From NCBI RefSeq assembly GCF_000963695.1, contig NZ_LAJX01000047.1:1-44648 (forward strand): a stretch of DNA of 44,648 nucleotides, given 5' to 3'. The position numbers were made by a program, and so were the translations under genes. A model generated the notes under the pieces. That model had not been told where the DNA came from, made no database searches, and saw nothing but the letters and a program-made list of their open reading frames with translations. Origin of the DNA: Methylocucumis oryzae (GTDB lineage Bacteria > Pseudomonadota > Gammaproteobacteria > Methylococcales > Methylomonadaceae). Of the stretch, positions 1-44,648 are shown piece after piece; position 1 is the stretch's first letter; every line of letters starts with the position of its first letter.

Positions 1-141
1 AAACTCAATGGCTTAAACCCTACCGAATGGCTCAAGGATACTTTGGAAAAATTACCGACTTGGCCCAACAGTCGTATCGATGAGTTGCTGCCTTTTGCAA
101 CGGCAAATTCCGAGACAGTTAAGGATCAGAATGTCTTTTAG
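1..141 (+). CDS. IS66-family transposase, C-terminal fragment (cut by window edge)
   Basis: The window opens inside a reading frame that ends at the TAG at 139-141. The last 46 residues read KLNGLNPTEWLKDTLEKLP, then TWPNSRIDELLPF and a short polar tail. This matches the conserved C-terminal segment of IS66-type transposases (a GLxPxEWLxxTLxxLP block followed by a xELLP motif). The catalytic DDE core would lie upstream, outside the window. The usual IS66 partners tnpA and tnpB are not visible, and I could not recognise a terminal inverted repeat downstream, so the right end of the element is not placed. Family assignment is by motif memory only. It marks this border as a site of past transposition next to the serine-cycle operon. 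Confidence 0.7.
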   Translation, partial: KLNGLNPTEWLKDTLEKLPTWPNSRIDELLPFATANSETVKDQNVF

Positions 142-818
142 AAAACAACGTGGCTAGATTGAACGGTTACAATGGAAACACGAAAAGCAATAGTGAAGCC
201 AGGAAAGAACGGACTATCAATATTAACGGCACGGACATTATTTTTTGGTGGCATAGTAAACTTGAGCCTGATAGAGATCGAATCCATTTTTATCCCGATA
301 GGATCTCTGTTGGCGGAAAATTATTGGTCGGGATATTTTGCCGTCATCTTAAAGTTTAAAATTAATTTTCGGTAGTACCAACCTGCCTTTTCCGAACAAC
401 ATCATCTCAATATAATCCTCATTAAACTCCGCTCCAAAGCTCACATGCACGGGCCTTCACCATAAAAATACAGCCTATCAAACGATGTAGTCGCTGCGTA
501 ATCAAGATAGTGTCAACCAGAAAACCCCTATAAGCCTTATGTGGCGTGGGTTTTAGACGGTAGCATCATGACGAAGATTTTTTAACTTAATTTCAAAATT
601 AGAAAATCTCATTAAACATTAATATCTTACATCCATGCGATTTAGCAGCTTATGTTGAACACGTTAAGTTTTAAAAAACCTCGATTGCACAAATCGTCTG
701 CAAGCCGCGTTAAATATAGTTTTCAGAGGTTTTTCTTGCAATCACAAGATAGGCTGGTGTTTTCAAGAAAATAACGTCATAGAAGGTAAAGGTGGTTTGG
801 CTTTACTTAACTTCGTCA
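142..818. other. Gene-poor stretch, no supported gene
   Basis: Between the IS66 fragment and the glyA 3' end I see no convincing gene. Two overlapping short frames near 150-375 lack a ribosome binding site and a recognisable product. Part of this stretch may be the non-coding end of the insertion sequence. The composition is AT-rich with scattered A and T runs. Confidence 0.5.
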
Positions 819-859
819 CTTAAGACCTTTCAAGTTGTAAGTACTTGAAAGGTCTTAAG
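819..859 (-). terminator. Perfect 17-bp hairpin downstream of glyA
   Basis: Left arm CTTAAGACCTTTCAAGT (819-835) and right arm ACTTGAAAGGTCTTAAG (843-859) are exact reverse complements around a 7-base loop. The hairpin lies about 48 bases past the glyA stop on the minus strand. No T run follows on either strand, so it is not a textbook intrinsic terminator. It may be an mRNA 3' stabiliser, a weak terminator, or a palindromic repeat. Confidence 0.5.
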
Positions 860-906
860 GTTCTGTGCATGTTTGTGTAACAGTTGTGCTACACATGCCT
901 TAACGT

Positions 907-2159
907 TTATGCATAAACCGGAAACCGCGCGCATAAATTAGCCACGCGCTCTTTTACCGCTTCGATAACGCTAGTATCTTCAATGTTATCCATCACATCA
1001 CACATCATCTGAGCGATTTCAATCATTTCTGCTTCTTTAAAGCCGCGCGTGGTCGGTGCGGGTGTGCCTACGCGTATGCCGCTGGTGACAAAAGGTGATT
1101 GTGGGTCGTTAGGGACAGCGTTTTTGTTAACGGTAATATGGGCTTGGCCTAGTGCGGCATCGGCAGCTTTTCCGGTAATGCCTTTGGCGACCAGAGAAAC
1201 CAGCATTAAGTGATTATCTGTGCCACCCGAAATTACATTATAGCCTCTTGCGATAAAGACCTTCGCCATGCTTGCGCGTTTTTAATAACTTGTTGTTGAT
1301 ACTGTTTAAATTCTGGCTCCATGGCTTCTTTGAACGCGACTGCTTTAGCGGCAATAACGTGCATAGACGGGCCGCCTTGTATGCCAGGGAAAATATTCGA
1401 GTCGATTTTTTTCTCTAACTCTGGGTTACTACGCGCTAAGATTAAACCACCACGCGGGCCGCGTAATGATTTATGCGTAGTGCTGGTCACTGCATCAGCA
1501 TAAGGTACAGGGTTAGGATATAAGCCCGCTGCCACTAAGCCGGCGACATGCGCCATATCGACGACTAAATACGCGTTGACGCTATCGGCAATCGCGCGGA
1601 AACGTTGCCAGTCCCAAATTCTGGAATAGGCTGAGAAACCAGCGACAATGACTTTCGGTTGATGTTGTTTGGCTAGCGCTTCGACTTCAGCGTAATCGAT
1701 TTCACCGGTTGTCGCATCTAAGCCATATTGTACGGCGTTGTACAATTTGCCAGAGAAGTTTGGTTTAGCGCCGTGGGTTAAATGGCCGCCATTGGCTAAG
1801 CTTAAACCTAATAATGTGTCGCCGGGTTGCATCATGGCCATGAAAACGGCCATATTAGCTTGTGAGCCAGAATGGGGTTGGACATTGGCATAATCCGCTT
1901 TAAATAATGCCTTGGCACGGTCTATCGCTAGTTGCTCGACAATATCAACATACTCACAGCCTCCATAATAACGGCGGCCAGGGTAGCCTTCTGCGTATTT
2001 ATTGGTGAGTTGCGAGCCTAGTGCTTGCATGACGCGTGGACTGGTGTAGTTTTCCGAGGCGATAAGTTCGATATGGTCTTCCTGGCGACGACGCTCTTGT
2101 TCGATGGCTTTAAATAATTCGTCATCAAATTCGGCAATCGTCATAGATTGACTAAACAT
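907..2159 (-). CDS. glyA: Serine hydroxymethyltransferase GlyA (one-base frameshift as read)
   Basis: PLP enzyme that interconverts serine and glycine with transfer of a C1 unit to tetrahydrofolate; in serine-cycle methylotrophs it is the entry step that adds C1 to glycine. The product begins [16 protein letters not shown] and carries the PLP-lysine motif [13 protein letters not shown] and the C-terminal block [20 protein letters not shown]. The start has a strong AAGGAG eight bases upstream. The frame breaks near 1270: GCATGGCG should read GCAATGGCG, so one A is missing. Restored, the protein is 417 residues, the same as E. coli GlyA. It is the last gene of an mtdA-kinase-glyA operon, 28 bases after the kinase stop. 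The break is more likely a sequencing error than a pseudogene, because the sequence on both sides is well conserved. Confidence 0.93.
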
Positions 2160-2187
2160 AGTGTGCTCCTTTGGGCATTCAAAAAAA

Positions 2188-3522
2188 CTAGGTATTTATT
2201 AATAAGACTTGTAAATCAGCAACATTTGTGCCAGTTGCACCGGTTAACAATAAGTCGCCTGAGCTTTGTAAGGCGTGGTAAGCGTCATTGTCAGCCAGCC
2301 TTGCTAGAGGATTTAAGCCAGCAGTTAACATACGAGAAATGCTGCATGTATCGATTAACCCTCCGGCTGCGTCAGTTGGGCCGTCTCGACCATCGGTACC
2401 ACCGCTTAACAAAGTCCATTCACTTGTTAAGCCATATTGGCTTGCCGCACAAGCAAACGCCAAGGCAAATTCTTGATTGCGCCCGCCTAAGCCTTGCCCG
2501 GTGACTGTCACCGTCGTTTCGCCGCCAGCGATTAGCGCTAGAGGTTTGTTTAAGGTTTTGGCGTAAGCGGCGAGTTTTTCAGCTTCAAGTTTGGCTTCGC
2601 CTTGAAGTTGGGTTTGATAGATTAAGGTTTGGTAACCTAACTGACTCGCGGCTTGTTGCATGGCGTGTAAGCTTACGGTATTGCTGCCTATTAAGCTATG
2701 CCCGGTTCGAGCAAAAATAACGTCGTTGGGTTTAGGTGTTTCCGGTATTAAGCCTTGTACACCGTGTTGTAAATGGTTTTGCACACTGCGGGGTAGCTTG
2801 GGCCACAGTTGTTTGTCGTGTAACAATGCAACAGCATCGGCATACGTCGTTGGGTCAGGCACGGTAGGGCCGCTGGCGATAGCGCTTAAGTCATCGCCTA
2901 ATACATCCGATAAAATTAATGCGTGTAAGTCGGCGGGCATAGCCAGTTTTGCTAAACCACCGCCTTTTAACACCGATAAATGTTTGCGCACGGTGTTGAT
3001 TTCATTAATCGTTGCACCGCTAGTGAGTAATAATTCAGTGACTTGAGTTTTTTCGGCAAGACTAATGCCGTTAATAGGGTAGGGAATTAAAGCCGAACCA
3101 CCGCCGCTAATTAAGACTAACACTAACTCATTTTTTTGCACCAAACTCATGCGTTCGGCTATTCGTTGCGCTGCTTTGAGTCCTGCTTGATCAGGTAATG
3201 GATGAGCAGCGGTTAATAGCTCTATATTGCGATAGTCAGCTGAATTTTCATAATTGGTGACGGCTATAACCGGCAGTTGCAATAATTGCGCTGGGATTCG
3301 TGCTAAGGCTGCCGATGCCATTAAGCCGGCTGCTTTACCGAACGCAATCACATGTACTTTTTGCCAAGCGTGGCTACGCACAGCGCCGTTAGTTAAGCCA
3401 ATAACCAATTGGTCGTGTTCTGTGCTTAAAAATCGATTCAGTGCTAGCGTAGGGTTAGCAGCGGCGACACCGGCAGCAAATATTTGCTGGGCATGTTGTC
3501 TAAGTTCCGCCAAGTCAGCCAT
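2188..3522 (-). CDS. Glycerate 2-kinase, GckA/TtuD type (DUF4147 + MOFRL domains)
   Basis: ATP-dependent kinase that turns D-glycerate into 2-phosphoglycerate, the step that returns serine-cycle carbon to central metabolism. The 444-residue protein has the DUF4147 nucleotide-binding half ([12 protein letters not shown] near residue 140 and [16 protein letters not shown] near 180) and a C-terminal MOFRL domain ([12 protein letters not shown] near 340, then [16 protein letters not shown]). These motifs and the length fit the class II glycerate kinase family, distinct from GlxK/GarK. The gene starts 7 bases after the mtdA stop and no clear Shine-Dalgarno is visible, so it may be translationally coupled to mtdA. 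The frame is intact. The methylotrophy setting supports a glycerate rather than hydroxypyruvate-reductase role (the TtuD name has been used for both). Confidence 0.88.
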
Positions 3523-3529
3523 GGATTAA

Positions 3530-4387
3530 TTAAGCCATGGTTTTGGCTAAGGCGTAGATTTTCTCGGCATCAAAAACTTGCTTATTGTCCTCAAACAATT
3601 TGGCAATACAAGCACGATGTAATGCCAGTTTTAACGCACCAAAGCCTATAGCGCCCCAAACAATTTTGCCATGTCGGTTAATGCCTTTGTCCATCATGTC
3701 AGTACCGCCAATTCCTAACGGCGGTGTCGCATTGGCATCCGCCATGAGTTCAAGCGTCGGGTTATCTCGCCAGTGTTCTTCGCGTAATAATTCTATGCCA
3801 GCCGCGCCAGCCGCTAAGACAATATGAGCGCCTTGTATAGCCTCCGCTCTAGCTAGATGGTCAACCGTTTCCATAGGCGTAATATTAACACCGAAGCGCT
3901 CATGCATGAGCTTACATGCTTGTTCCGCTTTGACTAAGTGTCGTCCGGTTAACGATACTTCAGCGCCTTCTTGTGCCAACATTACGGCAGCGCGTTGTCC
4001 TACAGGACCTGTACCGGCTAAAACTACCGCTTTTTTACCGCTTAACACGCCGCTACTGCCTAATTTAGCGACTGCCGCTGCTGCTGTCGTATTGCTACCA
4101 TTGCTATCGAGCATGACTGATACTTGAAAGCCTGGAAAGAAATGGCTTTGCACGGCGTTAAACAATGTTTGTCCTTTGGCCATATCGCTGCCACCGACAA
4201 ATATCGCGGTATTTTTTTTATCTTTAGGGGCGCGCGTAAATATCGCGCCTTCAACTAGCGCTTTAACATTATCGGGTGTGATACCGCCATAGCCAATAAC
4301 GTGATCAGCTCCGCCGTCGTAACCTACGACGGTATCGAATACTGCGGGATTAGGGTCAGTATCAAATTGAAATAATAATTTTTTCAT
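3530..4387 (-). CDS. mtdA: NADP-dependent methylene-H4MPT/methylene-H4F dehydrogenase MtdA
   Basis: Oxidises methylene-tetrahydromethanopterin or methylene-tetrahydrofolate with NADP, at the branch between formaldehyde oxidation and assimilation in methylotrophs. The 285-residue product starts MKKLLFQFDTDPNPAVFDTV and contains GYDGGADHVIGYGG, MLDSNGSNTTAAAAV, the Rossmann motif LAGTGPVGQRAAVML, and the end LHRACIAKLFEDNKQVFDAE. I recall these as characteristic of MtdA. The related MtdB is closely similar, so the A/B split should be checked with a tree. It is first in an operon with glycerate kinase and glyA. The start is the only reasonable one; the Shine-Dalgarno is weak. This is the strongest lineage marker in the window. 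Confidence 0.88.
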   Translation of the reverse strand: MKKLLFQFDTDPNPAVFDTVVGYDGGADHVIGYGGITPDNVKALVEGAIFTRAPKDKKNTAIFVGGSDMAKGQTLFNAVQSHFFPGFQVSVMLDSNGSNTTAAAAVAKLGSSGVLSGKKAVVLAGTGPVGQRAAVMLAQEGAEVSLTGRHLVKAEQACKLMHERFGVNITPMETVDHLARAEAIQGAHIVLAAGAAGIELLREEHWRDNPTLELMADANATPPLGIGGTDMMDKGINRHGKIVWGAIGFGALKLALHRACIAKLFEDNKQVFDAEKIYALAKTMA

Positions 4388-4492
4388 GAAAAACTAAGGT
4401 TTAATACGATTTTTTCTTATACTTCAAAGAATTAGGGTTGCGTTTTTCGTGGGTTATACTTTGAACGGTCAACCTTGGTATCTTGTGTTGCC

Positions 4493-4563
4493 GTAGGGTG
4501 CGCTGTGCGCACCTTTTTCATTGATTTTTATGATGTTATAAAGGTGTGCACAGCGCACCCTAC
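4493..4563. repeat. Inverted repeat of the GTAGGGTGCGC family
   Basis: Arms of 24 bases (4493-4516 and 4540-4563) starting GTAGGGTGCGCTGTGC pair with one mismatch around a 23-base AT-rich spacer. The element lies between the 3' end of the gatB-linked gene and the mtdA start. It could act as a terminator for the gatCAB transcript. Related shorter palindromes lie at 9464-9488 and possibly 37542-37568, so this looks like a dispersed small palindromic repeat. Confidence 0.75.
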
Positions 4564-4603
4564 CTAAAAACCAAAAGTTTGAGCGTTTGAAGTATAAGCT
4601 AAT

Positions 4604-4984
4604 TTATTGCTCAGACTTAGGGGCAAATAATTCTGCGACCAACGCCATTTCAGCTTGGTATTGCTTAGGTACTGGAATATCCCACGCTTTACCGGTGATT
4701 TTGGCGAGTAGGTTATTTAGCCAAGGTTTGTTTGAGCTGGCGTGTTCTAGTTTAAATTGATAACCGTGTTCGCTAGCGATTATTGCGAAATTTTCCACGC
4801 TGACGTTTATCGCTTCAGGCTCTCCGTATAACAACGTACTCGCACTGAGTGTGCGATTATCAATGTCGAAATTAAAGGCTTGTACTTCCGCGACACCTTT
4901 TAATTTAAAGTTAGCAAGCCAAAAAAATAATTTGAATGGCGTGAGTTTAATTGCTGTTTTAATTAAGCTGACTTTGTAACTCAT
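4604..4984 (-). CDS. Conserved-looking small protein downstream of gatB, function unknown
   Basis: I do not recognise this 126-residue protein. It begins MSYKVSLIKTAIKLTPFKLF and has no cleavable signal. Residues 15-30 are hydrophobic (TPFKLFFWLANFKLKG) and could be membrane-associated. The middle (FNFDIDNRTLSASTLLYGEPE) alternates in a beta-strand-like way and recalls small lipid-binding or AsmA-like beta proteins, but that is only an impression. The gene starts 24 bases after the gatB stop on the same strand, so it is probably the last gene of the gatCAB transcript. Codon use matches its neighbours and the frame is intact, which supports a real gene. Confidence 0.6.
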   Translation of the reverse strand: MSYKVSLIKTAIKLTPFKLFFWLANFKLKGVAEVQAFNFDIDNRTLSASTLLYGEPEAINVSVENFAIIASEHGYQFKLEHASSNKPWLNNLLAKITGKAWDIPVPKQYQAEMALVAELFAPKSEQ

Positions 4985-5008
4985 AGTTGCTCTTTAGGGT
5001 TAGGTTAA

Positions 5009-6488
5009 TTACTTTTTAAGCTTAGCCACCAGCATTTTGTTGACTTCAGCCGGATTGGCTTTGCCTTGCATCGCTTTCATGACTTGTCCGACGAAGAAAC
5101 CGAATACTTTATCTTTACCGCTTAAATATTGCTCAACTTGCTCTGGGTTGTCAGCAATGATTTTATCGATAATCGCTTCGATAGCACCGGTATCACTAAT
5201 TTGTCTAAGCCCTTTGCTATCGATTATGCTGTCAGCGCTAAGTGTTGGATTTTGCCATAGTTCTTCAAAAATTTGCTTGGCGATTTTTCCAGAAATTGTA
5301 TTATCGGCAATGCGTTTTATCAAACCGGCCAAATGCTCCGGGTTCACCGGTGATTCAGTGATTTCAAGCGCGGCTTTATTGAGCGCGGAACTTAACTCAC
5401 CGGTCATCCAGTTAGCACATAATTTAGCATCACACCCCGATTGTTTGATGACAGCTTCATAAAAATCAGCCCAAGTGCGCGATGACGCTAATAATTGCGC
5501 GCTGTCATTATCAAGCTGATAGTCGTCTTTGAAACGCTGCTTTTTTGCATCAGGTAATTCAGGTAGAGAGGCTTTCAGCGTAGCCTTTAAGCGCTCTTCA
5601 ATGTGTACCGGTAATAAGTCTGGGTCTGGAAAATAACGGTAATCGTTGGCTTCTTCTTTGCTGCGCATAGAGCGCGTTTCATCTTTAACTGAGTCATAAA
5701 GCCTTGTTTCTTGGATAACGGTTAAACCACGCTCTAATAATTCAATTTGTCGCTCAATTTCGTGATTAATTGCTTTCTCAACAAATTTAAACGAGTTGAT
5801 ATTTTTAATTTCTGCGCGCGTACCGAATTTTGCTTGACCTTTAGGGCGAACCGATACGTTGGCATCGCAACGAAATGAGCCTTCTTGCATATTGCCATCG
5901 CAAATCCCAAGATAACGGACTAATTCGTGCAATTTACGCATATAGGCGACGGCTTCTTTAGCGCTACGCATATCAGGTTCTGAGACAATTTCCAATAAGG
6001 GCGTACCGGCGCGATTTAAATCAATACCGCTGAAGCCGTGATAGTTCTCGTGCAATGACTTGCCCGCATCTTCTTCTAAATGCGCACGCGTGATACCAAT
6101 GCGTTTACTAACACCATCGACATCTATGTCTAAAAAGCCTTTACCGACGATAGGCAATTCATATTGGCTGATTTGGTAACCTTTAGGTAAATCAGGGTAA
6201 AAATAATTTTTTGCGAGCAAACACAGAATAAGGCGCGATTTCAGCATTAATAGCTAGGCCAAATATGACTGCCTTATGCACAGCATCTTCATTGAGTACT
6301 GGTAACACACCAGGCATACCTAAATCTATGGCCGAAGCTTGGGTATTCGGTTCAGCGCCGTAAGCCGTTGCCGAGCCTGAAAAAATTTTTGATTGCGTGG
6401 CTAATTGGGTGTGAATTTCTAAGCCTATAACGGCTTCCCAAGTATCACTCCAGGTATCATTGTATGCAGATTCAAATGTTGTAGTCAT
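5009..6488 (-). CDS. gatB: Asp/Glu-tRNA amidotransferase subunit GatB (one-base frameshift as read)
   Basis: GatB carries the kinase/transamidase site that converts Glu-tRNA(Gln) or Asp-tRNA(Asn) to the amidated form with GatA and GatC. The N-terminal piece has [19 protein letters not shown] (from about residue 20); the second piece has [30 protein letters not shown], the [12 protein letters not shown] block and a C-terminal GatB/YqeY domain ending [13 protein letters not shown]. The frame breaks in a T6 run at 6207-6212 (plus strand): with five, the protein runs on as [15 protein letters not shown] and totals about 492 residues. It is third in gatC-gatA-gatB, 8 bases after gatA. One extra base in a homopolymer of an essential gene is most simply a sequencing error. 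Confidence 0.93.
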
Positions 6489-6496
6489 GGTGCAAC

Positions 6497-7966
6497 CTAT
6501 TGATAAGCGCTAGGCATACGTTTATGCCAATCGGTTACTAGCTGATATTGGTGGGCAATATTTAATAGGCGTTGTTCGGCAAAATAATTGCCTATGATTT
6601 GTAAGCCTACCGGTAAATTAGGTTTGTCTAGGCCGTCAGCGCTTAAGCCAACCGGAATCGACATGGCCGGTAAGCCTGCTAAGTTAATCGCAATGGTAAA
6701 AATATCAGCTAGATACATTTGAATGGGGTCTGCCGATTTTTCGCCTATACCAAAGGCATTGCTAGGCGTGACCGGGCTCATAATGACATCGACTTGGCTT
6801 AAGGCTTGTTTGAAGTCTTCGCTGATTAAACGGCGTATTTTCTGTGCTTTTAAATAATAAGCATCGTAATAGCCTGCAGATAATGCATACGTTCCCATTA
6901 AAATACGGCGTTTTAACTTCTGCGCCAAACGCTTCGCCGCGTGAGCGTACATATAAATCGGTTAAGTCGGCTGGATTTTCACAACGATAACCAAAACGCA
7001 CGCCGTCGTAACGAGACAGATTAGATGAGCATTCCGCTGATGCAATCACGTAATAAGCCGGTATTGCATGTTTTAACGTAGGCATAGAGACTTCTATGAC
7101 TTCGGCGCCTAATTGTTTGAATTCGTTAATCGCTGACGCTAGGTCTTTAGCAATATTTTCGCTTAAGCCGTCGCTGAAAAACTCAATAGGTAAGCCAATT
7201 TTTAAACCGGTTAATGGCTGCGTTAAGTGAGTTAAATAATCTGGCACCGCTTGGTCAGCGCTGGTTGAGTCTTTGGGGTCAAAGCCTGCCATCGCGGATA
7301 ATAAAATGGCTGCGTCTTCAGCGCTACGCGCTAATGGACCACCTTGGTCTAAACTAGAGGCATAAGCAATCATACCCCAGCGTGAAACGCGTCCATAGGT
7401 TGGTTTTAAGCCAGTAATGCCACAAAAGGCGGCTGGTTGGCGAATTGAGCTCCGGTATCAGTACCGGTCGTCGCTACGGCTAAACCAGCCGCAACGGCGG
7501 CGGCTGAACCACCGGATGAACCGCCGGGTACATAATCGGTATGCCAGGGGTTTTTAACAGGGCCATAAAAACTGTTTTCATTTGACGAACCCATAGCAAA
7601 TTCGTCCATATTGAGTTTGCCTAACACGACAGCACCGGCTTGGGCCAATTTTTCCACGACGGTAGCGTTATACGGTGCGATAAAATTATCCAGCATTTTG
7701 GAGCCGCAACTAGTTTTAACGCCTAGTGTACAAAAAATATCTTTATGCGCGATAGGAATACCGGTTAGTAACGCGGCATTGGCGGTTTTTAAACGTTGAT
7801 CGGCTTCGTGGGCTGAGGCTAGCGCGCTGTCTTCAGTCACGGTGATATAGGCATTCAGGTCGCTGTAACGTTTAATGCGCGTTAGAAAATGTTGGGTTAG
7901 CTCGACGCTAGAAAAATCGCCGCGCCGTAAGCCTTGGGCTAATTCACTGATGGATTGCGTATGCAT
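6497..7966 (-). CDS. gatA: Asp/Glu-tRNA amidotransferase subunit GatA (two frameshifts as read)
   Basis: Amidase-signature subunit that releases ammonia from glutamine for GatB. Catalytic Lys lies in PIAHKDIF (about K75) and the cis-Ser in [12 protein letters not shown] (about S151). The nucleophile motif DTGGSIRQPA appears only if one base missing near 7450 is restored: the text reads GGAGCTC where GGAGGCTC is needed. A second break is a T4 run at 6911-6914 (plus strand) where three are needed to give [13 protein letters not shown]. The two errors compensate in length and the corrected protein is 489 residues, normal for GatA. The gene starts 8 bases after the gatC stop. A deletion exactly in the nucleophile motif would be lethal to function if real. 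Confidence 0.92.
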
Positions 7967-7974
7967 GGGGCTAG

Positions 7975-8259
7975 TTACTCTATGACTTTAGGCACTAAAT
8001 ATAATCCGTCTTCAACAAGCGGTGCGATAGTTTGATAATGTGAGCGTTGGTCGGATTCGGTAATCTGGTCAGCACGTAAACGTTGGGTTTGATCCAACGG
8101 GTGCGCCATAGCGGTTACACCGTCAGTCGTTAATTCATTCATGCGGGTCATTAAGTCCAGCATATTGGATAAATCATGGGCATAAGCCGTTAAATCTTGC
8201 TCGTCTATGCCAAGTCTTGCCAGATAAGCAATTTTTTTAACATCGGTTGCAGTTAACAA
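7975..8259 (-). CDS. gatC: Asp/Glu-tRNA amidotransferase subunit GatC, TTG start
   Basis: GatC is the small subunit that stabilises GatA-GatB. The open frame extends upstream to 8373, but the family begins just before [17 protein letters not shown]. An AAGGAG sits about 9 bases before a TTG codon at 8259 (product [12 protein letters not shown]), giving 94 residues, the usual GatC size. I therefore choose TTG 8259 and treat the upstream 38 codons as untranslated leader. The C-terminus [15 protein letters not shown] matches the family end. First gene of the gatCAB operon and divergent from mreB across a 114-base AT-rich gap that must hold promoters for both; several TATAAT-like boxes are present but no convincing -35/-10 pair could be chosen. 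Confidence 0.88.
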
Positions 8260-8358
8260 AGCGTTTGACTCCTTAAAGCGGGTTAGCCGAATATAATACT
8301 TTATATCTTGCTCAAATACCCGCTTGATTGATAAAGTATTACAATTTTTATTCCTTAA

Positions 8359-9552
<1,194 letters not shown>

Positions 9553-9579
9553 TAGCCTTACATTACGAGGAACCCCGCT

Positions 9580-10461
9580 ATCAAACTGTTATTTGCAACC
9601 GGCCCATCGATTAACACGCGTTTGCTGGTGGCGGTGATTGCTTCTGTTGCGTTATTAATTGCTGGACAAAGAACCCAGCAAATCGATTTATTACGCGCCG
9701 CATTATCGTTTGTGGTCGACCCTATTAAATATCTGGTGGATTTACCGTCAACGGTTTATAAACAAGCCTCAGAATCTATTCAATCTTATGTCAATTTAAA
9801 AGAGGAAAATGGGCGTTTGCGTGACTATCAGCTGATTCACCAAACCCAGCTGTTGAAATTAGAAGCGCTAGAAAAAGAAAATATTCGTTTGCGTGCGTTG
9901 CTGGAAAACTCTTTTAAATTAGGCGAGCAAGTCTTAATCGCAGAATTGCTGTCGGTAAACATGGCGCCTTATGAGCATATTGTTGTGGTCAATAAGGGCA
10001 CGCGTTTTGGTGTGCATCAACAACAACCGGTACTCGATGCGAATGGCGTTGTCGGCCAAGTGTTTAGAGCAATGCCGCTGACTTCTGAAATCATGCTCAT
10101 TACTGACCCTAATCATGCGGTACCCGTGCAAGTCAATCGTAATGGCTTGCTGACGATTGCGGTGGGTAGTGGTCAAATTAATAAGCTGCTGTTGCCTTAT
10201 TTACCCAGTAACGCAGATATTCGCCCCGGCGATTTATTAATTACTTCAGGGCTAGGTGGGACGTTTCCACAAGGCTATCCTGTTGCAGTGGTTGATGAAT
10301 TCACCTCGCAATTAAACAAGCCATTTGCCAATATCACCGCAACACCCATGGCTAAGCTGGATAGAAATCGTGAGTTAATGATTGTATGGAGTAACTCAAC
10401 ACCTGTGCCGCTTATTACTAAGCCGTCTACCACTGACTCAACCCCTAACTCCAGCCCATGA
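9580..10461 (+). CDS. mreC: Rod-shape-determining protein MreC, apparent ATC start
   Basis: Bitopic inner-membrane protein whose periplasmic beta domain couples MreB to PBP2. Translation from 9580 reads IKLLFATGPSINTRLLVAVI, which aligns residue for residue with the MreC N-terminus (E. coli MKPIFSRGPSLQIRL). A GAGGAA lies exactly 7 bases before codon 9580, but that codon is ATC, not ATG. An in-frame TAG at 9553-9555 bars any earlier start; CTG 9586 and TTG 9622 are poorer. So the start is a rare AUC codon, a substitution, or a read error. A transmembrane helix (about 14-32) is followed by a coiled coil (near 55-95) and the MreC beta domain. Length is 293 residues. Overlaps mreD by ATGA. Confidence 0.92.
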   Translation: MKLLFATGPSINTRLLVAVIASVALLIAGQRTQQIDLLRAALSFVVDPIKYLVDLPSTVYKQASESIQSYVNLKEENGRLRDYQLIHQTQLLKLEALEKENIRLRALLENSFKLGEQVLIAELLSVNMAPYEHIVVVNKGTRFGVHQQQPVLDANGVVGQVFRAMPLTSEIMLITDPNHAVPVQVNRNGLLTIAVGSGQINKLLLPYLPSNADIRPGDLLITSGLGGTFPQGYPVAVVDEFTSQLNKPFANITATPMAKLDRNRELMIVWSNSTPVPLITKPSTTDSTPNSSP

Positions 10462-10943
10462 ATATCTCTTATGGTTATAGCAAAATCATCTTAACGATGA
10501 TTTTAGCTATGTGTCTTAGAATTCTACCATTATCCTCAGAATCGGCGGTTTATAATCCAGATTGGGTTTTATTAGTCGTAATCTATTGGTCATTAGCCGT
10601 GCCAGAAACAGTCGGTATTTTTACTGCGTGGACGTTTGGTTTGTTCTCTGATGTGTTAACTGGGCAATTAATCGGTCAACATGCGTTAGCTTATTCGCTG
10701 GTCGTCTATATTTGTTTGAAACTGCATAAACGCATACGACAATTCCCATTGTTACAGCAAGAAGTGTTTATTTTCTTTTGTTTGCTGTTATCGCAGTTGT
10801 TATTGTTTTTAGTCAAAAATCTACTACATCCCGCGCAACTACATAGCACGTTTTGGCTGCCTGTTTTTACGGGTACATTGTGTTGGCCATTGATTTATAC
10901 TGTATTGCGCTTTGTTCGCTTAGCACAACCTGTGCAAAAATAA
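10458..10943 (+). CDS. mreD: Rod-shape-determining membrane protein MreD
   Basis: Integral inner-membrane component of the elongation complex that works with MreC. The 161-residue protein is almost entirely hydrophobic helices: ILTMILAMCLRILPL, PDWVLLVVIYWSLAVP, a conserved VGIFTAWTFGLFSDVLTGQLIGQHAL block (split here by helix ends), FIFFCLLLSQLLLFLVKN and a C-terminal helix. The PDWVLLVVIYW and DVLTGQLIGQHAL motifs are typical of MreD. The ATG overlaps the mreC stop in an ATGA, which indicates translational coupling. Intact. Confidence 0.93.
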   Translation: MNISYGYSKIILTMILAMCLRILPLSSESAVYNPDWVLLVVIYWSLAVPETVGIFTAWTFGLFSDVLTGQLIGQHALAYSLVVYICLKLHKRIRQFPLLQQEVFIFFCLLLSQLLLFLVKNLLHPAQLHSTFWLPVFTGTLCWPLIYTVLRFVRLAQPVQK

Positions 10944-10955
10944 GTCTTAGGTTTT

Positions 10956-12810
10956 ATGTCGCGCGTTTACTCTGTTAAAGATAATACCGTCGAAAACCGC
11001 TTATTTGTTAATCGTATTATCGCGGCTTTTGTCGTGATTTTTATATTAACGACGGGATTGGTTGCGCGTTTAGTGTATCTGCAAAATTGTTGAGCACGAA
11101 AAATACACAGCACTTGCTAAAGGCAATAGTGTAAAACTGATACCGCTAGTGCCTACGCGTGGCATTATTTATGACCGTAAAGGCAGAATTTTAGCGGAGA
11201 ACACACCCTCTTACAGCTTAGAGTTAATACCAGAGCAAATCGCCGATATAGATGACACCTTAGCGAAGTTAAAGCAACTACTAGATATTTCCGACGAAAA
11301 AATCGAGCTGTTCCAAAAGCAACGTAAGCGGCAAAAAACGTTTTACCAGTACGCCGTTATTGCTCAATATGACAGACGAAGAGTTAGCGAAATTTGCGGT
11401 GGTTAGACCCTATTTTCCGGGCGTTGATATTCATACCCAATTAGTGCGGCATTACCCCTATGGTGATTTAGCCTCGCATGTCGTGGGCTATGTAGGACGT
11501 ATTAACGAAGCTGAATTAAAAGAATTGCCGGTTTCAGAGTATCGCGGTACTACGCATATTGGCAAATTAGGCATTGAAAGCAGTTACGAGACGTATCTGC
11601 ATGGCAAAACCGGCTATGCCGAAATCGAAACCAATGTGCAAGCGCGTTCGCTGAATACGTTAAACGAGTTAAATCCAGAGCCCGGTGCTAATATCTTTTT
11701 AACACTAGATATTGATTTACAAAAAAATTGCCTATGAGGGATTGGAAAATTATAACGGTGCCGTCGTGGCTATTGAGATTAAGACTGGCGGTGTACTGGC
11801 ATTTGTCAGCAGACCAGGTTTTGACCCTAATCCATTTGTGGTAGGCATTAGCAACGATGCTTATCAAGCGTTGCAAAAATCTGAAGACCAACCTTTATAT
11901 AACCGCGCGTTACGCGGATTATATCCGCCTGGCTCGACGGTAAAGCCATTTATCGCGCTTGCTGGTTTAGAATATGATGCGATTAGCGCACAGCAAAAAT
12001 TATTCTGTCCAGGTTATTATCAATTACCCGGTGTCAGTCATAAATATCGCGATTGGCGTAAAGGCGGACACGGTTCCGTCAATATGAACGAAGCTATTAC
12101 GCAATCGTGTGATGTGTATTTTTACCGTCTTGCTGGCACATTAGGCATAGACCGTATGCACGAGTTTTTACAAAAATTCGGTTTTGGTGAAAAATCAGGC
12201 ATTGATTTAGTTGGCGAAAAAGCCGGCTTATTACCGTCAAGAGAATGGAAGCAAAGTCAGAAAAATAAGGCATGGTATCCGGGCGAAACACTTATTACCG
12301 GTATAGGCCAAGGCTATCATCAAGTCACGCCGCTACAATTAGCGCGTGCAACCGCAACGTTAGCGAATCATGGCAATATTGTGACGCCTTTTTTAGTCGA
12401 GAAAATTGTTGGTGCGCATGAGACTAGGCCAGGACCTGAAGTGCATAAAGGCGTATTACCCTTAAATGCGAAAAATTTAAATGACGTCATTAATGCCATG
12501 ATTAATGTCGTACACAGTGAACGTGGCACGGCTAAAAGCTTAGGTCGTAGTTCCAGTGTCTTAATCGCTGGCAAAACCGGCACGGCGCAAGTGTTTAATA
12601 TTAAACAAAACGCTAAATACAACGAAAACGACATAGACTTTAAATTACGCGACCATGCGTTATTTTATCTCGTTTGCACCTGCCGATAATCCAGAAATTG
12701 CTATTGCCGTGATTGCCGAAAATGGTGGGCATGGTGGCTCAGTAGCCGCACCTATTGCTGGCAAAGTCATTAAGCAGTATTTAAAAATCTATCATTCTGA
12801 GCAACCATGA
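10956..12810 (+). CDS. mrdA: Penicillin-binding protein 2 MrdA (four frameshifts as read)
   Basis: Transpeptidase of the elongation complex. From ATG 10956 the frame opens MSRVYSVKDNTVENRLFVNR with an N-terminal membrane helix, then needs four one-base removals: in A4 at 11083-11086 (to give YLQIVEHEKYTALAKG), the T at 11350 (FYQTPLLLNMTDEEL), A7 at 11721-11727 (DIDLQKIAYEGLENYNG), and T4 at 12663-12666 (HALFISFAPADNPE). With these, the protein is 616 residues, normal for PBP2. Catalytic motifs are present: the serine box PPGSTVKPF, ITQSCDVYFYR (SxD/N position) and AGKTGTAQVFN. The stop overlaps the rodA start (ATGA at 12807-12810). Four independent breaks in an essential gene with all active-site motifs conserved point to read errors, not decay. 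Confidence 0.92.
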
Positions 12811-13940
12811 AGACTGAGACGCGACACGAGCATTTAGAACCGCCCTCTATAATTGGCATGATTCTAAGACGCTTGCATATTGATATACCGCTATTCTTAG
12901 GGCTTACGCTGACAGCATTGTTAAGCTTTGTCATTTTATACAGCGCCGGTGGACAAAGCATGGATGTGTTGTTCCGGCAATTTGCGCGCATAGGTTTAGC
13001 GTTTGGCTTAATGACTGCACTCGCGCATGTTAACCCTTATCAATTTAAGCGTTTTTCGGCGATATTATTCGGTATAGGCATTGTCTTATTGCTCGCCGTA
13101 TTAATTATGGGACAAATCGGTAAAGGCGCTCAGCGCTGGCTAGAACTAGGTTTTTTTCGCTTCCAACCCTCCGAAATGATAAAAATCACCACGCCTATGA
13201 TGATTGCTTGGTTTTTATCAGAGCACGCATTACCGCCTAGATTTAAAGAGTTGCTTATCGCAACGGCATTAATCCTAATTCCCACCTTGTTAATCGCGGT
13301 GCAACCTGATTTAGGCACCGCTATTTTAGTGGCCAGTTCTGGCGCGGGTGTCTTATTTTTTGCGGGTTTATCGTGGCGTTTAATTATTGCGATTATCGCG
13401 TTACTCGCTGCATTAACCCCGATAATTTGGCATTTTATGCGCGATTATCAGCGCGACCGGGTTAAAACCTTTTTAGACCCAGAAGCTGACCCTTTAGGTC
13501 GTGGTTATCACATCATACAATCGAAAATTGCTATAGGTTCAGGCGGTATTTATGGCAAAGGTTGGTTAGGTAGTACCCAATCCGAATTAGATTTTTTACC
13601 GGAAAGTTCTACCGATTTTATTTTTGCGGTATTTGCCGAAGAGTTTGGCTTATTTGGCTGTGTCAGCTTATTGATTTTATATTTAACGATTATCGCGCGC
13701 TGTTTATATATTGCCTCGCAAGCACAAGATACTTATTGCCGCTTATTGGCGAGTAGCTTAGCGTTTACCTTTTTTGTCTATGTTTTTGTCAATATCGGCA
13801 TGGTCATAGGTATTTTACCTGTAGTTGGTGTGCCATTGCCGTTAATCAGCTATGGCGGAACGTCTATCGTCACGTTATTAGCTGGCTTTGGCATTTTAAT
13901 GTCTATTCACACACATAAAAAACGTATGGCACGCGCATGA
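12807..13940 (+). CDS. rodA: Peptidoglycan glycosyltransferase RodA (SEDS family)
   Basis: SEDS-family polymerase that makes glycan strands together with PBP2 during elongation. The 377-residue intact protein has about ten transmembrane helices. Diagnostic motifs are AQRWLELGFFRFQPSEMIKI, AVQPDLGTAILV and the C-terminal GVPLPLISYGGTSIV signature. PDLGT contains the conserved aspartate thought to be catalytic in the family. The start overlaps the mrdA stop and the end overlaps the mltB start, both as ATGA, so expression is tightly coupled. Also called mrdB. Confidence 0.95.
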   Translation: MKTETRHEHLEPPSIIGMILRRLHIDIPLFLGLTLTALLSFVILYSAGGQSMDVLFRQFARIGLAFGLMTALAHVNPYQFKRFSAILFGIGIVLLLAVLIMGQIGKGAQRWLELGFFRFQPSEMIKITTPMMIAWFLSEHALPPRFKELLIATALILIPTLLIAVQPDLGTAILVASSGAGVLFFAGLSWRLIIAIIALLAALTPIIWHFMRDYQRDRVKTFLDPEADPLGRGYHIIQSKIAIGSGGIYGKGWLGSTQSELDFLPESSTDFIFAVFAEEFGLFGCVSLLILYLTIIARCLYIASQAQDTYCRLLASSLAFTFFVYVFVNIGMVIGILPVVGVPLPLISYGGTSIVTLLAGFGILMSIHTHKKRMARA

Positions 13941-14930
13941 CTGAAAAACTCATAACCACTGTACTCAGCTTAGCACTCAGCGCCTGTGTGACACCACAGT
14001 CAGAGTCGTTAAAAACAGCTTTCATGCGTAACATGATAGATAAGCATGGTTACGACCAACAGCAACTCCACGCGTTATTCGATAACTATCAGCCTAACCA
14101 AGATATTATCGACAAGATGAATAAGCCCGCCGAAGCATTGCCCTGGCATCGTTATCGCAAGATTTTTTCTGACCGAAACACGTATTCAAGACGGGGTAAA
14201 ATTCTGGCGCGAACATGAGGCGGTTTTAGCGGCTGTTGAGCAACACTACCGAGTACCCGCTGAAATTATTGTCGCCATTATTGGTGTAGAAACCCAGTAC
14301 GGGCGGTTTACCGGTAAATACTCCGTACTCGATGCCTTAGCCACGCTAGCGTTTGATTATCCTAAGCGTAGTGAGTTTTTCCAAAGCGAGTTAGAGCATT
14401 ACCTGTTGCTGTGCCAAGTAGAGCATAAAAATCCTACCGAACTTACCGGTTCTTATGCCGGTGCTATGGGCATACCGCAGTTCATGCCCAGCAGTTTTAG
14501 TCATTACGCGAAAGATTATGAACACGATGGTCAACGCGATATATGGCGTAATCCTGCCGATGCCATTGCCAGTGTTGCAAATTACTTTGCGCAGTACGGC
14601 TGGCAACCAGGGCAGGGCATAGCCTATCCGGTCTTTGCACCGGACAACCGATATAAAAAGCTTTTAACGGACAACCTTAAGCCGGATTTAAGACTTAGCG
14701 GGTTAGAATCACTCGACTTAAAAATATCGGTGCCATTAGCGCCAGACACAAAAGTAAAGCTTATCGCCTTAAGCTTAGAACAAGGCGACGAGTTATGGTT
14801 AGGTCTGGATAATTTTTATTGTTTGACTCGATACAATCACAGCGCGTTATACGCTATGGCGGTTTATCAATTGAGTCAACGCTTATTGGCGGCTAAGCAA
14901 GTTGACAACACAAAAGGGGCATTCCCATGA
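13937..14930 (+). CDS. mltB: Membrane-bound lytic transglycosylase B MltB (one frameshift as read)
   Basis: Muramidase-like lipoprotein that cleaves glycan strands with formation of 1,6-anhydro ends. The N-terminus MTEKLITTVLSLALSACVTP carries a lipobox (LSAC), so it should be anchored in the outer membrane. The frame breaks in T6 at 14163-14168; with five T it reads YRKIFLTETRIQDGVKFW and continues to the stop, giving 330 residues. The catalytic glutamate lies in GVETQYGRFTG, and the MltB/Slt35 motif SYAGAMGIPQFMPSSF follows. The start overlaps rodA (ATGA) and the stop overlaps rlpA (ATGA). Presence in this operon ties wall cleavage to wall growth. Confidence 0.92.
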
Positions 14931-15445
14931 GTAAACTCATACCAGCAGTATCTATTGTTCTGTTATGTGGTTTTATAACCAATCCTATTAAAAACGCTGA
15001 AGCAGCTAAGCACAAACATGCTGCCAGCTTACAACACCATCATAATCACAGCTCTGTTCATCATCGTCACAGTCGTCACCGTTTAAGCCATCATGTTGCT
15101 CATCATCGAAATGATCGCTTAGGCCTTGCCTCTTGGTACGGTAATCAATTCCACGGCCATCGTACGGCAAATGGCGAAACCTACGATATGTATGCCTTGA
15201 CCGCTGCCCACAATAGCTTACCGCTGTCATCGTATGCAGAAGTGACTAATGTTAAAAACAATCGCTCAGTGATTGTCAGAATCAATGACCGAGGCCCTCA
15301 TCATAAACGCCGCGTTATGGACTTATCGTATGCGGCTGCTAGAGAATTAGGCATTCATAAAACCGGTACCGGAACGATTAAAATTACCCCATTAAGCAGT
15401 GACGCAAAATCAAGTGCTGCAAATAGTTTAGACAATCCAGGCTAA
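14927..15445 (+). CDS. rlpA: RlpA-like septal/lateral lytic transglycosylase with histidine-rich linker
   Basis: RlpA proteins have a double-psi beta-barrel (DPBB) and in some species cleave glycan strands free of stem peptides. This 172-residue form has a signal peptide ending near NAEAA (residue 27) rather than a clear lipobox, a histidine-rich stretch at about 29-60 (14 His in about 32 residues), then the DPBB domain: GLASWYGNQFHGHRTANGE, TAAHNSLPLSSYAEV and VRINDRGPHHKRRVMDLS. There is no C-terminal SPOR domain, so septal targeting by that route is not expected. The histidine block may bind metal or be pH-sensitive; this is inference. Last gene of the operon, overlapping mltB by ATGA and followed by a terminator. 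Confidence 0.9.
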   Translation: MSKLIPAVSIVLLCGFITNPIKNAEAAKHKHAASLQHHHNHSSVHHRHSRHRLSHHVAHHRNDRLGLASWYGNQFHGHRTANGETYDMYALTAAHNSLPLSSYAEVTNVKNNRSVIVRINDRGPHHKRRVMDLSYAAARELGIHKTGTGTIKITPLSSDAKSSAANSLDNPG

Positions 15446-15471
15446 CTACCCGCCTAACCCAAGCGTCCCAT

Positions 15472-15514
15472 CGCTCCAGGTTATGTTGCCCCCCATCATA
15501 ATCTGGAGCGTTTC
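15472..15514 (+). terminator. Intrinsic terminator after rlpA
   Basis: CGCTCCAGGTTATG (15472-15485) pairs with CATAATCTGGAGCG (15497-15510) with one G-T wobble, loop of 11 bases, followed by TTTCTT. It lies 27 bases after the rlpA stop and plausibly ends the seven-gene elongation transcript. Confidence 0.65.
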
Positions 15515-15568
15515 TTAATGAAGACATCGCTTCTTCACACGTTAACTCAATCGTTTTAGGGGGCAATC

Positions 15569-16105
15569 GTGGTTCGCATTAAATACCCAGCTTTCTTGGC
15601 TCGCTACGTTATGACTAGCATGATAGCGATGCTTGTCGTGGTAGTTCTACTACCGCAAGTCGTAATGGCTCGCGAGGATTATTGCCTAGACCCCAACACC
15701 AAGCAAATCGACCAAAAAGCCACGGATGCTTACCGGCTTCTGGATAGTCAAAGCAACCAAGCTATTATGGATAAGCTGAGTGGTACATGGTTATCAACGA
15801 CTACCTCACCCGCTACTAACCAAGTGAGTTACCTTTACGAATCTTTCACTCGATTAGGTATATATGACTACACCAATTATGTCTGCACTTTGCAAAATAC
15901 GTTCTGTAGTCGTTATGACGGCACTGGACTTTATGCGGTGCGGGCCAACGGCACTAACAAATTCTTTGGAGTCAAAATTGTCTCCGACGCGATTGGACGG
16001 GATCATGCTTGCTTAGGCCTTCAAGGCAAATTCGTTAATAAGAATACTATTGTCTCTGGCAAAACAAGGCTTAAACGCTACTCTAAGGCTAGGATGGTTC
16101 GGTGA
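15569..16105 (+). CDS. Secreted protein of unknown function with four cysteines
   Basis: I do not recognise this 178-residue protein. A GTG start at 15569 has AGGGGGC a few bases upstream. The N-terminus (MVRIKYPAFLARYVMTSM) leads into a hydrophobic stretch IAMLVVVVLLPQVVMA, with a likely signal-peptidase site before REDYC. Four cysteines remain in the mature part (DYC, YVC, TFC, HAC), enough for two disulfides. KLSGTWLSTTT resembles the GxW motif near the start of lipocalin-like barrels, but I would not assign that fold without a structure prediction. The C-terminus is very basic (KTRLKRYSKARMVR). It stands alone between the rlpA terminator and the ATPase/DUF4435 module, and may belong to the same inserted segment. 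Confidence 0.65.
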   Translation: MVRIKYPAFLARYVMTSMIAMLVVVVLLPQVVMAREDYCLDPNTKQIDQKATDAYRLLDSQSNQAIMDKLSGTWLSTTTSPATNQVSYLYESFTRLGIYDYTNYVCTLQNTFCSRYDGTGLYAVRANGTNKFFGVKIVSDAIGRDHACLGLQGKFVNKNTIVSGKTRLKRYSKARMVR

Positions 16106-16273
16106 GGTGGGGGCTTTTGAAATCAGGGCTTAAACTATAACGGCAGTTCCCTTCAAGATTTTGTAGCTATTTGTTTATAGAATGCAATAAGTCTGAGCTA
16201 TTAGGCTGTTAGCGAAGGGGTTGCGTGGCGGGATTGATGTTGTTTATGTCACATACCCTATTGAGCAACATGG
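16106..16273. other. Short intergenic gap at the 3' side of the defence-like module
   Basis: Convergent gap between the secreted protein and the DUF4435 gene. No clear terminator hairpin or direct repeat marking an insertion border was found. Confidence 0.4.
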
Positions 16274-17101
16274 TTAAAACAGCATATTTCTTGTTTCTGA
16301 TTCCCAATTTTTAAGTTGTTGGTAAAGGCTAGTTGTTACAAAATCCTCGAGTCGATATGCCAAGCGCAAAGCTTTGCCAACATCTGTATCGCTTATACCC
16401 TTATTTGTTTTTGCTTTCACATGCAAAGAGAAAGCGCATTCAAAGTCATGACCTTGGCATAAATTATAGTCATCGGTAATAGCCATAATTTTCTCGGAGA
16501 TGTCACGCTCTGTTGGAATATCTGTTTTATTTGGCGAACAACTAGCGATGATTTCAATGCACTTCATCTGATTTGGAATCGCTAAATTCTCAGCATCATA
16601 AAAATTCGTAATTCCAGCTTTAAAATTTAACTCCAACTGTTGAGAATCATTCAGCCAGCGTAGGCCACCTAGAAATCTAAGGGATAGTAATAAATCAGAG
16701 CGTAGTTGAGCAAAATCAGTACGTTTTTCAGGTAAATATTCCGCAACGACTTGTTGCCAAGCTTTATCGCAAGCAACCATCATCATTTCTGCATCATGCG
16801 CGTCAGTTAAAAATAACCGATCAATGATTTCTTGTTGTCCATTCAAGTGTAAAAAGTCGGCATCTCGTATGCCAATGATTCTAGGCGATTTGATAATTAG
16901 CGCTGCCATTGCCTTTCGTAAAGCCGTTACACCACCATGAACTCTTTCGATTACAGTGTTTTTACCGGTAATCAGGTTGCCGTAAAGCTTTTGATCCGTT
17001 TCTCCTTCGACAAGAACCCATAGTTTGTGTTTGGTATTAGGGTGATGTAACTGTAAGGTGATACTTCCGATAACATCCGACTCATTGAGATAGCGCTGCA
17101 T
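16274..17101 (-). CDS. DUF4435 TOPRIM-like protein, probable nuclease effector of a PARIS/OLD-like defence pair
   Basis: The 275-residue protein carries the DUF4435 pattern: VEGETD (31-36), GIRDADF (77-83) and TDAHDAEMMM (99-108). VEGETD plus DxD is the acidic metal-binding arrangement of TOPRIM folds as found in OLD nucleases. DUF4435 proteins are the AriB effector of the PARIS anti-phage system and are typically encoded right after an AAA/ABC-type ATPase (AriA). Here the ATPase gene lies directly upstream on the same strand and overlaps by 20 bases, indicating coupled translation. The region looks more AT-rich than the elongation operon. The defence role is inferred from domain pairing and order; whether it belongs to PARIS proper needs a profile search. 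Intact frame. Confidence 0.8.
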   Translation of the reverse strand: MQRYLNESDVIGSITLQLHHPNTKHKLWVLVEGETDQKLYGNLITGKNTVIERVHGGVTALRKAMAALIIKSPRIIGIRDADFLHLNGQQEIIDRLFLTDAHDAEMMMVACDKAWQQVVAEYLPEKRTDFAQLRSDLLLSLRFLGGLRWLNDSQQLELNFKAGITNFYDAENLAIPNQMKCIEIIASCSPNKTDIPTERDISEKIMAITDDYNLCQGHDFECAFSLHVKAKTNKGISDTDVGKALRLAYRLEDFVTTSLYQQLKNWESETRNMLF

Positions 17102-18409
17102 CCTGCAACTCCTCCAAGTCTACTGTTAACTCCCAGTGCTCATTTACTATTTGCGGGGAGTGAGTTGCAATAATGATATTAATTTTTTGTAATTCGATTA
17201 TTTTGAACAAATCATCTAAAAATTGCTTTTGCCAAACTACGTGCAAAGATAATTCAGGTTCATCAATTAATACTAAAGTACCTGGCCTCACTTTAAATAA
17301 AAGCTCATACAAAATAACGACTTCTTGTTGTTCGCCCGAAGATAAATCGGTTAATGCGAGTTCTGTACCTTGATGAGTACTGAATTTAAAGCCGTGGTCT
17401 TTTGAAATGTCAATGCGTTTAAAGGTAAATCTTCGTTCATTTAATATTTCAGTAAACGCTTTTAGCTTTTCAAGTAAACTTGAGAAAACGGCTAATTTAC
17501 GCTCGGTATCTTCGATATAAACACAAAGAGCTTTGGCATTTTCTTTCTTATAGGTCGGATGGTTGTCCTCTTTTACGTCAGAAAGGCCAAATTCACTCAG
17601 AGCTTTTTGAATGTCTTTAACTTTATCAAAACGTTGAGTAAATTCTTGTTCAGATATATCGAGTTGCTGATCAAAAAGCCTACGGGGAAAGCTGCTATCA
17701 AGTTCTTGATTAATTTGTGAAGATTTAGCTAGGGTTTCTTTTATGTTTTCACGTAACTCCTTGGCATACTCTTCAATAGTTTGACTAAAGGCACTCACTT
17801 CACCATCTATTTCAGATTCAATAGATGCTAACATGCTCAAATTCTTCCAACTCCTAATCTTGTCATTTGATACTGGGCGCAATAAACGCTGTTCTCGTAT
17901 GAAGTAAATTGAAGGAATTTTAGATTTTGGTAATTCAAGCGCCTCATTTGATTGAAATTCAGTAACAAGCTCAGGATATTGAAATCCAATATGTTCCAAA
18001 AGTGAATTTTGGTCGAAAGCTTTATCCGAAACTATATCAATCCAGGTATTTTTTTCCAAACTGTCGAAATGGGCCTTTCCGCAAAATCTTTTCAATTGCT
18101 TTTTTGCTAAGAGAAAATTTGCCATGCCATTGCCCGGAATCTGATCCATTAATTTTTTAACTGTATGTCTTTGCTGGATTCTTTTTCTATCGTAGCAGTA
18201 TCATGTCCATCAAACGTTAAAATAATTTTTGAAAACAGAATCTTAGTAAAAAAATAACCATTTTGGCTAGCAAAAGCCTCCAATATTTTCAATATCGTAG
18301 TTTTTCCGTAGCCATTAGGCCCTGTCAAAATGGTTATCCCTTGTTTTTTAAGCTCTATGTTGTAATCAAAAATATCAAAGAGCTTTTCAATTTTTATGCT
18401 TGTTAACAT
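17082..18409 (-). CDS. AAA/ABC-type ATPase, probable sensor partner of DUF4435 protein (frame broken near 18155)
   Basis: The first piece (86 codons from ATG 18409) has SIKIEKLFDIFDYNIEL and the Walker A GPNGYGKTT (30-38). The second (355 codons) has SIYFIREQRLLRP, a long charged helical middle, the ABC signature LSSGEQQE (269-276), Walker B LVLIDEPELSLH (292-303) and the switch histidine in IIIATHSP. All catalytic parts of one ATPase are thus split over two frames. Adding one base to the T6 run at 18153-18158 (plus strand) fuses them into 442 residues through QLKKLMDQIPGNG. Otherwise a TAATG overlap would make two coupled genes. I favour one gene, since each half alone lacks an ATPase core. 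Such ATPases hold and trigger the DUF4435 effector in PARIS-type systems. Confidence 0.8.
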
Positions 18410-18496
18410 ATTGATTTCTTAAGATTACTAGTCGCAAGGAGATAACCATCTTTTAGAGCGCAATACCTTACCGCTATTGCGCCATTAGAAATTTGT

Positions 18497-19279
18497 TTAC
18501 ATAGCCGCTAAGCCAGCGATGTTATAGCCACAGTCAACATAAGTGATTTCGCCAGTCACACCTGAAGCTAAATCAGAACATAAGAACGCGGCGACATTGC
18601 CGACTTCTTCTATCGTGACATTGCGTTTTAACGGAGCGCTATCAGCGGCTTTGCTTAACATGGTTTTAAAATTGTTAATGCCAGAGGCGGCTAGGGTTCT
18701 AATAGGGCCGGCTGAAATGGCATTGACGCGCGTACCTTCTTCACCTAACGCAACGGCCATATAACGCACGTTGGCTTCTAAACTGGCTTTAGCAACACCC
18801 ATGACGTTGTAATTAGGAATAACCCGCTCTGCACCTAAATAGGTTAAGGTTAATAAAGAGCCATTACGACCTGCCATCATTTGACGTCCCGCTTTTGCTA
18901 AGGCAGTAAAGCTGTAGGAGCTAATATCATGAGCGATACGGAAATTATCCCGCGTTGTAGCACTAATAAAATCACCATCTAAGGCTTCGCGGGGTGCGAA
19001 GGCTACCGAGTGCACGATACCATCTAAGCCATCCCAATGCTCAGCCAATACTTTAAACACATTATCAATGTGCTCGTCACTGCTGACATCGCACTCGATG
19101 GTAATATTAGATTCGCATTCGGCGGCCATTTCGACGACGCGGCTTTGTAATTTTTCATTTTGAAAGGTGAAGGCCAGTTCAGCGCCTTCTCTGTACATGG
19201 CTTGAGCAATTCCCCAAGCGATAGAACGGTTGCTGGCTAAGCCAACGATTAATACTCTTTTACCCTGCATGAAACCCAT
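18497..19279 (-). CDS. fabI: Enoyl-[acyl-carrier-protein] reductase (NADH) FabI
   Basis: Last reductive step of fatty-acid chain elongation, in the cytoplasm. The 260-residue protein begins [20 protein letters not shown] (the nucleotide-binding GxxxxxSI motif of FabI) and contains [15 protein letters not shown], the catalytic YNVMGVAK (Tyr and Lys of the YxxMxxxK motif preceded by the usual upstream Tyr in [12 protein letters not shown]) and [13 protein letters not shown]. Length matches E. coli FabI (262). The frame is intact. The start has a CGGGGA upstream at suitable distance. It is divergent from the ABC transporter operon and is a likely core gene bordering the inserted ATPase/DUF4435 segment. 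Confidence 0.96.
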
Positions 19280-19468
19280 GGATTTTCCCCGTGTTGTTAT
19301 TGTTTATTTTGTTTAAAGTATCTTACGCCAGCAGTCGTGTCTAGTGTTTTCAACCGCGCACTGGTTACTTTGCTGGTGAAGCATTTATGGTATGCTTAAC
19401 CTGCAAGCCGGTATTTTACCAAGAGCTAACGAGTTCTTTGTTTTTAACTTAAGAGATTTGACTTCGCG

Positions 19469-21319
19469 ATGCAGAAACAACTCACCGTACATGATCGGAT
19501 TATTTATAGTTTATTGTTTATATTAGTTTTGTTATTGATTTTGACCATGTATCAAATCGATAGGCAATGGCTAAAGCTATCAGATATAGAGACAACGCTA
19601 TCCGAGCAAGCGAAAGCGATGCGAGAGTTAAACGCTGCGTTGGCTAATGCGCCGTTACGCACGAATGCGGCTAAAACATCACAGAACAGCGTTGCGCCTG
19701 CGTTTAAACGCGCTTACCAAGCCAGTCAATTACCAGACTATGCCCAAGGCGATTGGAGTGTTGATGCGTTTGGTACTAATATAAAAACCATTACGCCGCT
19801 GGTATCGTCGGATGCTTACGCCGCCAATGTGCAAGGTTTTGTATTAGAAAGTTTAATTAATCGCGATCCCGAAACCTTAGCTTGGGAAGGATTGATTGCT
19901 AAGTCGTGGCAAGTCAGTGCTGATGGCTTAACTATTCGCTTTCAATTACGCGAAGATGTGCATTTTTCCGATGGCGTGCCGTTAACCGCTGATGATGTCG
20001 TCTTTACTTACGATTTTATTATGACCGAGGCGATTCAAGCGCCTCGCGAACGGGCTTATTTGGAAAAAATCAACAGCGTTAAGGCCAATGGTCAATACGA
20101 AGTCGTTTTCACGTTTAAAGAGCCTTATTTTGAAGCGTTGTCATTAGCCGGTGGCATGAATATTTTTGGCTAAGCACTTTTTATAGCGACTATTTAACCA
20201 AACCACAGCAGTTTAATGGGTCTAAAGGTTTGTTATTAGGCACAGGTCCTTATCGCTTAACGGATGCGAAACTGTGGACGCCTGATAAAGGCAATATCGA
20301 ACTGGTGCGTAACGAGCGTTATTGGGGGGATGTGCAACCACCGTACAACCGCATTTTATGGAAAATTATTCAAAACGATAGCGCGAGACTCACCACGTTT
20401 CGCAATGGCGGTATCGATTCGTATTCAGCGCGAGCCGTGGAGTACGAAGCGCTAAAAACGGATAAGCAACTCTTAGATAAAAGCCAGCATTTTGAATATA
20501 TGCCACCTGTAGTCGGTTATAGTTATATTGCTTGGAATCAGCAACGTGCAGGCAAGCCTACTCGTTTTGCCGATGCTAAGGTAAGACAAGCGATGACTTA
20601 TTTAACCGATGTTAGCCGCATCATTAAAGACATTTATTTGGCTTATGCCGAACCCGCCGTCAGTCCGTTTAGCCCGATTAGTAAACAACATGACGCTCAG
20701 TTAATGCCATATTCTTACGATTTAGCAAAAGCAAAAACCTTGTTAAAACAAGCGGGTTACGAAGATAAGAACAACGACGGCGTGTTAGAAGACAACGCCG
20801 GGCTACCGTTTGAATTTAAGTTAACGTATTTTGAAGCGAATGAAGACACTAAGCGCTTAGTGTTACTGCTAAAGGATTTATATGCTAAAGCCGGTATAAA
20901 AATGATTCCTACGCCGCAGGAATGGCCTGTCATGTTAGAAAATATCGATAAAAAAAGATTTTGATGCGATTACCTTAGGCTGGACTAGTGGCATAGAAAC
21001 CGATTTATATCAAATGTTTCATAGCTCGCAAGCGATAAGTAAAGGCGATAATTTCATTAATTATAAAAATCCTGAGCTTGATAAATTAATTGAGCAAGCC
21101 CGCGCTACCGTTGATGAAGGCAAGCGTATGCCATTGTGGCGTCAAGCCGAACGCGTGTTGTATCAAGACCAGCCTTATACGTTTTTAATGCGGCGCAAGA
21201 GTTTGTTATTCATTGATAACCGGATTAAAAACTTAACCATGACTAAATTAGGACTTAATTTTGGCTCATTGCCGCTAGAAAACTATGTGCCGTTAGCGTC
21301 GCAAAAATATAGCCAATAG
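19469..21319 (+). CDS. ABC transporter solute-binding protein, family 5 peptide type (three frameshifts as read)
   Basis: Periplasmic substrate-binding component for a peptide-type ABC importer. The N-terminus is unusual: MQKQLTVHDRIIYSLLFILV is a hydrophobic anchor followed by a coiled-coil-like stretch (DIETTLSEQAKAMRELNAAL) rather than a cleavable signal. Family-5 hallmarks follow: LIAKSWQVSADGLTIRFQLR, DGVPLTADDVVFTYDF, LLLGTGPYRLTDAKLW, GNIELVRNERYWGD. Frame breaks, all one extra base: T5 at 20163-20167, T5 at 20178-20182 (together giving NILAKHFYSDYLTKPQQ) and A7 at 20950-20956 (IDKKDFDAITLGW). The corrected protein is 615 residues. First gene of a four-gene operon with two permeases and a fused double ATPase, an arrangement like yejABEF; the substrate is not known. 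Confidence 0.88.
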
Positions 21320-21331
21320 CGGAGCCTTGTT

Positions 21332-22406
21332 ATGTTGACGTATTTATTACGCCGAGTGTTGTTAATGGTACCGACGTTGTTGGGCATTACCATTGTGGTG
21401 TTTACCGTCATGGCTATGTCTCCGGGTGGTATTAGCGCACAATCGCTAATCGGTGGTATGGATATGAAACCCCAGGAGAAACAAGCCTTATTGGATTATT
21501 ACAATAAGCGTTATGGCTTAGACCAACCTGCGCCTATGCAATATTTGCGTTGGTTGAATAATGTGTCACCGGTAGGGTTTGTCAATCATGAGCACGGTGA
21601 ACGCGAGTTTTCTTTTACCAAAGGCATGGATTTAGGCACTAGTTTTCAATACGGTAGACCGGTAGCGGATATTTTGGCCGAACGCATACCCATCACGTTG
21701 TTGCTGAATGTGCTAACCATTCCGGTGACGTATGTGATTGCGATTTTAGTCGGCGTGTATTCGGCGAAACATCGTGGCGGCTCGTTTGACGTAGCTTCGG
21801 GTATTGCGATGTTAGCGCTATGGTCTATTCCGACGATGTTAGCGGGTGTGTTATTACTGGGCTTTTTCGCAAACGTACAGTATTTTAATTGGTTTCCGAC
21901 GGCGGGGATTAGCAGCCGGGAAGCGTTAGATATGCCTTTTTTACCGCATTGGGATGAGCATGGCTTTGTGCGAGGCTTTTTGCTAGACAGGCTTTGGCAT
22001 TTGATTTTACCGGTGTTGTGTTTGTCTTATGGTAGCTTTGCCGCATTGGCAAAAATTAACTCGTACCGCTGTGTTAGAAAACTTATCGGCCGATTATGCC
22101 CGTACTGCCAGAGCTAAAGGCGTCGCAGAAGATGATGTGTTATGGCGGCATGTGTTTCGCAATAGTTTATTGCCATTAATTACTGTGTCGGCAGGTTTGC
22201 TACCTGGACTATTAGCCGGTTCGCTGATTGTTGAAAATATTTTTAGTATTAATGGCATGGGACAGCTAGCCGTAGAAGCCGTTAAAGGCCGGGACCGTGA
22301 ATTAGTATTATCGATTACCTGGGTGAGCGGCTTTTTAACCTTAGTGGGTTATTTAATCGCCGATTTTTGTTACACCTTAGCCGATCCAAGGGTGACGTAT
22401 GACTAA
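21332..22406 (+). CDS. Peptide-type ABC transporter permease, DppB/YejB class (one frameshift as read)
   Basis: Inner-membrane permease. The start MLTYLLRRVLLMVPTLLGIT is the classic DppB/OppB N-terminus. Helices follow, with PITLLLNVLTIPVTYVIAIL and the EAA-loop region ENLSADYARTARAKGVAEDD. The frame breaks in A5 at 22051-22055; with four A the text reads AALAKLTRTAVLENLSADY and continues to the stop, 357 residues in all. The stop overlaps the start of the second permease (ATG 22399) by 8 bases. It starts 12 bases after the binding-protein stop, so it is clearly in the same operon. Confidence 0.92.
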
Positions 22407-23574
22407 GCCCGTACTGTCACGCTTTTCTTATCCTGCGTTAGTTTGGCGTAGAACTTTAGCCGGTGTTGGCGTCACGTTAAGTTTATCGTGGTTAGCGTTG
22501 CTAATCTTTGCGGCCGTGTTTGCGCCATTTTTGGCCAATTCCATGCCTTTGCTAATGCTGAATCAGGGCGAGTTATCTGCACCGGTGTTAAGTTATTTAT
22601 CGGTTGAAGATGTCGTGTTATTAGGTGCGGCGCTATTAGCTGGTTTGTTGGCAATGATGAAACAGCCTATGGCGCAACGGTTTTGGCTATGGTTAGCCGG
22701 TTGCGTCGTCATTGTCTTATTAGCTAATGCATTGGTAAAGCCGCCTGCGCTAGTGATTTATGATGATTTTAGAAGCCCGCCTTTTAGTACGGCTGAGTGG
22801 CGTCTTATGCCACCGATTCCGTATGCACCTACCGATTATTTACGCGATATAAACAGCAAAGGACTAGAAGCTCCGTTTGCCAGCCAAGGTCATTGGCATC
22901 TGATGGGTACGGAAGAAAACGGTGCGGATGTATTAAGCCGTATGATTCATGCGTGCCGGATTTCACTGAGCATAGGCTTAATCGCATCCGGTATTGCATT
23001 GGTCATAGGCGTAATCATTGGTGGTTTAATGGGCTATTTTTCTGGTGTCATTGACATGCTGGGTATGCGCCTATTGGAGATATTTGAGGATATTCCGACG
23101 TTATTTTTATTGCTAACGTTTGTGGCTTTTTTTGGCCGTAGTTTATACATGATGATGGTTATCATAGGGGTTACCGGCTGGACCGGTTATGCGCGGTTCG
23201 TGCGCAGTGAGTTTTTAAAACTGCGTAAACAAGATTATGTACAAGCGGCTATTGCGGCGGGGCTACCGTTACCGTCGATATTGTTTAGGCACATGTTACC
23301 GAATGGTATTGCACCTTTATTAGTAGCGGTAAGCTTTGGCGTGGCGGGTGCTATTTTAGCTGAAGCGACGCTAAGCTTTTTAGGCTTAGGTGTCGTTGAT
23401 GCGCCATCTTGGGGACAAATGTTGGATCAAGCGGTGAAGTCGTCAACGTTTAATTGGTGGATGGCGGTGTTTCCCGGCGGGGCGATTTTTTTTACAGTAT
23501 TTGCGTATAACTTAATCGGTGAGGCCTTCCGTGACGCTATTGACCCCAAATTAGCCAATGACAGCGAGGCTTAA
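22399..23574 (+). CDS. Peptide-type ABC transporter permease, DppC/YejE class
   Basis: Second permease of the importer. The 391-residue protein is longer than typical DppC because of a long N-terminal part with two hydrophobic segments (VTLSLSWLALLIFAAVFAPF and WLWLAGCVVIVLLANALV) and a periplasmic loop before the conserved HWHLMGTEENGADVLSRMIH motif, which in this family reads HxLGTDxxGRDVLSR. The EAA loop FLKLRKQDYVQAAIAAGLPL and the C-terminal EAFRDAIDPKL are present. YejE-type permeases also carry such an N-terminal insertion, which favours that subclass. Intact frame. Confidence 0.92.
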   Translation: MTKPVLSRFSYPALVWRRTLAGVGVTLSLSWLALLIFAAVFAPFLANSMPLLMLNQGELSAPVLSYLSVEDVVLLGAALLAGLLAMMKQPMAQRFWLWLAGCVVIVLLANALVKPPALVIYDDFRSPPFSTAEWRLMPPIPYAPTDYLRDINSKGLEAPFASQGHWHLMGTEENGADVLSRMIHACRISLSIGLIASGIALVIGVIIGGLMGYFSGVIDMLGMRLLEIFEDIPTLFLLLTFVAFFGRSLYMMMVIIGVTGWTGYARFVRSEFLKLRKQDYVQAAIAAGLPLPSILFRHMLPNGIAPLLVAVSFGVAGAILAEATLSFLGLGVVDAPSWGQMLDQAVKSSTFNWWMAVFPGGAIFFTVFAYNLIGEAFRDAIDPKLANDSEA

Positions 23575-23576
23575 CC

Positions 23577-25220
23577 ATGAGTGACGTCTTGTTAGACATA
23601 CGCGGGTTAAGCACGCATTTACAAAGTGCTGGTCGTTTGGTTAAAGCGGTAGACGACATTAGTTTTACCTTGCGTAAAGGTGAGACATTTTGCTTAGTCG
23701 GAGAGTCGGGTAGCGGTAAATCGGTCACGGCATTATCGGTCATGCGCTTATTGCCTGAAACTATTGCGAGTCACCCTAATGGCGAGATTATTTTTCAAGG
23801 CCAAAATATCTTGGCGTTAACCGAAACTGAGATGCAAGCGGTGCGCGGTAGTCGTATTGCGATGATTTTTCAAGAACCTATGTCATCGTTAAACCCCGTT
23901 ATGACGATAGGCGAGCAAATTACCGAAGCGCTGTTACTCCACGAGCCTGAGTTAACGCTTGAGCAAGCCGAACAAAAAGCATTAACGGCACTGACGCAAG
24001 TACAAATTCCTAATCCCGAGCAACGCTTACGCACTTACCCCCATCAATTATCCGGTGGCCAGCGCCAGCGGGTTATGATTGCGATGGCATTAGCGTGTGA
24101 GCCGGATTTATTAATTGCCGATGAGCCGACGACCGCGTTAGATGTGACGGTACAAGCTGAAATCTTAAAGCTGTTACAAAGCTTGCAGCGCGATTTGGGC
24201 ATGAGCATGTTGTTTATTACCCATGATTTTGGTGTAGTATCAGCAATGGCGCACAGCATAGGCGTGATGCGCTATGGCAAACTGGTCGAAGTCGGTACGT
24301 GTTCTGACGTTTTACGCGCGCCTAAACATGCGTATACGCAAGCGTTATTGAATTCGTTACCAGAGAACTTAGCCAAGCCAACACAAGTGGTTACAGTGCC
24401 TAACGACGCTAAAGCTTCAACACAACCGCTGATTGACATTGAGCATTTAAATGTCTGGTTTCCTATTCAGAAAGGCTTGTTTAGACGTACTGTCGATTAT
24501 GTACGCGCCGTTGACGATGTCTCGCTAGCCATTTATCCAGGGCAGATTTTGGCGTTAGTGGGTGAATCCGGTTGCGGCAAAACCACATTAGGCCGTGCGT
24601 TATTGCAATTAGAAAAACCGACATCGGGTAATATTCGGCTGAAAAACCAACTCCTAACAGGTTTATCGGGAAGGGCGTTAAGACCATTGCGCAAGTACAT
24701 GCAAATTGCGTTTCAAGACCCGCAATCGTCGTTAAACCCCAGGTTGTTAATCGCGACCACATTAACCGAGCCGATGAAGGTACACGGCATAGGCGAAAAC
24801 CAACAGCAACGTTTAGAACTGGCTGCGGAGCTGTTAACCAGTGTGCAATTAAGTCCTGATCACCTATGGCGTTATCCGCATGAATTTTCCGGCGGTCAAC
24901 GTCAACGCATAGGCTTAGCCAGAGCCTTATGTTTAAATCCAGAATTTATTGTTTGTGATGAAATTACCAGCGCGTTAGATGTGTCGGTACAAGCTGAAAT
25001 TTTAGAATTGTTGTTAACGATACGTGCACAGCGGCATTTAACCTTATTGTTTATTACCCATAATATCGGTGTCGTGGAATATTTAAGCGATTGGACCGTC
25101 GTCATGCATAAAGGCAAAATCGTCGAGCAAGGGCCTACCGCTACTGTGTGTCAGTCACCGAAAGAGTCTTATACGGCTGCCTTACTATCCGCTGTGCCAA
25201 GGCTAAAAGCATTCATGTAG
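23577..25220 (+). CDS. Fused double ATPase of the peptide ABC importer (YejF-like)
   Basis: The 547-residue protein holds two complete ABC ATPase domains in tandem, energising the importer above. Domain 1 (about 1-265) has Walker A GESGSGKS, signature LSGGQRQRV and Walker [13 protein letters not shown]. Domain 2 (about 285-545) has [17 protein letters not shown] and [12 protein letters not shown]. In dpp/opp operons these are separate DppD and DppF proteins; a single fused chain is the YejF/GsiA arrangement. It starts 2 bases after the permease stop and ends the operon, followed at once by a terminator hairpin. Intact frame. Confidence 0.95.
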
Positions 25221-25221
25221 A

Positions 25222-25247
25222 CTGGGTTAGCGTAACCCGGCTTTTTT
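25222..25247 (+). terminator. Intrinsic terminator after the ABC importer operon
   Basis: CTGGGTTA pairs with TAACCCGG around a GCG loop (25222-25240, one wobble), followed by CTTTTTT. It starts just after the ATPase stop codon. The GGGTTA/TAACCC core resembles the outer stem of the nested repeat at 27522-27606. Confidence 0.8.
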
Positions 25248-25250
25248 CTT

Positions 25251-25411
25251 CTCGTATCCATGCTTCGCGTCACTGCCATTAAGTTAATAGATAAGCATTA
25301 AGAATCAAATGATTAGCGTTGTGTAGGAAGAATATTTCACAACACACAAGTTATTGATCATTGGGCTATACTCCTTAACTTAATGGCAGTGATGCAAAGC
25401 GTGGGAACGAG
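25251..25411. repeat. MITE-like element, copy 1 (uninterrupted)
   Basis: About 161 bases with long terminal inverted repeats: 25251-25287 and 25375-25411 match at 32 of 37 positions, sharing the core TCACTGCCATTAAGTTAA. The AT-rich inside has no gene. The same ends and the same inside (AAATCAAAT, AGCGTTGTGT, GGAAGAATATTTCA) recur at 27451-27702, so this is a mobile-type repeat rather than a one-off hairpin. It separates the ABC operon terminator from the LamG gene and could fold as one long hairpin in RNA. Confidence 0.85.
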
Positions 25412-25427
25412 AAACCAAGCCTATTTC

Positions 25428-26219
25428 TTAATCACCCAAATAACGCTTAGCCACTTCTTCAGCCGTCAGTGCTTTACTCCAAACTTTAACCTCATCAAGT
25501 TCGCCGACATAATTGCCGTTGTAGTTGTCGCATGAATTGGCATCGCCGTCATAGTCGCCAATATAGAGGTCTTTGTTGGTAAACATGTCGTAAGGTATCG
25601 GTGCCGTATGTGGTGTGCCTGTACCGACTTCTACGCCATCAACATAAAGTCTGACGGCGGTTTGGTCATAGGTACCGACTAAGTGATGCCAGTTGCCGTC
25701 TAAAATGTCTGGTGAATCTACCGGCGATTCCACATAAGTGCCTTCTGCGCTGCCATCGGCATACGCTACATAAAAATGTGCGGTGTTAGGTGCTTGTTCA
25801 TCGCTGTCTTTGTTGTAAATATACAACGCGTAACTAGCAAAGCTGCAGTTTTGTTGGCCTTTTGCCAGTATATAAGGCAGGCTTGATGCGGGTGCGGTAC
25901 CTGGTTTAACCCAGGCTTCAACAGAAATTTTTTGTGGCTGTAAGTTATTGGCGTGCGGCACTTTTACAAACTGGCCATCAGAGAAACTTAAGGCGGCATT
26001 ATCAAAGCGGCGCGCAACTCGCACAGGGTCAAAACTATCGGCTGCTTTGCTTGCACCTAATTGTCCATGCTTATTGTAACCTGATGAATCAAAGGCTTTT
26101 TGCCCGCGAGTTTCATCTAAATGCCAATTGCCGACTATTTTGTTAACCGGTGCCGCTTGGACGGCATAAGCGCTAATGGCGTAAGTGGCGAGGACTAGAA
26201 TTTTGCTTATCGGTTTCAT
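25428..26219 (-). CDS. Secreted LamG / concanavalin-A-like domain protein
   Basis: The 263-residue product has a signal peptide (MKPISKILVLATYAISAYAV, cleavage near VQAAP) and then one LamG-type jellyroll: IVGNWHLDETRGQKAFDSSG, VEAWVKPGTAPASSLPYILA, GNWHHLVGTYDQTAVRLYVD and GELDEVKVWSKALTAEEV. The WHHLVGTYDxxxxxLYVDG motif is diagnostic for the LamG_3 (concanavalin-like) fold. No catalytic domain or anchor is attached, so it is probably a carbohydrate- or surface-binding protein in the periplasm or outside. It has four cysteines in the mature part (QNCSF and NSCDN regions among them). On the same strand as, and 120 bases downstream of, the AraC regulator, with its own likely promoter. Confidence 0.85.
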   Translation of the reverse strand: MKPISKILVLATYAISAYAVQAAPVNKIVGNWHLDETRGQKAFDSSGYNKHGQLGASKAADSFDPVRVARRFDNAALSFSDGQFVKVPHANNLQPQKISVEAWVKPGTAPASSLPYILAKGQQNCSFASYALYIYNKDSDEQAPNTAHFYVAYADGSAEGTYVESPVDSPDILDGNWHHLVGTYDQTAVRLYVDGVEVGTGTPHTAPIPYDMFTNKDLYIGDYDGDANSCDNYNGNYVGELDEVKVWSKALTAEEVAKRYLGD

Positions 26220-26339
26220 TGCTATCTTCCTGTTTTAAAGACAAAAGGATGTACATCCAAATGAGGATGTCGTTCGCATTTTAAGCGGCGTTACAGATAG
26301 CAAACTATTAAAAACCTGCGCAAAATATACAAAAACTTG

Positions 26340-27221
26340 CTATTTTTTTGCCCTAAATTCTTTAGGAGATAGTTCGTATAGCTTTTTAAAATGATAATTT
26401 AGATGGCTTTGGTTAGAGAAGCCGACATTTTGGGAGATTTCTGCGATAGAAATTTTGTCTTCTAGCAGTAGTTGTTTAGCTTTTTTCATCCTGAACTCGA
26501 TAAGATATTGGTTAGGTGATAGCCCTGTCGATTCTTTAAATAATCGTGAAAAGTGGTAAGGGCTTAAGTAAGCAACTTTAGCCAATTCAGACAAGCTGAT
26601 GTCTGAGCAATAATAGCTATGGATATAATCCAACACACGACTTAGTTGAAGCTTACTTAAGCCGCTTTTTTTGGTTTTGTCTAAAATAAGTGGGTTACCA
26701 CCACTGGCATATTGCGTTGCCAAATGAATCGCTAAGGCATGAGCGATACTATCGGCATAGAGTTTACTGCTTGCCCCGTTGGTTTCAACGGCATTTTTTA
26801 GTGAAAGCCCAAGATGAGTAATAATTGGGTCGGATTTTGTTTTTATATCAGGATGAAACTCAATATTTTGAGTGGGAAAAATTTCATCCAAGGCATCAAA
26901 TAATACCGATGGTTGCAGCAGTATTTGGCAAAATTCGGCATTTTTATTCCATTGAAATGACTGCCTGGTATTAGCGGGGTATATGCTCATATCGCCTTTC
27001 AGTTCATCTAAAATGTGTTGCTTGCCGTCTATGTTCTTTTCTACCACAACAGGATTGCCAAGATTAATGCAAATAACATAATGGGTTTGAACATGCTCTT
27101 GAATAGCACTGGCTGGCTGATGGTAATAGTAAAATTGCAGCTTTTCCCAACCCATGCCGTCACTAGAAACTAGCGGGGGATTAGGCGGAGGCGCCAATTC
27201 TTGTTCCATTAATTCGATCAT
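26340..27221 (-). CDS. AraC-family transcriptional regulator
   Basis: The 293-residue protein ends in a double helix-turn-helix of the AraC/XylS type: ISLSELAKVAYLSPYHFSRL (first helix pair) and SIAEISQNVGFSNQSHLNYH followed by FKKLYELSPKEFR (second). The N-terminal 180 residues contain a small beta-rich sensor-like part (VICINLGNPVVVEKNIDGKQ, DMSIYPANTRQSFQWNKNAE) consistent with a cupin-like ligand domain. The start codon lacks a strong Shine-Dalgarno; a second ATG four codons in is possible. Its targets are unknown; by position, the LamG gene just downstream and the exported-protein genes upstream on the same strand are the first to test. Confidence 0.9.
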   Translation of the reverse strand: MIELMEQELAPPPNPPLVSSDGMGWEKLQFYYYHQPASAIQEHVQTHYVICINLGNPVVVEKNIDGKQHILDELKGDMSIYPANTRQSFQWNKNAEFCQILLQPSVLFDALDEIFPTQNIEFHPDIKTKSDPIITHLGLSLKNAVETNGASSKLYADSIAHALAIHLATQYASGGNPLILDKTKKSGLSKLQLSRVLDYIHSYYCSDISLSELAKVAYLSPYHFSRLFKESTGLSPNQYLIEFRMKKAKQLLLEDKISIAEISQNVGFSNQSHLNYHFKKLYELSPKEFRAKK

Positions 27222-27450
27222 GTTTTTTAGGCTTCATGGGTTTTTCCGTGTGTATTAATATTTTTTTCTTCTATAAACAGAGTAGTCGATAAAACGTAAC
27301 GCTCTGAGTATAGAGATTTTTATTATTCCTTGAAGTCTTTTAACACAACAACTATTACCAATTTAAAAAATTATTAAAAATTAACTAGATAACAAAATGT
27401 TATTATTTACATGACGTAGTTTTGGCGCTAATCAAACAATGGTTGTTTTT
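27222..27450. other. AT-rich gap upstream of the AraC gene
   Basis: No gene seen. Long A/T stretches near 27340-27410 suggest a promoter region for the AraC gene, but no confident -35/-10 pair could be chosen. Confidence 0.4.
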
Positions 27451-27702
27451 CTGGTTTCCACGCTTCGCGTCACTGCCCACAGTTAAGAGATAAATATTAA
27501 AAATCAAATAATGAGCGTTGTGTCGGGTTACGGCATGGACAGATAGTTGCCCCTGCACTATCTGGATTCTCCACGTCCATTTGGGTCATGCAAGAAGTAA
27601 CCCGACTTACGGAAGAATATTTCATAAACACAATATGCAAGTCATTGATTATTTGGATATATTGCTTAAGTTAATGGCAGTGACGCGAAGCGTGGGAATG
27701 CG
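27451..27702. repeat. MITE-like element, copy 2, carrying a nested insert
   Basis: Same family as 25251-25411: the left end has CACGCTTCGCGTCACTGCC, the right end GGCAGTGACGCGAAGCGTGG. Inside, the two copies align until AGCGTTGTGT; copy 2 then has about 87 extra bases before the shared GGAAGAATATTTCA resumes. The 19-base terminal core is a perfect inverted repeat here, better preserved than in copy 1, suggesting a more recent copy. Confidence 0.85.
27522..27606. repeat. Nested structured repeat inside MITE copy 2
   Basis: Outer stem GTCGGGTTAC (27522-27531) pairs perfectly with GTAACCCGAC (27597-27606). Inside, ATGGAC pairs with GTCCAT and AGATAGT (27541-27547) with ACTATCT (27557-27563). 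The three nested stems make one long interrupted hairpin. It is absent from copy 1 at the matching place, so it looks like a second small element that inserted into the first. Confidence 0.75.
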
Positions 27703-27837
27703 TATCTATGATTGAGCTATCACATTTGATGCTGGGTAGAAAATAATAGGTAGGCAATAAGCGAGATGTGGGGATTAAAAAGGCGGGAATACAGGGGGGG
27801 AATGGAGTCCAAAACATGTTTTGGACTCCGGTGTTAA

Positions 27838-29621
27838 TTACTTAATTTTAATAGCCTTGCTACTAATATTGTTTTTAGCAGAAGGGTCTTTTTGTGAGGC
27901 ATTAACGCTGACGTGGTTGTTGACCGTGCCTTTGGCGGTAGCATTGAGGTTAACAGTAACGGTCGCGCTTTCGCCAGCAGCAAGCGTACCGAGTCGGCAT
28001 ATTGCAGGGCTTGTGTTCATACATTCGCCTTGGTTAGGCTCTATCGATACCAGGTCTGCACCGTAGCTGCCTAAGAACACGTTAGTCAAGTTGACGTTGG
28101 TAGCCGCATCAGTACCGTTGTTGGTGACTGTTGCGATAAAGCTGAACGGTTTACCGTTCTTGGCTTTAGCAGGACTTGTTCTTTGAGTGACTGACAAGTT
28201 GGCTGTTTCATCTTTAATCAGGGTTAGGTCACGCAAGAAAACATCAATACCCGGCGTGACTACGCCGTTGACAATCGCGCCGCCATTTTTGTCATTTTCC
28301 ACCAAGTCGGTGACTAATGATTTAAACGCCATATAATGACCATCAGGGCTGATAATAGCATCTCGGCTGCCGTTGGTGTTAATGCCTGCACCGAAGCGTC
28401 CGCCAGGGCCTGTGCCGGACGTACCGTCTAATGTGACGCTGACTAAGCTGGTTGTATGCGTTAAACGGTCATGCACGTAAACATCATCGACGCCGTTATC
28501 GTCATTCGGCGTGAAAGCAGACCAGGATCTAAAGCCGACATAGCGACCATCGTAACTAATCGATGGTGTTTCGCTTGCTCCTCTTCTTTCTGTACCGTCA
28601 TTGGCGACACTGACGCGTGTGGTTTCATGGGTTTCGCGGTCATGAACGAAAACATCTTCAATAAAGTTCGTATCGCCTTCAACTAAGTTGGAAGAGGCAG
28701 ACCAAAACGCCACATAACGACCGTCAGCACTGATGACGGGGTGCCAGCCGCCATTATTGCCTTGTACGCCGTCAGTGGATACGCTGACTCGCTCGGTAGT
28801 GTTGTTGTCAAGGTCACGGACAAAAATATCGTCTCTATCATTGGTGTCGCCAGGCACTAAATTAGACGCTCCAGATTGGAACACCACAAAGCGACCGTTG
28901 GCGCTAATCCATTGTTTAAAACAACCCGCATTCGCACCTTCGCCGTCAGAAGAGACGCTAACCTTTGTCGTGGTGTTGGTTTTAAGGTCGCGAACAAAAA
29001 TATCATTATCATTGTTGGTATCGACGTCTGCGGTCAAGTTGGTCGCGGTCGATCTGAATGATACATAACGACCATCAGCGCTGATAGACGGCATGGCACT
29101 GCTATGATTTGCTTCAGAGCCATCCGGTGCGACGCTAATACGTGTAGTGGTTTTGGTTACGGTGTCACGGATAAAAATATCGCTTCTAACATTGAGATCG
29201 TTTGGAACTAAATTAGTCGCGCCGGAATTAAAGGCGATATAACGGCCATCCGCGCTAATCGTGGGCTGCCTACTCGTTCCGCCCATGGCTTGTGTGCCGT
29301 CAGAGGCGACATTGACTCTCGTCGTTTTATTCGTTAAGCGGTCACGCACAAAAACATCAAGTAATGCATTGGTATCGCCTTCTACCAGATTAGTCGCGTC
29401 TGACTGGAACACCACGTAACGGTTATCGGCGCTGAAGGCAGGGCGCCAACTGCCGTTGCGGGTAATAACGGCTTCTTTGCATCGGAGCTAAGGCTAAGCC
29501 GGGTGGTTTCGCCTTCAGCAACAGCATTCGCAGTTGATAATGTCAAGCCAATCAGTAGTGCAGACTGGAGGGCAGTGGATAGTTTATTTCTAGTTACAGT
29601 AAACGGTTTTTTTACTAACAT
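27838..29621 (-). CDS. Secreted seven-repeat beta-propeller protein with DUF11 tail (one frameshift as read)
   Basis: After a signal peptide (MLVKKPFTVTRNKLSTALQS, cleavage near ANAVA), seven PD40/TolB-like repeats of about 58 residues follow. Each has the form ISADGRYVAFxSxxxNLV, DxFVRDxxTxxTTRVSV and DG. Seven repeats are the right number for a closed propeller. The C-terminal 120 residues match a DUF11 Ig-like domain (ATVTNNGTDAATNVNLTNVF, LAAGESATVTVNLNA). The frame breaks in T3 at 29476-29478 (plus strand); one more base gives SSDAKEAVITRNGSWRPAFS and a protein of about 594 residues. I prefer ATG 29621, which follows GAGAAG, over GTG 29651. DUF11 is common in surface proteins, so an exported, possibly adhesive role is likely. 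No catalytic motif seen. Confidence 0.82.
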
Positions 29622-29764
29622 TAGGCTTCTCGTGGTTATGGGTGAGAACACGGCAGAATTCTCAGGTGTCTATAGCTGTTGCCGATGATTAGGCAAAAGT
29701 CTTTATAAGACGGCAATATTGATTTTGATTCTGCCTGCTTGTTATCAGGGATTCTGGGGGGGGG

Positions 29765-30775
29765 CTATGGTGCTGGCATTAATTTCGCAACTAAGCGGAA
29801 TGTTCCGGCTTTTCTTACGCCGTTAGGGCCTTCTTTACCACGCCAAAACGGTGTTAATACGATATTGCCGGTTAATACAAATTTGTCGCCTGTAATTTTC
29901 ACTTTAGTATCAGCCGTTTCAAACGCTGGAGTGCCTTTAAGGCCCAATTCAGAGGTCAAATTCATGTGGGCAGTGAAATACCAGCCGTCAGTACCTTCTT
30001 TACCACCCAATGGCAGACCGGTTGTGCGGTCATAGGCGTTGACGGTAGAGCGTAGTGGGTCATAGCGTAAGGCTAAGTCACCTACAGATACTTGGCCCCA
30101 ACGACCAAACATTCTAAAAGCACCGCCTAAGCCAATTTGTCCGGTAAACGTCGCTAACGGGTCAAAATCATCAAACATGGCTGTGGTTGCTTGTGGGTTG
30201 CGGCCGCCGTTATCATTAGCTGATTTTGTCGGAGTAACACCGTATGGGAAGACTTTGAACGGCGGTTTTGGCCACGGTTCGCTAAAAGGCAAACGGTGAA
30301 TACCCACTAAGTTGACCGCGTCATCGGTGAGTAACGGGTTAAAGTTATGCAGATAAATTAAGTTAAATGCTAACGTTGAAGCGCCTAGTCTTTTGGACTG
30401 ACCGATGACTTGATAAGCGGTCAATGGTGCGATTTCCTCGGCGGTAAAGTAGTCATCCAGATATAAGTCACGCGTGTTATACGCATCGCCTTCAATAATT
30501 CCTTTTAGACCGTTATCGAAAACCATGTTGTTAGTTCCAGATGTGTCTTGCTGCCAATGTTCATCGTTTGGTCGACCATTGCTATCTACACCGTTATACG
30601 CATTACCGGCACGGCTCATGATGACGCCCCAGACATCAGGTGCAAAATCAAACGTTAAGACGCCGTCTTTAAACGTCTTAGGGGCTGCTTCGGCGGGTGT
30701 AATGGCAGAAAATGCCAGCACTGCCGAGACGGCTAAAATAGAACTCAGTTGTTTTATCGATTGTTTCATTTTCAT
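29765..30775 (-). CDS. Exported protein of unknown function (336 residues)
   Basis: I do not recognise this protein. The open frame extends to 30871, but ATG 30775 has a GAGG four bases upstream and starts a proper signal peptide (MKMKQSIKQLSSILAVSAVL, cleavage after PAEAA), so I use it. The mature part opens KTFKDGVLTFDFAPDVWGVI and is rich in Gly, Asn, Asp and aromatics with few cysteines. The end (FVLTGNIVLTPFWRGKEGPN) alternates like beta strands. The secretion signal is clear; the fold could be an all-beta periplasmic or outer-membrane-associated protein, but that is inference. It lies upstream of the propeller gene on the same strand. A G9 run abuts its stop codon (29756-29764). Confidence 0.75.
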   Translation of the reverse strand: MKMKQSIKQLSSILAVSAVLAFSAITPAEAAPKTFKDGVLTFDFAPDVWGVIMSRAGNAYNGVDSNGRPNDEHWQQDTSGTNNMVFDNGLKGIIEGDAYNTRDLYLDDYFTAEEIAPLTAYQVIGQSKRLGASTLAFNLIYLHNFNPLLTDDAVNLVGIHRLPFSEPWPKPPFKVFPYGVTPTKSANDNGGRNPQATTAMFDDFDPLATFTGQIGLGGAFRMFGRWGQVSVGDLALRYDPLRSTVNAYDRTTGLPLGGKEGTDGWYFTAHMNLTSELGLKGTPAFETADTKVKITGDKFVLTGNIVLTPFWRGKEGPNGVRKAGTFRLVAKLMPAP

Positions 30776-31189
30776 CGTTCCTCTGTTTGTAAAGTTCAAT
30801 TCGGTAGTAATGCCGACTGCTGAAGCAGCTAAATGCTGATTCAATGACGCTAACAGCAAATTTAGTGCCAAGGAATAATGAGTGAATCTGCTTAAACGTA
30901 GGTTTTTTTATAATTGTTTATTTATAAACAATGGCTTAAGTATATTTGGGGGCTGTGTCTATGTTGAGTTTTTGTAGCAAATTTCTGAAAAAGACGTTAA
31001 AAAGAGTCGTGAATTCAAGTAATAAGTGCATGACGTTACGAGTAATTAGTTTTAACTCGGCGTTTGCTTAGGGGAAAAAGCGTTGAGGGTGTTTATCTGA
31101 TAGTAAGGCATTTGCCGTATTTTCTTTAAATAACTACGTTTAATACCGTATTTTTATGTCTAGCTTTTAAAAAGATTCAATTACAATGC
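30776..31189. other. Intergenic, no gene seen
   Basis: AT-rich non-coding stretch between the exported protein and the 31190 palindrome. It should contain the promoter of the minus-strand gene; no clear boxes were picked. Confidence 0.4.
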
Positions 31190-31225
31190 CAAACAAATTA
31201 TATACATAAGTATATAATTTGTTTG
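31190..31225. promoter_or_regulatory. Perfect 16-bp inverted repeat, possible operator
   Basis: CAAACAAATTATATAC (31190-31205) and GTATATAATTTGTTTG (31210-31225) are exact reverse complements around ATAA. No T run follows at a distance typical of a terminator, and it sits about 120 bases upstream of a promoter-like pair. A dimeric-regulator binding site is one reading; an AT-rich hairpin terminator is another. A direct repeat GAGCAGTGC follows at about 31225 and 31247. Confidence 0.55.
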
Positions 31226-31343
31226 AGCAGTGCTGTTCGATGTTTCGAGCAGTGCGCTACTTGTGTTGCAGTAAACGTTAGCTGTTATGTTGGTTTGGTA
31301 ACAGTGTATCCGTGTTTAAAATACCGTTAGCAATTAAACCTGC

Positions 31344-31373
31344 TTGACACGAGCACACAAGCATTATTATGCT
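31344..31373 (+). promoter_or_regulatory. Sigma-70-like promoter for the YiiX-like gene
   Basis: A perfect TTGACA (31344-31349) is followed after 18 bases by TATGCT (31368-31373), a 4/6 match to the -10 box. Transcription would begin near 31380, giving a short leader before ATG 31407. Confidence 0.5.
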
Positions 31374-31406
31374 ATTAATTAAACATTGATTAATTTTGAG
31401 GTATTT

Positions 31407-31964
31407 ATGCAGCTACAAGACGGTGATTTGATTTTCTTATCGATTCCTAATCCGCTTTATCGACGAGTGGCAGCGGCAACAGGTTCACGCGCCTCGCATA
31501 TGGGGATTGCTTTTTATGATGAGCAACAAGGTTGGTTAGTCGCTGAAAGCACGTTTCCTGTTGCGAAATATACGCCATTGGCATGCTATTTAGCGCGTAC
31601 TGATAACGGCTGGGTAACGGTTAGGCGTTGCCTGAATCCATTAACTCCACAAGATATTCAAGCATTAAGGCGCGAATGTGATAAGCAAATGGGGCGGTTT
31701 TATCATTTAGGCTTTCGCTACGAATCTAAGCGCTTGTTTTGTTCTAAATTAGTTTATGATGCGTTTGCTAACGCGTTAGCTATAGAAATCGGCAAGCTTG
31801 AAACATTTGCCGAGTTATTGCACAAACAGCCAAACACGCAGTTATGGTTTTGGCGTTTATGGTTTTTTGGCAGGATTCCTTGGCAGAGAGTGACGGTATC
31901 TCCTGCCAGTCAAATGCTTTGTGAAAAATTAACAACGGTTTATGAATCAGAAAGTACTGGTTAG
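31407..31964 (+). CDS. YiiX/YebB-like permuted NlpC/P60 (papain-like) hydrolase
   Basis: The 185-residue protein shows the circularly permuted NlpC/P60 order: an early histidine in SRASHMGIAFYD and a late cysteine in KRLFCSKLVYDAF. This is the pattern of the YiiX family (Peptidase_C92/DUF830), thought to act on lipids or amide bonds; the true substrate is unknown. It starts MQLQDGDLIFLSIPNPLYRR at ATG 31407, chosen over an upstream TTG because GAGG lies 5 bases before it. There is no signal peptide, so it is likely cytoplasmic. It overlaps the next gene by 23 bases, suggesting co-expression. Confidence 0.8.
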   Translation: MQLQDGDLIFLSIPNPLYRRVAAATGSRASHMGIAFYDEQQGWLVAESTFPVAKYTPLACYLARTDNGWVTVRRCLNPLTPQDIQALRRECDKQMGRFYHLGFRYESKRLFCSKLVYDAFANALAIEIGKLETFAELLHKQPNTQLWFWRLWFFGRIPWQRVTVSPASQMLCEKLTTVYESESTG

Positions 31965-32766
31965 TTGTATTTGTTTTAAGGGTAGCGAATGCGGTTTAGT
32001 TGGCATGATTGGCCATTTACCACGTATTTTGTGTTTGTTGCTGGCGGCTTGCTCTAGTGAGCCAAGTGTTGTTCAGCCAGCCGTTGCCAGCATTGATATT
32101 TCTCGCGTCTATCAAATTTCGGTGGTTAGTCATGGTTGGCATACTGGGTTGATTGTTCCGGGTGTGATATTAAATGCTGCTGTTCCTGAGCTTAAGCGGC
32201 GTTTTATCGAGCCAGCGTATTATGAAATCGGATGGGGCGATGAGGGATTTTATCAAGCACAAGAAATTACGACGGGCTTAACGCTGCAAGCATTATTTTG
32301 GTCTAAAGGCTCAGTATTGCATGTGGTCGCGATTCCTGACGCGCCCGAGCAGTATTTTGTCGGCGATACTATCGTCAGTACTTGTCTTGCTAAGTATGAA
32401 CTGAGCTCGTTACAACAGTTTTTAGCGGCAAGTTTTGCACACAACAAAGCCGGTGTCATAACAGCGTTGCGGCGCGGTATTTATGGTGATAGTGAGTTTT
32501 ACTTAGGGCAGGGGCGTTATTATTTTTTTAATACTTGCAATACATGGACAGCAAAAGCATTACGCAGTGCGGGTGTGGTCATTGATTGGACGTTTAAGCT
32601 GACGGCTGGTAGTGTAATGGAAGAGTTTGCGGCGCGCATCATGCTTGTTCGAGTCGTTCTGAGTTTAAGTAAAAAGCATGGTTTTGTAGAGCATCAAAAC
32701 GGGTACTCGATACTCTACATTAGCACCATATTATCTCTATGTATTAATTCTTCATCATTGGCATAG
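31942..32766 (+). CDS. DUF2459-family lipoprotein-like protein, N- and C-termini uncertain
   Basis: The core reads VYQISVVSHGWHTGLIVPG, YYEIGWGDEGFYQ, YYFFNTCNTWTAKALRSAGV and KLTAGSVM, which is the DUF2459 pattern (SHGWHTG, GWGDxxFY, NTCNTW). Conserved His and Cys suggest an NlpC/P60-like hydrolase, fitting its YiiX-like neighbour. The N-terminus contains ILCLLLAACSS, a plausible lipobox, so ATG 32005 could be the real start instead of 31942; neither has a good ribosome site. The C-terminus runs about 45 residues beyond the usual family end and overlaps the 3' end of proB by 52 bases, so a lost stop or an unseen frameshift near 32630 is possible. Confidence 0.72.
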   Translation: MNQKVLVSCICFKGSECGLVGMIGHLPRILCLLLAACSSEPSVVQPAVASIDISRVYQISVVSHGWHTGLIVPGVILNAAVPELKRRFIEPAYYEIGWGDEGFYQAQEITTGLTLQALFWSKGSVLHVVAIPDAPEQYFVGDTIVSTCLAKYELSSLQQFLAASFAHNKAGVITALRRGIYGDSEFYLGQGRYYFFNTCNTWTAKALRSAGVVIDWTFKLTAGSVMEEFAARIMLVRVVLSLSKKHGFVEHQNGYSILYISTILSLCINSSSLA

Positions 32767-33822
32767 CCTAAGATGCTTTCAAATAATGTGCTGCTTTTTC
32801 CGATAATGAGGTTAGCGTCGTTGTAGTCGTAGTTAATTAAGCCGCGCGCTATTTCAATACCCGCTTCATCGATACAAGACACCAGCTCACCGCGTTGAAA
32901 CGTGCCGGATAGGGTTTTAACGCCAACTGCTAGTAAGCTTTTGCCTTCGTTGCGTAATACATTAACAGCGCCAGCATCTATTACAACATGACCTTTAACT
33001 TGCAATTGTCCGGCTAGCCAGCGTTTTCTAGCGATTAACGGAGCGATGTCTGGGATAATGTATGTGCCTAATTCATGTCCTTGCATGACAGTGTTAATGA
33101 CATCGTTGACGGTACCGGCAGCAATAATGGTTCCGGCGCCTGAGCGGGCGGCTAAGCGAGCGGCGCGTACCTTAGTCGTCATGCCTCCGCGCCCCAGGCC
33201 ACTACGACTTCCGCCGGCCATTTTTTCTAAGCGCGCATCGTTTACGCTGATGGCAGAAATTAATTCTGCTTCGGGATAGACGCTAGGATCGGCGGTGAAT
33301 AAGCCTTGTTGGTCGGTTAAGATGATGAGTAAATCAGCTTCGACTAAATTAGCAACTAAGGCAGCTAAGGTGTCGTTATCACCAAAGCGAATCTCTTCGG
33401 TAGCAACGGTGTCGTTTTCGTTGATGACGGGGATAACACCAAAATCTATCAGCGTAAGTAGTGTGCTGCGTGCATTTAAGTAACGTTGGCGGTCTGATAA
33501 GTCATCATGGGTTAATAAGACTTGCGCGGCGTGTAGCCCGTGTTGCTGGAAATTATCGTCAAAGACTCGGACTAAGCCCATTTGACCAACGGCAGCGGCA
33601 GCTTGCAGTTCATGTAAAGTGGTGGGGCGAGTTTTTAAGCCTAATCGGCTCATGCCTTCTGCTACTGAGCCTGACGAGACCAGTACGACATCAATACCCT
33701 GAGCTTTTAGGGCTGACATTTGGGCTACCCAGGCAGCAATTGAGATTTTATCTAGGCCGCGCCCGCCTTTGGTGAGTAAAGAGCTGCCTATTTTTATAAC
33801 GATGCGTTTAGCGGTTGCAAAT

Positions 33823-33836
<14 letters not shown>
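32715..33836 (-). CDS. proB: Glutamate 5-kinase ProB (kinase + PUA domain)
   Basis: First step of proline synthesis: phosphorylates glutamate. The 373-residue protein starts [20 protein letters not shown] (IKIGSSL is the kinase P-loop-like motif), has [35 protein letters not shown] and [20 protein letters not shown], and a C-terminal PUA domain ([40 protein letters not shown]). The length fits E. coli ProB (367). The start overlaps the obgE stop by 14 bases, so the two are coupled. Intact. Confidence 0.95.
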
Positions 33837-34867
<1,031 letters not shown>

Positions 34868-34880
34868 CTACAAACTGTAT

Positions 34881-34918
34881 AAACAAAAAAGCCCCGCCAA
34901 GGCAGGGCTTTTTTGTTT
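34881..34918 (-). terminator. Strong intrinsic terminator between rpmA and obgE
   Basis: AAACAAAAAAGCCCCGCC (34881-34898) pairs with GGCAGGGCTTTTTTGTTT (34901-34918) with one mismatch and a tight loop. GC core plus flanking A and T runs make it work on both strands. It would limit read-through from the abundant ribosomal-protein message into obgE-proB. Confidence 0.88.
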
Positions 34919-34939
34919 ACTTAGCAAAAACTGCGCGCA

Positions 34940-35197
34940 CTATGCGGCAATAACGCTAACGTATTGGCGATTATCAGGGCCTTTGATTTGAAACTGTACT
35001 TTGCCTTCAGTTAAGGCAAACAACGTATGGTCTTTACCACAACCCACGTTTACGCCTGCATGAAATTGTGTGCCGCGTTGTCTGATTAAGATATTGCCAG
35101 CTGCGACCTGTTCACCACCATAACGTTTAACACCTAAGCGTTTCGCATTAGAGTCACGACCGTTTCGAGTACTACCACCCGCTTTCTTATGAGCCAT
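34940..35197 (-). CDS. rpmA: 50S ribosomal protein bL27
   Basis: Ribosomal protein at the peptidyl-transferase centre. The 85-residue product begins [20 protein letters not shown] and has [20 protein letters not shown], all standard for bL27. AAGGAG precedes the start at good spacing. It starts 17 bases after rplU and ends before a strong terminator. Confidence 0.98.
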
Positions 35198-35214
35198 TGT
35201 TTAACTCCTTGTTT

Positions 35215-35526
35215 TTATGCAGAAATGCCAGTGACCTGGACTTCTGTGTAATATTGACGATGACCCATGTGTTTCATGTGGTGCTTGCGTCTTCTGAATT
35301 TAATGATTTTAATTTTTTTGTGTCGGCCTTGTGATAAAACTGTAGCGGTGACTTTACCACCTTCTACAAAGGGCATACCCACTTTAATTGAGTCGCCTGA
35401 ATGAACCATCAAGACTTTATCGAATTCAACGCTGTCGCCAGTACCTAACTCGAGTTTTTCTATTTTTAAGGTCGTACCTTCTTCAACCCGGTACTGTTTG
35501 CCACCTGTTTGTATTACCGCATACAT
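35215..35526 (-). CDS. rplU: 50S ribosomal protein bL21
   Basis: Ribosomal protein that binds 23S rRNA. The family start is [20 protein letters not shown] at ATG 35526, with GGAG 9 bases upstream; an in-frame ATG six codons earlier lacks this support. The protein is 103 residues, the same as E. coli L21, and has the [21 protein letters not shown]-terminal block. First gene of rplU-rpmA. Confidence 0.97.
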
Positions 35527-35573
35527 GTGCGTAAGCTCCGTCAAAGCATTAATCTGTTAAACGTAAACCGTTA

Positions 35574-35603
35574 ATTCTAATTTATAAAACAAAACTCTGT
35601 CAA
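35574..35603 (-). promoter_or_regulatory. Sigma-70 promoter for rplU-rpmA
   Basis: On the minus strand, TTGACA (35603-35598) is followed by 18 bases and TAGAAT (35579-35574). A perfect -35 and a 5/6 -10 fit a strong ribosomal-protein promoter, with transcription starting about 40 bases before the rplU ATG. Confidence 0.6.
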
Positions 35604-35645
35604 TGAAAGATTCTAAGTCTTTAAAATAGCGAGGTTTATTTAAGT

Positions 35646-35663
35646 ATAGGTAAATATACCTAT
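35646..35663. promoter_or_regulatory. Small palindrome and TATAAT box in the rplU-ispB gap
   Basis: ATAGGTA (35646-35652) and TACCTAT (35657-35663) are exact inverted repeats. A perfect TATAAT lies at 35696-35701, a candidate -10 for ispB, but no good -35 was found for it. The palindrome sits between the two divergent promoters and could be an operator. Confidence 0.35.
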
Positions 35664-35779
35664 CAAACGGCATGGGCGCTTAGGTTTAATTACGTTATAA
35701 TAGCTTAAAAACAGCTAAATTCATAGACATAGCCTAGAAAACCAATCCAAACACCATCCAACTCTTAGTAGATTTCCTA

Positions 35780-36793
35780 ATGGCATTGCACACCCAACCC
35801 TCTAGCTTAAATTCTTCTCAACTTATCGATTTCGATTCTATCAAGGGCCTGACAAACATAGAGTCAAAAGCTGTAGATCAACTGATTATTAACGAGCTGA
35901 GTTCTGATGTCGTTTTAATTAACCAAATGGGTCATTACATTGTCGGTAATGGCGGCAAGCGTTTACGCCCTATGTTATTGTTGCTAGTCGCGAAGGCGTT
36001 AGGTCCAATGAGTGATTATCACTTATTGCTAGCGGCTGTAATTGAATTTATCCATACGGCAACCTTATTACATGATGATGTTGTCGATGAGTCAGAGTTA
36101 AGACGCGGTAAAGAATCTGCGAATGCGGTTTGGGGTAATGCCGCTAGCGTCTTAGTCGGTGATTATCTGTATTCACGTGCATTTGAAATGATGGTACGAA
36201 CCGACAATATGCGAGTCATGGAGATTTTATCCAAAACGACTACCGCTATCGCTGAAGGTGAGGTATTACAGTTATTAAATTGCAATAATCCAGAAACAAC
36301 AGAAGCTAAGTACTTAGAAGTCATTGCCCGTAAGACCGCTATTTTATTTAGTGCCGCTACGCGCTTAGGTGCTGTCTTAAGCAATGCGGATAATGAAACA
36401 GAAGAAAAGTTAGCCGCTTACGGCCAACACTTAGGCATTGCGTTTCAGTTAATCGATGATGCGTTAGATTACAAGGCCAGCCAAGAAGACTTAGGCAAAA
36501 ATTTAGGCGATGATTTAGCGGAAGGTAAGCCAACGTTACCATTAATCTATGCGATACAAAACAGTAGTGCAGAAGAGGCTGCTATTATTATTGCTGCCAT
36601 TAAAGACGGCAATCGCGAGGCGTTTAACGATGTGTATGCTATTGTACAACGCACTCAAGCGATTGCTTACACAGAACAATGCGCCGAAGCTCAAGCACTT
36701 AAAGCGATTGACGCGTTAGCTAATCTTCCTGAATCGGACTATAAAACGGCATTGATTCAATTAGCCAAGTTTTCGGTACAACGCAGCTATTGA
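35780..36793 (+). CDS. ispB: Polyprenyl diphosphate synthase IspB (ubiquinone side chain)
   Basis: Chain-elongating prenyltransferase that makes the long isoprenoid tail of ubiquinone. The 337-residue protein has GNGGKRLRPMLLLLVAKALG, the first aspartate-rich motif LLHDDVVDESELRRG, GDYLYSRAFEMM, and the second one FQLIDDALDYKASQEDLGKN. Residues around the first DDxxD fit long-chain (C40-C50) enzymes, but the exact length cannot be read here. Divergent from rplU, a common arrangement in gammaproteobacteria. Intact frame; the ribosome site is weak. Confidence 0.93.
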   Translation: MALHTQPSSLNSSQLIDFDSIKGLTNIESKAVDQLIINELSSDVVLINQMGHYIVGNGGKRLRPMLLLLVAKALGPMSDYHLLLAAVIEFIHTATLLHDDVVDESELRRGKESANAVWGNAASVLVGDYLYSRAFEMMVRTDNMRVMEILSKTTTAIAEGEVLQLLNCNNPETTEAKYLEVIARKTAILFSAATRLGAVLSNADNETEEKLAAYGQHLGIAFQLIDDALDYKASQEDLGKNLGDDLAEGKPTLPLIYAIQNSSAEEAAIIIAAIKDGNREAFNDVYAIVQRTQAIAYTEQCAEAQALKAIDALANLPESDYKTALIQLAKFSVQRSY

Positions 36794-37507
36794 TTAATGC
36801 CCGCTGTGCTGGTGTTCGCCTATTAACATTTCTAAACGCTTCACCAGCGGGTCGTCCTCCATATCGCCAAAATCCGTGTAATCCAAATGCCTAAACTGAC
36901 TCAGTTCAGTTTGGCTAATGGGTTGCACGGGCAATGTTTGTGCGCACGTCTTAAGGGTTAATACCAGTTCTTCTTCGGGCATTTTTTTCCACAAGCGTAG
37001 CGGTAATTGCATATTAGGTAGCCAAGCCAATTCAATCTCGGCTTGTTGCAGTTTGCCGCGATAATGTTGGACTTGCGTATCGCCAATACGTTGTTCCTGG
37101 GTTAACAGCAATCGCTTGCCTAATACGGCGGGATCAATCAGTGAATGCAATTGCGGCCATGACGGTGACTTGCCTAATGCGGCTAAATCGCCCGGCACAA
37201 ACTCGACAATGGTTTTCTCATTGAAAAATAATTTAGTGTAAAACATCTGAGCTTGGTTATTGCGCTCCCAAAGCTCGCCTTGCTGAGTTAGTTCATCACG
37301 GGTTTCCATACGCATAGGCGCACGCCATAAATACCAATGAGATTGTTGTTTATCTTTAGCGGTTGTCACTTGTTTATCAAATTGGCAAGCTAACACCGAG
37401 GCATCCGTTATCTGGCTTAAGCCTGCCGGTAATTCGTAAAAGTCTTGAGGAGACGACGCACAGCCTGTTAGCGTCAGCACCACTGTCAATATCAAGCAAT
37501 TCTTCAT
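36794..37507 (-). CDS. Predicted lipoprotein of unknown function
   Basis: The 237-residue product begins MKNCLILTVVLTLTGCASSP with a clear lipobox (LTGC), so Cys16 should be lipidated. The mature protein has WYLWRAPMRMETRDE, VQHYRGKLQQAEIELAWLPN and LPLRLWKKMPEEELVLTLKT, which suggests beta strands as in LolA/LolB-like folds, but I cannot assign it. The position right after N-terminal Cys is A, so outer-membrane sorting is expected. The C-terminus is histidine-rich (EHQHSGH). Convergent and abutting with ispB (one base apart). Confidence 0.75.
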   Translation of the reverse strand: MKNCLILTVVLTLTGCASSPQDFYELPAGLSQITDASVLACQFDKQVTTAKDKQQSHWYLWRAPMRMETRDELTQQGELWERNNQAQMFYTKLFFNEKTIVEFVPGDLAALGKSPSWPQLHSLIDPAVLGKRLLLTQEQRIGDTQVQHYRGKLQQAEIELAWLPNMQLPLRLWKKMPEEELVLTLKTCAQTLPVQPISQTELSQFRHLDYTDFGDMEDDPLVKRLEMLIGEHQHSGH

Positions 37508-37541
37508 ATTTTTTCCATTTATGTTGTTTCATGCGAAAACG

Positions 37542-37568
37542 AACAAGGGTGCATAACGCACCCTTGTT
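37542..37568 (-). terminator. Hairpin downstream of the alkaline phosphatase gene
   Basis: AACAAGGGTGC (37542-37552) pairs perfectly with GCACCCTTGTT (37558-37568) around ATAAC; on the minus strand it is followed by CGTTTTCG. It lies 58 bases past the phosphatase stop. The GGGTGC/GCACCC core also resembles the repeat family of 4493-4563. Confidence 0.6.
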
Positions 37569-37625
37569 ACAATTTCCTGCCAATTAGCTTTAACTAAAAC
37601 CAGCTAACATCCGGTCAGTTCGATA

Positions 37626-39217
37626 TTATTTTGCCATGGCTCTATGCATCACATGGAAGATAACGTTTTTGTTCTACCACACCACGGAATAAATGCGCTC
37701 CAGGGCCTTGAGCATAAATAGCGACGTCTTCGCCAGCATGGGTTTCAGCACTGGTTGGTACTAAGGCTTCTTGGTGGAAATCCGCGTCAGTCGTATCGAC
37801 GGTTGTCATATCGGCAACACGACCCGGTTGTGCCGTTAGAGCATAAACATCATCACCTTTAACACCAACGTGATAACCCAAACCGTTGGCATAAGACAAC
37901 GTGGTATAAGGCATATTGTCTGAAGCTTTGGCGTAATCGCTATCACCAGGTTCAATGACTTTGCCTAAGATGTTATTGCCGCGTTTGTGGGTAACCCGCA
38001 ATCGTAAAGGTATGGCTATGGTCAGCTGAAACGACGATTAGCGTATTATCTAACTCGCCTAATTCCGTTAACGTTGCGACGGTTTTCTTAATCGCATCCG
38101 CCATCGCGATAGTGTCGGTTAGCGCGCGATAGGCATTGCCTGCGTGATGACCGTGGTCTATACGACCGGCTTCAACATGAAGATAAAAGCCTTTTTGGTT
38201 TTTGTTTAAAATTCTAATCGATTTGTCGGTTAGCTCGGCTAAGCTAGGCTCGCCTGCGGTATCGGCTAAACGGTCTGCTTCGTATTCCATGTGTGAACGC
38301 TCAAACAAACCTAAAACGTGTGTGGCGGTGCTTGGGTTAATCGCGTCGAATTGCGCTTTATTCCAAACATAGGCACTGTTAGCACCGAATTTAGTCGTCC
38401 ATTCAGCCGTTAAATCACGACCATCTTTACGTCTGCCAAATTTGCCTGCGTCTTCAGTGTCTTCTAATGTGTTAGGACGGAAGTATTCACGTCCGCCGCC
38501 TAATGCCACTTCAAGGCCGTCACCGTATTTAAATTCGATTAACTGACGCGCAATATCCGGCACGCCGCAGCCAGTCGGTTGGTTAGCATCAGATTCCCAG
38601 TTGCGCTCAGGCACATGGGCAAAGTTAGCCGCTGGTGTCGCATGAGTAATACGCGCTGTAGAAACTACACCAGTCGATTTACCAGCTTTTTCCGCGATTT
38701 CTAAAATCGTCGTAATTCTATGCGTTTTAATATCGGTTGCGCAGTCTGCACGTGTTACATCTTGGTCAAGCGAGATAACGCCGTCTAACGTTTTAACACC
38801 GGTTACCATCGCTGTCATGGTCGGTGCAGAGTCTGAGGTTTGTTGGTTAACGCTGTAAGTTTTTGATAACGCTAAGTGTGGGAATAATTCAAAGCTTAAA
38901 TAGTTTTCTTCGCCACTGCTGCCCGCCGTTGTGTTGCTGGCATCAATAATGCCTGGTTGTTGACCGGCTAAAATACGGGCTGCGGTTACAGTAGAAACCC
39001 CCATGCCGTCGCCGATAAATAGAATTACATTTTTTGCTTTGCCAGGGATGCGTTTAACCGCCGCATTTTTTTTCACGGCTGCTTCACCGTCTGCATACCA
39101 GGTGTTGCGGTCAGAATGGGGGGCAGGGAAAGCATCAGCCGTCGCTGCTTGGCTAACATAGGCGGTGCCAGCCGATAAAATAGCTGCTACTGCCATCGTC
39201 ATTAATTTTAATTTCAT
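37626..39217 (-). CDS. phoA: Alkaline phosphatase, PhoA family (two frameshifts as read)
   Basis: Periplasmic zinc phosphomonoesterase. ATG 39217 follows GGAG and starts a signal peptide (MKLKLMTMAVAAILSAGTAY, cleavage near SQAA). Motifs: NVILFIGDGMGVS (metal Asp), QTSDSAPTMTAMVTG (nucleophile Ser), EAGRIDHGHHAGNA and SADHSHTFTIAGY (metal ligands). One extra base near 37980-37986 must go to reach RGNNILGKVIEPGD; another in T5 at 37666-37670 gives the normal end VVEQNVIFHVMHRAMAK with the stop at 37626-37628. The corrected protein is 529 residues. Without the second fix the product ends at 37642 with an unrelated PCDA. A Pho-box-like site lies 120 bases upstream. Confidence 0.93.
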
Positions 39218-39336
39218 TTTAATCTCCGGATTTTGAAAACTGCCGTATTGCCGTCCAGGCATATACAGGCTAAACAAAGGCTTTACACCTTATTCAGAGA
39301 TTTTATGCTTCTAAAAAGTAAGATTGATGAATGAAT

Positions 39337-39355
39337 GGTTAAAATTCTGTTACAG
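39337..39355 (-). promoter_or_regulatory. Candidate Pho box upstream of phoA
   Basis: On the minus strand the sequence reads CTGTAACAGAATTTTAACC, two half sites spaced 11 bases apart (CTGTAAC and TTTTAAC), close to the PhoB consensus CTGTCAT-N4-CTGTCAT. It lies between the recD stop and the phoA start, about 120 bases before the ATG. A matching -10 was not clear. Confidence 0.45.
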
Positions 39356-39370
39356 TTTGATGACTATCTG

Positions 39371-41002
39371 CTAGAAGTTGTTGAGCTTGGCCGCCAGTCC
39401 TGAAACTCGCTCGATTTTGCGTTGTGTAGCCGCTAAAAAAACGTTGGCTTGGCTAAACACGTTTATTTTATTTTTGGCACGGGTAATTGCGGTATAAAGC
39501 AGTTCTTTGGTTAATAGCGGTATGTCATATTCGGGTAAGACGATTAGCACTTCGTCAAACTCAGAGCCTTGGCTTTTATGAATGGTCATGGCATAAACCG
39601 ATTCACAAGGCGGTAAGCGCGTTGGTAAATAGCTGTGTACTTGACCGTCTGCACGTTGGAAAAACACCATTAAGCGATTGTTTTGTTTAGGGTCAGGTAA
39701 ACACAAACCTATATCGCCGTTGTACAACCTTAATGCAGGGTTATTTTGCAAAATAATCACTGGGCGGCCAGGATACCAGCCATCATGCGGAATTTTGCGT
39801 AATTGTACGAGTTTGCGTTCTAATCGTTGATTTAATGCGACTACGCCATAGTCACCTAATCGCGTAGCGGATAGCACTTGAAAACGGCTAAATTCGGTAA
39901 ACAGCGTCACAAAATCAGCGTTATTCGCGACTAAAGTAAAATACGGCTCTACTTGCGCGACGATAAAATTCAGTAAGTCTTCGCACAGTAAGTTGCATGT
40001 TAATGAGTCTTGTTGTAACAAAGCCCATGCGGTTTGTGCTTGTTGCTGATTAACTGAATCGGCCAATGCTTTAATCGCGCCATGAAAACGATGTGAAACT
40101 TGCAACTCAACGGTTTGTGCCGGTAATGCGCTGGTTAAATCGGCTAAAACTGCGCCGGCTTCTACTGACGCTAATTGGTGTTTATCGCCTAATAACACGA
40201 GGTTAGCACCGGGTTTTAGCGCATCGACTAATTTACTCATTAAGCTTAAATCCACCATAGAGGCTTCATCAACGACAACCCAATCAAAGGTTAATGGGTT
40301 ATCGCTATCATGAGAAAAATACGGCGAGGGTGGTTTAGGGCCTAGTAAACGATGTAAGGTATAAACCTGTTCAGGAATACGTTGTTTAATATCATCGCCA
40401 CAAGGTAATTCAGCTATGCGAGTACGAATGGCTTCGGCTAAACGCATAGCCGCTTTACCGGTAGGTGCCGCTAAAGCAATATGCAACGGCTGTTCGCCTG
40501 CGCATTCTTGCAATGCCGCTAACAATCTTACAATCGTTGTTGTTTTGCCCGTACCCGGACCACCGGTAATAATCGTCAATGCGTGTTGTAATGCGTGTTT
40601 AACCGCCTCATATTGCCAATCGACGACAGTGTCTGAAGCTGCAGGAAAATAACGCCTTAATACGTCTAGGTCAGCCGCGCGCTTCTCTGTGGTGAGCAAT
40701 ACTTGCAATTGCTGAGCTAAACGCGTTTCATAATGCCAATAACGCTGTAAATATAAACGGTCGTCCTCTATGACTAATGGCAGTAAGCCTGATGCATCGG
40801 CCAATGTAGAGCTTATCAATACCGCGCATTCATCCGCATTAACGCTAATACAACTATGACCTTGGCTAAGTTGATTGGATAAACGCAACAGTATCGCGTT
40901 AAACACCCGTTTAGTCGTATCATCGACGGGCGAGAGTTTAGTTAAAAACCGCGCAAAAACGTGGTCTAAACGAGAATAACTCGGTTGTTCTAAAACTGTC
41001 AT
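39371..41002 (-). CDS. recD: RecD, exonuclease V alpha subunit (5'-3' helicase of RecBCD)
   Basis: Helicase subunit of RecBCD for double-strand break repair and degradation of foreign DNA. The 543-residue intact protein has the Walker A ITGGPGTGKTTTIVRL, APTGKAAMRLAEAIR (Ia), VVVDEASMVDLSLMSK (II), LVLLGDKHQLASVEAGAVLA (III) and AMTIHKSQGSEFDEVLIVLP plus LLYTAITRAKNKINVF (V/VI). It is somewhat shorter than E. coli RecD (608). recB and recC are not visible; they would lie elsewhere or the gene stands alone. Divergent from the esterase gene. Confidence 0.94.
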   Translation of the reverse strand: MTVLEQPSYSRLDHVFARFLTKLSPVDDTTKRVFNAILLRLSNQLSQGHSCISVNADECAVLISSTLADASGLLPLVIEDDRLYLQRYWHYETRLAQQLQVLLTTEKRAADLDVLRRYFPAASDTVVDWQYEAVKHALQHALTIITGGPGTGKTTTIVRLLAALQECAGEQPLHIALAAPTGKAAMRLAEAIRTRIAELPCGDDIKQRIPEQVYTLHRLLGPKPPSPYFSHDSDNPLTFDWVVVDEASMVDLSLMSKLVDALKPGANLVLLGDKHQLASVEAGAVLADLTSALPAQTVELQVSHRFHGAIKALADSVNQQQAQTAWALLQQDSLTCNLLCEDLLNFIVAQVEPYFTLVANNADFVTLFTEFSRFQVLSATRLGDYGVVALNQRLERKLVQLRKIPHDGWYPGRPVIILQNNPALRLYNGDIGLCLPDPKQNNRLMVFFQRADGQVHSYLPTRLPPCESVYAMTIHKSQGSEFDEVLIVLPEYDIPLLTKELLYTAITRAKNKINVFSQANVFLAATQRKIERVSGLAAKLNNF

Positions 41003-41105
41003 GTCGCCACCTATAGCGATAAAAAATTGTCAGTTAGTTATTGCACTTAGTTAAGCATCGGATACTATAATCGCACACTCAATAACATAGATATGGACGA
41101 TGCTT

Positions 41106-41778
41106 ATGACCACTGAATTGACTACTGTAGAAATCCCTGCGACTGCAAGTCATCAATACACGATTATTTGGCTGCATGGACTAGGTGCCGATGGTCATGA
41201 TTTTGAAGGCATTGTGCCTGAGTTGCATTTATCCATGCTTGAACATGTGCATTTTATTTTTCCTAATGCACCTATTATCCCTGTGACAGTGAATGCTGGC
41301 TATCAAATGCGAGCGTGGTATGACGTTTTTAGGCGCTACATTAGAAACAGAGGTTGATATTGCCGGTATATACCGCTCGTCAGCGCAAATCGAAAAACTC
41401 ATACAACACGAACTAGATAAAGGCATTGCCTCTGAGCATATTTTACTTGCCGGCTTCTCGCAAGGGGGTGTTATTGCCTTACATGCAGGTTTGCGTTATC
41501 CGAAAAAATTAGCCGGTATCGTTGCGTTGTCGACCTGCTTACCGACCTTAGAACAATTAAAATCCGAAGGCTCAACGGCGAATTACACCACGCCTATATT
41601 CATGGGGCATGGCATTTTGGACAGTAAAATCGCTATCGAATACGCCAAGCTTGCTTACGATGGCTTAGATGAGCTGGGTTACCAAGTCAGTTGGCATGAT
41701 TATTTAATGGAGCATTCAGTGTGTGTAGAAGAGATTGCACACATTTCAGCATTTATTGAAAAAGTCATGCAAGGTTAA
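41106..41778 (+). CDS. Carboxylesterase/phospholipase-type alpha/beta hydrolase (one frameshift as read)
   Basis: Cytoplasmic serine hydrolase of the EstB/YpfH-like carboxylesterase family (Abhydrolase_2). Motifs: TIIWLHGLGADGHDFEGIVP (oxyanion HG), FPNAPIIPVTVNAGYQMRAW, the nucleophile GFSQGGVIAL, MGHGILDSKIAIE (Asp) and YLMEHSVCVEE (His). The frame breaks in T5 at 41326-41330; with four T it reads WYDVLGATLETEVDIAGIY and gives 223 residues, the family size. ATG 41106 is chosen over 41100 because GGA lies at better distance. Its physiological ester is unknown. Confidence 0.9.
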
Positions 41779-41784
41779 TATGGG

Positions 41785-42666
41785 TTATAACTGCCATTCG
41801 TCAATAAATGCTTGATAAAACGATAAATCTTGCACTGTAGCCCCTTGTATCCTCACCAGTGCGCCAGCAAATTGTTGTGCTCGCGCCATCATATCCGCTA
41901 ATGACCAGCCACGTTGCATTGCTAATAAAATCACCGCAGCAAAAGCATCTCCTGCACCTACCGTATCCACTACCGGTAATCGATGTTTAGGCGCAACATT
42001 GATATAGTCGCCAGCGCGATTAACCGCAATCGCGCCTGCTGCACCGCGCGTAACGATGAGCGTATTAAGCTTCTGTGACTGTGCAAATAAATAGTCAATA
42101 CGCGCGTTCAGCGAGGCGTAATTAGGTACTAACAAAGTCACTTCTTCCTGATTGAGTTTTAGCCAATCAGCCTGTTGTATCAGGGATTGTATAGTGCTCA
42201 ACTGCCACCAAGGCGCTCTTAAGTTGACATCAATAAAGCGTAAGCCATGATGATTAGCAAGTAGTGTTGCCAAGGCTTGCTCAGACACCGCATGACGTAG
42301 CGCTAAACTGCCGTGGTAAATAATGTCGTAACGACGATTGACTAAAGGGCGTGCATCAATGTAATCATAAGCTTGATTGGCTTCTATCCGATAACGCGGC
42401 TCGTCTTGTTCGTAATAGACAGATACCTGGCCAGTTGGGTGAGTCACATCAGTTTGTAAATGCTCAAAATTCATGCCTATTGCAAGCATGGCATTACGCA
42501 CCTCAACACCTAACGCATCCGTGCCAATACGGCTAATAAAATCAGGCACCGCACCGAAGGCTTGTAAATGCCAGGCAACATTAAACGGTGCACCACCTAA
42601 GATACGTTTTTGATTAGGATAAAGGTCAAATAACACTTCGCCTATGAGAGCAATGGTTTTAGGCAT
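41785..42666 (-). CDS. PfkB-family sugar kinase, fructokinase-like
   Basis: The 293-residue protein begins PKTIALIGEVLFDLYPNQKR, then LGGAPFNVAWHLQAFGAVPD, the ribokinase-fold substrate region, and ends with the PfkB signature VDTVGAGDAFAAVILLAMQR (catalytic Asp in GAGD). The GEVLFDxxP and GGAPFNVA motifs resemble fructokinases. In methanotrophs fructokinases take part in sucrose turnover, but no sucrose genes are visible here, so the substrate is inferred. Convergent with the esterase; 6-base gap. Confidence 0.88.
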   Translation of the reverse strand: MPKTIALIGEVLFDLYPNQKRILGGAPFNVAWHLQAFGAVPDFISRIGTDALGVEVRNAMLAIGMNFEHLQTDVTHPTGQVSVYYEQDEPRYRIEANQAYDYIDARPLVNRRYDIIYHGSLALRHAVSEQALATLLANHHGLRFIDVNLRAPWWQLSTIQSLIQQADWLKLNQEEVTLLVPNYASLNARIDYLFAQSQKLNTLIVTRGAAGAIAVNRAGDYINVAPKHRLPVVDTVGAGDAFAAVILLAMQRGWSLADMMARAQQFAGALVRIQGATVQDLSFYQAFIDEWQL

Positions 42667-42684
42667 AACGGCAATGGTTGTCGG

Positions 42685-42927
42685 TTAAAAAAATGTCTTT
42701 AACACCAACGAGATAACGCCCGCCAATAGTACACCTAACATCCATCTATTTAACTTTAGCTCGCCATCAATGCGTTCAAAACGCACATTCATTTCTGCTT
42801 TTAGTTCATTTTTGGCTTCAGCTAAGTCTTGTTTGGTTACCAGTCCGTCTTGAGCTTGGGCTGGCGGAATTCCGGCAGTTTTTAATCGCTCTACCAAGTC
42901 AAGGGTATCAAAAGTTACTGTGGTCAT
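42685..42927 (-). CDS. DUF1640/CCDC90-like small coiled-coil membrane protein, short paralogue
   Basis: The 80-residue protein begins MTTVTFDTLDLVERLKTAGI, then PPAQAQDGLVTKQDLAEAKN, a charged coiled coil (ELKAEMNVRFERIDGELKLN) and a C-terminal membrane helix (WMLGVLLAGVISLVL). The layout fits DUF1640 proteins, which are common in methanotrophs in several copies. Compared with the paralogue at 43152-43388, about 10 residues between AQA and AQD (TVVRVIVE in the other) are missing without breaking the frame. It starts 18 bases upstream of the kinase and may be co-transcribed with it. Confidence 0.7.
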   Translation of the reverse strand: MTTVTFDTLDLVERLKTAGIPPAQAQDGLVTKQDLAEAKNELKAEMNVRFERIDGELKLNRWMLGVLLAGVISLVLKTFF

Positions 42928-42962
42928 GATAGTTATCCTGTTCTGTCGCTTGAGTATTTTCT

Positions 42963-42989
42963 CGTTCCCACGCTCTTTGCGTGGGAACG
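42963..42989. repeat. Perfect short hairpin related to MITE termini
   Basis: CGTTCCCACGC (42963-42973) and GCGTGGGAACG (42979-42989) pair exactly around TCTTT. The CTCGTTCCCACGC end matches the outer end of the MITE-like elements at 25251 and 27451, so this may be a minimal relic made of two MITE tips. A degenerate CTCGTTTCCACG lies at about 43410. Confidence 0.7.
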
Positions 42990-43151
42990 CATACCTATCT
43001 TTAACTCAACACGACTTTGTTTATGTTCGCTTCTACGTGTTGCTATTGTCTAGTATGTCGGTGTTTTCAGCATCTGGGCGTACAGAGTAGCCCAATTTGC
43101 CAGGTCTGCCAACCGTGGTAGACTACCGGTCAAATAAAAAGGAGATAACAC

Positions 43152-43388
43152 ATGGCTACAATAACTTTTGATACCTTGGCTTTGGCTGACAAATTGAAAG
43201 CAGCCGGGTTTGACGCAGCACAAGCAGAAACAGTAGTACGTGTCATTGTCGAGGCGCAGGATAACATGGTCACACGCGATTATCTTGATGCTAGATTGAG
43301 CGAAAATAAGGTTGATTTGATTAAGTGGATTGCTGGCATGTTGCTAGCGCAAGCTGGGTTGATTGCAGCCTTGGTTAAGCTATTTTAA
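43152..43388 (+). CDS. DUF1640/CCDC90-like small coiled-coil membrane protein, full paralogue
   Basis: The 78-residue protein starts MATITFDTLALADKLKAAGF, then DAAQAETVVRVIVEAQDNMV, and ends in a membrane helix (WIAGMLLAQAGLIAALV). AAGGAG lies upstream of the ATG at good spacing. It is divergent from its paralogue at 42685-42927 across a gap with a MITE-derived hairpin. DUF1640 members resemble the coiled-coil part of mitochondrial MCUR1-type proteins; bacterial function is not known to me. Confidence 0.75.
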   Translation: MATITFDTLALADKLKAAGFDAAQAETVVRVIVEAQDNMVTRDYLDARLSENKVDLIKWIAGMLLAQAGLIAALVKLF

Positions 43389-43458
43389 GTAGTTATCAGA
43401 AAACACTTTCTCGTTTCCACGATCTACGTTTTGCTCTAAGACGCGCCAATAACGCTGT

Positions 43459-44648
43459 TTAACTATACGCTAAACAATCCTTTATAGTTAGATTAGCCGC
43501 TCGCTTAGCCGGTATCAGTGTCGCTAATAAGGCTAAGAGCACACTAAGCGCTAACCATAGCGCAACCGAGTACCAGGAAAAAGCAAAATCTAATTTCATG
43601 TTTAACATGATAAAACCCAGCTTATCCGCAAATGGCTCAGCGATAGCGTAGGCAATCGGTGAGCTTATAGCCCAGGCTAGGATACCATGCGCTAAGCCTT
43701 CTAAGATAAAAAGCCGACTGATTTGCTTAGCGTCAGCGCCAATCGCACGTAATACGCCGATTTCTCGCGTCTTTTGTAACACTTGACTGCTCATATAGCC
43801 GGTTAAACCTATCGCACCTACTGAGGCTATCATGCTGGCGAGTCCTAGCAACATGGCTAAACTGGGTCGAAACTGATTTTCACTGTGCTGGCGTTGTGCC
43901 AGCAAGCTGTTGCTGGCGTAAATATCGACCGGAATACCTTGCTCGTAACACGCTTGTTTAATGCGTTCGGCGTAGTGTTGTTCGTCGGCAAGGGTTTGAA
44001 TAGTTGTGCTAATCAAGGCATAAGCAGCTAGGGCAGGGCCATTAGGTTGTGTTAATGCCGTTATCGGTGCATAAATAGGCTCTATGCTAAATGACGTGCC
44101 GGCGAAGCTACGATAAAACCCAATCACGTGCCAATCACGAGCAGTCTGTCCAGCACTCGTGAGCTGAATAACATCTCCGATGTTTATATGATTCAATGCA
44201 GCAGTATCAGCGCTTAAGACTAAATGCGGCTTTGCATCGTCATCACGGTTAAACCAGCGGCCTTCTGTAATTAAAGGTTGATAAGCGGATGTCATAACCG
44301 GTAAGCCTATCAGTTGTGCGCCTAAACTGCCTGTTTGAGTCACTGGCTTTTGTTGAAACGATAGCTCAATGGCTTGGCGTTGCCAAAAATTCTATGCTTT
44401 GTGTTTCCGGCTCTGCATTAGCTAGTGTTTGTATCAGCGCTTGGGTTTGATCTCGATTAAAACTCAGCCGCAACGTATAGTGACTACGCGCTAATTCATT
44501 AGCTAAGGTAAACTTCAGTGAATCAGCCAAGCTCATAATGACGATAAACATGATGCCGGTTAGGATTAATACAAGCTGTGCGCTTAAGCATTTTGCTTTT
44601 TTATGCAGTAACGGGATTAATACTAAAGCATAAGGTGTAGGCAGCCGT
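43459..44648 (-). CDS. FtsX-type ABC transporter permease, cut at window edge (one frameshift as read)
   Basis: The frame enters from the right edge with LVLILTGIMFIVIMSLADSL, a first membrane helix, then a periplasmic part (LVLSADTAALNHINIGDVIQ, WHVIGFYRSFAGTSFSIEPI). Near 200 residues before the end comes the FtsX core: LGLASMIASVGAIGLTGYMS, VLQKTREIGVLRAIGADAKQ, the conserved REIGVLRAIGA loop, and two more helices to LTIKDCLAYS. It would pair with an ATPase for lipoprotein or drug export. The frame breaks in A5 at 44385-44389; with four A it reads IEFWQRQAIELSFQQKPVTQ. The N-terminus and partner genes lie outside the window. Confidence 0.85.

Follow-up and report, generated by a model that had tools for sequence, protein, structure and literature searches.

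A probable PARIS-like ATPase and TOPRIM gene pair in the methanotroph Methylocucumis oryzae

The occurrence of an ATPase gene followed by a gene for a TOPRIM/DUF4435-like protein next to fabI in Methylocucumis oryzae raises the question of whether this bacterium carries a phage defense module of the PARIS type, as an initial annotation of the DNA had proposed. The window that we analyzed is a stretch of 44,648 nucleotides (contig NZ_LAJX01000047.1) from an assembly of 4.58 Mb in 389 contigs, and its genome is congeneric with genome G010. Our analyses indicate that the pair, from a methanotroph of the order Methylococcales, is probably an abortive-infection module of two genes that is PARIS-like and belongs to a lineage other than that of the solved E. 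coli PARIS. What carries this reading is the gene pair itself, the order and overlap of its genes, its motifs, its kinship with the family, its patchy occurrence at varied sites, and its relatives in a phage and a prophage. This kind of system is already known, and the window pair adds a defined PARIS-like lineage to it. Pairs of an ATPase and a DUF4435 protein occur in 5.2% of genomes according to the available text of PMC9122126, and the accessible portion of PMC12839542 points to an earlier account of operons of this sort. Our literature search on PARIS with Methylococcales returned nothing naming Methylococcales among the matches listed, and we do not claim the lineage as unreported.

The cassette and its ATPase gene, broken in this assembly

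All cassette features described here lie on the reverse strand. The ATPase starts 87 bases downstream of fabI (18497-19279, reverse strand) and is followed by a 275-amino-acid open reading frame (ORF) at 16274-17101, the AriB-type TOPRIM/DUF4435-like protein, for which we propose the role of an RNase effector by analogy with E. coli AriB. The 20-base overlap between the two genes reported in the initial annotation is borne out by the ORF coordinates (17082-17101). With starts chosen to match the aligned start in the window, the two genes overlap by 1 to 23 bases in ten relatives; the pair at locus L005 has none. Between fabI and the cassette, the minimum-energy fold of a 91-base stretch holds a stem-loop (18457-18483, reverse strand) lacking a long T run, which is a possible end of the fabI transcript.

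A defense-island setting had also been suggested for the pair, and it found no support: when the window's ORF list was inspected by eye, no defense neighbor was recognized and no helicase was seen adjoining the pair. The cassette is absent from all eight congener fabI regions examined, where the sequence beyond fabI is variable, and a clear empty site was not found among these eight, two of whose contigs stop within ~0.4 kb. BREX PglZ had no match in the pair's own genome. N6_Mtase had eight matches there, so the genome could encode restriction systems open to inhibition by phages.

The ATPase is spread over pieces. An 86-amino-acid N-terminal ORF (18149-18409; AAA_15, 35.7 bits), 65 to 70% identical to three orthologues, contains the Walker A motif GPNGYGKTT (18296-18322). 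A 355-amino-acid C-terminal ORF (17082-18149; AAA_21, 57.3 bits; AAA_15, 44.7 bits), 60 to 72% identical to ten orthologues, contains the ABC signature LSSGEQQ (17325-17345) and the Walker B motif TLVLIDEPELSLH (17241-17279). The pieces pass the cut-off of AAA_15 (32 bits) or AAA_21 (27 bits), and the ATPases of three intact relatives score 68.8 to 82.5 bits in Pfam. The Walker A, signature, and Walker B motifs claimed in the initial annotation are present, but the single gene that it assumed is split over two ORFs and three frames. Compared with intact orthologue ATPases (L003, L066, and L070), the window sequence matches in frame -1 at 18409-18158 and in frame -3 at about 18146-17085 with all three, and in frame -2 at about 18153-18040 with two (L003, E = 9.7e-6; L066, E = 0.005); the L070 query gave no tblastn match in frame -2. 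With these orthologues as tblastn queries, the middle stretch at 18055-18153 is found in this third frame only. In the orthologue alignment, the first frame break falls at a six-base homopolymer (18153-18158) and the second at a seven-base homopolymer (18049-18055).

An ATPase in three frames could signify a gene that has truly decayed and a locus that no longer works in this strain. We compared five other window genes with those of congeners and found that two are broken as well: relative to a congener's intact genes, yejA (19469-21319) lies in three frames and yejB (21332-22406) in two, yet both still align at 69 to 91% identity, as assembly errors predict. A single frame covers each of rlpA, fabI, and the part of mltB that was matched. 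Because the ATPase breaks lie at homopolymers and yejA and yejB are broken too, assembly indels are the likely cause of the frame breaks. The AriB frame is intact with its motifs kept, and a dead remnant is, in our judgment, unlikely. In nine other genomes that we fetched, the ATPase and AriB genes are each complete, with AriB proteins 47 to 59% identical to that of the window.

Family assignment of the two proteins

The PARIS-type reading drew support from both genes. The sole PADLOC match of the 275-amino-acid protein is AriB (26.6 bits, E = 1.4e-6), which is also the sole PADLOC match of its relatives L004, L002, and L005 (53.7, 45.9, and 35.9 bits). The solved E. coli AriB (L042, stretches of which are identical to 8ux9) scores 34.7 bits with the same model, and 17 of 19 aligned members match it at E 0.001. 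The label DUF4435, given in the initial annotation, applies by kinship but not by direct match. The window copy had no match to Pfam DUF4435 at E 1, whereas the 27-bit cut-off of this family is passed by four of the nine complete orthologues (L004, 45.3 bits; L002, 32.9 bits; L067; and L070). The other five were unmatched at E 0.05. L005, which is more distant, reached 21.1 bits; AriB proteins from a phage (L036) and a prophage (L037) pass at 87.3 and 89.0 bits. Since the solved E. coli AriB (L042:4846-5772) was itself unmatched at E 0.05 in the present Pfam copy, the DUF4435 threshold is not decisive, failing it is no proof of non-membership, and Pfam-based PARIS counts may miss their own type member. 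The Pfam rule in the available text of PMC9122126 would miss the window protein, which suggests that counting PARIS in this way overlooks such members.

The acidic motifs noted initially were recovered as VEGETD (16994-17011) and RDAD (16856-16867), followed by TDAHDAE (16787-16807) and GHD (16445-16453). Ten residues are invariant across the alignment of 19 proteins, which includes E. coli AriB: E32, G33, D36, D80 of RDAD, F83, T99, H102, and E105 of TDAHDAE, and G217 and H218 of GHD. E32, in VEGETD, aligns with the catalytic E26 of E. coli AriB (numbering checked); in the accessible part of PMC12409363, cleavage fragments are absent with the E26A variant. The same text describes K60 and K64 of E. 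coli AriB as needed for defense and models them as holding the anticodon loop. The insert with these two lysines, a feature of the studied E. coli enzyme that stands outside the PARIS family definition, is absent or unlike in the 20 rows of the window's super-clade aligned to L041 and L042.

The alignment of the window-clade AriB proteins to the solved type rests on similarity that is only just detectable. BLAST with the window AriB gave a match of only 41 residues to the Pseudoalteromonas AriB L041 (E = 1.7); L042 was unmatched, with E values allowed up to 10. A profile of the 20 super-clade rows matched five DUF4435 proteins (L009, L010, L011, L013, and L014), which themselves exceed the Pfam cut-off at 70.7 to 105.4 bits, with probability 96 and E = 4.7e-9. 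Against L006 and L007 it gave 26.8 and 0.0007, and against the solved-type AriB (two rows) the match was very weak (E = 0.011, probability 3.7). PDB searches with the window AriB, A1, the Yersinia phage AriB, and the L074 AriB did not find AriB, and the search with L041 did. AlphaFold models were poor for both the window AriB (pLDDT 65, four-row alignment) and the L004 ATPase (pLDDT 57.6, three-row alignment), and Foldseek with the former returned nothing at E 0.001, so we make no structural claim.

On the ATPase side, the top PDB matches of the intact orthologue L004 are three PARIS AriA proteins (8ux9, 8v45, and 8v46), the best at 8.1e-18, followed by PtuA at 6e-8, with an OLD protein at 6.4e-5. 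AriA was the top PADLOC match of all three full ATPases scanned. The C-terminal window ORF alone matched PtuA (72.4 bits) slightly better than AriA (70.8 bits), and the AriA of L066 is 23% identical to that of the solved E. coli PARIS (L042). These PtuA and OLD matches, along with the missing tRNA-gripping insert in the window clade, would be compatible with a wider OLD/Septu-type defense pair, with a TOPRIM nuclease that is switched on by the ATPase and acts on DNA instead of tRNA; OLD TOPRIM nucleases cleave DNA, as stated in the available text of PMC10568477. The partners and layouts argue otherwise, however. PtuA goes with PtuB, an HNH nuclease (Retron-Eco7; PMC12409363, accessible part), and the window's AriB-type protein matched no HNH family in Pfam or PADLOC; in GajA and Class 1 OLD proteins the two domains sit in a single polypeptide (PMC10568477, available text). 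With AriA also ranking first for full-length ATPases, we regard a DNA-cutting pair of this sort as quite unlikely and continue to favor the PARIS-like assignment.

Distribution, neighborhoods, and descent

Of the 301 genomes of the order, 19 had an AriB match at E 1e-4, and in 11 of these, the window's own among them, the match was strong (E 1e-70 or better). The sample of 398 genomes from the phylum gave 5 with a match at E 1e-4, including two strong ones (the own genome and G352), and a search of genome contigs yielded one Chitinophagales pair at 34%. Searches of plasmids gave nothing at E 1e-5 with the window AriB and 14 records with the L004 AriB; phage searches with each of these two proteins gave only two records, both belonging to one Yersinia phage. 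In viral contigs, 48 stretches fit a pattern for A1, none of which was confirmed.

Eight distinct neighborhoods were counted, the window included (the flanks of L069 are unlabeled). The cassette adjoins prfC at L003, lies between sucD and nadE at L066 and L067, and is found downstream of a GATase (trpG-like) gene at L068 and of TerD genes at L073. At L071, and by its ORFs also at L072, it is near ubiE and an addiction-module antidote; a PLD_Helicase fragment is about 1 kb off at L070, and a type II methyltransferase and restriction enzyme are near it at L074, with one small gene between. PADLOC matched three of eight flanking proteins picked by eye, from two loci. These differing neighborhoods point to a patchy cassette that is not part of one metabolic operon. 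Constant linkage of homologues to such an operon, a prospect raised in the initial annotation, was looked for; the sites varied, and a metabolic-operon gene was rejected. Many neighboring genes are housekeeping genes, and a non-defense OLD protein is known, the archaeal cell-cycle protein Cran1 (PMC12796447, available text), so one could think of a housekeeping ATPase-nuclease pair with no role in defense. The scarcity of strong matches within the order, their different places, and the carriage of related pairs by a phage and a prophage make that very improbable.

The site between sucD and nadE was followed in the genus of G128, where the search with nadE returned 23 loci, spread over 21 of the 23 genomes; of these loci, only G128's shows the cassette. 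Both genes are visible in nine of the 23 loci, with gaps of about 110 to 175 bases in three and about 460 to 1210 in six (those of reversed loci were computed by hand); some gaps hold other small genes, by eye. Varying among congeners in size and small cargo, this gap (L099-L121) is a small chromosomal hotspot. L066 and L067 share the site, yet they are unpaired in the trees and their AriB proteins are 62% identical versus 92% for SucD, which suggests, from sequence comparison, separate arrivals at a favored site.

The trees were built from 35 AriB and 36 AriA rows chosen from the loci fetched, each locus being counted once (L002 is the L003 locus, and L004 is the L066 locus, in G281). The rows omit the partial G244, the cut AriB of G292, several loci from the order and phylum searches, and 13 of 30 DUF4435 loci (L008, L012, L016, L019, L020, L024, L026, L029-L031, and L033-L035). 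The window groups with its orthologues in a clade of 10 AriB rows (99/99) and 11 AriA rows (99/99), within a super-clade of 20 AriB rows (96/98) and 21 AriA rows (100/99) whose members include pairs from plasmids, from a Yersinia phage, and from an E. coli prophage. The phage pair (L036) belongs to the Peduoviridae phage vB_YenM_31.17 and is flanked by CI and integrase, and the prophage pair (L037) lies amid tail genes. In an AU test on 30 AriB rows (six distant rows dropped, L122 added), joining the window clade plus L005 to the solved PARIS was rejected at p = 0.00845, a value obtained with long branches and for a group chosen after the first tree. The deep branching order, with its long branches, is unsure. 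The suggestion that the pair might fall outside known PARIS clades thus holds for the solved E. coli clade, from which the window lineage is separate by these sequence trees, and a PARIS-like lineage is placed in methane-oxidizing bacteria.

Two other lineages came to light in these searches. Four Methylococcales genomes (L008, L009, L011, and L012) carry another pair of ATPase (~310 amino acids) and DUF4435 protein (~337 amino acids) that adjoins a prephenate dehydrogenase and/or aminotransferase gene, with ends overlapping or near-touching (families checked for L009 and L012). An E. coli prophage (L122:2990-5093) harbors a different ATPase and DUF4435 lineage amid tail genes, at a second site besides that of L037; as a further prophage position for the window lineage it was dropped, since it sits in another branch.

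Proposed mechanism and comparison with known systems

In E. coli, AriB is held by a hexamer of AriA and set free by phage proteins such as Ocr, and dimeric AriB nicks tRNALys and other tRNAs (PMC11455837; PMC12409363, accessible part). By analogy, an AriA-type ATPase multimer would keep the AriB-type TOPRIM nuclease inactive in the methanotroph, and binding of a phage protein to the ATPase would free the nuclease. Once free, the nuclease would dimerize and cut host RNA, most likely tRNAs, and cell growth would stop before phage maturation. We infer this sequence of sequestration, trigger, RNA cleavage, and abortive outcome from the E. coli system; the components that this scheme needs are present in the window pair, whose trigger and RNA target may differ. 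A more tentative extension, which could but need not hold, is that this separate PARIS lineage has an effector that, without the tRNA-gripping insert, cuts a different RNA or site, a sensor that answers other phage proteins, and a two-gene cassette that is spreading among methanotrophs and settling between housekeeping genes. With the intact orthologue pairs, one can ask whether members of the family differ in their AriB targets and their triggers.

Septu PtuA, Gabija GajA, and OLD are related ABC ATPases that matched the full ATPases more weakly. In Gabija and in OLD classes 1 and 2, the ATPase and TOPRIM domains share one chain (with a UvrD-like helicase in addition in Gabija), whereas they are separate genes in the window and its orthologues; Septu combines PtuA with the PtuB HNH nuclease, whereas the window's partner matches AriB. 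Membership in Septu or Gabija was rejected for wrong partner or layout. The two-gene ariA-ariB layout is present in the window, where the ATPase is broken, and in its orthologues.

Within PARIS, the distant homologue PARIS-1 of E. coli O42 has anti-phage activity (PMC9122126, available text). The pairs of vB_YenM_31.17 and of the E. coli prophage fall in the window's super-clade in both trees and are similar in size (423 + 292 and 414 + 285 amino acids); they are phage-carried, and their AriB proteins are 25 to 26% identical to the window's. The solved E. coli PARIS (8ux9, L042) resembles the window pair in having an ATPase gene followed by an overlapping TOPRIM gene, in the AriB motif order VEG..D, D, H..E, GH, and in that its AriA is the best solved relative. 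It differs in clade (AU p 0.008), in the K60/K64 insert that the window-clade AriB lacks, and in location: L042, presumably a P4 satellite site, adjoins a phage polarity suppression gene and an integrase, whereas the window cassette lies between housekeeping genes. Standing outside the solved E. coli clade, the window pair is PARIS-like by descent and anatomy and not a close copy.
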